Assembly: GCA_002731275.1 (NCBI GenBank)
Contig: PCBK01000175.1
Location: 1 to 46,758 of the forward strand
Direction: 5' to 3'
DNA from: Deltaproteobacteria bacterium
GTDB taxonomy: Bacteria > Myxococcota_C > UBA6777
DNA: 46,758 nucleotides
A program made the position numbers and the translations under genes. The notes under the pieces were generated by a model. The model had not been told where the DNA came from. It searched no databases and saw only the letters and a program-made list of their open reading frames with translations. Positions 1 through 46,758 of the stretch are shown piece by piece (the stretch's first letter is position 1; each line of letters opens with the position of its first letter).

Positions 1-1
1 C

Positions 2-139
2 CCTCCTCTCGAAAGGCTTGAGAGGAGGGAAGAGCCGAAGGCGAAGGGTGGAGAGTTTGTCGAGGCGTATGTTGCAAAGCGCACGAAGCAAATCAGCCAC
101 GAAGAGAAGCCTCTTCTGGAAGAGTTCTGTCAGTGGTAA
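2..139 (+). CDS. C-terminal fragment of an unknown protein (cut by the window edge)
   Basis: Reading frame 2 is open from the first bases to a TAA at 137-139 and gives 45 residues rich in Glu, Lys and Arg, ending in LLEEFCQW. The lack of stops and the typical amphipathic composition suggest the real 3' end of a gene entering from the left, although no start codon is in view. I do not recognise the family. The perfect 10-bp inverted repeat at 1-29 lies inside this frame, so I do not treat it as a terminator. A small hairpin (AACCCC-GAA-GGGGTT, 146-160) follows the stop. An alternative out-of-frame ORF at 18-239 has an implausible composition. Confidence 0.5.
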   Translation, partial: PPLERLERREEPKAKGGEFVEAYVAKRTKQISHEEKPLLEEFCQW

Positions 140-538
140 AGCCCCAACCCCGAAGGGGTTCAAATGCGGTCCAGCGCGCTGCGTTGGTGCAACGTCCGCC
201 GGAACAGACTTCAAGCGAAACCCCGTACATATCGGCTAAAACCCTCCCCCCTTTTTTCCAGAGGATGGAGATGAACAGAAACTCGTGTGTGAGATAAAAA
301 AAATCCCCCTCTCACATGCAGAGAAGAGGGGGAATGGTTAGGGAAGGAAAACCAGGTGAGACAAGCTCGTCTGGATAAGCCTGGAGAAGAGTTTTTATGC
401 TTGACCTGGTGGAGCTTTGAAGCTCGTTCAGGGGAAACATCTCCGTTTTCTCACGACCTGCTCTTTGCTTTCTGACATCATGACGACACCATATTCACAG
501 GTCGTGAGAAGCTCCATACCATTTGGTGTATGGGCTGG
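140..538. other. Intergenic region between convergent gene ends
   Basis: No gene is seen here. It holds the small hairpin at 146-160, a C/T-rich stretch near 241-260, the terminator at 295-333 and an 11-bp perfect inverted repeat CTCACGACCTG (450-460) / CAGGTCGTGAG (498-508) with a 37-base loop just past the stop of the PEP carboxykinase gene. A further 6-bp dyad CCATAC/GTATGG lies near 513-532. These dyads probably belong to the 3' untranslated region of the minus-strand gene. Confidence 0.6.
295..333 (-). terminator. Rho-independent terminator for the minus-strand PEP carboxykinase gene
   Basis: A perfect 9-bp stem, TCCCCCTCT (304-312) with AGAGGGGGA (325-333), is preceded on the plus strand by a run of A residues (295-303). 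Read on the minus strand this is a GC-rich hairpin followed directly by a U tract, the standard intrinsic terminator form. It lies about 205 bases downstream of the stop codon at 539. Confidence 0.75.
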
Positions 539-2377
539 TTACGCAAAAAGTGATTCGTGGTTGTGGCCTCTCAATATGGTTGGTTGTTTGTGTGAAGTGC
601 TCTGCATTCTTTGCAACGCACGGACGAATGGTTTGATATATTTTTGGTCGACTGTCAGACCCTGGAGGAAGTGGATCCTCTCTTTGAGTCGTTGAAACAA
701 AAGCTGTCTGTATCCCTTTTTGTCCCGAATATAGAGCGGATGAAAATGCTTGGAGAAGTCCGAGTCGATGTCTTCAAAGCACTTGGGATCGGGGATCTGC
801 AAACCAGGGAACATATGCCAGTCTTGCCACTGGATTTGATTCTTTGCGAGCTTCGGATAAATCGAGAGTGTAAGCTCCTTGGGGATCGCACGCGGCTCTT
901 CACCTTGTATGTTTCCTGAGAAGAATCCTCCTGTGTTGAGCACCAAACCTTCGAACGTTGCGTGTTCAATGAGCTGCTCAAGGGCACGTGTCTCTTCTGG
1001 AAATCCCCACGTGTTGAATGGGTTGGCACCAGGGACCATTCGAAGTCTCCCGATCTGTTCGATGGGGACGTTCTCGGCGTTAGTTGTGCGGCTCGCAAGA
1101 GACATGTACATGCCGATAAACAATGATGGGTCGATCACGCGAAGAACAGGTGGTAATACTTCGTCTCTCATCAGCAACGCAACGCAGTCGGGATGAGGTG
1201 TGTCGAGCTCTTTGGTCGTCCCTGGAAGTCGATGTCTTGCTGTCTGGACGCGGCCATTGCCTGAGTATGCGTCCTCATGTGTGAGGACATGATTGCCTTG
1301 GCGGTCTCGACGGATCAGCACATTTTCTGCGGACTGAATCGTCGCGAGCATCGGAGAGGATTCGTCGTAGTCATTTGATTTGTTGTAGCAACCTTCTTCA
1401 AGCCCTACACACGCGCTCATTGGATCCGAGGGGTCATATAGAATCACAATCGCGTCATCGTTACCCAGCCTGACAGGTTCGTTCTCTGGATCGAGGAGAT
1501 CTGTGTGTTGGCTGGAACCAACGGTCGATTTTCCTGTCCCAGACAAGCCAAGTGTTAAGAACGTAAATGGCTCGTTATAATCGTTGTTTGGCACTTCGAT
1601 ATGAAGGGTCTTTGAGCTGCCGTGGATTGGCATGCCAATACCATGTGAAAGGGCAGCGTGCCAAATCATGGTCAGGCAGGCTTTTTTCACCTCACCGAAG
1701 TATCTCGCGCCGAGGAGATAACTCGTGCAACCTTCGAGGTCGAAGAGCATTTGCAATCTTTTGTTGTCTTTGGCTGACGCGTCTGTGGCTTTTGGCTGCC
1801 AGTCCGGATCACAGACAATCCATAAATCCGGAAAAGGAAGCTGTTTGGAGACCGAGTACAATAGATCCTGCTCTGCTGTCTTGCGGATAAAGTTCAGGTT
1901 GAGGTCGTATGCTAACTTCGCATATTTTTGAGGGACGAGGAGATGAATACGTCCCATAAAGTCTTTGTTCTTACCAAAGTAAACCTCTGTGTGGATCAAC
2001 TCTTCTTGCATGAGTGAAAAGTTGGCCTCCCGAACAGAACGCTCAATCCGCTCTTTTTGTTTTTTCTGAGAGAGCGTGAGAGGATAGTCTTTCGCGAGTG
2101 GCATACACTCTCTGGCCCAAGCCGAACGCGCAGTGTCCTGACCTGAGTAGTGAACAAGGACGCGATCTCTTCCACCTGTCAATCCCACAAAGTCTGGATC
2201 GGCCATCGGAATGTCTGATTCGAGACACGTTGGTTGTGCAATGGATAGATCATAAAGTTCGTTCATATCGGGTTGATGATGGATATGTCTGGAACAATGA
2301 AGCGTCTCAGCTGCGGCTCGGAGAGCGCTCCATCGCTTTCCTTTCATATATGTGTCACTGTGTTGTGTAGCCATCAT
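539..2377 (-). CDS. Divergent ATP-type phosphoenolpyruvate carboxykinase
   Basis: This 612-residue protein resembles ATP-dependent PEP carboxykinase, which decarboxylates oxaloacetate to PEP at the entry to gluconeogenesis. Recognisable family blocks in order are the GEVKKACLTMIWH segment (family GEMKKG, metal and substrate Lys), MPIHGSS (family metal-binding His block), the P-loop GLSGTGKST near residue 276, a metal-binding region containing GNDD, EEGCYNKS, ENVLIRRD and the LNTG block. It is about 70 residues longer than typical PckA and substituted in many usually invariant places, so it may be a specialised paralogue; I do not assign pckA. The start at 2377 has a GGAG ribosome site 7 bases upstream. 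The gene stands alone with its own terminator. Confidence 0.75.
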   Translation of the reverse strand: MMATQHSDTYMKGKRWSALRAAAETLHCSRHIHHQPDMNELYDLSIAQPTCLESDIPMADPDFVGLTGGRDRVLVHYSGQDTARSAWARECMPLAKDYPLTLSQKKQKERIERSVREANFSLMQEELIHTEVYFGKNKDFMGRIHLLVPQKYAKLAYDLNLNFIRKTAEQDLLYSVSKQLPFPDLWIVCDPDWQPKATDASAKDNKRLQMLFDLEGCTSYLLGARYFGEVKKACLTMIWHAALSHGIGMPIHGSSKTLHIEVPNNDYNEPFTFLTLGLSGTGKSTVGSSQHTDLLDPENEPVRLGNDDAIVILYDPSDPMSACVGLEEGCYNKSNDYDESSPMLATIQSAENVLIRRDRQGNHVLTHEDAYSGNGRVQTARHRLPGTTKELDTPHPDCVALLMRDEVLPPVLRVIDPSLFIGMYMSLASRTTNAENVPIEQIGRLRMVPGANPFNTWGFPEETRALEQLIEHATFEGLVLNTGGFFSGNIQGEEPRAIPKELTLSIYPKLAKNQIQWQDWHMFPGLQIPDPKCFEDIDSDFSKHFHPLYIRDKKGYRQLLFQRLKERIHFLQGLTVDQKYIKPFVRALQRMQSTSHKQPTILRGHNHESLFA

Positions 2378-2387
2378 AAACTCCGTA

Positions 2388-2862
2388 TGTTTGACTCTAC
2401 GTTTTCCTTGCCCGGCTCTATTGCAACGAGTATGCCAGGAGTCTTTTTCTTAGATTTTGACACTCTGTTGGATGGTAAGTGTCTACGTTGAATAGGATTT
2501 TTGGTTCATGTTGTTTTTTCGGAGAGGAGGTCCTTTTCGTTGTGTGGGTCAGGATGGGGGGTCATCGATGCATCATGTGGTCTCAAACGACCTTGGAGCT
2601 GCTGGTGGTGTCTTTTTCCCAGGGAAAAGTCTCGAAAGGGGGATCGAGAGGTTCGTTGAAGGGGTTCGTCGCAAATGATAAGTGCAACCAGTTTACGCTT
2701 AGCCCGGTGTTGCAGTTGTATCACTTGTGGTGGGGGGTTGGATAGGGGGTGCAGTGACATAGATGGAATCGTCTCTTGAGTCTGTTTCGTAGGTCTTTGT
2801 TGGATGGTGTCTTTGATGTCGTGGGGGAGAATTGCTGTCGAGTGGGAAGGTTGATGTTGGGA
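2388..2862. other. Intergenic region, no supported gene
   Basis: About 475 bases lie between two minus-strand genes. Short overlapping frames on both strands have no recognisable composition or ribosome site. Two small adjacent dyads are visible, CTTTTTCCC/GGGAAAAG (about 2612-2630) and CTCGA/TCGAG (about 2633-2650). On the minus strand they lie downstream of the Cys-rich gene and might end its transcript, but no clear U tract follows. Confidence 0.5.
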
Positions 2863-3402
2863 TTATTTTTTGTTGCAGTGTTTGAAGCGACAACGTGCGC
2901 GTCGTTGGACTCCTGTTTCATTGTCTTTGACCTCAGCCTTGCGCTTCAAGGCTGTCAGTCGGCTTTTTAGGGACTGTGAGGTATACTTACTAGAGAGCGT
3001 CAGCAACCTTTTCTTCATGTCTTCTGCGGCAGCGTGGGTTGTTTGATTGCAAATCCCACAATGTGTGTGCAGACAATATGCGTAGCGGATTGCTTTTTTG
3101 TTGCTCATGGTTTTGCATCGAGTTTTGCACGTACTTTGGCAGCCTCTAACACATTTCTTGGTGAGGTGATGACAATCACGCATACATTTGACGCGTGTTT
3201 TCATACAGGAGAAGTTGGCCGGCAGCCTGGTCTTGTTTGTTGTTGTTTGTGCTTTGGCGCTGCAAACCATCATCTGACGTGAACACACCTGAATACATTT
3301 GAGCTGGGTGATCTGGCAGCTTTGGTGGCACCTTGTCACCTTCGTGTTAATGGTGGGCGAGCTCACCAAGAGCGCCAATTGAAGAAGAATGAAGGATGTC
3401 AT
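2863..3402 (-). CDS. Secreted small Cys-rich protein of unknown function
   Basis: The 179-residue product begins with a short hydrophobic signal sequence (MTSFILLQLALLVSS) and then carries about 20 cysteines, many in C-x3-C spacing (CHQSCQ, CIQVC, CMRDC, CVRGC, CKTRC), in a Lys/Arg/Thr-rich background; the last 60 residues are strongly basic. This pattern implies an exported, disulfide-rich alpha-helical hairpin protein, but I recognise no family. A strong AAGGAG site lies 7 bases before the ATG. It starts 68 bases downstream of the lipoprotein gene on the same strand, so the two may be co-transcribed. Function is unknown; an extracellular binding or toxin-like role is only a guess. Confidence 0.7.
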   Translation of the reverse strand: MTSFILLQLALLVSSPTINTKVTRCHQSCQITQLKCIQVCSRQMMVCSAKAQTTTNKTRLPANFSCMKTRVKCMRDCHHLTKKCVRGCQSTCKTRCKTMSNKKAIRYAYCLHTHCGICNQTTHAAAEDMKKRLLTLSSKYTSQSLKSRLTALKRKAEVKDNETGVQRRARCRFKHCNKK

Positions 3403-3470
3403 ATCTGTGCTCCTTATGTCGAAATGTTCGTTTCTTTATGAGTTGTGATACATTGTGTCTTTCAAAGCGT

Positions 3471-6400
3471 TTATTGAAGGTCGACAGCGCCAATGTCTGG
3501 AGAACCATCTGCAGGAGAACCTGCTTGTCTCAGCGCCTGATTGGTCGGCTCAAATCCAGCTTTGACGTATTGCATCAAGTTGGCGATCGTATAGTTGGGG
3601 TTCGCACCTGGGTCATTTGCGAGCATTAACTGGTTGAGCGCGTATTGTCTCTTGTCTGCATCTGTGCCACTTGGTGCGCCGAGTGAATCAGCCCATCGTG
3701 CGAGGTTGCGATTGTGGTCAACAAACTGTGGATCTTCATTGAGGTCATTCTCTCCGGGGGTACCACTGCTAAAGTTGAACCCGTGATAACCTCTGCCGTT
3801 GCTACCTTGTGCCTGGTTGAAGGTGTTGTTGTAGTTCAGGTTTTCTGATGAGACGACATCTGTCGCGGTCCAGCTGCTGCCGAGGTTGAACATCAAGAAG
3901 TTAGCCGGACGGTATTGGGTGTCCCAGGCCAAGTTGTTACGGAAGGAGGCAATCATCCCTGTGTGACCGAGGTATGTGAGACCCACGAAGGTGCCCAGGC
4001 TGTTCGCTGTGATGTAGGTGTTACGTTGGACATTGACGGTCAGGTTGCTGCTGCCTTGGAGCATCATGAGTGTGCCAGGAGCCGTCCCCGCAGCGTTCGG
4101 AAGCATGATGTTCTTGATGATGTCGACCTGTCCAGGTGTGCTTGGGTAAGTGTTAAAGATGATACCTCCACCCTGTGAATCAGTTCCAGTGGATTCGAAG
4201 ATGTTCCCTTCGAACTTGCTCGGTGTGCTCACAGAGCCGCTACCAAGAGGTGTGACAAATTGTGCGTACAGTTGGTTATGATCGTTGAGCCAGTAATTGT
4301 CTTTGATGTTCAGACTTTCGGCGTAGACACCTGTCGCGAGGCTGCTGGTTTTGCGGACCAAGTTACCAGAGAAGGAGGCGGGTGCACCTGGTGTCATGAT
4401 GAACGTCTCGCCGTTGAGAGCACCAAACAAGTTATCTTTGATGTGGTATCCAGCTGCCGTGAAGAAGTGGACGACCTTGTCGAAGACACAACCTTGTACA
4501 ACGCGGCTTCCTGTGGGTGCTGTGCCCCAGTGGGCGATGTGTAGGCTACGTGTGCTCTGTGAGTTGCGGAAGGTCGTGTGCTTGAACTCGATGTTTGTGT
4601 GGATGCCATCGAAGCCTGTGGAGTACCAGTCACCTGTTGTGTCCATGATGCAGTGGTCAAAGATGTAGTGGCTGCTCTCACCAGAAGAGGGCCAGCGAGC
4701 GTGAGCGAAATGTGTTGCATCGCCGATTCGTGTAAAGTTGGCGTAGTGTGCTTCGATTTGACCACCGTTTCTCCATCCACCACTCTGGTCACCTGTTTGT
4801 GTCTCACCGCCACGAAGCTGTCCAATGCCACCTCCTGCCTTTGAGACGATGTGTGCGCGGTTGCCTGCAACTCCTTGAACGATGAGTTTGGAATTTTGAT
4901 TGTCTGCGTATCCAATCTTCAACTGGTACACTTTCCCAGCGGGGACATCGAACTCATATGTTGCGCCTGCACCGACTGTAAGAGTTGCATCATTCAGGAA
5001 CAGGTTACCTTTGACGGTCAATTTGGTGTTCTCAGCGATGCTCAATGAACCAAGTGGTCCGAGGACGAGGACGTCTTCTTTGAGGTTGTCAGTAGGGCTG
5101 CTGCCGACTGTTGTGTTTGTGTCAACAGTGACGTTGTGCATGATGACGACCTCATCACCATCACCTGGGATCTGACCACCTTTCCAAGTGTTGGGGTCGG
5201 ACCAGTTACCGTCGGCGTTTGTGACAAACGCTGGTGTACAGACTGGAGGACTGGTGTTGCTGGGAGCTGGGGTGGGTGTTCCTGGACCCGCTCCACCACC
5301 CTGGCATGAGATGTCGAGGAAGTTGGCGATCTGTTTACGAGTGGTTTCCCAGCTGTTACCACGGATATTCCAGGTGACATTTTGGTTTTTGTCTGCCTGG
5401 CTGATGGCTGTGGGGACTTTGCTCTGTGCGAGCGCAACTGCATAGCTTGGGTCGAGGTTTTTGACCATCGCGAGGTATTCGTAATCTTGGATACCACGAC
5501 GCCAGTTTTTGAGTCGGATGCTGGCGACGCCGCCTTCGAAGTTGAGGTCGTTGCTCGCAAATTGGCTGGGTTGTTCACCTGGGTAGAAGAGTGTTCCATC
5601 ACCCACACCCCATTCACCCCAGGCGTTTTGGAAGTTCTCTGCAGTTGCGTAAGGGTCGAGACGACCGCGTCCACCTTGCCAGTCACTCCAGTAATTACCC
5701 ATCCAGTAGAACCAACGGGGGATACCGTGTTTGTACTGGACCCATGCATTGACGCGGGGGGACACACCGACATCATCCATCACGAAGGTCCCTGTTGCTG
5801 GTCTGTATCCGTTGTAGATCCAGTATTTTTGTTGCAGGCGACAGGCTTGTTTGACTTTGTCTGCGTTGTACTGTGCGGCACCTTCTACCCAGAGGTTGAT
5901 GCTTGGTGCGAGGCTTCCGCGAAATCCAGTTGTGATCATACGTGGAATGTCTGCGCCTGGACCTGAGTGGTTTGCGAGCGCTTGGGTAAAGTCGAGGATC
6001 TGGTTGTTGGTCTCTGGAGTGTTGGTTGGTTCATCGAGTACATAGACAAAAGACTCTGTGTTGGGGCTGTTTGTGGCGAGCCATGTCGCCCAGTCATCAG
6101 CCTTTTGACGAATGGTGTTGTGGTCATAACCAGCCCACCACCATGAACCGTATGTTGCGATAGAGACGATCCCAACGCCTGTCGCTTCACCAGGACCTTC
6201 GTAACCCTCTGCGGTGGTAAAGTAGCTTCCGTTCAACGCAGGAAGCAGCGCTGACGCTTGTGAGACATCATCTGTGCTCTCGATGGGAGAGACTTTGTGT
6301 CTGTGGAGCATTTGATAGTAGCGTTTGGCGAGGAGAGCTGCTTTTGTTGTGCCAGGCATGGTTTGGTGTCTGTAGTAGACTTCGCCCATATCGACGTACA

Positions 6401-7142
6401 ACATGGTCTTCGCGGTGGGTTTGTCTGGGAGTGTAAAGCAGTGGACTTTGAGCTCTACAGGGATGGTATGATGGGTGACGCCGTTGGCCTTGATGGTCAC
6501 GGTTCCCTGATATGTACCCGGGGGGGTATTTTTGGGGACATAGACATCGACCCAGAGACCTTGGAGTGTATTGTTTTTGAGCGTAAAGGGGGTGCCATTG
6601 TTGGCGACATTGACCTCAAAGGGGACGAGCGGATCGGGAACCCATTGACCGGCAAAGCCTGTGGGAGCGGCAGCATTGCTCCAGAAGAGCGAACCCCAGG
6701 GACCGCCACTTGCGCGGTTGACATACAGATAACGCTGCTCGAACAACTGAATCGGACGTCCCTTTGAAGACGCCGGATTTGTCGCGTTCGGGTCGTTCGC
6801 GATCTGGTTGGTCCCATCGCTGAGCGCGCTGACCGTCATGTCCATCTGATTGATGTCCTGGTCGGCTTTTAAGAACAATTGAAAACCCAGCACTTCGTTA
6901 CGGCCACCGAAGATTTTGATCTTCTGTCCATCCCAGACTTCTCTGTTGGTTGTGGTCAGCCAACTTGGGATGCTACTTTGAGTGACTTTCTCACTCTCGC
7001 TGGCGACCCAAAATTCAATATTGGCTTCCAGATTTTGTTTGCTGACTCCCAGTGTGTCAAAGGCGCCACTTTGGCAACCCATGAAAAACAGAAGGGAAGT
7101 GATGAGCGTCCATGCTTTTAACTGCGTTGATATGTACCGCAT
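3471..7142 (-). CDS. Lipoprotein with GH123/DUF4091-like catalytic region, G8 domain and beta-helix
   Basis: A 1223-residue outer-surface lipoprotein: hydrophobic signal with lipobox FFMGC, Cys23 being the lipidation site. Residues about 40-240 form a beta-rich N-terminal domain. Residues 250-610 form a TIM-barrel-like region with the VLDEP motif near residue 370, whose Asp-Glu pair is the signature of GH123-type hexosaminidases, ending in a DUF4091 block (LKNWRRGIQDYEYLAM). A G8-type domain (NWSDPNTWKGG, about residues 635-715) follows, then a long right-handed beta-helix to the C-terminus. The likely role is polysaccharide degradation at the cell surface; the substrate is not evident. An AGGAG site precedes the ATG by 6 bases, and a 6-bp dyad CCTGTT/AACAGG (7156-7174) sits just upstream of it. 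Confidence 0.8.
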   Translation of the reverse strand: MRYISTQLKAWTLITSLLFFMGCQSGAFDTLGVSKQNLEANIEFWVASESEKVTQSSIPSWLTTTNREVWDGQKIKIFGGRNEVLGFQLFLKADQDINQMDMTVSALSDGTNQIANDPNATNPASSKGRPIQLFEQRYLYVNRASGGPWGSLFWSNAAAPTGFAGQWVPDPLVPFEVNVANNGTPFTLKNNTLQGLWVDVYVPKNTPPGTYQGTVTIKANGVTHHTIPVELKVHCFTLPDKPTAKTMLYVDMGEVYYRHQTMPGTTKAALLAKRYYQMLHRHKVSPIESTDDVSQASALLPALNGSYFTTAEGYEGPGEATGVGIVSIATYGSWWWAGYDHNTIRQKADDWATWLATNSPNTESFVYVLDEPTNTPETNNQILDFTQALANHSGPGADIPRMITTGFRGSLAPSINLWVEGAAQYNADKVKQACRLQQKYWIYNGYRPATGTFVMDDVGVSPRVNAWVQYKHGIPRWFYWMGNYWSDWQGGRGRLDPYATAENFQNAWGEWGVGDGTLFYPGEQPSQFASNDLNFEGGVASIRLKNWRRGIQDYEYLAMVKNLDPSYAVALAQSKVPTAISQADKNQNVTWNIRGNSWETTRKQIANFLDISCQGGGAGPGTPTPAPSNTSPPVCTPAFVTNADGNWSDPNTWKGGQIPGDGDEVVIMHNVTVDTNTTVGSSPTDNLKEDVLVLGPLGSLSIAENTKLTVKGNLFLNDATLTVGAGATYEFDVPAGKVYQLKIGYADNQNSKLIVQGVAGNRAHIVSKAGGGIGQLRGGETQTGDQSGGWRNGGQIEAHYANFTRIGDATHFAHARWPSSGESSHYIFDHCIMDTTGDWYSTGFDGIHTNIEFKHTTFRNSQSTRSLHIAHWGTAPTGSRVVQGCVFDKVVHFFTAAGYHIKDNLFGALNGETFIMTPGAPASFSGNLVRKTSSLATGVYAESLNIKDNYWLNDHNQLYAQFVTPLGSGSVSTPSKFEGNIFESTGTDSQGGGIIFNTYPSTPGQVDIIKNIMLPNAAGTAPGTLMMLQGSSNLTVNVQRNTYITANSLGTFVGLTYLGHTGMIASFRNNLAWDTQYRPANFLMFNLGSSWTATDVVSSENLNYNNTFNQAQGSNGRGYHGFNFSSGTPGENDLNEDPQFVDHNRNLARWADSLGAPSGTDADKRQYALNQLMLANDPGANPNYTIANLMQYVKAGFEPTNQALRQAGSPADGSPDIGAVDLQ

Positions 7143-7851
7143 ACTATTCTCCTATCCTGTTCGCCGAAAACAGGTCCTTGGTTCAAGCGGAATGTTTTGC
7201 TTTTTCTAGAATTGGAGTATTTGTCTCCTCTTATTTTTCTTCCTATTGCATATGTTGTGCCATGTGTTTTATCTGTTTGTTTTGTATGGTTTAAATGAGA
7301 ATTTAGCAGGTGGCCTGTTTTGGAGGGGATTTGTCTCCATAGCCACTGAGCCGGGATCGAGAGTGGAGTGTATGAGGGTTTTTTGGGGAAAGGTGTTTTA
7401 AATCAGTGTTTTATGTTTTTTTTGTCGGGCGGGGGTAGTGTGGGCTCTGACAGCTCGTTGTTTCGCAAATCAAATCGCTTCAGTAACGACGATGGTGAGG
7501 GTCTCACCCTTCATATTCTTTTGCATCTATCGGCCTTAAAGCTTCTTTCCTTGGAACAGCCTAAAGCTTTGTATGTTCACTCTCTTGTTGGCCGTATATA
7601 ATGAAGCTTGTCGCCGGGGTCTTCTTTGAAGCTGGGTCAACGGGAGAAAGTCGGGGGGGTAAATGTTCAATGTCTTTGTTTTTATAGTGTTATTATCTTT
7701 TGGTGTTTGTCGACTCTGTGTAAAAAATGACCAAAGTGTGATGTTTTTGTGCCTGAAGCGAAATGTACATTGTGGGTATCTGGCATTCTTCTTGAAGAGG
7801 AGCACAAAGATGAACAGCAATGACAACGAACGGTAAAGAAGGAACAGAACA
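7143..7851. other. Intergenic region between divergent transcripts
   Basis: About 700 bases, visibly AT-richer than the flanks, with no convincing reading frame. It should carry the promoters for the lipoprotein gene (leftward) and the small gene at 7852 (rightward). A dyad CCTGTT(7156-7161)/AACAGG(7169-7174) lies in the leader of the leftward gene, and two AAAGCTT copies occur near 7540-7570. I cannot place promoters confidently. Confidence 0.5.
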
Positions 7852-8190
7852 ATGGAAACAAAATCAGTAGAGATGTCCTCCGAAGCACCTGATTTCCTCT
7901 CACGTCTCCGCGAACAGCTCAAGACTGTCTTTTTGGAGTCGATTCTCCATCCGGCAGATCTGCAATGGCTCGCACGTGAGTTGACGTTGATCTTCCATTA
8001 CGCCAACAGAGAGTTTGGGTTGGCATGTGAAAAATCCGTACAAGTGATTGTCAAGGACGATAGGATCTGTGTTGGGAATCAACATCATCACACAGCGCTC
8101 ACCTGGGAGCGCTTCTGGCGTAGCCAACAAGAGAGTAACTATTCTGTCGACGGGCTGGCGTCTTCTTTGTGTTCCTATGTCCGTCCATAG
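7852..8190 (+). CDS. Hypothetical protein, 112 residues
   Basis: A soluble 112-residue protein with no signal sequence. The first half is helical (FLSRLREQLKTVFLES, LQWLARELTLIFHYANREFG), followed by a short strand-rich segment (VQVIVKDDRICVGN) and a Trp-containing tail. An AAGGA site lies 8 bases before the ATG. It sits 86 bases upstream of the methyltransferase gene on the same strand and may share its transcript. I do not recognise the family. Part of a long minus-strand frame overlaps it, but that frame is the shadow of the methyltransferase gene. Confidence 0.5.
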   Translation: METKSVEMSSEAPDFLSRLREQLKTVFLESILHPADLQWLARELTLIFHYANREFGLACEKSVQVIVKDDRICVGNQHHHTALTWERFWRSQQESNYSVDGLASSLCSYVRP

Positions 8191-8276
8191 CCATCTACTA
8201 TCTTCCCCATGGCATGTGAAGTGTTGATGCCATAGAGTTTTTTTATCAAACGATCCTGAGCTGGGAGAATCAAAAC

Positions 8277-8891
8277 ATGCGACCTTTACTTCAATCCAAT
8301 GAACGACAAAGCCAACAACACACGCGCTCATCCTCTCCTTTGTATGTGCGATTGCATCGATGGATTGAGGAGTATGTTTCTCAGCGGACAGGGGACTGTT
8401 TTGAGGTGGGTGGAGGTGCAGGGGAACGACTCTCCATTTTTGGTTCCCTGGGGTATCGATTGAATGGTGTCGACACCACGTCGGCATTCTTGATGGACAC
8501 TGTGAACGCATTGCGTTCGCAGGGTTATCAGCTCGGTGATTTTTTTCGCGGAGAACTCTCCCAGGTCCAGACTTATCGTCGTTACGATCTGGTGGCTTCT
8601 TTTGGTCAGTTAGGTGCAAAAGACGATTGGGAGGAGAAGCTAGAGGCACATCTTTCTTTGCTTGGCTCGGAGGGGACGCTGATTTTGACGACAAGGCTTC
8701 CTGGAGAAGGAGTGGAACTTGCTGAGCCCGGAGATGCTGACTTTCGACAGCGTCGGCGTCAACTCGCACGGTGGCATCGGGCTCTTGAGGGAGGTGGGTT
8801 TGCCATTGCCTTTGCTGGGTCTGTTCCGACCCTGACCGGACTTTCATTTGAAACACAGCCTGTCTTTGGTCTGATCGCAAAACGACGATAA
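8277..8891 (+). CDS. Class I SAM-dependent methyltransferase
   Basis: The 204-residue product has the Rossmann glycine-rich SAM-binding motif FEVGGGAGERLSIF (about residues 41-54), an acidic residue at the end of the second strand (LNGVDTT), and a motif-II-like strand (YDLVASFGQLGA) followed by LILTTRLPGEG. The C-terminal GFAIAFAG...VFGLIAKRR resembles the last strands of methyltransferase type 11/12 folds. The substrate cannot be told. A GGGAG site lies about 9 bases before the ATG. It converges on the STAS gene with 43 bases between stops and no obvious terminator. Confidence 0.75.
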   Translation: MRPLLQSNERQSQQHTRSSSPLYVRLHRWIEEYVSQRTGDCFEVGGGAGERLSIFGSLGYRLNGVDTTSAFLMDTVNALRSQGYQLGDFFRGELSQVQTYRRYDLVASFGQLGAKDDWEEKLEAHLSLLGSEGTLILTTRLPGEGVELAEPGDADFRQRRRQLARWHRALEGGGFAIAFAGSVPTLTGLSFETQPVFGLIAKRR

Positions 8892-8934
8892 GTGCGACGA
8901 GATCGACAAAACGATGGGGACTACAAAAGGGGCT

Positions 8935-9309
8935 CTACTTTGTGAGGGCTTTAACGGCCTGATTGAGATCGTCTACAAGATCGAAAGCCCTGTGCATGTT
9001 GAGCGCTGTGAAGAGCTCTTTCGGCTGCCCTTGCAAGCCAAAGACCTTGACCTTTCCTCCCGCAGTGTGAAGTCTCCCAATGAGTGAGACAACCCCACCC
9101 ATCCCTGAACTATCCAATGTCTCTAAACCCGAAAGGTCGAGCGCGAGGCGCTTTGTGTTCGACTGAATGAGTGTCTGGATGATCTCTTTGAGTGTATTGG
9201 CTGTACGGGCATCGAGATGACCTCGAAGCGCCAGGTATGTGACCGATTCACGATCTTCATGGACAAAAGAAAATAGCGTGTCTTGTTGCTCTGCTGTATC
9301 CACAATCAC
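8935..9309 (-). CDS. STAS-domain anti-sigma-factor antagonist-like protein
   Basis: A 124-residue single STAS domain. The family core LALDLSGLETLDSSGMGGVVSLI contains the Ser pair next to SGMG where SpoIIAA-type proteins are phosphorylated by a partner kinase; the C-terminal half (VKVFGLQGQPKELFTALNMHRAFDL) fits the fold. It should act in a partner-switching pathway, but no anti-sigma kinase is adjacent; the histidine kinase gene 150 bases upstream on the same strand could be functionally linked. The start is GTG at 9309 with a weak ribosome site; a second GTG two codons later is as likely. Confidence 0.85.
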   Translation of the reverse strand: MIVDTAEQQDTLFSFVHEDRESVTYLALRGHLDARTANTLKEIIQTLIQSNTKRLALDLSGLETLDSSGMGGVVSLIGRLHTAGGKVKVFGLQGQPKELFTALNMHRAFDLVDDLNQAVKALTK

Positions 9310-9458
9310 CCCACAACTTTGGCGAAAAAAGCACGGTTTTGGGTCCCAAGATGAAACACATGAACATTCTTTACATCACATCCCAACAGGGTAATCAAGT
9401 ACCCGGATGAGGTCTGGGCTTTTGATATGCCTTCTTTTCGGCACAAACAGCATTTTGT

Positions 9459-10853
9459 TCACGCGTCGGTCTTTGTGGAAGCAGCGTTGGGGGTTGGTTG
9501 ATTGGGGAGCGTGACTATAAACGTTGAGCCTTCGCCTTTGACACTGTGTACTTCGATAGAGCCATTGAGCGTTTTTGTGAGCTTCTCTACCAGCGCAAGT
9601 CCTATCCCGACACCTCCTCTTCTGCGAGTTGATGAGCTATCCCCTTGTTGGAACATTGCGAACATTTCCTTCTGCAAGCTCTCATCGATCCCTATCCCAT
9701 CATCGATGACCGAAAATTGAACTGTTTGTGGGTGTATCGCGACTCGCAATGTGATGTGGCCGTGCTCCGTAAATTTGATCGCGTTGGAGAGTAAGTGAAA
9801 CAAGATCTGCCGGACCTTTTGAACGTCGCTTGTGATGGGGATGCTGTTGTTTGAGAGGTCAATACCTTCGACGCGAAAGGTGTTGTTGTGTTTGAGGAGT
9901 GGGGTCTCAAGTTGCAGCTCAAGTCCGTGTATCAGTTCAGAGACACAAAATGTCGAGAGTTCGATTTGATAACCGTCGATGTCGAGGGAGGATAGATCGA
10001 GGATATCTTGGAGTAAGAGCAGCAAGTGTTTACCAGAACCATGTATCTTGTCGAGATCGTCCATGAACGCATCAAGCTGTTGCTCCTCTGCGTCCTCCTT
10101 GAGGAGCTCGGAGTATCCAATGATCGCGTTGAGAGGGGTGCGCAGCTCGTGGCTCATCATGGCCAAAAATTCATTTTTGAGCTGGTTGGTTTTTTGCGCC
10201 GTGAGGGTTTGGATTTGGAGCGCTTTGTTCTCTTCGAGACTTTCTGTGAGCGCTTTTGTGAAGTGCTCTCGGGTCGTTTCGTACAACCAACCCAAAAATG
10301 CAGTGAACACAAGCGCATTCACCGACGCGATGATGTCGCGTTGGATCGTCGAGCCTGTTGCCCATTGTGGCATGTTGATGCCAAAACTCGCGAGCGCTCC
10401 GAGTGTCGCAATCTCGATAAAGATTAGTGACCCAAACGCAAGCCCACCTTTGAGCCCAAGCAAGAAGAACCCGAGCAGTGTGTACAATGCGAGGATGGGC
10501 ATGGAGCGAGAGGCAATCCCTCCTGTCACGATCACCAAGAGACTCATGACAACAAATAGTTGTCCCATGAACACGTAAGAAGCCAGACGAGTGGAGCGTC
10601 TCCACCACAGCAGAGTGATGTTGAAGGCGTACGCGACGATCGAGGAGATGGCAAGCGCTGGGAAGTGTTTGTGGAGTCCTTCTGGCGAAAGGCCCTGTCG
10701 CATGGCCAAGCTGACCGTGAACGCAAAGAGAAGGATGTTGAATCCGAACAAAAGCCGACCTTTACGTAGTTCTTCCTGGTCTACTTTCAGCTCTGCAGGA
10801 ATACATCGGTCAAACCATCTGAGTATGACAGAGCCAAACGAACGACGTTCCAT
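9459..10853 (-). CDS. Membrane-bound sensor histidine kinase
   Basis: A 464-residue kinase with about six N-terminal transmembrane helices (residues about 30-190), a coiled linker rich in Glu/Gln, a HisKA domain with MMSHELRTPLNAIIGYSELL (phospho-acceptor His about residue 235) and a HATPase domain with the N box (LLSNAIKF), G1 (DDGIGI) and G2 (GVGIGLALV). No receiver or response-regulator gene is adjacent. I prefer the ATG at 10853 (MERRSFG) because of an upstream AGAAG; an in-frame ATG at 10904 would add 17 residues but has a poor ribosome site. The signal sensed by the membrane domain is unknown. Confidence 0.9.
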   Translation of the reverse strand: MERRSFGSVILRWFDRCIPAELKVDQEELRKGRLLFGFNILLFAFTVSLAMRQGLSPEGLHKHFPALAISSIVAYAFNITLLWWRRSTRLASYVFMGQLFVVMSLLVIVTGGIASRSMPILALYTLLGFFLLGLKGGLAFGSLIFIEIATLGALASFGINMPQWATGSTIQRDIIASVNALVFTAFLGWLYETTREHFTKALTESLEENKALQIQTLTAQKTNQLKNEFLAMMSHELRTPLNAIIGYSELLKEDAEEQQLDAFMDDLDKIHGSGKHLLLLLQDILDLSSLDIDGYQIELSTFCVSELIHGLELQLETPLLKHNNTFRVEGIDLSNNSIPITSDVQKVRQILFHLLSNAIKFTEHGHITLRVAIHPQTVQFSVIDDGIGIDESLQKEMFAMFQQGDSSSTRRRGGVGIGLALVEKLTKTLNGSIEVHSVKGEGSTFIVTLPNQPTPNAASTKTDA

Positions 10854-10999
10854 CGATTTCTTCTCGTCTCTATGTGTGATTGTGAGTTTGTATTGTGCCA
10901 GCATACCTTGTTCAAGCGCTTACCACAAGGGTTGCGTTGCATCATGTTGTGGAGATATTTGGCGAGGAGAGTGAAGGATGGAGCCTTTTGGGAGGAGAT

Positions 11000-12526
11000 T
11001 CACACTGTGGGAGGTGTTCTTTGTTTATTGTGTGCGAGGACGAGGAAGAAGAAGAGCATCAAGGCGATGTGAAGAGGGAACTCCTCTGTGAGATCGGCGG
11101 TCTGATTGCAACCACAGGATTGTGCCTCGATGACAGGATTTGTTGGTTGTGTTGGGATGGTTTGCGCTGGTGCCGTTGGGATGAGGTTTGAAGGTTTGGT
11201 GACGTTGTTGAGGCTCCCTGTGTGTGCATTTCCACCCTGGAAGACGGCCCAAGGGGTACTGTATCGCAGAGACTGAATGGATGGTCTGGGATCTTCGACG
11301 ATTGCGAGGGATTTGTCTTGTCGTGCCACGATCCATTCGGCCTTGCCATTACCTTTTGTGTCTGCGAGTGAGGGGGTCGCGTAGACTGGACCACCTGCTG
11401 AGGCAGGGTAGCCGGAGATATGTAACCCTTGTTTGTCAAAGGCGTAGAGACTGCCGGCGCGTGTTACGACGAGGATGTCGATCGTCGCGTCACCGTTGAC
11501 ATCGCCTGCAAGAGGTGAGGCTGAGACCATCGCGTCGACTTTGCGTGGCCATCCTGGAAGCTGCTGTCCTTGTGCGTCCACACCAAACACGAATTGACCG
11601 AGCGTCGCGACAAAGATCTCTTTCTTCTTGTCTTTGTTGCTGTCGAAGACGAGAGGTGTTGCTGTGACGGGCTGCTTGAGCTGGACTGGGAAGCCTTGAT
11701 GAGAGGTCCCGTCTAGCTTGCGCACATCGAGAATACCGCTCGCTGTGACGATGATGATCTCACCTTCGCCGTCGTTGTTGATATCTCCGATGACTGGAGA
11801 GGACATGATCGCTTTGTCGAGTGTCAGAGGATATTGTGGCAGGGAGCTTCCATCGCTGTGGAATGCGTGGAGGACACCGCCTGTTGTTGCGACGATGATC
11901 TCGGGGCCGTTGTTGACATTGCCGTCGAGCTCTCCGACGGCAGGAGTGGGGAGGATCGTGACTTCGCTGACATCGAGTGTGTTCTTGATATCCTTCGGAA
12001 ACCCTGGTTGTGCTTTCCCCTTTGTGTCGATAACGAGGAGTTTTCCTTCGATAGTGGCCATGATGATCTCTGGCTTTTTGTCTCCATTGATGTCTTGAAG
12101 GACGACAGCGCCACCGACTTCACCTGGAAGCTGGAGTGTGTATTGACGCCCTCCGCTCTTATCGAAGATCGCGAGATCACTGAGTCTCTTCTGTGTGGTG
12201 CTGCGATCACTTAAGAAGGGCATGACGATCTCCGGTTTGCCGTCTCCATCAAGATCGCCGATGGCGGGGACAGCGCGGCCGACGTTCAGCTCGACGGACC
12301 ACTTCATCTTCTCTCCGATGAGGCGGATGCCTTTGTGCAATGTGCTGAGTAAGATCTCTGGTTTTTGGTCTCCATCGAGGTCTGCGACCATCACACCAGC
12401 CTGGACGGGTGCGTTGAGTGAGATGGTTTGTGTGTCTAGTTTAATGACAGGAGGCTCTGCGTATACGACACCTGCGAGCAGGAGTGTGAACAACCCTACC
12501 ATCATACCTTGTGCTTGGTGTTTCAT
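11000..12526 (-). CDS. Exported FG-GAP/VCBS-repeat protein with MYXO-CTERM-like tail
   Basis: A 508-residue exported protein: signal peptide (cleavage likely after VYA, residue 23), then repeated beta-propeller blades with Ca-binding loops of the form DLDGDQKPEI, DLDGDGKPEI, DINGDKKPEI, DINNDGEGEI and DVNGDATIDI, ending in a Pro/Thr-rich linker. The last 40 residues are a CGC-containing motif, a hydrophobic helix (LHIALMLFFFLVLA) and a short polar/basic end. This resembles the MYXO-CTERM sorting signal used for surface anchoring in myxobacteria. It lies 24 bases after the FN3/LruC gene and is surely in one operon with it. An AGAGGAG site precedes the ATG by 6 bases. Confidence 0.8.
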   Translation of the reverse strand: MKHQAQGMMVGLFTLLLAGVVYAEPPVIKLDTQTISLNAPVQAGVMVADLDGDQKPEILLSTLHKGIRLIGEKMKWSVELNVGRAVPAIGDLDGDGKPEIVMPFLSDRSTTQKRLSDLAIFDKSGGRQYTLQLPGEVGGAVVLQDINGDKKPEIIMATIEGKLLVIDTKGKAQPGFPKDIKNTLDVSEVTILPTPAVGELDGNVNNGPEIIVATTGGVLHAFHSDGSSLPQYPLTLDKAIMSSPVIGDINNDGEGEIIIVTASGILDVRKLDGTSHQGFPVQLKQPVTATPLVFDSNKDKKKEIFVATLGQFVFGVDAQGQQLPGWPRKVDAMVSASPLAGDVNGDATIDILVVTRAGSLYAFDKQGLHISGYPASAGGPVYATPSLADTKGNGKAEWIVARQDKSLAIVEDPRPSIQSLRYSTPWAVFQGGNAHTGSLNNVTKPSNLIPTAPAQTIPTQPTNPVIEAQSCGCNQTADLTEEFPLHIALMLFFFLVLAHNKQRTPPTV

Positions 12527-12550
12527 TGTCTTCTCCTCTTACTTGATGGT

Positions 12551-15500
12551 CTATGGTGTAGATGAATAGTGTTGCCACGTCGTCGCGTTGTCAGGGGTTA
12601 GATACCAGTCGGTGTTGGTGGTCTTTCCGCTGAGGATGTAGTTGTCATATGAGGTGTAAGCGTCCCAGATCGGCACGACCTCCTCGGGCCAACGCCAAAA
12701 GTTTGTGTTGTTCTCTGGGACGACGAGGACAAATTCAAGGTTGCTGCCAAACAAACTCGCGTTGCTGTAAACCGCAGTGTCGACGGTCTCCTGGCAGGTT
12801 GTGCAGTATGGTACTCGGTGGATCTCTGGGCGTCCCGTAATATAAGGGAGGATGATGTGTGGATCGAAGGGCGCGTTGGCCATTCCACTCAGCGGGTTGC
12901 TCGAAGGTGTCGCCAGTGTAATCGTCAAGATCGCGGCCTGGCCTTGTGTGTGAGAGGGTTGATCAAAGCTCGTATTGGTCGCAAAGCCGTGTGTGCCTGC
13001 TGTGTACGCTGGCAAGGCGTCTTTTGTGTTATTCCAGATCTTGACAGAGACCGCATCTGTTTGGCTTCCGCCACTTGAGGAGAGCAACGTACCACCTGGG
13101 CGATCGTACATCGCGAGGGTATAACTGGAACCTCCCACGAGATTGGGGACGCGCATCCAGAATTCATGAACATAGCCAGCGCCGCGACTGAGCGCTTCGA
13201 TGTGAATCGTGATCTTGGTGACTTGGTTGCTGCCGTTGACTGTGAAAGATGAATAGATGCGCGAGACAAAGTCATTGTAATCCCAGTCGTTGTTCCCTGC
13301 ACCCCTCATATCTTCGAAGGCTACGATGTAGGTGCTGCTGTTTGCCGGGACGGTGGGGGTCGCGTCATCGGTGTTACTTAAATCGGAGATATTGCCTGCC
13401 GTATCAAAGGCCAAAGCTCGGTAGTAGTAGGTGAATCCATTGATCACACTCGTGTCGACGTAGGATGGACCGACCAACGAATTGGTTAACAGTGTGAAGG
13501 GACCGCTTTGGTTGGATGAACGATAGATCTTGTATCCATCGAGATCGCCATCGTTGTTTCCACCAGAGATGGCGAGTGAGATCTGTCCATTTCCACCTGT
13601 CGCGACGATCGTTGGAGCGTCTGGGGCTGTTTTATCTACTGAGGTCGCCGTAACAGGTCCGATCTGTATGGCTGAACCAGTGCTCGGTCGCAGCTCCACT
13701 TTGTAGTAGTAAAGTGTATTGGCCTGGGCTGTCGTGTCGTTGTAAGTGTAGGAATGTCCGACGATAGAGTCTCCTTGTGAGGCGACGAGCGTGCCGTTGA
13801 TCTGGGTATATGTACCTGTGAGTGATGTGCTCCTCAGGATCGCGAATCCCGTGTTGCTCGCTTCTTTCGAGGTGGTCCAGGCTACGTTGATCTGGCTGCC
13901 TGTTCCCGACGCGGAGATACTGCTGAGCGCGTTGTTTCCGATCAGTTGAATCGGGAGCGACTCTTGGGACATGTAATTATCGCCGATGTACGTACCACCG
14001 GAGGTCGTTGAGAGTGTGACAACACTACCAGAAGGCAGCAGCGCGCCACCTGCGTCGAGGCAAGTCGCGTTGACAACGACTGTTTGTGTGAGGACAGTCG
14101 TATCGCTGTGTGCATATCCCGAGAAGGTCAGCTTGGTGATGCCGTTATTTGTCGTCGTCGTTGGTGTTGTCCCCAAGTCACCTGATGTCGACACATAGCT
14201 CAGCCCTGCAGGGAGGGTGATGCTCGTGCTGGTCGTCGTGAATGTCCCACCGGTCGTATTTTGTGTCGTAAATGTGTAAGTCGCCTGACTACCACAATTG
14301 ACTGTCGTGTTTCCGCTCAGCGCGACCTCTGGAGAAGGTATCAAGACACTCGTGGCGTATGTCATCCAGTTGTCATTCCAGTTGGTCGAGAGGACCGCGA
14401 CAGGATGGCTACTTGTGACAGTCAGGTAAGGTCGACGTCCTGCGGTGTTCAGGTTGTTCCACTGCGTTTGATCGAGCTTGACATCGCAATATTCATCGAC
14501 GCCTAAGTTGCACGTTGTCGAGAAGTAGGTGCCGTTTGTATCGCTGTCTTTGACGGTGACTGTTGTGCCGGCTTGGTGACCGAAAATGAAGAGGTGAGAG
14601 TACGTCCCATTTTGCGTTGTGGAGGTCTGGTAGCCAGGAGGTCCCATATAGACCATGAAGAGTTTTCCTGCGCCACTGCCGTCACTTGAGGAGACGGAAC
14701 TCGCGATGTCACTCGTCCCGACAGCGCCAGTTTCCAGCCAGTTGGCTTCAAAGACTGCCAGGCGTTTTCCCGTTGTTCCTACGAGTTTGTAGAGTCCGTA
14801 TTGTTTGAAGGTCGCGTTGGTTGCGCCGACAAAGTCCCAGTGCCCGTTGGCCTGAAGGGTCGTCGTGCCGATTGTGATCCATCCGGACGTTGCACTATCC
14901 CATCCGTAGAGTGTCGCGGCATTTGCGTCGTCGTACGAGACAATGCGCAGCTCTTTTTCGCTCTCAAGGCCAGGGTTGTGAGGGATGGAAAAGTAGAAAA
15001 GTTCACCAACAGAGGAGCCATTTGAGGAAGGGACAAATCCCCCACCATCGCGAGGTGAATTCTCGTTCGCGACGAGCCCTGCAAGGTGTCCATAGATCAC
15101 TGTCACGGGGTTGGTCGCCTGAATATAATATGTCCGTCCAATCTGAAGGAGGTTGGCGCTGATGTTGCTGTTTCGATGAATCAGGTCTTCACCTTCATTG
15201 AGGGTTCGTTCGAGGATTTTGGTTGGACTCGTGAAGGAGACTGTTGTTGTCCCTGTCGTTGTTTTGGGCGTTGATGTGATGTCGTATATGACGACCTTTG
15301 TGTTATTGCTGTAGGCAAACACATTGATGTCGGAGTCTGCGCCTGAGCTCGGAGGGGAGTAAAGGTAAAACTCGCGACCGAGCATCTTTTTGTTGGAGGC
15401 GGGCGCCCAGTCATGCTGCCAGTTGGACTGTGTCGACATCTGCACAACAACTGGCCGCGTACTGCTGATCTTGAAGTAATCTCCATCCGCTTTGCCACCT

Positions 15501-15838
15501 GCGTCGTCATTGACAGCGCCATCCTTTATATAAAGGATATAACTTTGTCCTCTTGTGAGGGAAATATTGCTGACGCTGTCATCTGTATCGCCGTCTGCAC
15601 CATCGTCTACGATCTGGACAGTCGTCGTCTCGCCTGCCATGCCCGTGACCGCTGTGACGACGAGCGCAACATATCGACCGACATTCTCGTTATTGGGGGG
15701 GACATAAAAGTTGAACTTTGTCGATGCTTCGCCGACTGCATGTGCGTTTGAAGCTGCTCCCAAAAATAACGCCATGATGCACATGTATAGCAAGTACATG
15801 TGTCCTCTCTTTTTGCTCTTGCCAATAAATTGTCCCAT
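12551..15838 (-). CDS. Large secreted adhesin-like protein with FN3 domains and LruC-type C-terminus
   Basis: A 1095-residue secreted protein. The signal peptide ends near AHA (about residue 35). Residues 40-500 are a beta-rich region resembling IgGFc-binding N-terminal domains (SSTRPVVVQMSTQSNW, KKMLGREFYLYSPPS, YIQATNPVTVIYGHL). A conserved-repeat/Ig-like segment follows, then two fibronectin type III modules (about 640-715 and 740-830). The last 260 residues carry FEDMRGAGNNDWDYNDFV, the acidic DYNDF block typical of LruC/DUF4842 proteins, probably a Ca-binding site. It is likely a cell-surface adhesion or matrix protein. AGAGGA lies 7 bases before the ATG. First gene of an operon with the FG-GAP gene downstream. 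Confidence 0.75.
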   Translation of the reverse strand: MGQFIGKSKKRGHMYLLYMCIMALFLGAASNAHAVGEASTKFNFYVPPNNENVGRYVALVVTAVTGMAGETTTVQIVDDGADGDTDDSVSNISLTRGQSYILYIKDGAVNDDAGGKADGDYFKISSTRPVVVQMSTQSNWQHDWAPASNKKMLGREFYLYSPPSSGADSDINVFAYSNNTKVVIYDITSTPKTTTGTTTVSFTSPTKILERTLNEGEDLIHRNSNISANLLQIGRTYYIQATNPVTVIYGHLAGLVANENSPRDGGGFVPSSNGSSVGELFYFSIPHNPGLESEKELRIVSYDDANAATLYGWDSATSGWITIGTTTLQANGHWDFVGATNATFKQYGLYKLVGTTGKRLAVFEANWLETGAVGTSDIASSVSSSDGSGAGKLFMVYMGPPGYQTSTTQNGTYSHLFIFGHQAGTTVTVKDSDTNGTYFSTTCNLGVDEYCDVKLDQTQWNNLNTAGRRPYLTVTSSHPVAVLSTNWNDNWMTYATSVLIPSPEVALSGNTTVNCGSQATYTFTTQNTTGGTFTTTSTSITLPAGLSYVSTSGDLGTTPTTTTNNGITKLTFSGYAHSDTTVLTQTVVVNATCLDAGGALLPSGSVVTLSTTSGGTYIGDNYMSQESLPIQLIGNNALSSISASGTGSQINVAWTTSKEASNTGFAILRSTSLTGTYTQINGTLVASQGDSIVGHSYTYNDTTAQANTLYYYKVELRPSTGSAIQIGPVTATSVDKTAPDAPTIVATGGNGQISLAISGGNNDGDLDGYKIYRSSNQSGPFTLLTNSLVGPSYVDTSVINGFTYYYRALAFDTAGNISDLSNTDDATPTVPANSSTYIVAFEDMRGAGNNDWDYNDFVSRIYSSFTVNGSNQVTKITIHIEALSRGAGYVHEFWMRVPNLVGGSSYTLAMYDRPGGTLLSSSGGSQTDAVSVKIWNNTKDALPAYTAGTHGFATNTSFDQPSHTQGQAAILTITLATPSSNPLSGMANAPFDPHIILPYITGRPEIHRVPYCTTCQETVDTAVYSNASLFGSNLEFVLVVPENNTNFWRWPEEVVPIWDAYTSYDNYILSGKTTNTDWYLTPDNATTWQHYSSTP

Positions 15839-16518
15839 GTCCCGATCCTCTGTGTGTAGTGTGAAGTGATGTCCCCGTGGCTATTTCGCTCTTTTTGCTT
15901 CCTTGCGTTAGCCTCTTTGACTTCATGTATCAAGGTGGACGTGTAGCTCCTTTTTTCTTTTTGTGCAAAAGTTAGACCGTTTTTGTTTAAGTTGAAGTAT
16001 GTGGTTGATACTTCTTTGTTTTATAGTGTCGCAGTGATCTTGTTTGGATAGGTGAATGATGACCCTTAGGTGCAGGTAGTGATTTCTTTAGAAAGGAGGT
16101 ATGTTACATAAATACAGTTGTTTAAGGTGAATGCTTGGGTTTTGACTCATGAAGTCATGATTGACTGAATGGATAGAGTCATGTCAAAAATGACCACTGT
16201 ATATAGATGAATGTGTCATTCAAAACGATATATCAATCCTCTTATCGAAGTCGTTTTTTTGTCTATTTATTCTACGTATGTTGTTGACTCGTAGGGAGTA
16301 TTTTGCATTTATTGTGCTGTTTTGGGTCTCCTTCAAGTTGGGGGGGGTGGTATTGACACAGTCGAGTCAATCGTGACTCTTTTTCTATACAACAGAGAGG
16401 GAGCTATGAGCCTCTCGTCGGATTGCAACGGAGTTGGAATGTCAGTGGAGATGTTGGAAGGGGAGATGTTTGGGGAGAGTGTCTATTCGGAGAGTATCTT
16501 TTCAATGTTGTTGGAAGC
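15839..16518. other. Long AT-rich intergenic region with dyads
   Basis: About 680 bases without a supported gene, between the MopE-WD40 gene (ending at 16519) and the start of the FN3/LruC gene; both are on the minus strand, so the promoter of the latter must lie here. Near 16139-16192 TCATGA/AGTCAT/GTCAAAA words recur, including an inverted pair TTTTGAC/GTCAAAA enclosing TCATGAAGTCATGA, a plausible operator cluster. An 8-G run occurs near 16341. Short frames around 16322-16525 lack support. Confidence 0.5.
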
Positions 16519-19500
16519 TCATTGAATCGTGATGAGGCTACTACGGATGTTGTTTTGCTCACCAGACTCTTTGATTGTGTTGTCGGGGTCCATCTGGATT
16601 CCCAGGTATTGTTGACCCAGGACAGTCGTTGGGATCTTAATCGTCGTCTGTTGGCAGGTCTCAGTGGCGTTTGGTGTCAGCGCTGGGAAGGGGACATCAG
16701 CAGGAAGCCCTGTGCTGCCTGTCAGGTGACGAGCGAGCGCTGGGAAGTTTTGGTTTTGGCTTGCGAGATAGATCCGCATTGTGGTGGGAGCGCTCGCGAC
16801 GATCCCTTGGTTTTGAACACATACGCGCAAGGTCACTGTCGTTCCTATGGAGACTGTTGTGGGAGTCACTTGAAAGGAGGTGACGACGAAGTCGATCAAA
16901 TCATCGTCGACTTTCCCATCACAGTCGTCATCGAGGCTGTTTTTGGATTCGCGTGTTGGGATGACCTGATTGGTACAGGCGTCCCACGTCCCCGATGCAT
17001 TACATGTTTGTGTCCCTGCCTTACAAACACCGACATTCAGTGTTCCAAATGCGCCCGTGTAGCATGGACGTGTTGCACCTGCCGTACAACCACATGACCA
17101 GACCTCGATGCTGTTGTCTTCAAGAGAGACCGCGAAGGTCTTGTTATCCGGGTGAAAGTCCACCTTGTTGACGGGGGAGGAGAGGGTGACGCTGCCGACT
17201 TTTGTGTGTGACGCGTCTTGCCAGAATTGGACTTCATTGCCTTTTGTCCCGACGATAAAAATCTTTCCATCTTTACGGACGGACAGTGAACTGAGCGCGT
17301 TGGACTGGACAGGGGATTGATTGAGCGATTGGAACGTCGTCGCGTCGTACACAAAGATCCTGCGGTCGGAGGTGAGCACGACGACTCTCTTGTTGTCTTG
17401 CTGGAACTCTGCGTCTATCATCGAGTTGTCGTTGTATGCGGCTCCTTTGTATGGTGGATTGGTGGTGATGCTGGACTGGAAGATCAAGGACTTCTTTCCA
17501 CCATAGCCAAAGGCCAGCTTGTCGTCGGGGCTGAGCGCAAAGCGGTGGATGCTGTTATGTTTTATGCTTGTTGCACCGATGTTTTTTCCGAGCGTGGGGT
17601 CCCAGATCGAGAAGGCGCCATTCCCGTAAAAGAGGAATTTGCCATCTGCGCTGTACTGTAAACCGTACATATCTGTGTTGGTGATTGTCTTTTGTGTGAG
17701 TGTGCCTTTTGCTAGATCCCACAACCGCAATGTTTTGATGTAGACCCTATAGGACGGGTTTTCGACCTCTAGCGCGGCGAGCTGCTTGCTGTCTGGTCGG
17801 ATATCCATTTCCTGTATCACACCTGGAATGTCACGAAGGGTATACAGATATCGTCCGTGTGGCAGCTCCCATACACGGAACGTTCGATCCTGAGAGCCTG
17901 AGACGAGGAGTTTGCCATCTGGGCTGATCTTGATGAAGTTGATTTGGTTGAAGTGACCTTCACGTCTCGCGACGGTTGTGCCATCTTTGGAGACGATCAA
18001 CAGCTCATTTTCGTCTGTGACCAGCGCGACAAAGTCGTCGTTCCGGCTAACACTCGCATCTTTCACATTTCCATGTACACCAGCGATGGAGCGCAGGACC
18101 TGTTTTTTGGCAGCGTCCCAGAGCTGTACAGTGTTATCTTCGTTGATGATCAAGAAGCGATCTTTTCGGCTGTTACTACCAAATCGGCGAATGGGGGCAG
18201 TTGCGCCACCGAGGACCGTTGAGGTCGTCAATGTCGCAAGATCGGCGAACGTAGCGGCTTTGCCTTCGTTGAGGTACAAGACCTCGCCTGTAGGGATACA
18301 GACGGCGTCTCTGAGGTTCGGTGTTTTTTGTTTTCTGAGAAGGAGCGTCTGCTTCCAATCGTAGAGGTAAATGCCTTCGTTTGTGTAGCGCCTTGCATCA
18401 GCAACCAGCACGAGGGTCTTGTTGTCGCTGCTGATCGCGATGGAGTACAGAGCAGCCGCAGGGGCCGAGATACTTCCATTGAGGCCGCCTGTTTGTGTGT
18501 CCCAGATATGTACCTTTTGTTTGTCGACAGAGAAGAAGAAGGCTCCCGTGCGATCGAGTTTGATACGTAAGATGGGATGCGCGTGATGTTTGAGTGTACG
18601 CTTGAGCGTGCCTGTTTTGACGTCCCACATCAGTATGAGGTTGTCATCTCCACCGGAGATAAGGGTCTTTCCATCCATACTGAAGACCATCGTCTGTGGT
18701 GTCCCTGTGTGTCCTTTGAGGACGCGTTCAAGGGTCAGACGGCGGTTGGTGATGCGCCACAAGCGGATCTCTTTGTCTACCGAACCTGTCGCGAGCAGGT
18801 CTTCTGTGGGGCTCCACGCGATGGACTCGATGCTCGCTCTGTGTGGACCTTGCAGGTGAAGCATCTTCTTGTCTGCGAGGCAGCCATAGCAGTTTTCATC
18901 GGTCAGGCCGTCACAGTCGTCGTCTATTTTGTTGTCACAGATCTCCTGACTTGGGCTGGTTTTTGGGGTGCAGGTCTGTGTCTTGCCCTGAATACATGAG
19001 GGGGTAGAGTTGGCGCACGCACCTTTTCCGCAAGTGAGTGTTGGGAATCCATCATCGACTTTTCCGTTACAGTCGTCATCTTTGAGGTTACAGACTTCTT
19101 TGCCTGGGCTGTCTTTGGGCGTGCAGGTTTGTGTTTTACCTTGTACACACGCGACGACGTTGTTGGTGCATTCACCTTTACCACAGGAGATGTCGGGGAT
19201 GCCGTCGTCGATCTGTCCGTTGCAGTCGTTATCCACACTATCACAGACTTCCTTGGAAGGTCCGCGATAGCCGATACATCCAGTCCACTGTCCAGCCTTG
19301 CATTGGTCGATCCCTGTCTTGCAGATGCCGACACCATCTGTTCCTACGGGACCTTTGTAACAGATCTTATCGAGGTTATCGTCAACTTTGCCATTACAAT
19401 CGTTGTCTTTTCCGTCGCATATTTCTGTGGAAGGTAGGACTTCGTTTCGACAGAGACTCCATGAGCCGTTTTGACAGGTTTGCGTTCCGCTTTGACACGC

Positions 19501-20652
19501 GCCGATGTTGGTGGTGTTGGGAGCACCTGAGTAACAGACTCGATCGGGGACATCCTCATCTGTTTTGCCGTCACAGTCGTTGTCATTGCCATCACAGACC
19601 TCGACGGAAGGGTTCGTCTCTCCTGCGCATTGGGTCCATTGTCCGTTGGCGCAGGTCTCAATACCAGTCTTACAGCTCCCCTCACAGTTGTACTTTCCGC
19701 CGGCTGTCGCAGCACATCCAACGGTCTTTGTGTAGCAGGGGCGCTGGAGACCTTCGTCGAGTTTTCCGTCACAGTCATCATCTTTATCGTTGCAGAGTTC
19801 TTGAGCGTCTGGCCGTTTATCTCCGACACATGGCGACCACGTTCCGTTGCCTTCACAAGTCCTCGTGCCGGCTTTGCAGATCCCTTGGCAGGTGTACACA
19901 CCTGTGGCTGGATCGCGCAAGCATCCCTGGTTTTGGGTGTAGCAGGACTGTGTTTCACCAGCTTTACAGGTTTTGCGTTCACATCCGACGACCTCTTCGT
20001 CAACCTCACCATCGCAGTCATCGTCGAGGTTGTTGCACGTCTCTTTGGAAGGGATCACTTCACCTTCGCAGACATTGTCCCATGAACCTTCATCTGTACA
20101 CTTTTGGGTGCCTTTGCGGCAGACACCTTTGCTGCTCGTGGAGGGATCTTGTGGACTGTAGCAAGAGCGTTGGTCACCGGGGTTACAGAAGTCTTTACAG
20201 TCTGGATCAGATTTGTCCGTCTTGCCGTCACAATCGTTATCAATACCGTCTTGACAGAGGGTGAGGTCTTTTTCATCTTTACTAACGTTGAGCGCACGAC
20301 ACTGTCCCCACAACAACTCGTTGAGACCCTCAGGTTGGCAGAGCTGCACCCCCGTTCGGCATGTCGATTGGATATGAGAGGGCAAGAAGCAAGGTTGCTC
20401 TTCGCCTTTGTTTTTGCAGGCTGTGCGTTGCTTGGATTCACAGACACTGTCACTGTTACAAAAGCCCGTGAATTTTTGGTTGTTACATTCGCAATCGCGT
20501 GTACAAGGGCTACCATTAGGATCGACGGTCTGTTGGCCGATGTCGCCGACGCAGGGGGGAGGGGCTGTGCAGCCTCCCCATATGGAGAGTAAAACGAAGA
20601 GAGCAAGGCTCGCGAAACATTGAAAAGATCGGGGGTTGGTTCGTCTGTGCAT
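16519..20652 (-). CDS. Giant lipoprotein with MopE repeats, WD40 propeller(s) and CARDB domain
   Basis: A 1377-residue lipoprotein: signal with lipobox IWGGC, Cys28. Residues about 40-590 hold eight MopE-type metal-binding repeats (CxxxDNDCDGxxDE, alternating with CxxGxQ(T/K)C cysteine modules). Residues about 595-1185 form WD40 blades (DKEIRLWRI, DNLILMWDV, DRTFRVWEL), enough for one or two propellers. A ninth repeat (NSLDDDCDGKVDD) follows near 1250, and the end (1260-1370) is a CARDB-like Ig domain (LRVCVQNQG). It probably sits on the cell surface, binding metal and protein partners. I chose the ATG at 20652, with AAGGAA 5 bases upstream, over an in-frame GTG at 20688 without a ribosome site. 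Confidence 0.8.
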   Translation of the reverse strand: MHRRTNPRSFQCFASLALFVLLSIWGGCTAPPPCVGDIGQQTVDPNGSPCTRDCECNNQKFTGFCNSDSVCESKQRTACKNKGEEQPCFLPSHIQSTCRTGVQLCQPEGLNELLWGQCRALNVSKDEKDLTLCQDGIDNDCDGKTDKSDPDCKDFCNPGDQRSCYSPQDPSTSSKGVCRKGTQKCTDEGSWDNVCEGEVIPSKETCNNLDDDCDGEVDEEVVGCERKTCKAGETQSCYTQNQGCLRDPATGVYTCQGICKAGTRTCEGNGTWSPCVGDKRPDAQELCNDKDDDCDGKLDEGLQRPCYTKTVGCAATAGGKYNCEGSCKTGIETCANGQWTQCAGETNPSVEVCDGNDNDCDGKTDEDVPDRVCYSGAPNTTNIGACQSGTQTCQNGSWSLCRNEVLPSTEICDGKDNDCNGKVDDNLDKICYKGPVGTDGVGICKTGIDQCKAGQWTGCIGYRGPSKEVCDSVDNDCNGQIDDGIPDISCGKGECTNNVVACVQGKTQTCTPKDSPGKEVCNLKDDDCNGKVDDGFPTLTCGKGACANSTPSCIQGKTQTCTPKTSPSQEICDNKIDDDCDGLTDENCYGCLADKKMLHLQGPHRASIESIAWSPTEDLLATGSVDKEIRLWRITNRRLTLERVLKGHTGTPQTMVFSMDGKTLISGGDDNLILMWDVKTGTLKRTLKHHAHPILRIKLDRTGAFFFSVDKQKVHIWDTQTGGLNGSISAPAAALYSIAISSDNKTLVLVADARRYTNEGIYLYDWKQTLLLRKQKTPNLRDAVCIPTGEVLYLNEGKAATFADLATLTTSTVLGGATAPIRRFGSNSRKDRFLIINEDNTVQLWDAAKKQVLRSIAGVHGNVKDASVSRNDDFVALVTDENELLIVSKDGTTVARREGHFNQINFIKISPDGKLLVSGSQDRTFRVWELPHGRYLYTLRDIPGVIQEMDIRPDSKQLAALEVENPSYRVYIKTLRLWDLAKGTLTQKTITNTDMYGLQYSADGKFLFYGNGAFSIWDPTLGKNIGATSIKHNSIHRFALSPDDKLAFGYGGKKSLIFQSSITTNPPYKGAAYNDNSMIDAEFQQDNKRVVVLTSDRRIFVYDATTFQSLNQSPVQSNALSSLSVRKDGKIFIVGTKGNEVQFWQDASHTKVGSVTLSSPVNKVDFHPDNKTFAVSLEDNSIEVWSCGCTAGATRPCYTGAFGTLNVGVCKAGTQTCNASGTWDACTNQVIPTRESKNSLDDDCDGKVDDDLIDFVVTSFQVTPTTVSIGTTVTLRVCVQNQGIVASAPTTMRIYLASQNQNFPALARHLTGSTGLPADVPFPALTPNATETCQQTTIKIPTTVLGQQYLGIQMDPDNTIKESGEQNNIRSSLITIQ

Positions 20653-20711
20653 CGTTTTCCTTACTGTGGCCTGCGTGAGCGTTTTCACTCTGGCAGATTC
20701 GAGATGTACGT

Positions 20712-20731
20712 GTCTTACATGGGGGTAAGAC
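20712..20731. promoter_or_regulatory. 7-bp dyad upstream of the MopE lipoprotein gene
   Basis: GTCTTAC (20712-20718) and GTAAGAC (20725-20731) form a perfect inverted repeat with a 6-base spacer, about 60 bases upstream of the ATG at 20652. It may be an operator or leader hairpin. A second dyad, GATCTT/AAGATC (20843-20858), lies just past the stop of the vWA gene; neither is followed by a U tract on the minus strand. Confidence 0.35.
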
Positions 20732-20885
20732 CGCGGATATGTCGAGATAAGCCCTGGGTAGGGGGGGCTGTGACACCGCGTGGACTGGTATAAAGGAGCA
20801 CTGTGTGCTCGTGAACGATGTTTAATTGTAAGGGTTTTTGCTGATCTTTGTAAAGATCGCGGAGGGGATTTTCTTGAGGGATTGG

Positions 20886-22376
20886 TTACGAGCTTCGAAG
20901 CCCTGCGAGTTCAGCGATGACTTTGTTTTTTAGCTCGACGATATCTTGGAAGGGGAGCCCTTCGATGGGGAGTTGGAAGGTCGGTGTGTTTGCCTTTGTC
21001 TCTTTGTCTTTTTTGTGTTTGATCTGGATGGGGATGCCGAGGATGGCCGGGTGTTCATGAAGGGTCTCGTGAAAGCGTTTTTGCCACCATTGTCCCCGCG
21101 CTGCGCTGAACGTGACCGCGTAGACTTTGCGCTTGCTCTCTTTGAGAGAGGCGAGGTCTAGCTCTTTGGAGATGTCCAACGTCACCCAGCCATGCTGGAC
21201 CTCATCTGCGAGGAGCAAGCGCATGATCTCAATCTCTCGCTCGATGGCTTCAGTGTCTTGTTCACCTGTCACGTAATGAAAGTGAAATTGCACGGCGTCG
21301 TGCTCGAAGACCTTGAAGAGATCCCGGGCAATACGCAGCAAAAACCCCTGCGCCAGGATCGAGAACTGGTAATCGTAGCCACTCGATTTGAGCTGGAAGG
21401 TCGTATCGAGATCGATGATCAGGTGAATGGAGCGGCGTTTTCGTCGCAGCTGTCCTGAATCCCGAAGGTAGTACAACAGCTCATTTTCGACAAAGCGCAC
21501 CTCGAACAGGTCGACCTCTGGACCATCTTCGATGTAGACAAGCTCTGAGAGGACGAGGTTCTCGAAAGAACCTCTGTTCGTCAACTCGGAGAGTCCACCT
21601 GTAGGGTAGTGGGTTTCGTCGACAAAGGCTGTTTCAACGTCTGCGCCTTCGTCTGCGATCGCGATCTGTCGTGCGTCAATTTCGCCAAGCATACGCTCTA
21701 TTTCGAGGATTTGACGACAACCAATGCGCAGATCTTCTGTGTTGAGGACGTCCCAGTGTTCGATCTCGAAGATGTCCTCTTCGCGTAAAATCTCGCTCCA
21801 ACGGACGTGTTTTGAGACGTTGTCGAGGAATTGTGTGAGTGTACTCATAAAGTAGTCCTCACGTTCGATAAACGCCTCAAATTGTACCTGGTGCTCTGCG
21901 ATGTCCGAGAGCTGTATGGCTTGTGGTCGAAAATTACGAAGGTGTGCGGGGTTGACCAAGACCTCTCGTGGATAGTGAGGTGCGATGCTGCGCATCAACA
22001 ACTCTAGCAATCGCTGAATACGTTGTTGTCGGTCTTTATGGAGCTGGAGGAACTCCAAAATGCTCTGTACGTTGGGTTCTTGCAGCAGGCGTCCGAGCAG
22101 CTCGTTTTCGTAGCGAAGGCGGGGGGCACGCTGTGCTTCGGGCCATTGTTGGTATTCTTGTTCGGAGGCAAAGGGAGTCTCAAAGCCGTATTCGAGCAGT
22201 AATCCCAGATCCATCACCAGGAAAAAGGGTAGGTGGTAATGGCCTTGTCCGGCGAGGGGACGGTACCAATTGAGTCCACGTTCGATCGCGTGTGGTACTT
22301 TTTTCCAGTGGATTGCGCTGTATCCGATCCCACCAAGTAGATAGTTCTGTAGCTTTTTCTCTGGCAACGTGAGCAT
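20886..22376 (-). CDS. vWA-domain protein of an FtsH-vWA-MoxR ternary system
   Basis: A 496-residue soluble protein. The N-terminal 300 residues are helical. A conserved block follows (GGLSELTNRGSFENLVLSEL ... ENELLYYLRDSGQLRRKRR), then a von Willebrand A-like Rossmann fold beginning IHLIIDLDTTF (about residue 316), whose MIDAS motif DxSxS is altered to DLDTT, so metal-dependent adhesion is doubtful. Such vWA proteins pair with MoxR ATPases as substrate adaptors. It lies 1.26 kb downstream of the MoxR gene with an opposite-strand gene between, so it probably has its own promoter and a structured leader (hairpins at 22568-22730). A GAGG is about 8 bases before the ATG. Confidence 0.7.
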   Translation of the reverse strand: MLTLPEKKLQNYLLGGIGYSAIHWKKVPHAIERGLNWYRPLAGQGHYHLPFFLVMDLGLLLEYGFETPFASEQEYQQWPEAQRAPRLRYENELLGRLLQEPNVQSILEFLQLHKDRQQRIQRLLELLMRSIAPHYPREVLVNPAHLRNFRPQAIQLSDIAEHQVQFEAFIEREDYFMSTLTQFLDNVSKHVRWSEILREEDIFEIEHWDVLNTEDLRIGCRQILEIERMLGEIDARQIAIADEGADVETAFVDETHYPTGGLSELTNRGSFENLVLSELVYIEDGPEVDLFEVRFVENELLYYLRDSGQLRRKRRSIHLIIDLDTTFQLKSSGYDYQFSILAQGFLLRIARDLFKVFEHDAVQFHFHYVTGEQDTEAIEREIEIMRLLLADEVQHGWVTLDISKELDLASLKESKRKVYAVTFSAARGQWWQKRFHETLHEHPAILGIPIQIKHKKDKETKANTPTFQLPIEGLPFQDIVELKNKVIAELAGLRSS

Positions 22377-22567
22377 ACATCAGGCCTCATGCGTTCGTAA
22401 AAGTGGATGTGTCTGGGGACACGCTTTTTCTATTGTGCGCGTCCACATCGATCAATGCAATACCCTTGCGCTACGATCCTACGTGAGATGTGTGTCACTT
22501 GTTTGATTTCCTGCTACAACACTTGGCGAATATCGATGTTTTGCCTTCGCGAGATAGGCGAGACTCG

Positions 22568-22594
22568 CCCCATCTGACTCCAGGTCAGATGGGG
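22568..22594. repeat. Strong hairpin 1 upstream of the vWA gene
   Basis: CCCCATCTGAC (22568-22578) and GTCAGATGGGG (22584-22594) form a perfect 11-bp stem with the 5-base loop TCCAG. No U tract follows on either strand, which argues against a simple terminator. The TCTGAC/GTCAGA core is shared with hairpin 2. Confidence 0.7.
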
Positions 22595-22662
22595 GAGCAA
22601 CAGGTGTGCAATATGAGGTTATATGCAGAATACTGAGGATTTTGGAAGGAAATAGGGAGTGC

Positions 22663-22730
22663 ACCTTCTGACGGGTTCGCTCTTTGTGTCAGAAGGTACG
22701 GAGGAATGTGTTCGCTCTTTGTACACATTC
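22663..22730. repeat. Paired hairpins 2 and 3 with an identical loop sequence
   Basis: Hairpin 2 has the 10-bp stem ACCTTCTGAC (22663-22672) / GTCAGAAGGT (22688-22697). Hairpin 3 has the 8-bp stem GAATGTGT (22704-22711) / ACACATTC (22723-22730). Both carry the 12-mer TTCGCTCTTTGT in or at the edge of the loop (22676-22687 and 22711-22722), while the stems differ in sequence. A partial third copy, TTCGCTCT, begins at 22728. Conserved loops on unlike stems suggest a recognised RNA or DNA element. Confidence 0.7.
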
Positions 22731-23145
22731 GCTCTATATCAATGGGACCTGCCCAGTGTTCGTAAAAAAGGGGAACGACCCTAAAGCCGTTGAGGTCGTC
22801 CGCCAGCTGAACCAGAAAAAGCACACCGACACAAGAGCATATTTTGTGCCAGCTTCTCTTGATTGTATATTTTGAGACCTTGTATCTGTATTTTGTTTTT
22901 CAAAAACAATTGATTAACTTGTTATATTGAGGTCTCACGAGAGAGGCCTCTGGAGGTGGGGCCCTGTCGGTGTTTGGCGACTTTGTATATCTGGGTATAC
23001 ATTGTGTAAGGTTTTCTTTCCGATCTGTGTGAAGTCGAGAAAGGGGGTTGGGGTGGGCATGGTGCTGTGGTACATTTTGAGGCCAACGATGGAGCATAGA
23101 TCGCTTCGTGATATCTGATGATAGTAAGGCTGAAGGGTGTAAGTG

Positions 23146-23610
23146 ATGAAACATAAATGTAATGTTGAGAAGTTGGTGCTTCCTCTTGGGGGGCTTGCGC
23201 AGGCATATGGTGTGGATGCAGATGCCTTGAAAACGCAGATCGAAAAGGAGATCACGGCGATCGTGATGACCTTCGCAGGCGCAGGCTCGATGGTAGAGGT
23301 CTTGTACGATGAAGGTGGTAGCCGACTCGATATTTTCCAGTACTTCGCTGTGGAACCAAATAAGGAGCGAGATGCTTCTCACTTGCCGCTCGAATCAGCG
23401 CGGCGGCTGGATACGAGAATGGATTACTACGACGAGCTGGGGCTTGATCGGTATCGTTTGACAGAGCAAGAGCTCGAAGTGCTTGAGGTGAGCGCTGATT
23501 CACAGGAGAAGATGCGGATGACGATCCAGGAGACATTGCGCTCTCTTTTACGCGACGCGATGGTCAAGGCGGGCCGAGAGGACGCACTGGAAGAGGCTGG
23601 TTTGGGGTAA
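23146..23610 (+). CDS. Stand-alone NusA N-terminal-domain-like protein
   Basis: A 154-residue acidic protein whose layout follows the NusA N-terminal domain, which binds RNA polymerase near the RNA exit channel: a helical start (YGVDADALKTQIEKEITAIV), a beta pair with VEVLYDEGGSRLDIFQYFAVE, the LPLESARRLDTRMDYYDELGLD segment matching the NusA 'ITLEAA...LGDYV' block, and the helical LEVSADSQEKMRMTIQETLRSLLRDA corresponding to the NusA transition to its S1 domain. S1 and KH domains are absent. AAGGG lies 8 bases before the ATG at 23146 (an adjacent GTG at 23143 is possible). It converges on the MoxR gene with 30 bases between. Annotation is from pattern memory. Confidence 0.55.
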   Translation: MKHKCNVEKLVLPLGGLAQAYGVDADALKTQIEKEITAIVMTFAGAGSMVEVLYDEGGSRLDIFQYFAVEPNKERDASHLPLESARRLDTRMDYYDELGLDRYRLTEQELEVLEVSADSQEKMRMTIQETLRSLLRDAMVKAGREDALEEAGLG

Positions 23611-23640
23611 TTGGGGAGAATAGAGGAGGGGATTGGGGTA

Positions 23641-24657
23641 CTATTCGAGTCTGAGGAGGGTGTCGACTTTCTCTCTGATGGGACCAAAATCTTGGATGCG
23701 ATCGGGGACATATCTGAGCAGCGTGAGATCTTCTTTTGTGACGACACCACCGTGAAAGAGGAAGGCTCTTGTGCGGATCAGTTTGTAGATCTTGATCACT
23801 TTACGGTCACTGATCTCGATACGGTCTTCTTTTTCGAGCGTTTTGATGATGCGTTTAAACAGCGCGTAAATCTCTTTGGGGAAGTATTTACTGCGGTCGT
23901 CTTGGCTTTTCCCGTCTGTTCCGTACACCATCAAGTAATCGAGATAGGTCTTCAACTTCTGGAAATCCTCTAGTGAGGTGATGCCTTCCCAGGGGCGTTG
24001 GTTAAACGCCTTGTAAGTTTCGTTGCGCAACCCTTTGTCGAGGAGCGCGTCGAAGTGACGGTGACGTACACTCTCACTCTCGATCTTCAAGACAAAGCGG
24101 TCACGAAGTGCCGCAAGCTCTGTAAATTCGGGGATCTCGTTGGTCGCCGCGAACAGCATCTTCAGGCCGATCTTCACGGGCTTACCATCCTGGTAGTATT
24201 TGCGTTCGTTGATGATCGTGAGGAGCGTGTTGAGGATCGCGGAGTTGGACTTAAAGATCTCATCTAGGAAGACGATCCGGGCCTCAGGGAGTTTTCCCGA
24301 GACGCGGCGGATATAGCGACCATCTTTGAGTTGGTTGATGTCGATCGGACCGACGATCTCACTGGGCTCGGTGAATTTGGTGAGCATGTACTCAAAGTAC
24401 TCTTCTCCACCGACACCGAGCGCTTGGCAAAACTTGACGACGAGGTCGGACTTCGCCGTCCCTGGTTTTCCGACGAGTAGAAGGGGCTCTTGGGCGAGGG
24501 TACACACGACCATCAGGTCGATCATTTCCTCTTTTTCGACGAAGTACTGGGCGAGATTGCGGCGCAAGTTGTTGATTCGTTGGCGCAGTGTTTCCACTTC
24601 CGGGCGGATCTCTTCGAATGTGTAGTTGGTCTCTGTACTCAACGTTTCTACTCCCAC
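23641..24657 (-). CDS. MoxR-family AAA+ ATPase
   Basis: A 338-residue AAA+ protein of the MoxR/RavA clade: Walker A GKPGTAKSD, pore region YMLTKFTEPSEIVGP, Walker B RIVFLDEIFKSN, sensor 1 LFAATNEIP and the Arg-containing ALRDRFVLKI. MoxR ATPases work with vWA partners as chaperone-like remodelling machines; the vWA gene lies downstream on the same strand. The frame opens with a GTG at 24657 lacking a good ribosome site; a TTG at 24642 (LSTETNY) has GGGAG about 8 bases upstream and may be the true start. The 63-base gap to the upstream gene holds a small CAGCGC/GCGCTG hairpin (24684-24698). Confidence 0.9.
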   Translation of the reverse strand: MGVETLSTETNYTFEEIRPEVETLRQRINNLRRNLAQYFVEKEEMIDLMVVCTLAQEPLLLVGKPGTAKSDLVVKFCQALGVGGEEYFEYMLTKFTEPSEIVGPIDINQLKDGRYIRRVSGKLPEARIVFLDEIFKSNSAILNTLLTIINERKYYQDGKPVKIGLKMLFAATNEIPEFTELAALRDRFVLKIESESVRHRHFDALLDKGLRNETYKAFNQRPWEGITSLEDFQKLKTYLDYLMVYGTDGKSQDDRSKYFPKEIYALFKRIIKTLEKEDRIEISDRKVIKIYKLIRTRAFLFHGGVVTKEDLTLLRYVPDRIQDFGPIREKVDTLLRLE

Positions 24658-24720
24658 TCTCTGATCGAGGTATGTGAAGTCATCAGCGCTGTGCGCTGTG
24701 GTCTTATATGTGAATTGGCT

Positions 24721-27700
24721 TTACGAAGACGACTTTGCGAGCAGGCAAACATCTTCGTGAAGGATGCGCTCACGGATCAGCAATTCGTCCTGGTCCATGT
24801 ATTGTTTGTAAAGTCCAAGAGTCAACTTCTCCTTGCTCAGGGTCGCCTCGATAGCCTGATCGATGAGCTTGAGCACAAAAGAAGAGAAGGAATGCTCGTG
24901 GTATGTGTTTTTGTAGGGGCCGTTCATCTGTGCGATCATCCCTTGCATCAAGATCTGTAGGGAGTCTCGTCTGTTGTGGAGCTGTGCAGATTCGATGATC
25001 TTCAACGCAGACGAACACATGTCGATAAAGTCGAGTGAGACGAGGTGATCGGTCTCTTGATTGGTCCAATGCAAGGTCTGCTGAAGGATGTTGTTGGCCA
25101 TCAACTCGTTGCCCAGCTCAAGCAGCCCCTGTGACAGACTCAACCGCAACAACTGAAAGTAGAAGGCGTTCATCTTGTTTTCAGGTGGCGTGGTGGGCAG
25201 GTCACGCACAAAGTCTTCGAAGCGCTGGATCAGCTTACGGCCGTCTGCGCCGGCTCTCATCTTGCTGATGATCTCGACCATCGAGTGAAGCAGCCACGAC
25301 AACCCCCGATAGTCCGTGTGTTTTTTCTCGTTGAGTTCACGGGATGCGTGGTCAAGGGCGGCTTCGACGTTAGGCATCAATTGATCGCGCAGGCCATTTT
25401 GGAACGCGGTCGTCAACCGCTGCATGATCTGCTGTGTCTCTTCACTCGCGGGGCTCGCGTTGACAGGATAGAAGCGCTTGAAGTTTTCCTTGGAGAGGAA
25501 CTCCGCAGGGTTGTCCAGCTCAACTCTGGCTTTGAGCGTCTCTTCGACGGCCTTAAGCGTTGTGAGGTGGGAGCTGCGGGACTTCTCCATCTGCTTCAAG
25601 AGTGTCTGGAATTGTTGCCTGTAGACACGCGATTCGTTTTTGGATTCGACTTGGATGGCTTGGATGCTGTAGAGGTAGATCCAGGCTTGGACGTAATCTT
25701 CCTCTTTCTTGGTGTTGGAGAGCGCCTCTTCGAGGAGCTTGTGGGCTTGTGCGTGGTAGCCGATACGCGAGTAAGCGCGGGCGAGGATCGCATAGCTGAT
25801 GTAGCGCAGGTGTGCGACGGGGAAGGCGTCAACGCTGTTCTTCATCATGTCGAGGTTGCCGTGCGCTGCGCCGATTTCTCCGCTGCTATCCTCATCGTCT
25901 GGTTGCAACCAACGCTCTTGGAACAGCCTGTTTTGGATGAAGTGGGGGACGTCGTAAGGTGCGAGACCTTGTTGGTTAAGCTCGCCGAGGATGGATTCCT
26001 TGATACGTGCCTGCTCGCGGACGTCGCCGTTGCGACGAAGTAGCTCTCGCCACATCAACCAACGTGTCTTCTTGCGCATCTTCTGCTCGACGCCACGCAA
26101 CAACTCAGAAGATGTCTGAAGCCACGTGTTGATGCGGTCTTCGGACTCTTGTTGTCCGTGCAGGATGTAGGAGATAACGGCGATGGGCTCTTGCTCTTTG
26201 CGGGCGAGTTGTTCGGCTTTTGCGAGCCGTTTTCCTGGTGTTCCCTTGATGTCGAGCTGTCTATCGAGCAGACCGCGGAGCTGCTCGTGGATATCTGCCG
26301 GTGTCTCCTGGTGGGCTGCGAGCCAGAGCGCTTCGAAGGCACAGTCCGTCGCTTCGGACCATTTTTTTAGCAGCGCTTTGGTGTCGAGCAACATGCTCCA
26401 GGTCTGCATTTGTTGGCCTTTGGAGATGAGCTTTCGTTCGAGGTCAGCCTCTTGTACTTCGAGCTCTGTGGGCGCGACCTCGATCTTGACGTTCTCTGCC
26501 TCTTGTTGTTTGCGGCGTTTTTTGACGACCGTTTTCTTGACCTCGACGCCTGCGCTCTCATCTTCGTTGGGCTTCGCTGCTTTTTCAGGCTTCTTCGGTG
26601 CTTTGGACTCGTCTTCCTTCTTCTCTTTGTCCTTCTTCTCTCGCAGGTCAGGCCTCGAAGGTGCCTTTGCATAGGCTCCGAAGTCAAACACGCTCTTTTT
26701 GAGAAGAGATGTCAGGTGCTCACTTTCTGAGTTCATCAGGTAGTCGATCAGCTTGAGCATGGGCTCAAAGCTGTTCTCTTTGAACGTCAAAAGCTCTGCA
26801 CTTTCGAGTTTCCCGTCCCATGTCTCGGGTCCACCAGGAGGCGGAACGAGGACGGTGAATTGACCATTTTGCAGGGAGAAGATCTTGCGGTATTGGTCAC
26901 GTCGGAGCTGCGGTTGCAGTTCGTATTGGATGGGCAGAAAGAGATTGTAAAAGCCCTTGTACGTCGCAAACTGTTTGCCACCAAAGTCGAGATATTGGCG
27001 ACCTTCACCCATGTGTTTTTCGCGGATGATGAAGCGTTTGCGTCCCTGCTCATCTTTTTGAACGCTGATCAGCAGCGTCTTGAGATCTTCTTCATCGACC
27101 ATGGACAGGAGCTGTTCGAGGTGATGTTGTTCGTCCTCTTCGAGCAGCCAAAGTTCAGGATCGAGCGGACGACCTCTGTGTTCGAGGCGGAGGGACACGG
27201 GGATACGGGGTTTCTCATCACTCTCTTGTGACCACACTGATTGTGCGGGGAAGTCGAGGGAGAATTCGGTCGTTTGGTAGACATCCTCCCACTTGAGTGG
27301 GGGCATGTGTTGTCGCGTCCCGTCTGCACGGAAGAAGGTCCACTCGTCATGGCGGTTACTTTGGGCGCGTCGCCACAGGTCGGCGAGGGGGTGGTTGTGT
27401 CCCCATTCGATGAAGGTGCCGTCGATAAGAGGATAGTACAGGTCGAGTTTGCTCGTGTGTTGCTCTTCACACCATTGGATCAGGTAATAGGAGGGGGTCT
27501 CGATCCGAAGGATGATGTGCTTGGCTTCGTCCTGCTCGATGGTCGCGTATTGGATGCGGTCGTTGTTGAGCTTGAGGGAGGTCGTCACGAGCCAGGGCAT
27601 CTGTTGTGGGTCGTGTAGCCAGAACAGTAACTCCCGCAATGACTCTGGTTCATCCCGCCATGGTCGCAGTTGGATCTGTTCGAGGAGGGTGTCCGTGTGT

Positions 27701-27990
27701 TGTCTGTAAAGGATCTCGAAGACGATATTGTCTTCTCCTTTGCGTTTTTGGACGAGTTGGTCGTCCTTCTCTTCGATCTGGACCTCTTGGGCGTGGATGT
27801 CGATATCGTCGATGGACCAGAGCTTATTTGGTTTGCGAAATCCAAACAAAAGCAGGGTGTCTTTGGCCGGATGCTCGGGGTGTCGTACGCGATACAGGGT
27901 GTAGCCTCGCGCGGAGGTTGATTTGGCGCCATAGATGCGGACGAAGTCGGAAAACTGGTTGATATCGTGGAACATATACGCTTTGCGCAT
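24721..27990 (-). CDS. Large helical scaffold protein of the ternary system
   Basis: A 1089-residue soluble protein. Residues 1-450 are mixed alpha/beta (start MRKAYMFHDINQFSDF) with no motif I can name. Residues about 465-530 are a charged, disordered Lys/Glu/Pro linker. Residues 560-1089 are helical repeats of TPR/alpha-solenoid type (SYAILARAYSRIGYHAQAHKLLEEAL). Its place between the FtsH-like and MoxR genes, and its size, fit the large ternary-system accessory ('X-domain') proteins, which probably bind substrates or assemble the ATPases. The start at 27990 is favoured because the longer frame (28047) has no ribosome site; AAGGAA is about 12 bases upstream of 27990. Confidence 0.65.
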   Translation of the reverse strand: MRKAYMFHDINQFSDFVRIYGAKSTSARGYTLYRVRHPEHPAKDTLLLFGFRKPNKLWSIDDIDIHAQEVQIEEKDDQLVQKRKGEDNIVFEILYRQHTDTLLEQIQLRPWRDEPESLRELLFWLHDPQQMPWLVTTSLKLNNDRIQYATIEQDEAKHIILRIETPSYYLIQWCEEQHTSKLDLYYPLIDGTFIEWGHNHPLADLWRRAQSNRHDEWTFFRADGTRQHMPPLKWEDVYQTTEFSLDFPAQSVWSQESDEKPRIPVSLRLEHRGRPLDPELWLLEEDEQHHLEQLLSMVDEEDLKTLLISVQKDEQGRKRFIIREKHMGEGRQYLDFGGKQFATYKGFYNLFLPIQYELQPQLRRDQYRKIFSLQNGQFTVLVPPPGGPETWDGKLESAELLTFKENSFEPMLKLIDYLMNSESEHLTSLLKKSVFDFGAYAKAPSRPDLREKKDKEKKEDESKAPKKPEKAAKPNEDESAGVEVKKTVVKKRRKQQEAENVKIEVAPTELEVQEADLERKLISKGQQMQTWSMLLDTKALLKKWSEATDCAFEALWLAAHQETPADIHEQLRGLLDRQLDIKGTPGKRLAKAEQLARKEQEPIAVISYILHGQQESEDRINTWLQTSSELLRGVEQKMRKKTRWLMWRELLRRNGDVREQARIKESILGELNQQGLAPYDVPHFIQNRLFQERWLQPDDEDSSGEIGAAHGNLDMMKNSVDAFPVAHLRYISYAILARAYSRIGYHAQAHKLLEEALSNTKKEEDYVQAWIYLYSIQAIQVESKNESRVYRQQFQTLLKQMEKSRSSHLTTLKAVEETLKARVELDNPAEFLSKENFKRFYPVNASPASEETQQIMQRLTTAFQNGLRDQLMPNVEAALDHASRELNEKKHTDYRGLSWLLHSMVEIISKMRAGADGRKLIQRFEDFVRDLPTTPPENKMNAFYFQLLRLSLSQGLLELGNELMANNILQQTLHWTNQETDHLVSLDFIDMCSSALKIIESAQLHNRRDSLQILMQGMIAQMNGPYKNTYHEHSFSSFVLKLIDQAIEATLSKEKLTLGLYKQYMDQDELLIRERILHEDVCLLAKSSS

Positions 27991-28050
27991 GAGTATGGAC
28001 TTTCCTTTTTTGCACGTAGATGTCGGGGCTTTGGGTGTTGCCCGCATTGT

Positions 28051-28123
28051 GCTTTGTCAAAGGTTGTGACGTGTGATGGCCAACTTCTTTTGACAAAGCC
28101 AGGCGAGCCGTACGGCTCGCCTG
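28051..28123. promoter_or_regulatory. Nested dyads inside the ternary-system operon
   Basis: A perfect 24-bp palindrome with 10-base arms CAGGCGAGCC / GGCTCGCCTG around GTAC spans 28100-28123. Immediately next to it, GCTTTGTCAAA (28051-28061) and TTTGACAAAGC (28089-28099) form an 11-bp inverted repeat. Both fall in the 181-base gap between the DUF2997-like gene and the scaffold gene. On the minus strand the palindrome would form a very stable hairpin followed by GCTTTGTC, not a full U tract, so processing, attenuation or a partial terminator are all possible. Confidence 0.6.
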
Positions 28124-28171
28124 TGTGTCATGGCATATGGAGGTCGGGTCGACGTGTGTCGAGTGAGTGGC

Positions 28172-28438
28172 TCAGGACTGTCCTGCACCTTCCTTTTGTG
28201 GTTGTGCAGTCTCCTCACGTCGCCCTTGTGGTGATGAACCTGGGGTGATGCGATTGACTTTGACTTCACCCATCTCATCGGGCTCCAGAATACCTTTTCC
28301 GAGCAGATCTCCGATAAACTCTCTGTGTGCTTGTTCGTGCTCGATGGGCAGCGCGTCGTCATCGGAGGTGTAATCGATGATGATGTCTTTTTTACCGGTC
28401 TCAAGGTTGAAGCGAAGACGGATCAAAATATCGGCCAT
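28172..28438 (-). CDS. Small DUF2997-like protein
   Basis: An 88-residue protein. The N-terminal ILIRLRFNLETGKKDIIIDYTSDDDALPIEHEQAHREFIGDLLGKG follows the DUF2997 pattern of two beta strands around a TG turn and a helix; the C-terminal third is a disordered Gln/Glu/Gly tail. DUF2997 genes commonly neighbour ycf35/DUF1257-like and AAA genes. AAGGAG lies 6 bases before the ATG. It is 32 bases downstream of the FtsH-like gene, so the two are co-transcribed. The biochemical role of this family is not known. Confidence 0.6.
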   Translation of the reverse strand: MADILIRLRFNLETGKKDIIIDYTSDDDALPIEHEQAHREFIGDLLGKGILEPDEMGEVKVNRITPGSSPQGRREETAQPQKEGAGQS

Positions 28439-28470
28439 GATTGGCTCCTTTTGTATCGTTTGTGTCGGTG

Positions 28471-30684
28471 TTACGACGCGTCTTTGTCATCAGAGGCTTT
28501 GTCTTCTTCGTCCTCTGACGACGAGTTTTTGAAGTTCCGACCACCAAAGATCTCTTTGACATCTTCTGGTCCGAGTGTCTTCTTCTCCATGAGGAGCTCG
28601 ACCATCTTATCGAGCTCAGCTCTGTATTGGTCGACGAGGCCTTCGGCGATCTTGAGCTGTTCATCGAGGATCTGGTTGATCTCTTCATCGATTCTGGCGG
28701 CGAGTCCATCGGAGATCGGTCGTCTCTTGGCGCCCAATTCGACGACGTGTTGTTCGTTGTTCGTGTATGTCCGAAGACCGAGCTGTTTTCCCATCCCCAG
28801 CTCTTCGACCATCATACGGGATAGCTCACTCGCGCGCTGCAGGTCATCATATGAGCCGATCGAGATCTCGCCGATGATTTTGCTCTCAGCGACACGTCCA
28901 CCGAGGAGGACGCAGATGTCATCGAGCAGCTCACTTTGTGTCGTGACGTACTTGTTCTCACGGACTGAACGCATGACGTATCCGAGCGCGTCTTCTTCGC
29001 CTGTGGCGATGGTGATCTTTTCGATCTTGGGGCTGTTTGGCAGGACGTAGGCGCAGATGGCGTGGCCTGCTTCGTGGATCGCGATGGTGCGTTCTTCTTT
29101 GGCTTTGAGTTTGACGGGTTTTTTGCGACGGACGCTGATGGCTTTGTTCACCTCTTCCTCAGTCACTTCGAGTTGGCCGTCACCTTGGCGTAATTCTTCG
29201 CGTTTCAGCGCACGAGCTATCGCGTAGATGTGGTCACCTGTGAAACGAGAGGAGCGACGTTCATCGACAAAGCCGCCTGTTTTTTGGACGAGATAATCCG
29301 TGACTTCTTCGGAGACGTCGAGGTTGAATTTGTCTTTGTAGACCTTAAAGATCTCCTTGCGGTCCTCTGGATTGGGGAAGGGGATTTTGATACTCAGCTC
29401 GAAGCGACCGGGGCGCAAGAGGGCAGGGTCCAGGGACTCCATGAAGTTGGTCGTGCCGACGATAAAGACGAGCTCTTCTTTGCGAAAACCGTCCATCTCC
29501 GTAAGCAGCTGGTTGACCATAGAGTGTTCGACACCGGAGCCTGTGTAGGTCCCACGTGCAGCAGCGAAGGAGTCCAATTCGTCGAAGACGATGATCGAGG
29601 GGGCGGACTTACGTGCTTGTGAGAAGACGCGACGGAGATTTTCTTCGGACTCGCCGACCCACTTGGATTTAAGCTCTGGACCGGAGACGATGTTGATCGT
29701 CGCGTCGAGTGCGGTCGCGATGGCCTTTGCAAAGAAGGTCTTACCTGTCCCCGGTGGTCCGTAAAAGATCATCCCCTTGGGCACGATCTCTTCGATACGT
29801 TGGATGGTCTCTGGATCGGTGCTCTCTTCTTTGATCTTGAGCAGTTCGAGGATCTCTGTCTTGATCTGGTCTTTGACTTTTCCGTATCCACCGATGTCTT
29901 CGTCTAAGTCGACTTTGGGGATGTCGAGATCGGAGACGAGGGTCATCTGTCGGATGTCGTGATAGATCTCTTCGACGCTCTCGGGGGTCGCTGGATCGTA
30001 GTCGACGCGGTTGGAGAAGTGTGCCATGATCTGACGAAAGCGGATCGCGTTGAGACCCGAGACGTACTTGTAGAGCCGGTAGGGGTTGAACTCGGCGACA
30101 CCGAATTTGCGTGCTTCACGTTGGAGAATCACACAGGGCAACTTATTTCGTGGGATGCCGATGAGGGAGTAGCGGACCGCGAAGACGTTCTCGATCACCT
30201 TGGGCAGCTCAAAGCTCGGATCTTTGAAGCCGAGGAAGACGCTCTCAGGGTTTTCGTAGAGGAGGGCGGCGGCTTCTCGTGTTTCGAGGTTGAGGCTGCT
30301 GCGTGTGGTGGTCGTGAGGACGTCGAGGTGAGGGAGGACGAGGATCTGGTTGGTGATCCCGCTGAAGATGCACTCTTGCAACTCGTTGAGGATACGTTGC
30401 ATACGGGTTTGCATAGCACCAACGGCAGAGCCTTCGTCTTGGACGACATGTCCAGAGATCAGACGGCAACGTAGCTGTTCGTCGGCGCTGCGGCGTTTGA
30501 GTCGGCTGCGGATCGCTTTGTACATGAACAACGTGAGTTGTTTATCGCATTCGACGAGGACGGAGAGCCCCTGTCGCAATTTGTCTTCGATTTTGTCGAG
30601 TTCTTCGCGATAGACCAACTCCATCGCTTCGTCGTTAGAGAGCTCTTGTGGGAGCGAGTCGATGGAGACCAGGTTTGTCGACAT
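28471..30684 (-). CDS. Soluble FtsH-like AAA+ metalloprotease
   Basis: A 737-residue protein with an N-terminal degenerate AAA-like region (about 50-230, no P-loop), an active AAA+ domain with Walker A GPPGTGKT (about residue 308), Walker B IIVFDELDS and the second region of homology LLRPGRF, then a peptidase M41 domain with HEAGH (about 538) and the downstream SYDDLQRASELSRMMV block containing the third zinc ligand. Unlike housekeeping FtsH it has no transmembrane helices and carries an extra N-terminal domain. It is the protease core of the ternary system, expected to degrade or remodel marked proteins. GAGGA lies 6 bases before the ATG, preceded by a 14-bp palindrome. Confidence 0.9.
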   Translation of the reverse strand: MSTNLVSIDSLPQELSNDEAMELVYREELDKIEDKLRQGLSVLVECDKQLTLFMYKAIRSRLKRRSADEQLRCRLISGHVVQDEGSAVGAMQTRMQRILNELQECIFSGITNQILVLPHLDVLTTTTRSSLNLETREAAALLYENPESVFLGFKDPSFELPKVIENVFAVRYSLIGIPRNKLPCVILQREARKFGVAEFNPYRLYKYVSGLNAIRFRQIMAHFSNRVDYDPATPESVEEIYHDIRQMTLVSDLDIPKVDLDEDIGGYGKVKDQIKTEILELLKIKEESTDPETIQRIEEIVPKGMIFYGPPGTGKTFFAKAIATALDATINIVSGPELKSKWVGESEENLRRVFSQARKSAPSIIVFDELDSFAAARGTYTGSGVEHSMVNQLLTEMDGFRKEELVFIVGTTNFMESLDPALLRPGRFELSIKIPFPNPEDRKEIFKVYKDKFNLDVSEEVTDYLVQKTGGFVDERRSSRFTGDHIYAIARALKREELRQGDGQLEVTEEEVNKAISVRRKKPVKLKAKEERTIAIHEAGHAICAYVLPNSPKIEKITIATGEEDALGYVMRSVRENKYVTTQSELLDDICVLLGGRVAESKIIGEISIGSYDDLQRASELSRMMVEELGMGKQLGLRTYTNNEQHVVELGAKRRPISDGLAARIDEEINQILDEQLKIAEGLVDQYRAELDKMVELLMEKKTLGPEDVKEIFGGRNFKNSSSEDEEDKASDDKDAS

Positions 30685-30696
30685 AGGATTCCTCTA

Positions 30697-30710
30697 TAAC
30701 GTTAACGTTA
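30697..30710. promoter_or_regulatory. 14-bp perfect palindrome upstream of the FtsH-like gene
   Basis: TAACGTTAACGTTA lies 12 bases upstream of the ATG, overlapping the leader just before the ribosome site. Its short perfect symmetry suits a dimeric repressor; it falls in the 141-base gap after the accessory gene at 30826. Confidence 0.4.
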
Positions 30711-30825
30711 GCACCACACAAAGACTTGCAGAGCGGTGTGCTCGGACAAATGATATCACGAGAAGACGACAGAGTATCGAAGGTGAAAAGGTCGATAGGT
30801 GGTGTCGTGGGACTCGTTTGTGGGT

Positions 30826-31401
30826 TTATTGCGTGACGTGGATGGTCAATTCGTATTGGCCTTGCTCTTTGCTCTCATGGATCTCCATGATTTCGCCGAG
30901 CTGGCCGGCGCGTCGCTTGAGGCTCTCAGCGTAGACCTCTTGCAAGATCTCGTTGACCTCACGAAGGCGCTCTTGTTCGCCTTCTTCGAGCTGTTTGGTG
31001 AGCTGTCGTTGGAGTTTTTGCCCCTCCGCGTCGAGTTTTTCTTTGGCGCTGTCTTGTGCGTGACTGAGCTGGTTACGTGCTTCGTTGCGTGCATTTTCGC
31101 GGCTGTATCCACTTCCGCGCACGGCGACCTCTGTCTCCAGTTCTTTCTCTTCTTTGATGTGCGCGGTGAGCTCCATGTTTTCGAGGTTGATGTTGACCTC
31201 TACACCACCTTCTTGCTGTTTGCTCCAGATGCCCGGCTCTTTTTCTTCGTATCCTCGCTCTTGCAGGCGTCCCTTGAGGATGTCTTTCATCTCATCCTCT
31301 GGCAGGATCTCTGTGAGATCGAGCTGGTGCACTGTCTTGTCGCTCAAGTCGTAGGTTTCGCTGACGGAGGCTTTGAGTTGGATGTGATAAAGCTGACTCA
31401 T
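30826..31401 (-). CDS. Ternary-system accessory protein, ycf35/DUF1257-like position
   Basis: A 191-residue soluble protein. Residues 1-115 form a beta-rich domain (LYHIQLKASVSETYDLSD, LKGRLQERGYEEKE, VEVNINLENMELTAHIKEEKELETEVAVRG), the strand-helix-strand layout seen in DUF1257-like proteins; residues 115-175 are a long charged coiled coil (AKEKLDAEGQKLQRQLTKQLEE); a strand closes it. It sits directly before the FtsH-like gene as DUF1257-type genes do in related islands, but I cannot prove homology by eye. The ATG at 31401 has AGAGGA 8 bases upstream; the longer frame from 31443 does not. Confidence 0.55.
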   Translation of the reverse strand: MSQLYHIQLKASVSETYDLSDKTVHQLDLTEILPEDEMKDILKGRLQERGYEEKEPGIWSKQQEGGVEVNINLENMELTAHIKEEKELETEVAVRGSGYSRENARNEARNQLSHAQDSAKEKLDAEGQKLQRQLTKQLEEGEQERLREVNEILQEVYAESLKRRAGQLGEIMEIHESKEQGQYELTIHVTQ

Positions 31402-31457
31402 GAAAGTCCTCTCTTTGTGGCTAGGGTTGAAGACACCATACAAAAAACCGACCGGCC

Positions 31458-32651
31458 TTAGCCTACTTTGGGCTGCAGGATCTCGGTGAGTTCATGGATT
31501 TTCTCAAGCGCTTGCTTGAAGGATGAATGTTGATAACACTCCATAAACAGGCGCTGCGCTGGTTCACGTTCAACAGGGTGGTACGTTGTCGCTTCATCAT
31601 ACGCTCTTTTGAGGTAAAGCGCAGGGGTCCACGTCTCGATCCAGGTCCGACTGTAATCTTGTCGCTCCATAATACGTAGATTACGCACCATCAGTTGAAA
31701 CTGCTCCACCCACGGTTGGGTTTGCTCATATTTTTCAAATAGACGTTCATAGTAACGTACAAGTGGTACAAGCAGGTGGCAATGGGTTTCTTCTTTTCCG
31801 ACCACCAAAGCGAGCCAGTGTTTGAGCATCGTGCTCATGTTCTGATTGTAATGATGAAATTGTTCGAGTCCACCATTCCAGCGCTCCGTCTCCGTGAGCA
31901 CCCACTGCCTTGCCCAGTCGAGCCCCAGCCAGGGCAGCAATGGGGTCATGTCTTTGGCGAGCAGTCGCTCGAAGGACGCCCCATGTTCATCTGTGATCGT
32001 GTCAAAGCGATGGAAATGTGTGATGATGTTGAGTGGATTGTTGGCAAAATCTTCGCTCTTACACTTTCCGCTCAGCTTGGTCTCGACGAGTCGACAAAAC
32101 GCGATGTGGTGGAACAGCAGATCACCATTGCGTTCAGGTGCAAGTGTTGGCAGGTGTTTTTGGCTCGCCTTGATGTGTTTGTTTTGCACACGCAGTTGCT
32201 GTTTGATGGTGTCCTGTTCTTTGGGATCGGCGTCTTTGCTCTTGATTTTTTTGGTGGTCTGTGCGCCGGGAGGGCGGCGGCTGATGTTGAAGATCGCCAG
32301 GGCCAGCTCCAGGCTCTGTTCGCTAAATGACAGCGAGAGATCTTGCCAATTGGGAGCGTCCCAGAGTCGCCCTTGTTGGGGATGTTCTTTATGGGCTTGT
32401 AAAAAGAGCGAGCGTTGCCAGCCTGTCTGTTGGCAAAGGTAGCTGAAGGTCGCCCTGTTGAGGACCTCGCGAAAGCGTTCGATGGTCTCAAGTGTGAGGG
32501 ACTCAGGTTTCCCGATAGGGAGGGTGTGGTGGGCTTGTTTAAACTTCTCCCCTTGTAAAAAACGCACGATGAAGGGCACAAAGTCAAAGTTGGCCGTGTA
32601 CTGAAAAGTCTCTGTGGAGGCTTTTTGCGATTTGTACGGGCTTGTTCTCAT
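31458..32651 (-). CDS. Ternary-system accessory protein, unknown family
   Basis: A 397-residue soluble, mainly helical protein rich in His, Trp and Gln (LNIITHFHRFDTITDEHG, RWNGGLEQFHHYNQNM, CHLLVPLVRYYERLFEKYE). No catalytic motif is apparent. Its ATG at 32651 overlaps the TGA of the radical SAM gene (ATGA), a sign of translational coupling, with GGAG about 10 bases upstream; the frame continues to 32801 but the coupled start is better. It probably belongs to the complex with the FtsH-like protease or is the target of the radical SAM enzyme. I do not recognise the family. Confidence 0.6.
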   Translation of the reverse strand: MRTSPYKSQKASTETFQYTANFDFVPFIVRFLQGEKFKQAHHTLPIGKPESLTLETIERFREVLNRATFSYLCQQTGWQRSLFLQAHKEHPQQGRLWDAPNWQDLSLSFSEQSLELALAIFNISRRPPGAQTTKKIKSKDADPKEQDTIKQQLRVQNKHIKASQKHLPTLAPERNGDLLFHHIAFCRLVETKLSGKCKSEDFANNPLNIITHFHRFDTITDEHGASFERLLAKDMTPLLPWLGLDWARQWVLTETERWNGGLEQFHHYNQNMSTMLKHWLALVVGKEETHCHLLVPLVRYYERLFEKYEQTQPWVEQFQLMVRNLRIMERQDYSRTWIETWTPALYLKRAYDEATTYHPVEREPAQRLFMECYQHSSFKQALEKIHELTEILQPKVG

Positions 32652-33355
32652 GCTTTCGTCGCTCCTGACGTCTTTTTCTTGCGGGGTTTTTTGGGGGCCA
32701 ACGCTTCGAGGATCTTGGTCACATCGGAGTGAGGAAACCCGTTGATGTAGATTTGATCGTTGACCATCCTGATCTCGATGGTGTTGGGGCCTTTGTCCCA
32801 ACCTTCTTCTTCATCGGAGAGGTGAGCATAGCGTTCTGTGAGAAAGTGTGTGCGTTGGTTTGAAGAGCCGATCCAGCGTCTGTCTGTGACGAGCTTCTCC
32901 TGGATGTATGGACCGTCGACGAGAAGATCGATGTGTTCGAGGAAGGACTCCCAATCTGGGCGGTTGGCCTTGCGGATTCGTTCGATGGTGAAGCCGGAAA
33001 ATACCATCACGGAGAGGTCTGCGGCGCGTAGTCTCTTTGCCAGAGCGGTCAAGCCTGCGGCCTGTGCAAAGGGTTCGCCACCGATGAAGGTGACCCCCTC
33101 AATGTCAGGGGAGGCGAGGATCTCCTCAGCGACCTCTTCGATGGGGCGAAAGTTTGCCTCTTTAAATTCGAGCATATGGGGGTTGCAACATCCTGGACAG
33201 CGCAGCGGACAGCCTTGTACCCAGAGGGCGAAGCGTTTCCCTGGCCCCTCTGCTTCTGTACAGGGGACCGTCGCGGCGACATTCAACATCCCCTCTGGGA
33301 CATCGAAGAAACCAGGCGTTTGCTTGTCTGTGTGTGATAATGCAGAAGATGCCAC
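32648..33355 (-). CDS. Radical SAM 4Fe-4S enzyme, NrdG/activase-like
   Basis: A 235-residue radical SAM protein. The block GPGKRFALWVQGCPLRCPGC has the CX3CX2C cluster motif, with the aromatic residue of the canonical form replaced by Gly; TFIGGEPFAQ is the GGE SAM-binding motif. It resembles activating enzymes that place a glycyl radical or modify a partner. The C-terminal 80 residues add a small beta domain (WIGSSNQRTHFLT, TIEIRMVNDQIYINGFP). It is the first gene of the ternary-system operon. The only in-frame start is GTG at 33355, with a mediocre ribosome site; conserved sequence begins around residue 23 (MLNVAATVP), so the precise start is uncertain. Confidence 0.85.
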   Translation of the reverse strand: MASSALSHTDKQTPGFFDVPEGMLNVAATVPCTEAEGPGKRFALWVQGCPLRCPGCCNPHMLEFKEANFRPIEEVAEEILASPDIEGVTFIGGEPFAQAAGLTALAKRLRAADLSVMVFSGFTIERIRKANRPDWESFLEHIDLLVDGPYIQEKLVTDRRWIGSSNQRTHFLTERYAHLSDEEEGWDKGPNTIEIRMVNDQIYINGFPHSDVTKILEALAPKKPRKKKTSGATKA

Positions 33356-33731
33356 GATTCTCTTGCGCTCCCATCACTCGATGTGGGGTGATGTTTGTGT
33401 GTTCATATGCCATGACCACTCCCCTTGAGAAGAAGCTCACAGACGTTATATATGCTCTGTAAGGATGACGTTGAACGACACACGTCACATGTGGCGTTCG
33501 CGGTGTTTCTCGTGGGTATAGTCTAAAGCACTCACTTTGTTGCCATTTCAGGCTTGTATGCTGTGCACTTTGTGGGTGTGCTTGTACCCTACAAAAGAGT
33601 CTTCATTGTAGAAACTACGACAAACTCTGTCAACCGCCACTGTGGCGAGTGAAACGTTTGCAAAAAGTATGGAATATACGGATGGACGTTGTCCTGTACG
33701 TGAAGGTTCATCTTTGTGTGGAGGATTTTGG
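33356..33731. other. Divergent promoter region
   Basis: About 375 bases between the divergent radical SAM and LuxR genes. On the minus strand a strong AAGGGGAG site precedes an ATG at 33413 that opens an 83-residue frame overlapping the radical SAM gene out of frame. A TATATA word lies near 33446. The rightward leader contains only weak starts (GTG 33642, ATG 33669) before the good one at 33732. Confidence 0.5.
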
Positions 33732-36674
33732 ATGGCTCATCAAACATCAAAGACACAGTGGACGTTGGGCGCACGTTGTGCTGTGTGGGAGAGTCGAGGT
33801 GCTGATTGGCAGTGTTTTGTGCGTCGTTGGGAAGCTGCACAGGCTGGTGAGGGAGGGGCGATCTGGATTGAAGGCGATGAAGGGTTTGGAAAGAGCTTCT
33901 TTTTGCAGCGTTGTATGTCACATGCCGAGAATGTCCGGGGAGTTGTGTCTTTCCTGATACAAGGCTGTCAAGTCTTTCGAGATTTTCCGTATGCCCCTTT
34001 TATCAAAGCATTTCGACCCCTCAAACACAAGCGACGACGCTCTGTAAAGAGAGGCGCAGAGCTTTTCTCTGCGTTTTTGGCATCTGAGCACGGAGGCAAA
34101 CAGACACACTTACAAGAATTGCAGTGCTGTGAGGCTGTGCAGGAGTACATTGCGTGGCTACAACAAGAACATGTAGTGTTGTTGTGTGTGGATGATGCAC
34201 ATTGTCTTGATGGGGCGAGTCTGCGTTTGTTGTTATATCTCGCAACATCTTTACAGGATCAGCGCGTGTTGGTCGTATGTGTGGGAAGTCGGCAGGCTGG
34301 ACGCGAAGTGTATGCCCAATGGGTGCGTGCGTACACAGAGCTTGCGACGACCTCGACGTTACAATTGCGAGCGTTTGGTGAAGAAGATCTTGCTGTGTTA
34401 TTGCAGCAAAGGCTCGGCCATGAAGTCACGAAGCAGCTCTGTGACTTTTTGCTGACGCAGACAGGTGGTCATCCTCTCTTACTTCATACGTTGCTTGAAT
34501 GGCTTATCGAGAGAGAGTCTTTGTTCTTCGATGGGTATGTGTGGCATTTGTTGGTGCGTGCGCTCACTGTGTGGCCTACGTTTCCGTTGTCACTGGAGCT
34601 GTGCAGGCTTTCTGCCGATGCGTTGAGCTGTCTGTGGTGGTTGGCGCTTGATGAATGGCCAACACCTCATCGATGGTTGTTGTTGTGTATGGACGATGAT
34701 GTCGATTCTATAGAGTGCGCGGTCCGGGCTGTGTACGAGCGAGGGTGGTTAGCTCAACAAGACACGACGGAGGATGTCTTGTACGTATGGCAGAGTCCGT
34801 GGGCGAGGCACGCACTCTATGAGCAAATGTCCCCTCTGCAGAAAAGGCAAAAGCATGTCTTCTTTGCACGACTTCTCGAAGAACGTGCTCCCGAAGAGAC
34901 CATCCGCCTCGCGACACACTACCATGGTAGCGGTCATTGGATCGCGCACGAGTCGGTCGCAAAGACACTCCAGCGAGCTGGAGACCAGCTCTCTCAACGA
35001 GGTGAGTTGAAGCGCGCCTTTTCCTATTACAAATTAGCCTCTACATTTCCGCAACAAGCGCCGAAGCAGCGAGCTCTGTTGCTCGAACAGATCGCTGAGC
35101 TGCATCTGCTGTTTGGTGAGCAAGAGGTTGGGATGAAGGCGTTGCATTCGTCCTTACAACTCTATGAGAGCTGTGATGACGCAGTGGGACAAGCCCGTCT
35201 TCTGCGGCGGCTTGCTCATTGTCAATGGAGTGCGCTTGCCTTCCAGCAAGCACTAGAGACGAACAGAGTCGGGCTCTCTCGACTCCCGAGGTCTGCTCGA
35301 CACTCGCGCGAATGGGAAGACTTGATCGCTGACCAGATGGTCTTTCTCGATCGCATCGACGACATCTCATCGCTGCGTCAACTTCTTCAGTCATTACATC
35401 ACGAATATGATGAGCACTCCGAGACTTTCCAGATCGTGTATGGTGTGCATGAGGTGGGTATCTTTGTGCGCAAGGGCGATTTTGACAATGCACTCGCGCG
35501 CTGTGACACCCTCCTCACACTCGCCAAGCAGATCGACCACCTCGAATACATCATTCGACTGCAAAACTTCGCCGTCTTGTTGTCCTTTGCTGTCGGTACA
35601 CATGAAGAAGGCGAGCGCTTCTTTCGCGAGAATATTGCGCGTATCCGAACCCTTGGTCGCCTCAGTGATGAGCCCGCAGTGTTAGGAGTGGGAGGGGTGA
35701 TTGCTTTCCAGGCTGGAGATTGGGAGAGAGCTTTGCAGCGAACGAAACAAGGCCTTCAGTTGGCTGTACAGACAGGGTCTCTTCGATATCAAGTTCGCCT
35801 GTGTGCGTTATGTGCGATGATCTATGCCTTACAAGGTGATGATGCACAAGCCCGCGATTATTTGGATAGAGCGTCATCAATTCTCGGTGTGTGTACGGAT
35901 GATGTGCACATGGCAGCGTCGTATTGGATCGGAGAAGCGAGCTGTGCGTTGATTTGGCAGCGTCCGCAAAAAGCCCTCGATGCACTTCGTTTCTTTCGCC
36001 TCGAAGACCAGCTACCTCAATTTGATATCACACTCTCCACACTTGGGATGCAGTGCTGGTTGCAAAGCCACGAACAGTTAGGGGAAGATGAACCTATCCG
36101 TGCGATGCTCGCGGCTTTTGAATGCGCAGGTCTATACAGCGACTACCATCGCGCATGGGGGGCGATGATCGAAGCACAATGTCTCCACAAAACAGGGGCG
36201 CTGACGTGCGCAAGGCAACGCATTGAGTCGGCGATCGATACGTTCACCACACTGTCTATTCCCTTTGATCTTGGCAGGGCTTTGCTCGTGTGGCTCTCGT
36301 TGGCTTCCGTTGAGCAGGCATCCTCTCCGCTCCTGTTGGAGAGATCTCGTCTTTGTGTGCGGTTGTTTGAGAGCTGTGGTGCGTCTGTTCACCAAAAGAG
36401 AGCCTGGGCATACCTTTCAGATCTGGGGCTTGACGAGACCATACTATTCCCGCCCGCACCGACTCTCTCAAAGAGAGAGCTGGCGGTGGCCAAACTGGTC
36501 GCACAAGGGCATAAAAACGAAGAGATCGCAGAAGCTCTTTTCATTAGCGTACACACAGTTCGCAGTCACCTCAAACGTATGTATAGGCGCTTTGGTTTGC
36601 GTTCGCGTGTCGCGCTCGCCAAGCTCTACCGCGATGAGTTTGAGTCATCTGGCGATCATGGACGCACATCCTAG
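33732..36674 (+). CDS. STAND/AAA-type LuxR-family transcriptional regulator (LAL/MalT-like)
   Basis: A 980-residue regulator. An N-terminal ATPase has Walker A GDEGFGKS (about residue 50) and Walker B VVLLCVDDAHCLD (about 155). A middle region of about 500 residues is TPR-like (DALARCDTLLTLAKQIDH, RYQVRLCALCAMIYALQGDDAQARDYLDRA). The C-terminal 60 residues are a GerE/LuxR HTH (LSKRELAVAKLVAQGHKNEEIA ... VHTVRSHLKRMYRRF). Such proteins bind DNA when a ligand promotes ATP-driven oligomerisation. The ATG at 33732 is preferred since GGAGG lies 7 bases upstream; the frame extends to a GTG at 33642. It lies between the ternary island and the DUF3421 gene and may regulate either. Confidence 0.85.
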   Translation: MAHQTSKTQWTLGARCAVWESRGADWQCFVRRWEAAQAGEGGAIWIEGDEGFGKSFFLQRCMSHAENVRGVVSFLIQGCQVFRDFPYAPFIKAFRPLKHKRRRSVKRGAELFSAFLASEHGGKQTHLQELQCCEAVQEYIAWLQQEHVVLLCVDDAHCLDGASLRLLLYLATSLQDQRVLVVCVGSRQAGREVYAQWVRAYTELATTSTLQLRAFGEEDLAVLLQQRLGHEVTKQLCDFLLTQTGGHPLLLHTLLEWLIERESLFFDGYVWHLLVRALTVWPTFPLSLELCRLSADALSCLWWLALDEWPTPHRWLLLCMDDDVDSIECAVRAVYERGWLAQQDTTEDVLYVWQSPWARHALYEQMSPLQKRQKHVFFARLLEERAPEETIRLATHYHGSGHWIAHESVAKTLQRAGDQLSQRGELKRAFSYYKLASTFPQQAPKQRALLLEQIAELHLLFGEQEVGMKALHSSLQLYESCDDAVGQARLLRRLAHCQWSALAFQQALETNRVGLSRLPRSARHSREWEDLIADQMVFLDRIDDISSLRQLLQSLHHEYDEHSETFQIVYGVHEVGIFVRKGDFDNALARCDTLLTLAKQIDHLEYIIRLQNFAVLLSFAVGTHEEGERFFRENIARIRTLGRLSDEPAVLGVGGVIAFQAGDWERALQRTKQGLQLAVQTGSLRYQVRLCALCAMIYALQGDDAQARDYLDRASSILGVCTDDVHMAASYWIGEASCALIWQRPQKALDALRFFRLEDQLPQFDITLSTLGMQCWLQSHEQLGEDEPIRAMLAAFECAGLYSDYHRAWGAMIEAQCLHKTGALTCARQRIESAIDTFTTLSIPFDLGRALLVWLSLASVEQASSPLLLERSRLCVRLFESCGASVHQKRAWAYLSDLGLDETILFPPAPTLSKRELAVAKLVAQGHKNEEIAEALFISVHTVRSHLKRMYRRFGLRSRVALAKLYRDEFESSGDHGRTS

Positions 36675-36728
36675 CCCCCTGAGGGAAAGGGCTGTCTCTC
36701 CGCTACCGTGCTCTTTGTCCTCTGACTC

Positions 36729-36794
36729 GATTCACCCCCCTTTGTCCTAGATTCACCCCCTTGATCTTCTCTCTTGGTCTCTAAATTCACCTCT
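36729..36794. promoter_or_regulatory. Three direct repeats of ATTCACC upstream of the DUF3421 gene
   Basis: GATTCACCCCC occurs at 36729-36739 and again at 36750-36760, exactly 21 bases apart (two helical turns); a looser copy AATTCACCTCT is at 36784-36794. They lie in the 237-base gap between the LuxR-type regulator and the secreted-protein gene, a good position for binding sites of that regulator or another activator. Confidence 0.5.
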
Positions 36795-36911
36795 ATGGGT
36801 GATAGTCTGTCATGCATACACCCATTATGCTCGCATAGATATTGATGGCGTCATACCTCCGAGAAGGTGGGTGTGATCTTTTCTTGGTCTGAAAGAGAGG
36901 AGAAAACGAAG

Positions 36912-39900
36912 ATGAGTCAAAGGAGTCTATGGTACTTCATTGTAGGGTTGATGATGTTTGTACCATGTTCGGTAGATGCGAAGAGTGCGAGTCGTTGGAG
37001 AGCCTATAAGGGCTATGCGCCCAAGCAGAGCATACACGTTTACTCGCGGAAAGACGGCGAGGTCTACCGGGTCTGTCGGACGAGATACAAAGGGATGATG
37101 ATCCCGGGGCTCTCCGTGCGTGATCTTTGCTGCATTGGATTTGCAGGCAAGGAATACTGTCTTAGGGGCAACAAGCAGGCGTTGATGCCGAGCAGAGGTT
37201 GGGTGTACAGATGGATTCCCTCACGTACAGGTGTCAAGTTGCCTTCAGGTGCTTTGGTCGGAGGCAAAGAGGGCGCGAGCCGTATTTATATTTGCCGTGC
37301 ACCTGCGAAGGCAGGACATCTTCATGCAGGAAAGTTTCATACGAAGTTGAAGACCTGTTTTGTCGGCAGCTACGGACGTGAGTTACAACGTCGTCGTTTT
37401 GACATCCTTGTGGCCCAAAAACGCACAAAAGCTCTCCTTGGGACCAACGCAGCACTGCCTGTGCGTTTGCGTGTGGCTCCTGGCATGCTTGTGTCATATG
37501 CGACCAATCTTCTCAAAAAGAACCCCGAGTTTCGTCCTGTCCTCGACACCCTCTCCTCTCTTCCGGGATTGATGGGGACTCTCGTGAAGGATGCGAAGAT
37601 CATCTCAACTGCGTCGACTGTTGCAGGGTTACCTTCGTTGCAGTCGTTGACATCTCTTGGCTCTCTCAAGACGCTGGATCTCGATCAACTTTTGCGGGTG
37701 CGATTGCAGTCTGAGTCCGAGCTCAAAGCGCTACGTTCGAGACTGGTTGATTTGGGGAAAAAGAATGTGATTCAATTTGGTAAATTTGTCCTTGACGCCG
37801 GACGTAGGCTGATCAAGGAGATCGCGCCAGACTCCGCAAGCAGTTACAACAAACGCTCCTCCAAGTACCTTATCGACTACAAAAAGCTGAGCGAGGAGCA
37901 GAAGAAACTTTACAAACAACTCACCCACTCTGCTGTGATCCCTGTGAATGTGTTGGGGCGTCCCTATCAAGTACATTTGATAGGTAATTACTTGTATGAC
38001 GGACAATATCAGCTACAAAAGATCGATGGGATTCAGTCAAGCCCACCTTTTAACAAACTCGAAGAGGCTGCTGTTCTCGCGTATATTGGCTCCAAAAACT
38101 TGATCCGCAAAACGCTCGACGAGATGGTCTTGTATTACAAATCGATGGTCGATATCGTCGCGAGCTCTCGCTCACTGAACGCCAAGATCGAGGCCGTATG
38201 GAAGCTCTCCATGAAGCAGGCCAAAGAGGGCGCCATCACGCAAGCAGCAGAGAAGATGGCGGGCACTGTTGTTACCGGCATGATCTTGCCCGTTTTGCAC
38301 GATCAAACCAAGCGCAGTGCGTTGTTGTTCACGTTGCGCAAGGTCGTGGATGTTGGCTCCGAGAAGGTTGTCGAGAAGATCGTCAAGAAGATCTTACAAA
38401 AAGGCTCCAAGTTGAGCGCGCTCTCCAAGTGGCTTAAGTTCTCCGACAGCGCAAAGACCATCGCACGTGTCAACGCTCGTGCGAACTTTGTGACGGGGCT
38501 TTTGTTGGGGACATCGCTAGAGCTGACACTCATTCCTACACACGCAGCGCTCGATTGTCTGGCCTACTCAGGGAACGCCAAGAGAGGGTGTTTGAAGAGG
38601 CAGCTCACCTACTACACCAAAGACGCGATGTACAGCATCATCACGAATATCCTCCAGGCCTATATCGATCTCAAATGGATTCAACCAGCCTCTCTGAAGA
38701 TCGCGACATATGTAAGTGTAAAACTCGCGATGGTGACTTCTGCGCTTGGCATTCTTTCCTTTCCAGCGGTGAAGTTTATCGCTGAAAAGCTCCTCAACAT
38801 CCTCGTTACAGGGATGATTGAGGTTTCACGCTTTGCCTTCCATCCGCTGATCAACGAACTTGATAAACACAAGTTCATCGAAAAGGCTGCCGGACAAATC
38901 GTGCAACGACTCCCGGACAATCTGATGAAGTGTCAGCTTCCTTGTGCGCCGGATAACGCCTCACGCCAAAAGAACTTTGGTGACAAGCCACCGATCTCCA
39001 AGCGGCCTCCGCTCTTCTCCTCACCACGAACTTGGATGAAACGCTCGATGGCATCACAGCTCGGGAAGGCTCCTATTATTGGGGGGAAGGAAGGTCGCTC
39101 GATGGTGGGGATGTGCCGTGTGCGTTTGCCTGTGAACAACGAGTTGTTTCCAGGGATATTGTACGTCGATCGCACGGCCGGAAAGGATTACAACAAGTGC
39201 TGCTTCGTCTTTCATGGCAAGCGTGTATGTTCGGGGGGTGATTTTGAGATCTTTGTCAACACACGCGCTCGTTGGGTGAATGTGTATGATGAAAGACTCC
39301 CAGCCAACACTGCACTCGCGACGCTGTGGAAGAAGCACAAGCGAATGTTTTTTTGTCGCAAACGCTTCGGTCGAGATTGGCGTGTCGGGCGTCTCGATGA
39401 TTATGAACCACTTCGTTGCTTTATTCCTCACGGACGAGGTGAGCGCCCCTATCCATTACGTGGTGGCATCCAAGTCATGACAATTGCACGTGACTGGGTT
39501 CGTCCTGCGCTTTTACCGAAGGGACGTGAACTTTTCCCAACACATAAGGAGTTTGTTGGCGCTGGTAACACACACACTTCAGTGTTGGTGTACGAAGATT
39601 GGGGGTTTCGAGGGCGACGTGGTGTTCTACGTGGTTCTCATACAAATTTGGCGCGCCTCCATTGGGGCAACAGGATCTCCTGTATGCATCGCACTGTCCC
39701 CAAAGCCACACATACACCACAGGCTATTTTCTTTGATGGTAAAGGATATCGTGGTTCACGTATGCTCTTCTACGGCACTGATCGTGTCTGCACACGTGGC
39801 GGAAAGGTCCACTTCAACGATCGTGCTTCATCGTTGTTGGCGCTCGACGACTATGTCTGTCGTGCAGAGCACAAAGGGATGTTGATCCCAGGTAGTGTTC

Positions 39901-40877
39901 GATATCGTAAATGTGTCGTTCCCTTTGCAGGGAAGGCGTTTGCGAGTGAACGCTATGAGATGTTAGTCAAACAACCTGGGCATCGTTGGGTGCGTTTTAT
40001 GGGGCAGTTGCCTGCGAGTGCTGTACAGGCAGGTTTTGAAGGCAATCATTTGATGTATGTCTGCCGAGTGCGCGGTGACGCACGCTCTATCCATGCATAT
40101 CACATCGGAAAACTTCACACTACGCTTAAAAAATGCTTCTTTGTGCGTGGTCATCGAGAAGTACACACGAGCACATTTGAACTGTTGGTCGATGATCCCG
40201 AACGGAAACTTGGAGGTGTGAAGGTCCACGCGCGGGGGCGGCGAAAAGCCTCCTTTATGTCTCTCGCGGTTGCGCCTGATGGACGTCTTTGGACCATTCG
40301 AAATGGTCGTGTTCATCGCTCTCATGGAGGAATGTCTGTTGCACAAAGCTTGCCTTTACTCCGTGTGAGTGTCGGTGTCGACGGGACGACGATGGGGATT
40401 GGGGTCGGCAACAGCGTGATGAGATGGATCGGCGGCACACGTTGGCAACATTTCTCAGGTAAACTTCGCGAGATCGCGGTCTTACGTCGAAATAAAATGT
40501 GGGGAATCAATACGAAAGGGTATGTGGTTGTTTGGCAGAAGCACAAATGGGTGGCCACAAGACAACGTGCGGATCGGATCGCAGTCGGTCGTGATGGAAG
40601 TCTTTGGTGCCTTCGAGCCGGGCGTATCTATCACAAGAGAGGACGTCGTTGGCGTCTTGTGAAAGGACAACTCTCAGAACTCGCGGTCGTGCACAGTCGC
40701 TCCCTCTGGGGAATCAATCGCATGGGGCATCTCTATCACCGGAGCGCCGGACGATGGAAGCGTCTGCCTGGACGACTTGTCAGTCTCAGCGCGAACGCAA
40801 AAGGTCAAGTCTACGGTCTCTCCCATTTTGGTGGGTTGTATCGATGGAATGGACGCTCTTGGAAGCGGCTTCAATAG
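36912..40877 (+). CDS. Secreted multidomain protein: DUF3421 repeats, crystallin-like and tectonin domains
   Basis: A 1321-residue exported protein with a signal peptide (about residues 1-24, ending VDAKS). Two DUF3421 modules follow (VCRTRYKGMMIPG ... CIGFAGKEY; ICRAPAKAGHLHAGKF). Residues about 200-690 are a helical region with several hydrophobic stretches (AEKMAGTVVTGMILPV, ATYVSVKLAMVTSALGILSF), then come more DUF3421 modules (six in all), a beta/gamma-crystallin-like pair (VLVYEDWGFRGRRGVLRG; AIFFDGKGYRGSRMLF) and C-terminal tectonin repeats (DGRLWTIRNGRVHRS, SLWGINRMGHLYHRS). The make-up suggests a lectin-like, possibly membrane-active secreted protein. The ATG at 36912 follows AGGAG by 9 bases; an upstream in-frame start would spoil the signal peptide. 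Confidence 0.75.
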   Translation: MSQRSLWYFIVGLMMFVPCSVDAKSASRWRAYKGYAPKQSIHVYSRKDGEVYRVCRTRYKGMMIPGLSVRDLCCIGFAGKEYCLRGNKQALMPSRGWVYRWIPSRTGVKLPSGALVGGKEGASRIYICRAPAKAGHLHAGKFHTKLKTCFVGSYGRELQRRRFDILVAQKRTKALLGTNAALPVRLRVAPGMLVSYATNLLKKNPEFRPVLDTLSSLPGLMGTLVKDAKIISTASTVAGLPSLQSLTSLGSLKTLDLDQLLRVRLQSESELKALRSRLVDLGKKNVIQFGKFVLDAGRRLIKEIAPDSASSYNKRSSKYLIDYKKLSEEQKKLYKQLTHSAVIPVNVLGRPYQVHLIGNYLYDGQYQLQKIDGIQSSPPFNKLEEAAVLAYIGSKNLIRKTLDEMVLYYKSMVDIVASSRSLNAKIEAVWKLSMKQAKEGAITQAAEKMAGTVVTGMILPVLHDQTKRSALLFTLRKVVDVGSEKVVEKIVKKILQKGSKLSALSKWLKFSDSAKTIARVNARANFVTGLLLGTSLELTLIPTHAALDCLAYSGNAKRGCLKRQLTYYTKDAMYSIITNILQAYIDLKWIQPASLKIATYVSVKLAMVTSALGILSFPAVKFIAEKLLNILVTGMIEVSRFAFHPLINELDKHKFIEKAAGQIVQRLPDNLMKCQLPCAPDNASRQKNFGDKPPISKRPPLFSSPRTWMKRSMASQLGKAPIIGGKEGRSMVGMCRVRLPVNNELFPGILYVDRTAGKDYNKCCFVFHGKRVCSGGDFEIFVNTRARWVNVYDERLPANTALATLWKKHKRMFFCRKRFGRDWRVGRLDDYEPLRCFIPHGRGERPYPLRGGIQVMTIARDWVRPALLPKGRELFPTHKEFVGAGNTHTSVLVYEDWGFRGRRGVLRGSHTNLARLHWGNRISCMHRTVPKATHTPQAIFFDGKGYRGSRMLFYGTDRVCTRGGKVHFNDRASSLLALDDYVCRAEHKGMLIPGSVRYRKCVVPFAGKAFASERYEMLVKQPGHRWVRFMGQLPASAVQAGFEGNHLMYVCRVRGDARSIHAYHIGKLHTTLKKCFFVRGHREVHTSTFELLVDDPERKLGGVKVHARGRRKASFMSLAVAPDGRLWTIRNGRVHRSHGGMSVAQSLPLLRVSVGVDGTTMGIGVGNSVMRWIGGTRWQHFSGKLREIAVLRRNKMWGINTKGYVVVWQKHKWVATRQRADRIAVGRDGSLWCLRAGRIYHKRGRRWRLVKGQLSELAVVHSRSLWGINRMGHLYHRSAGRWKRLPGRLVSLSANAKGQVYGLSHFGGLYRWNGRSWKRLQ

Positions 40878-41190
40878 GACCACAAGATGTCCCATCCACG
40901 GTGAAGGCGGAATGATGTGTATGTCTTTCGACATTGCGCAAGTCAAAAAACCCCTTTTTGAGACTTTCGCCGAAGGTGAATCGTGTTGATATATCCCTAC
41001 TCCTCTCTTACCACCTCATGTGCTTTTCCTTGCGGTGTCTTGCCTCTATCCCCCTTGTACGTTTCTGTATTTTCATAGGATTTTGAATGGTATTCACTTT
41101 TTTTGAAGAAAAGGCGCAAGTTTTTTCACAATGATCCGTATATCAAGCGTGTCAGTTGCGTCGAAAGTCCACATCACACTCTTGTGTGAT
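40878..41190. other. Intergenic region with a weak terminator-like hairpin
   Basis: No gene. TCAAAAA (40943-40949) and TTTTTGA (40955-40961) make a 7-bp AT-rich hairpin shortly after the stop at 40877, possibly ending that transcript. A perfect ATCACAC-TCTT-GTGTGAT hairpin (41173-41190) lies directly before the first RNA unit. Possible promoter words (TTGAAG near 41103) exist but are weak. Confidence 0.5.
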
Positions 41191-41374
41191 TGGAGTGTGC
41201 AAGGATGGAGGTAGCGAATACTGCGGTGATACGCCGCGGATGAACGTCCAGATGGAACACGACAAAGCAAAACGTCGAATCCACCGCCTTACTAGAGTGT
41301 GCTACGCACTTTACATGTAATAGCCGTGGCTTCCACGCTTTATGGAGGTAAGTAGCCCTCCTTGTCACATTCCA
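41191..41374 (+). ncRNA. Retron-like msr-msd RNA, unit 1
   Basis: Terminal inverted repeats TGGAGTGTGCAAGGA (41191-41205) and TCCTTGTCACATTCCA (41359-41374) pair over 15 bp with one G-U and one bulge, like retron a1/a2. Directly after a1 comes TGGAGGTAGC (41206-41215); the G in TAGC (41214) fits the priming guanosine of retrons. Stem-loop 1 is CTGCGGTGATACGCCGCGG (41221-41239); stem-loop 2 pairs TGGA (41253-41256) with TCCA (41280-41283), with an inner CGAC/GTCG. A variable core has hairpins AGTGTG-CTA-CGCACT and CGTGG-CTT-CCACG. TGGAGGTAAGTA (41343-41354) closes it before a2. The plus strand is chosen because the TAGC box and the RT are on it. No transcription evidence is available. Confidence 0.6.
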
Positions 41375-41399
41375 GACTTTCGATGAAGCTGATTTCCCC

Positions 41400-41566
41400 G
41401 AAGGGACAGGAGTGGAGGTAGCTTGTTCTGCGATGAAACGTCGTGGTTGGATCAAAACACATCCACCCCTTTGGGGCCTGTGATAAAGATAGCAGACCGG
41501 GTGAATTACAGTTCACACCAGGCGGCTCTCTTTCTGACTGGAGGTAAGTACTTTGCCTGTCCCTTC
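41400..41566 (+). ncRNA. Retron-like msr-msd RNA, unit 2
   Basis: The second copy begins 26 bases after unit 1. A perfect 11-bp inverted repeat, GAAGGGACAGG (41400-41410) / CCTGTCCCTTC (41556-41566), bounds it. TGGAGGTAGC follows at 41413-41422 (candidate priming G 41421). Stem-loop 1 is CTGCGATGAAACGTCGTGG (41428-41446), with base-pair-preserving changes against unit 1. Stem-loop 2 is TGGAT (41448-41452) / ATCCA (41461-41465). The core differs from unit 1: CCCC-TTT-GGGG, then a long stem GCCTG/CAGGC enclosing GTGAA/TTCAC. TGGAGGTAAGTA is at 41539-41550. It ends 17 bases before the stop of the opposite-strand HEAT gene. Shared boxes with a divergent core are what paired retron RNAs with different msd parts would show. 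Confidence 0.6.
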
Positions 41567-41582
41567 TGTTTTTTCCTCTCCC

Positions 41583-44012
41583 TCAACGATTGCGGATGTC
41601 TTTCGCAAACGCTCGATTCTTCTTCACAAAGATATCCCCAAAGGCTCGCAGCCGCGCTCTCTTCTCCTCTGATAACCTGCTCTCATCGAGGACTTCAAGA
41701 TTTTCTCGTAGCTGTTGTTGATCACGCGGCGCAGAGAAGCACCCCGATACGGCCTCTTGGGAGAGTGTGTAGCGATAGCAATCTTGTGGTGTCGGTGGTT
41801 GGAGGCTGTCCGCATAGGGCATCTGCAATAAGCGTCCATAAATCAAATTGTTGAACGTCAGCACACCACATCCTCTCGCCTGCGCGAGTGGAAAGACCTG
41901 CTCTTCAGCACCTCTATGTGCGATATTGTGACGGACCATCACAGGCTCCCAGCCGTCCTCTATGGCGTCACACGCGAGGGGTCTTTGGTGGGTCGAGAGA
42001 CCTGCATGTAAGAGTTTACCTTCTTCGCGCAAGCGGGTCAGTGTCCCCATCACCTCATCATCCAGACGACCTTTAGAGCGGACCCAGAACAAAAAGAACA
42101 GCGGAATGGTCTCCAATTTGAGGCTCGTGAGGGCCAGCTCAATGTCCCTGCGGATCGCCTTAGGGGTCGCCTCAAATGTCCCACAAACGACGACTGTCTG
42201 ACGTCTTTGTGCAGGTGTTAATTGCTGAAAAAACCGGCTCTGTGATCTGTAATCGGGCTCCCAAAAGTACAGATTGACACCTCGATCCCACGCATGACCA
42301 AAACCCTCCTCAGAGAGGCCGTAGTGGCCGGAGATCCCCATACAGCTAATCTTCAAACCTGTCGCTCCGAGGGGCCGGTGATTGGGATGCAAAGACCACG
42401 TCGAGAGGGTCAAAGGCGGCGTTTGTGGGAGAGCTTGAGTTGGTGCTGAGGGGGTTTCAAGATGAAGCGGACATACACTTGCCATTCTTGCAGCAGCTTC
42501 GAGGACCAGCCATGAGGTCTCTCGCTCGATATCCTGCCATAACCACACAGCGTGTGCAGGTGTCAGCGCTCGTATTCGGACTTTGTAGTCGGGATCTCGC
42601 TGCAGAGATGTGAGCAACTCAATGTCAGTATCAGTATGCTCGTGTTGCAAACAGAGACCTTGCGCAGCCAAGCCTCTCGCGTCTGCCTCCTTTGCGTTCC
42701 CGAGCGTCCTCCACAGTCCCTCTGGAAGGCTCTCTGTATGAGGGGGATGGCCTTGTTTTGCTTGGTGAATCCATAATTGTGCGATCTCTTTTTGCCAGAA
42801 AAGTGTCTTGCATTGTTCCGGTGAAAGTCTTTGTCGGAGTTCATCAAAGGTACATTGCTTGCGTAACTTTTGCCACACGATCATGTGTGTCTCTTCTGAC
42901 GTCGATGTTCGAAGAGTATCCCACCATTCTTCACTCGTACGTTGTGAATAGGGGATTGCATTGAGCGCTTTGCTTTCTAAAAGAGGGGTTGTGCAACTCC
43001 ATGAGAGGCACCGTTCGAGAAGGGACGGTTGTTCTTCGAAGAGCTCATCGGGCAGCAGGGCGAGTTGTTCGAGCAGCCAGCGATGTAGGTGAAGTGGGAG
43101 AGGTGTGGCTTCAAGCATCGAGAGGACGATATATTCGCGACGATCCAGGTTAAATGTGCGCCAAAAGTGTTCGATGTGTTCTTTGACAAAAGTCAGCCGT
43201 GGCTCTTTGAGGAGCGTGAGACAGGTGATGATATCCTGGTGACTTCCGTATTTTCGCAGGTATTGTGTGGCTTTGGTGCGCACCCGTTCGTCTTCGTGGA
43301 GAAGGAGCGTCGGGAAGTGACTGACTGCGTCTTTGGCCTGCTTTCGTGAGAGCCGCGTGAGCCGCTTGTGTAGGACGGGCGGGTCTTCATCCCACCACGG
43401 CTGTGAACGCAGAGAGGTCCAGCGAGGATCTTCCCAGTCGATCGCCGGTGGGCCTTGTGGGAGACACATATAATGTAGACAACCTGCTTGTTGGGGTGTG
43501 GGTGACAGGGTCTCTTCGAGTTGTTGTTTGAGCCGTCGAGCGACCGCTGTGTGAGTCGTTTGCCAGGTCTTCCAGCAGCGCAAGAGATCGCGGCGGACGC
43601 GCCAGTGGGGATCTGAGGTCGCGAAAAAAAACGTGTCTTCATAACCATCAGGTGTGTCTGCGAGGTAGGCGAGGCAGTCCTGTCGGATGGTCCAGGCGGG
43701 ATCATGTCGCAGGTGGTGTGCAAATAGAGCGTTATGTGTGTGCTCTGAAGCACTCGATAATTGGCGCAAGGCGTTCCTTCTCACTGCGCTGTGAGGTGAG
43801 CGAAGGGCGTCTATACAGCGCTGTTGCGCTACTGCGGAGAGAGGATGGGGCAGCTTTTGTATCGCGATGCTGACCAATCGTGCGTTTTTATGTGTGTCGA
43901 TGATCGCACATAAAGCATCATGATCGATAGTGTTTCCTGAGATGCTATGTGTGAGAAGTGTGTGGGGAGAAATATCTTTGTCGTACAAAAGGGACGTTAA
44001 ATGGAGGGACAT
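41583..44012 (-). CDS. HEAT-repeat protein fused to a degenerate aldo/keto reductase domain
   Basis: An 809-residue fusion. Residues 1 to about 520 are alpha-helical HEAT-type repeats (SPHSAVRRNALRQL, DPAWTIRQDCLAYLA, DPHWRVRRDLLRCW, DYKVRIRAL). Residues about 530-809 follow the aldo/keto reductase barrel (RPLGATGLKISCMGISG; IELALTSLKLETIPLFFLFWVRSKG; LREEGKLLHAGLSTHQ; FPLAQARGCGVLTFNNLIYGRLL). Catalytic positions look lost: the usual FDTAxxYG reads YFWEPDYR, the strand Lys is Gly (VVVCGTF) and the active-site His strand reads FFLFWVRS. It may be a binding or sensing domain rather than a reductase. AAGGAG lies 6 bases before the ATG. It lies between the two RNA units and the RT, divergent from the RT. 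Confidence 0.75.
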   Translation of the reverse strand: MSLHLTSLLYDKDISPHTLLTHSISGNTIDHDALCAIIDTHKNARLVSIAIQKLPHPLSAVAQQRCIDALRSPHSAVRRNALRQLSSASEHTHNALFAHHLRHDPAWTIRQDCLAYLADTPDGYEDTFFFATSDPHWRVRRDLLRCWKTWQTTHTAVARRLKQQLEETLSPTPQQAGCLHYMCLPQGPPAIDWEDPRWTSLRSQPWWDEDPPVLHKRLTRLSRKQAKDAVSHFPTLLLHEDERVRTKATQYLRKYGSHQDIITCLTLLKEPRLTFVKEHIEHFWRTFNLDRREYIVLSMLEATPLPLHLHRWLLEQLALLPDELFEEQPSLLERCLSWSCTTPLLESKALNAIPYSQRTSEEWWDTLRTSTSEETHMIVWQKLRKQCTFDELRQRLSPEQCKTLFWQKEIAQLWIHQAKQGHPPHTESLPEGLWRTLGNAKEADARGLAAQGLCLQHEHTDTDIELLTSLQRDPDYKVRIRALTPAHAVWLWQDIERETSWLVLEAAARMASVCPLHLETPSAPTQALPQTPPLTLSTWSLHPNHRPLGATGLKISCMGISGHYGLSEEGFGHAWDRGVNLYFWEPDYRSQSRFFQQLTPAQRRQTVVVCGTFEATPKAIRRDIELALTSLKLETIPLFFLFWVRSKGRLDDEVMGTLTRLREEGKLLHAGLSTHQRPLACDAIEDGWEPVMVRHNIAHRGAEEQVFPLAQARGCGVLTFNNLIYGRLLQMPYADSLQPPTPQDCYRYTLSQEAVSGCFSAPRDQQQLRENLEVLDESRLSEEKRARLRAFGDIFVKKNRAFAKDIRNR

Positions 44013-44156
44013 CGACGCTCCTTGTCGTCATCAAATCACAGGATCGTAGAAAAACACTTGCAACTTAAAGATAGTTCCGTTAAGACTGTTTCCCTGTCAA
44101 GCCAAAAGAACCATTCCCTATAACGTGTTGTCTCCTTTCGGCGCGGAGAATGACTT
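44013..44156. promoter_or_regulatory. Divergent promoter region of the HEAT-AKR and RT genes
   Basis: This 144-base gap must serve both divergent genes. TTGCAA followed after 17 bases by TAAGAC is a weak sigma70-like candidate for the RT. GGAG (44145-44148) is the RT ribosome site, 8 bases from the ATG. No msr-msd-like element is found here, where retrons usually keep it. Confidence 0.35.
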
Positions 44157-45722
44157 ATGCGTGAAGATACACAAAGCACCTCATCCGTAGTGCTTCATGA
44201 GGCGGAGCTGAAGAATAAGTTACCCATCGGGGCGACATTCGACTCTGCGCTGTTGGAGCAGATCTCAACCTTGGCGGATCAACTCCCGGACTCGATGAGC
44301 GAGCTGTACAAGGTACTCTCTGATATCGATATGTTGGTGGAGTTCGACGCAGCAAGAGTGTTTGTTGTGCGCCTCGTCCTGGCGCGTTTACGTGTGTTGA
44401 CACACGCAGAAGAGAAGCAACGTCTTGCTCTGCTCGATATGGCTCGCGACTATATGACGACGGATGAATGTGTCCCTGTATGTCGTCGGTTCGCGAAGGA
44501 CCCCTCCGCTCATGTGCGTGGTCGCGTCAAGACCCTCATCCGCACAAAGAAGCCAAAAGACGTCGCGCTCCCCCTCGAAGAAGGTGAGCGTTGGGACGCC
44601 TCTGGTTGGTCAAAGGGGATCAATGCCGACCCCGAACAAGAGACGAGCCCCCTGTTTAAGCATGAGAGAGGCAGTCGTATCCAGCGCAAGCACGGTGTCC
44701 CAGAGATCGAAACAGTCAAAGATCTTCGTACGCTGTTAAAGATCAAAAGTGAAAAGCAGCTTGGTTATTTACTGCTCAGTAACGAGCTTGAAGATGGGTC
44801 TGGACCCTACACGCTGTTTGAGATCCCCAAAAAAGATAAGTCCCCACGTCTGATCTGTGCACCGCGACAACCTTTAAAAGGTATTCAACGTCGTATTCTC
44901 GATCGAATCCTCTCTGGTGTCCCACCCCACGAGACAGCACATGGCTTCGTACCAGGGCGTTCCATTGTGACGAACGCTGCTGTCCATCAGAGCAAAGAGA
45001 TCGTGATCAAATTTGATCTGGAGAATTTCTTTCCATCGATGCACTACTACAGAGTGATGGGGTTGTTTGCGCAGCTTGGATACGATGTAGGAGAGGGTTT
45101 CTTCCAGAGTGATGATGAGAGCGAGGCGATCGCGCCAGTCCTCGCACGACTGACGACATACACATCGAATCCCAAGGAGTGGGGGAGAGGCTATCTACCA
45201 CAAGGTGCGCCCACATCTCCCTACATCGCCAACTTGATCTGCCGTGGTCTCGACGCCCGCTTGAGCGGCTTGGCGCGCAGTCTTGATGGTGATTACACGC
45301 GCTACGCCGATGACATGACCTTCTCTTTTGCAGAGCTGCCACGTACCAAAATTGGTCGCTTCCGTTGGTGGGTTGATCAGATCTGCCAACAGGAAGGCTT
45401 CGCTGTGAACCAAAAGAAATTTCGCGTTGTCCGTCGCTCTCAAAGGCAGATGGTGACCGGAATCGTCGTCAATGACACGCTACGTGTACCGCGAAAAGAG
45501 CGACGAAGATTCCGCGCGATCTTGCACAACTGCGAGCGCTATGGGTTGGAATCACAAGCTCGCGGTCGAAAAGATTTTCCCGCATATTTGCAGGGCTATG
45601 CGAGCTATATCAACATGGTCCATCCTGACGAAGGGCGCAAATTTATCGAACAGGTCGAGCATATCCTTCAGCTCGATCGCGAAGGCAAACTCCCTATCGA
45701 GAAAGACCCTGAGAATGGATGA
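44157..45722 (+). CDS. Retron-type reverse transcriptase with long helical N-terminus
   Basis: A 521-residue RT. Residues 1-185 are helical, with a HEAT-like stretch (CRRFAKDPSAHVRGRVKTLI), an extension of the kind found in long myxobacterial retron RTs. The RT core holds YTLFEIPKKDKSPRLICAP, HGFVPGRSIVTNAAVH (the NAxxH retron signature), KFDLENFFPSM, LPQGAPTSPYIANL, TRYADDMTFSF (catalytic YADD at residues 383-386) and QRQMVTGIVVN; the VTG triplet (433-435) is the retron hallmark that contacts the msr RNA. QGAPTSP excludes the diversity-generating class (usually SQ). It would make msDNA from the RNA units upstream. The next gene overlaps its stop by 8 bases. Confidence 0.9.
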   Translation: MREDTQSTSSVVLHEAELKNKLPIGATFDSALLEQISTLADQLPDSMSELYKVLSDIDMLVEFDAARVFVVRLVLARLRVLTHAEEKQRLALLDMARDYMTTDECVPVCRRFAKDPSAHVRGRVKTLIRTKKPKDVALPLEEGERWDASGWSKGINADPEQETSPLFKHERGSRIQRKHGVPEIETVKDLRTLLKIKSEKQLGYLLLSNELEDGSGPYTLFEIPKKDKSPRLICAPRQPLKGIQRRILDRILSGVPPHETAHGFVPGRSIVTNAAVHQSKEIVIKFDLENFFPSMHYYRVMGLFAQLGYDVGEGFFQSDDESEAIAPVLARLTTYTSNPKEWGRGYLPQGAPTSPYIANLICRGLDARLSGLARSLDGDYTRYADDMTFSFAELPRTKIGRFRWWVDQICQQEGFAVNQKKFRVVRRSQRQMVTGIVVNDTLRVPRKERRRFRAILHNCERYGLESQARGRKDFPAYLQGYASYINMVHPDEGRKFIEQVEHILQLDREGKLPIEKDPENG

Positions 45723-46665
45723 GATCCTGGCTCGTTTGCGTGCACTCGCTTACGAAACCCCTTCTTCCGAACGACAGCAAGCGCTCCTCTCTCTGCTTGC
45801 ACCGCTCTTCCTCCGCGACGACTTTCAGGTCGCGCTCGACTACATGCAAGCACACAACCTGCTGACGCCTCTACAGACGCAGCAATGTCTTGCGCAGTGG
45901 GAGGGCATTCAGGAGCACAAACCCTGGCACAATCCTGTCGATAACTCGGAGATGATCTGGATCCCTGCTGCGACCTTCCTCCAGGGAGATCCTGCGAAAC
46001 CCTTTCAGTGTGCTGGCTTCTCCATGGCCCGACACCCTGTGACAAACGCGCAGTTCGCACACTTTCTCGAAGAAACTGGTTACCAACCGTCTATCTATCA
46101 TCCCTCCAAGCCCTATTACCTGCTGCACTGGGGGCAACAAGAATGTCCAGAAGATCTGCTCACACATCCCATCGTGTATATCTCGTGGATCGACGCAGTT
46201 CATTACTGTGCTTGGGCTGGTTTGACATTGCCGACCAGTGATATGTGGGAGCACGCGGCGCGTGGAACGGATGGGCGTATCTACTCTTGGGGGAATCGAA
46301 CCCCTGAAGGTGAAGACTGTACCTGGGCCAATCTGCAGAGAGTGACTTGTCCAGTTGGTTCGTATCCTGGGACACGTACGGCGTATGGATGTCAGGACAT
46401 GATCGGCAATGTGATGGAGTTTTGTTTGGGTTATGAGCCATCAACACAAGGACTCGCCGTGGAGTTTCCTCTTCGCGATATTCCTGCGCCAAAAGATCCT
46501 GGACGTGATTATTTTCGCAAGAGGGTACCTGTGAGGGGGGGAGCTGTCTTTGGGCAACGCAAAGAGATGGCTGTGTTTGCAGAACGTTCTATGAGCAAGA
46601 TCCGCCGAGACCACCAGACGAGTTTCCGCCCAGCCTTTGTTCCTTATGCCATCACTGACAAGTGA
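45715..46665 (+). CDS. SUMF1/FGE-fold (C-type-lectin-like) protein coupled to the RT
   Basis: A 316-residue protein. Residues 1-75 are helical (LLSLLAPLFLRDDFQVALDYMQ, LLTPLQTQQCLAQWEG). Residues 80-316 follow the formylglycine-generating-enzyme/sulfatase-modifying fold: MIWIPAATFLQGD, ARHPVTNAQFAHFLEETGY, HPIVYISWIDAVHYCAWAGLTLP, WEHAARGTDGRIYSWGN, VGSYPGTRTAYGCQDMIGNVMEFC and VRGGAVFGQ. I could not match the paired active-site cysteines of true FGE, so a binding role is more likely than formylglycine formation. The ATG at 45715 overlaps the RT stop by 8 bases, so translation is coupled. It is probably the effector or accessory protein of the RT system. Confidence 0.8.
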   Translation: MDEILARLRALAYETPSSERQQALLSLLAPLFLRDDFQVALDYMQAHNLLTPLQTQQCLAQWEGIQEHKPWHNPVDNSEMIWIPAATFLQGDPAKPFQCAGFSMARHPVTNAQFAHFLEETGYQPSIYHPSKPYYLLHWGQQECPEDLLTHPIVYISWIDAVHYCAWAGLTLPTSDMWEHAARGTDGRIYSWGNRTPEGEDCTWANLQRVTCPVGSYPGTRTAYGCQDMIGNVMEFCLGYEPSTQGLAVEFPLRDIPAPKDPGRDYFRKRVPVRGGAVFGQRKEMAVFAERSMSKIRRDHQTSFRPAFVPYAITDK

Positions 46666-46670
46666 ACTTA

Positions 46671-46722
46671 CTCGCCCCTAAAGGAGCGAGCTTCCGAGGG
46701 CATCTGAGAATCAGAGCCTCGG
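46671..46722 (+). terminator. Double stem-loop after the RT operon
   Basis: Five bases past the stop, CTCGCCCC-TAAA-GGAGCGAG (46671-46690) forms a hairpin with one mismatch; directly after it a longer one pairs CCGAGG (46694-46699) with CCTCGG (46717-46722) and TCTGA with TCAGA around a GAA loop. A modest U-rich tail (CTTCCTGTTTC) follows. This is a likely transcription end. Confidence 0.6.
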
Positions 46723-46758
46723 CTTCCTGTTTCAGCCACAAGACTTACTTTGACGAAC

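What the first reader, a model, noticed from the sequence alone, without database searches (positions are those of the whole stretch)
41191..41566. Two tandem retron-like RNA units with conserved ends and divergent cores
Both units show, in the same order: terminal inverted repeats (15 bp with one bulge; 11 bp perfect), TGGAGGTAGC with a candidate priming G, a first stem-loop whose stem changes keep pairing (CTGCGG/CCGCGG versus CTGCGA/TCGTGG), a second TGGA/TCCA stem-loop, a variable hairpin core, and TGGAGGTAAGTA before the closing repeat. That matches the a1-msr-msd-a2 plan of retrons, and a retron-type RT lies downstream on the same strand. Two different RNAs served by one RT, 2.6 kb away and across an opposite gene, would be an unusual and possibly undescribed arrangement. 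The dyads and boxes are seen; the msDNA function is inferred.
Basis: partly seen in the sequence, partly recalled or inferred. Interest (0 to 1): 0.92.

Follow-up and report, generated by a model that had tools for sequence, protein, structure and literature searches.

The report
Two retron RNAs, one reverse transcriptase
The stretch holds two complete but different retron RNA templates beside a single retron reverse transcriptase; relatives of this retron (the classic myxobacterial Mx162 kind) repeatedly carry two to five such templates per genome, in tandem or far from the enzyme, so one enzyme probably makes several different DNA molecules.

Summary
Both units (41191-41374, 41400-41566) have a1/a2 repeats, a TAGC priming site, a covarying first stem-loop and a conserved 3' box. 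A covariance model built without window sequence finds exactly these two places in the window (E about 1e-5). The RT at 44157-45722 is a true retron RT (NAAVH, YADD, VTG) of a clade that also holds the myxobacterial Mx162-like RTs. Core RNA and RT are found together in 30 of the 32 genomes (of 195) that have either. The gene between units and RT, a HEAT-repeat/aldo-keto-reductase-like protein, is a conserved partner. Multi-unit arrangements recur: tandem pairs or triplets in G210, G257, G258, G939, G986, G1013, G1015, G807 and G255; dispersed units in G255, G882, G972 and G982. In four genomes unit a and unit b are each 89-100% conserved but only 63-68% alike. Some genomes carry the RT with no unit beside it. 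Duplicated msr-msd repeats were described once (Ne160, Nannocystis exedens), so this is a new variant, not a new kind. The novelty is conserved, distinct, multi-template retrons whose RT must act at a distance. msDNA production is inferred, not shown.

The parts
41191..41205 (+). unit 1, repeat a1 (TGGAGTGTGCAAGGA)
   Evidence: pairs with 41359-41374; own a1/a2 duplex -26.4 kcal/mol against -15.5 for a1 of unit 1 with a2 of unit 2; fold z -4.2
41212..41215 (+). unit 1, TAGC priming site, candidate branch G41214
   Evidence: AGC invariant in the 14 core sequences of alignment A5; TAGC/CAGC is the known retron priming site (PMC6868368)
41221..41239 (+). unit 1, msr stem-loop 1 (CTGCGGTGATACGCCGCGG)
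   Evidence: 8-bp stem with covariation in homologues; model R3 hit 41209-41247
41253..41283 (+). unit 1, possible second stem-loop (TGGA...TCCA)
   Evidence: MFE and centroid fold; not conserved in most relatives
41284..41354 (+). unit 1, inferred msd template ending in the box TGGAGGTAAGTA (41343-41354)
   Evidence: box shared with unit 2 and with G255 units; msd limits inferred
41359..41374 (+). unit 1, repeat a2
   Evidence: complement of a1 with one bulge
41400..41410 (+). unit 2, repeat a1 (GAAGGGACAGG)
   Evidence: 11/11 with 41556-41566; duplex -23.9 kcal/mol own against -19.2 for a1 of unit 2 with a2 of unit 1
41419..41422 (+). unit 2, TAGC priming site, candidate branch G41421
   Evidence: as unit 1
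41428..41446 (+). unit 2, msr stem-loop 1 (CTGCGATGAAACGTCGTGG)
   Evidence: model R3 hit 41416-41454; covariation
41448..41465 (+). unit 2, second stem-loop
   Evidence: in MFE and centroid folds
41466..41550 (+). unit 2, inferred msd template ending in the box TGGAGGTAAGTA (41539-41550)
   Evidence: long imperfect hairpin; box
41556..41566 (+). unit 2, repeat a2
41583..44012 (-). partner gene: HEAT repeats plus aldo-keto-reductase-like domain, 809 aa, convergent with the units
   Evidence: Pfam HEAT_2, Aldo_ket_red; homologues beside the RNA and/or RT in most relatives
44157..45722 (+). retron reverse transcriptase, 521 aa, long N-terminal extension
   Evidence: RVT_1; PADLOC RT_XIII 367 bits; NAAVH, YADD, VTGI; tree
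45715..46665 (+). FGE/SUMF-like protein gene overlapping the RT stop; probable operon member
   Evidence: PF03781; homologue directly after the RT also in G255, G769 and G903

Best explanation
A multi-template retron of the myxobacterial Mx162 kind. Each unit is transcribed as an msr-msd RNA closed by its own a1/a2 helix. The single RT 2.6 kb downstream recognises the shared msr core (TAGC plus stem-loop 1) and the shared 3' box, primes from the 2'-OH of G41214 or G41421, and copies the msd. The cell thus makes two msDNAs with the same handle but different DNA parts. These are held with the RT and probably the HEAT/AKR-like partner (and perhaps the FGE-like protein) in a phage-sensing complex. 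Different msDNAs would act as different baits or triggers for one effector. Shown here: RNA family membership, conserved architecture, coupling of RT clade and RNA subtype, conserved separate units in relatives, RT without adjacent RNA in several genomes. Inferred: transcription, branched msDNA, RT action on both units, defence role, bait role.
For: Leave-out model finds both units only. Stem-loop 1 covaries. a1/a2 co-vary unit by unit. RT hallmarks NAAVH/YADD/VTGI. Window RT forms a 100/100 clade with RTs of G254, G255, G769 and G903, the five genomes whose units carry GGAGGTAGC...GGAGGT--GT ends (G254's 5' box reads AAGGTAGC). G255 has a tandem pair convergent with a HEAT/AKR gene, as in the window, and G769 has divergent HEAT/AKR and RT followed by FGE, as in the window. 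Tandem units in G939, G1013, G986 and G1015: unit a 95-100%, unit b 89-97%, a versus b 63-68%. RT or HEAT/AKR-RT pairs without a unit nearby while units lie on other contigs: G254, G255, G769, G882, G982. Syntenic dispersed units of G882 and G972 keep msd stems by compensatory changes.
Against: No RNA or msDNA data. The window genome has other retron RTs, although they fall in another clade. No close relative has this same pair of units, so separate conservation could not be tested for the window's own two units. The window units lack the TANNNT element seen upstream of many others. MAG contigs: 'unlinked' means another contig.
Confidence: 0.77

Rival explanations
1. One unit is the working retron RNA and the other is a recent or decaying duplicate (a retrocopy, as proposed for the Ne160 repeats of Nannocystis exedens).
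For: Tandem units share ends. G160 has an extra unit whose priming AGC reads AGT. In G258 the middle unit looks chimeric. Known precedent (PMC6868368).
Against: Both window units keep every element, with unrelated a1/a2 sequences that each pair. In four relatives both units are conserved separately. Syntenic dispersed units keep their stems by compensatory change.
Confidence: 0.15
2. The two units work as one composite RNA (for instance unit 1 as regulator or alternative template of unit 2) rather than as two separate templates.
For: They are 25 nt apart on one strand and may share a transcript; an outer inverted repeat flanks unit 1 (41152-41169 / 41375-41392).
Against: Each unit folds on its own and keeps its own a1/a2. 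In G255, G882, G972 and G982 the same kind of unit stands alone.
Confidence: 0.06
3. The units are served by another RT of the genome, and the neighbouring RT has a different template.
For: Other retron RTs exist (C95, C154, C35); distance 2.6 kb across the opposite gene.
Against: Co-occurrence with this RT clade. RNA subtype follows the RT clade. The other RTs fall outside it. Only 144 bp lie upstream of this RT, too little for a msr-msd, and no further unit is found in the window; the contig ends about 1 kb downstream.
Confidence: 0.05
4. Not a retron RNA: inverted-repeat ends of a small mobile element or another structured RNA.
For: Terminal repeats; dispersed copies in some relatives.
Against: Covariation, invariant AGC, position between the HEAT/AKR gene and the RT in most relatives, absence from genomes without the RT.
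Confidence: 0.02

Closest known systems
Retron-Mxa1 (msDNA-Mx162) and Retron-Sau1 (Sa163) of myxobacteria
   Same: RT with long N-terminal extension; CAGC/TAGC priming site. In 29 genomes of one myxobacterial family one unit lies directly upstream of an RT 40-45% identical to the window's. That these are Mx162/Sa163 themselves rests on the CAGC site, the N-terminal extension and the taxon (PMC6868368), not on a sequence match to the published retron.
   Different: Two units instead of one; RT 2.6 kb away; partner gene inverted between; FGE-like gene after the RT; GGAGGTAGC...GGAGGTAAGTA ends.
Retron-Nex1 (Ne160) repeats of Nannocystis exedens (Lampson and Rice 1997, cited in PMC6868368)
   Same: Several msr-msd-like repeats without an RT within a kilobase.
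   Different: Interpreted there as a possible retrotransposition event. Here units are distinct, conserved in place across genomes with compensatory changes, and tied to a named RT clade.
Retron type XIII (PADLOC RT_XIII, HEAT-ARM_XIII)
   Same: RT_XIII is the best model for the window RT and for Mx162-like RTs; the partner has HEAT repeats.
   Different: HEAT-ARM_XIII matches only marginally (E 7e-4) or not at all. The partner carries an aldo-keto-reductase-like domain.
Retrons with exchangeable RNAs (Vc95/Vp96, Ec83/Ec78; PMC6868368)
   Same: An RT can use a second, related msr-msd.
   Different: There the second RNA comes from another species; here both lie in one genome.

Membership tests
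retron | RT with region X (NAXXH), YADD and VTG | tested here: met
   NAAVH, YADD, VTGI; PADLOC retron RT models
retron | msr-msd RNA closed by inverted repeats a1/a2 | tested here: met
retron | priming G in TAGC/CAGC next to a1, followed by msr stem-loop | tested here: met
   TAGC at 41212 and 41419
retron | 2'-5' branched msDNA is made | not testable with these tools
   needs wet work
retron | RNA and RT co-occur | tested here: met
   30 both / 1 RT only / 1 RNA only / 163 neither; in a Planctomycetota sample only the two genomes known to have this RT were hit
Mx162-type retron | RT in the same clade, with N-terminal extension | tested here: met
   26 RTs incl. Mx162-like ones form a 100/100 group apart from nine other retron RTs; midpoint root; RVT_1 starts at residue 223
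Mx162-type retron | one msr-msd directly upstream of the RT on the same strand | tested here: not met
   two units, 2.6 kb away, with the HEAT/AKR gene inverted between
Mx162-type retron | HEAT/AKR gene beside RNA and RT (defined here, not in the literature searched) | tested here: met
   within 1.5 kb in 23 of 29 loci of the phylum of G032; window 41583-44012
retron type XIII (PADLOC) | RT_XIII model is the best match | tested here: met
retron type XIII (PADLOC) | HEAT-ARM_XIII and WHSWIM partners | tested here: inconclusive
   HEAT-ARM_XIII at E 7e-4 only; no WHSWIM among the four proteins scanned; the contig ends soon after the FGE gene
Ne160-like msr-msd repeats | sequence similarity to Ne160 | not tested
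   no Ne160 sequence at hand

The most novel reading that the evidence does not exclude
Retrons of this clade keep a genome-wide repertoire of distinct msr-msd templates (two to five found per genome, tandem and dispersed), each with its own conserved msd, all reverse-transcribed in trans by one RT and read by one partner protein: a multi-bait sensor rather than a one-RNA cassette.
Probability: 0.5. Interest if true: 0.82.

Novelty: new variant of a known kind. Interest (0 to 1): 0.66.

Why it matters
Retrons are described and mined as one RT with one RNA next to it. A clade in which one RT has several different, separately conserved templates, some far from the RT, means that retron surveys confined to the DNA next to the RT miss templates. 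It gives a natural system for asking what the variable msDNA part does, since handle, RT and partner stay constant while only the msd differs. It also offers one RT that may naturally use several templates, which is of interest for making several single-stranded DNAs in one cell. And it links the first retron group found (Mx162), whose function is still unclear, to a conserved HEAT/aldo-keto-reductase-like partner.

Tried and rejected
Rfam scan of the window region and of five relatives: no family. Viral contigs: no relative of the RT. Plasmids: only distant retron RTs. Own genome: no third unit. Taking a single ~30-bit core hit as proof: rejected, because G217 (no RT; no proper 3' part) and G805 (no RT) also give such hits; I relied on core plus a1/a2 plus 3' box. 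Model R2 aligned the priming site badly and was not used. Promoter test anchored on a1: no enrichment of TANNNT (9 of 50 against 7.0). Anchored on the AGC there is a clear peak 31-40 nt upstream (13 of 21 occurrences), though not in the window's two units. Idea that the opposite HEAT/AKR gene is an unrelated insertion: rejected. Literature searches for two-template retrons, type XIII RNAs and an aldo-keto partner found nothing beyond the Ne160 remark; the library lacks most subscription papers.

Full report
What is there. Unit 1 (41191-41374) and unit 2 (41400-41566) lie 25 nt apart on the + strand. In order each has a1, TGGAGGTAGC, a 19-nt stem-loop, a variable core, TGGAGGTAAGTA and a2. The two a1/a2 pairs are unrelated in sequence yet each closes its own unit. 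Both RNAs fold better than all dinucleotide shuffles (z -4.2 and -3.4). Downstream come a gene on the - strand (41583-44012; HEAT repeats plus an aldo-keto-reductase-like domain), the RT (44157-45722, +) and an overlapping FGE/SUMF-like gene (45715-46665, +). The contig ends there.

The RT. Its best PADLOC model is RT_XIII, followed by RT_other and RT_outgroup. It has the retron hallmarks NAAVH, YADD and VTGI and a long N-terminal extension, as reported for the myxobacterial retron RTs Mx162, Mx65, Sa163 and Ne144 (PMC6868368). Close relatives were found in a Proteobacteria MAG (54%), a Planctomycetia MAG (49%), Myxococcales MAGs and another Planctomycetota MAG (38-41%), and in 31 of 195 genomes of the phylum of G032 at about 43%, all but two of these having an adjacent unit with the Mx162-type CAGC site or TAGC (and later).

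The RNA family. In relatives the same RNA lies between the HEAT/AKR gene and the RT, all on one strand (L011, L012, L016). The AGC and stem-loop 1 are shared. Across 23 distinct units 97% of stem cells pair; position 20-28 alternates A-U (12) and G-C (11); 17 cells have both sides changed, which none of 500 shuffles reached, and sliding the partner columns destroys the signal. As a test independent of the window I built model R3 without its sequence: its only two hits in the window are the two units. a1 of 15 representative units pairs with its own a2 at -31.7 kcal/mol on average, with permuted a2 at -18.8 (0 of 100,000 permutations as good).

Co-occurrence. In the 195 genomes of the phylum of G032 the core model and the RT are both present in 30, RT only in 1 (truncated contig), RNA only in 1, neither in 163 (Fisher p 5e-33). 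In a Planctomycetota sample of 392 only G255 and G257 were hit, both already known to have the RT. In the phylum of G256, 20 of 377 had units; of these 17 also have a full-length RT of the clade, beside the unit or elsewhere.

More than one unit per RT is common outside the Myxococcaceae-like family. Tandem: window 2; G210 2; G257 3; G258 3; G939, G1013, G986, G1015 and G807 2 each; G255 2 plus three single ones; G882 2 plus two single ones. Dispersed: G972 4, G982 2. In G254, G255, G769, G882 and G982 the RT has no unit beside it and units lie on other contigs; in G982 the HEAT/AKR gene runs straight into the RT.

Are the extra units alive? In G939, G1013, G986 and G1015 the core of unit a is 95-100% identical between genomes, that of unit b 89-97%, while a and b are 63-68% alike. 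So both have been kept as separate entities. Two dispersed units are syntenic between G882 and G972 (90% and 84% identical, flanks 82-87%). There the msd stems keep pairing by double changes (GATGCAG/CTGCATC to GATGCAA/TTGCATC; GCAGACC/GGTCTGC to GTAGACC/GGTCTAC), and unit b of G939 shows another (sequences). Many units have a TANNNT element 31-40 nt before the AGC, consistent with a promoter of their own. Exceptions exist: the extra unit of G160 reads AGT at the priming site, and the middle unit of G258 looks chimeric.

RT and RNA subtype move together. The window RT, G254, G255, G769 and G903 form a 100/100 clade. Exactly these five have GGAGGTAGC (AAGGTAGC in G254) at the 5' side and GGAGGT--GT at the 3' side. 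In this clade the local layout also recurs: G255 has two tandem units convergent with the HEAT/AKR gene, G769 has HEAT/AKR and RT divergent, then FGE, and G255 and G903 have RT then FGE. The unusual order in the window is therefore a conserved layout of a sub-clade and not an accident of one genome.

How it most likely works. From established retron biology: the folded a1/a2 helix presents the G in TAGC; the RT primes from its 2'-OH and copies the msd up to the msr. With two templates sharing msr and 3' box the RT should make two msDNAs. Retrons studied so far are anti-phage systems in which RT and msDNA hold an effector in check (PMC12548924 abstract). By analogy the HEAT/AKR-like protein is the candidate effector or sensor partner. 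The aldo-keto domain reads FFWEP-Y, V-AGT and LLFWVRS where active enzymes have the Asp, Lys and His of their catalytic tetrad (tetrad recalled from general knowledge), so it is probably not an active reductase. Different msd parts on a common handle would let one effector answer to different phage triggers. This last step is inference.

Novelty. Tandem or RT-less msr-msd repeats are not unheard of: Lampson and Rice (1997), cited in PMC6868368, described several in Nannocystis exedens and proposed retrotransposition. What I did not find described, in a library that lacks most subscription papers, is that multi-unit sets are recurrent, separately conserved, subtype-matched to the RT and often unlinked from it, nor the HEAT/AKR partner. 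I rate this a new variant of a known kind. The limits are plain: no expression data, MAG contigs, and no near relative with the window's own two units.

Noticed in passing
window 41583-44012: HEAT/AKR partner protein: the aldo-keto domain lacks the expected catalytic Asp, Lys and His in the window and in 17 relatives, suggesting a pseudo-enzyme fused to HEAT repeats.
   Followed up: partly
window 45715-46665: FGE/SUMF-like gene overlaps the RT stop codon; the same pair follows in G255, G769 and G903, so it may be a third component in this sub-clade.
   Followed up: partly
window 41152-41169 and 41375-41392: An outer 18-nt inverted repeat (83%) flanks unit 1, outside its a1/a2.
   Followed up: no
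L182 1334-4113 (G982): HEAT/AKR gene runs directly into the RT with no RNA unit nearby, while two units lie on other contigs.
   Followed up: partly
L148 5900-6780 (also the gap in L146, L147, L149): About 0.9 kb between the second unit and the RT holds an open frame with a repetitive Lys/Glu/Gly-rich C-terminus, by eye like Rpn/transposase-like proteins.
   Followed up: no
L082 516-1006 (G258): Three tandem units; the a1 of the middle one pairs better with the a2 of the third unit than with its own, as if units had recombined.
   Followed up: no
L059 around 759-1000 (G257): A different retron RT has upstream a TTAGC plus GTGTGGTGTTACGCCACAC hairpin and a long msd-like hairpin: probably the RNA of another retron clade with a similar loop.
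   Followed up: no
genome G000 contigs C95, C154, C35, C83: The source genome encodes several further retron-like RTs (31-41% to the window RT), two of them adjacent on C35.
   Followed up: no
window 36867-40877: 1336-aa protein with DM9 repeats and a tectonin domain next to the units; no sign that it belongs to the retron.
   Followed up: no
42 units, 31-40 nt upstream of the AGC: A TANNNT element is concentrated there, including at dispersed units; the window's units lack it (unit 1 has TGTGAT at a similar place).
   Followed up: partly
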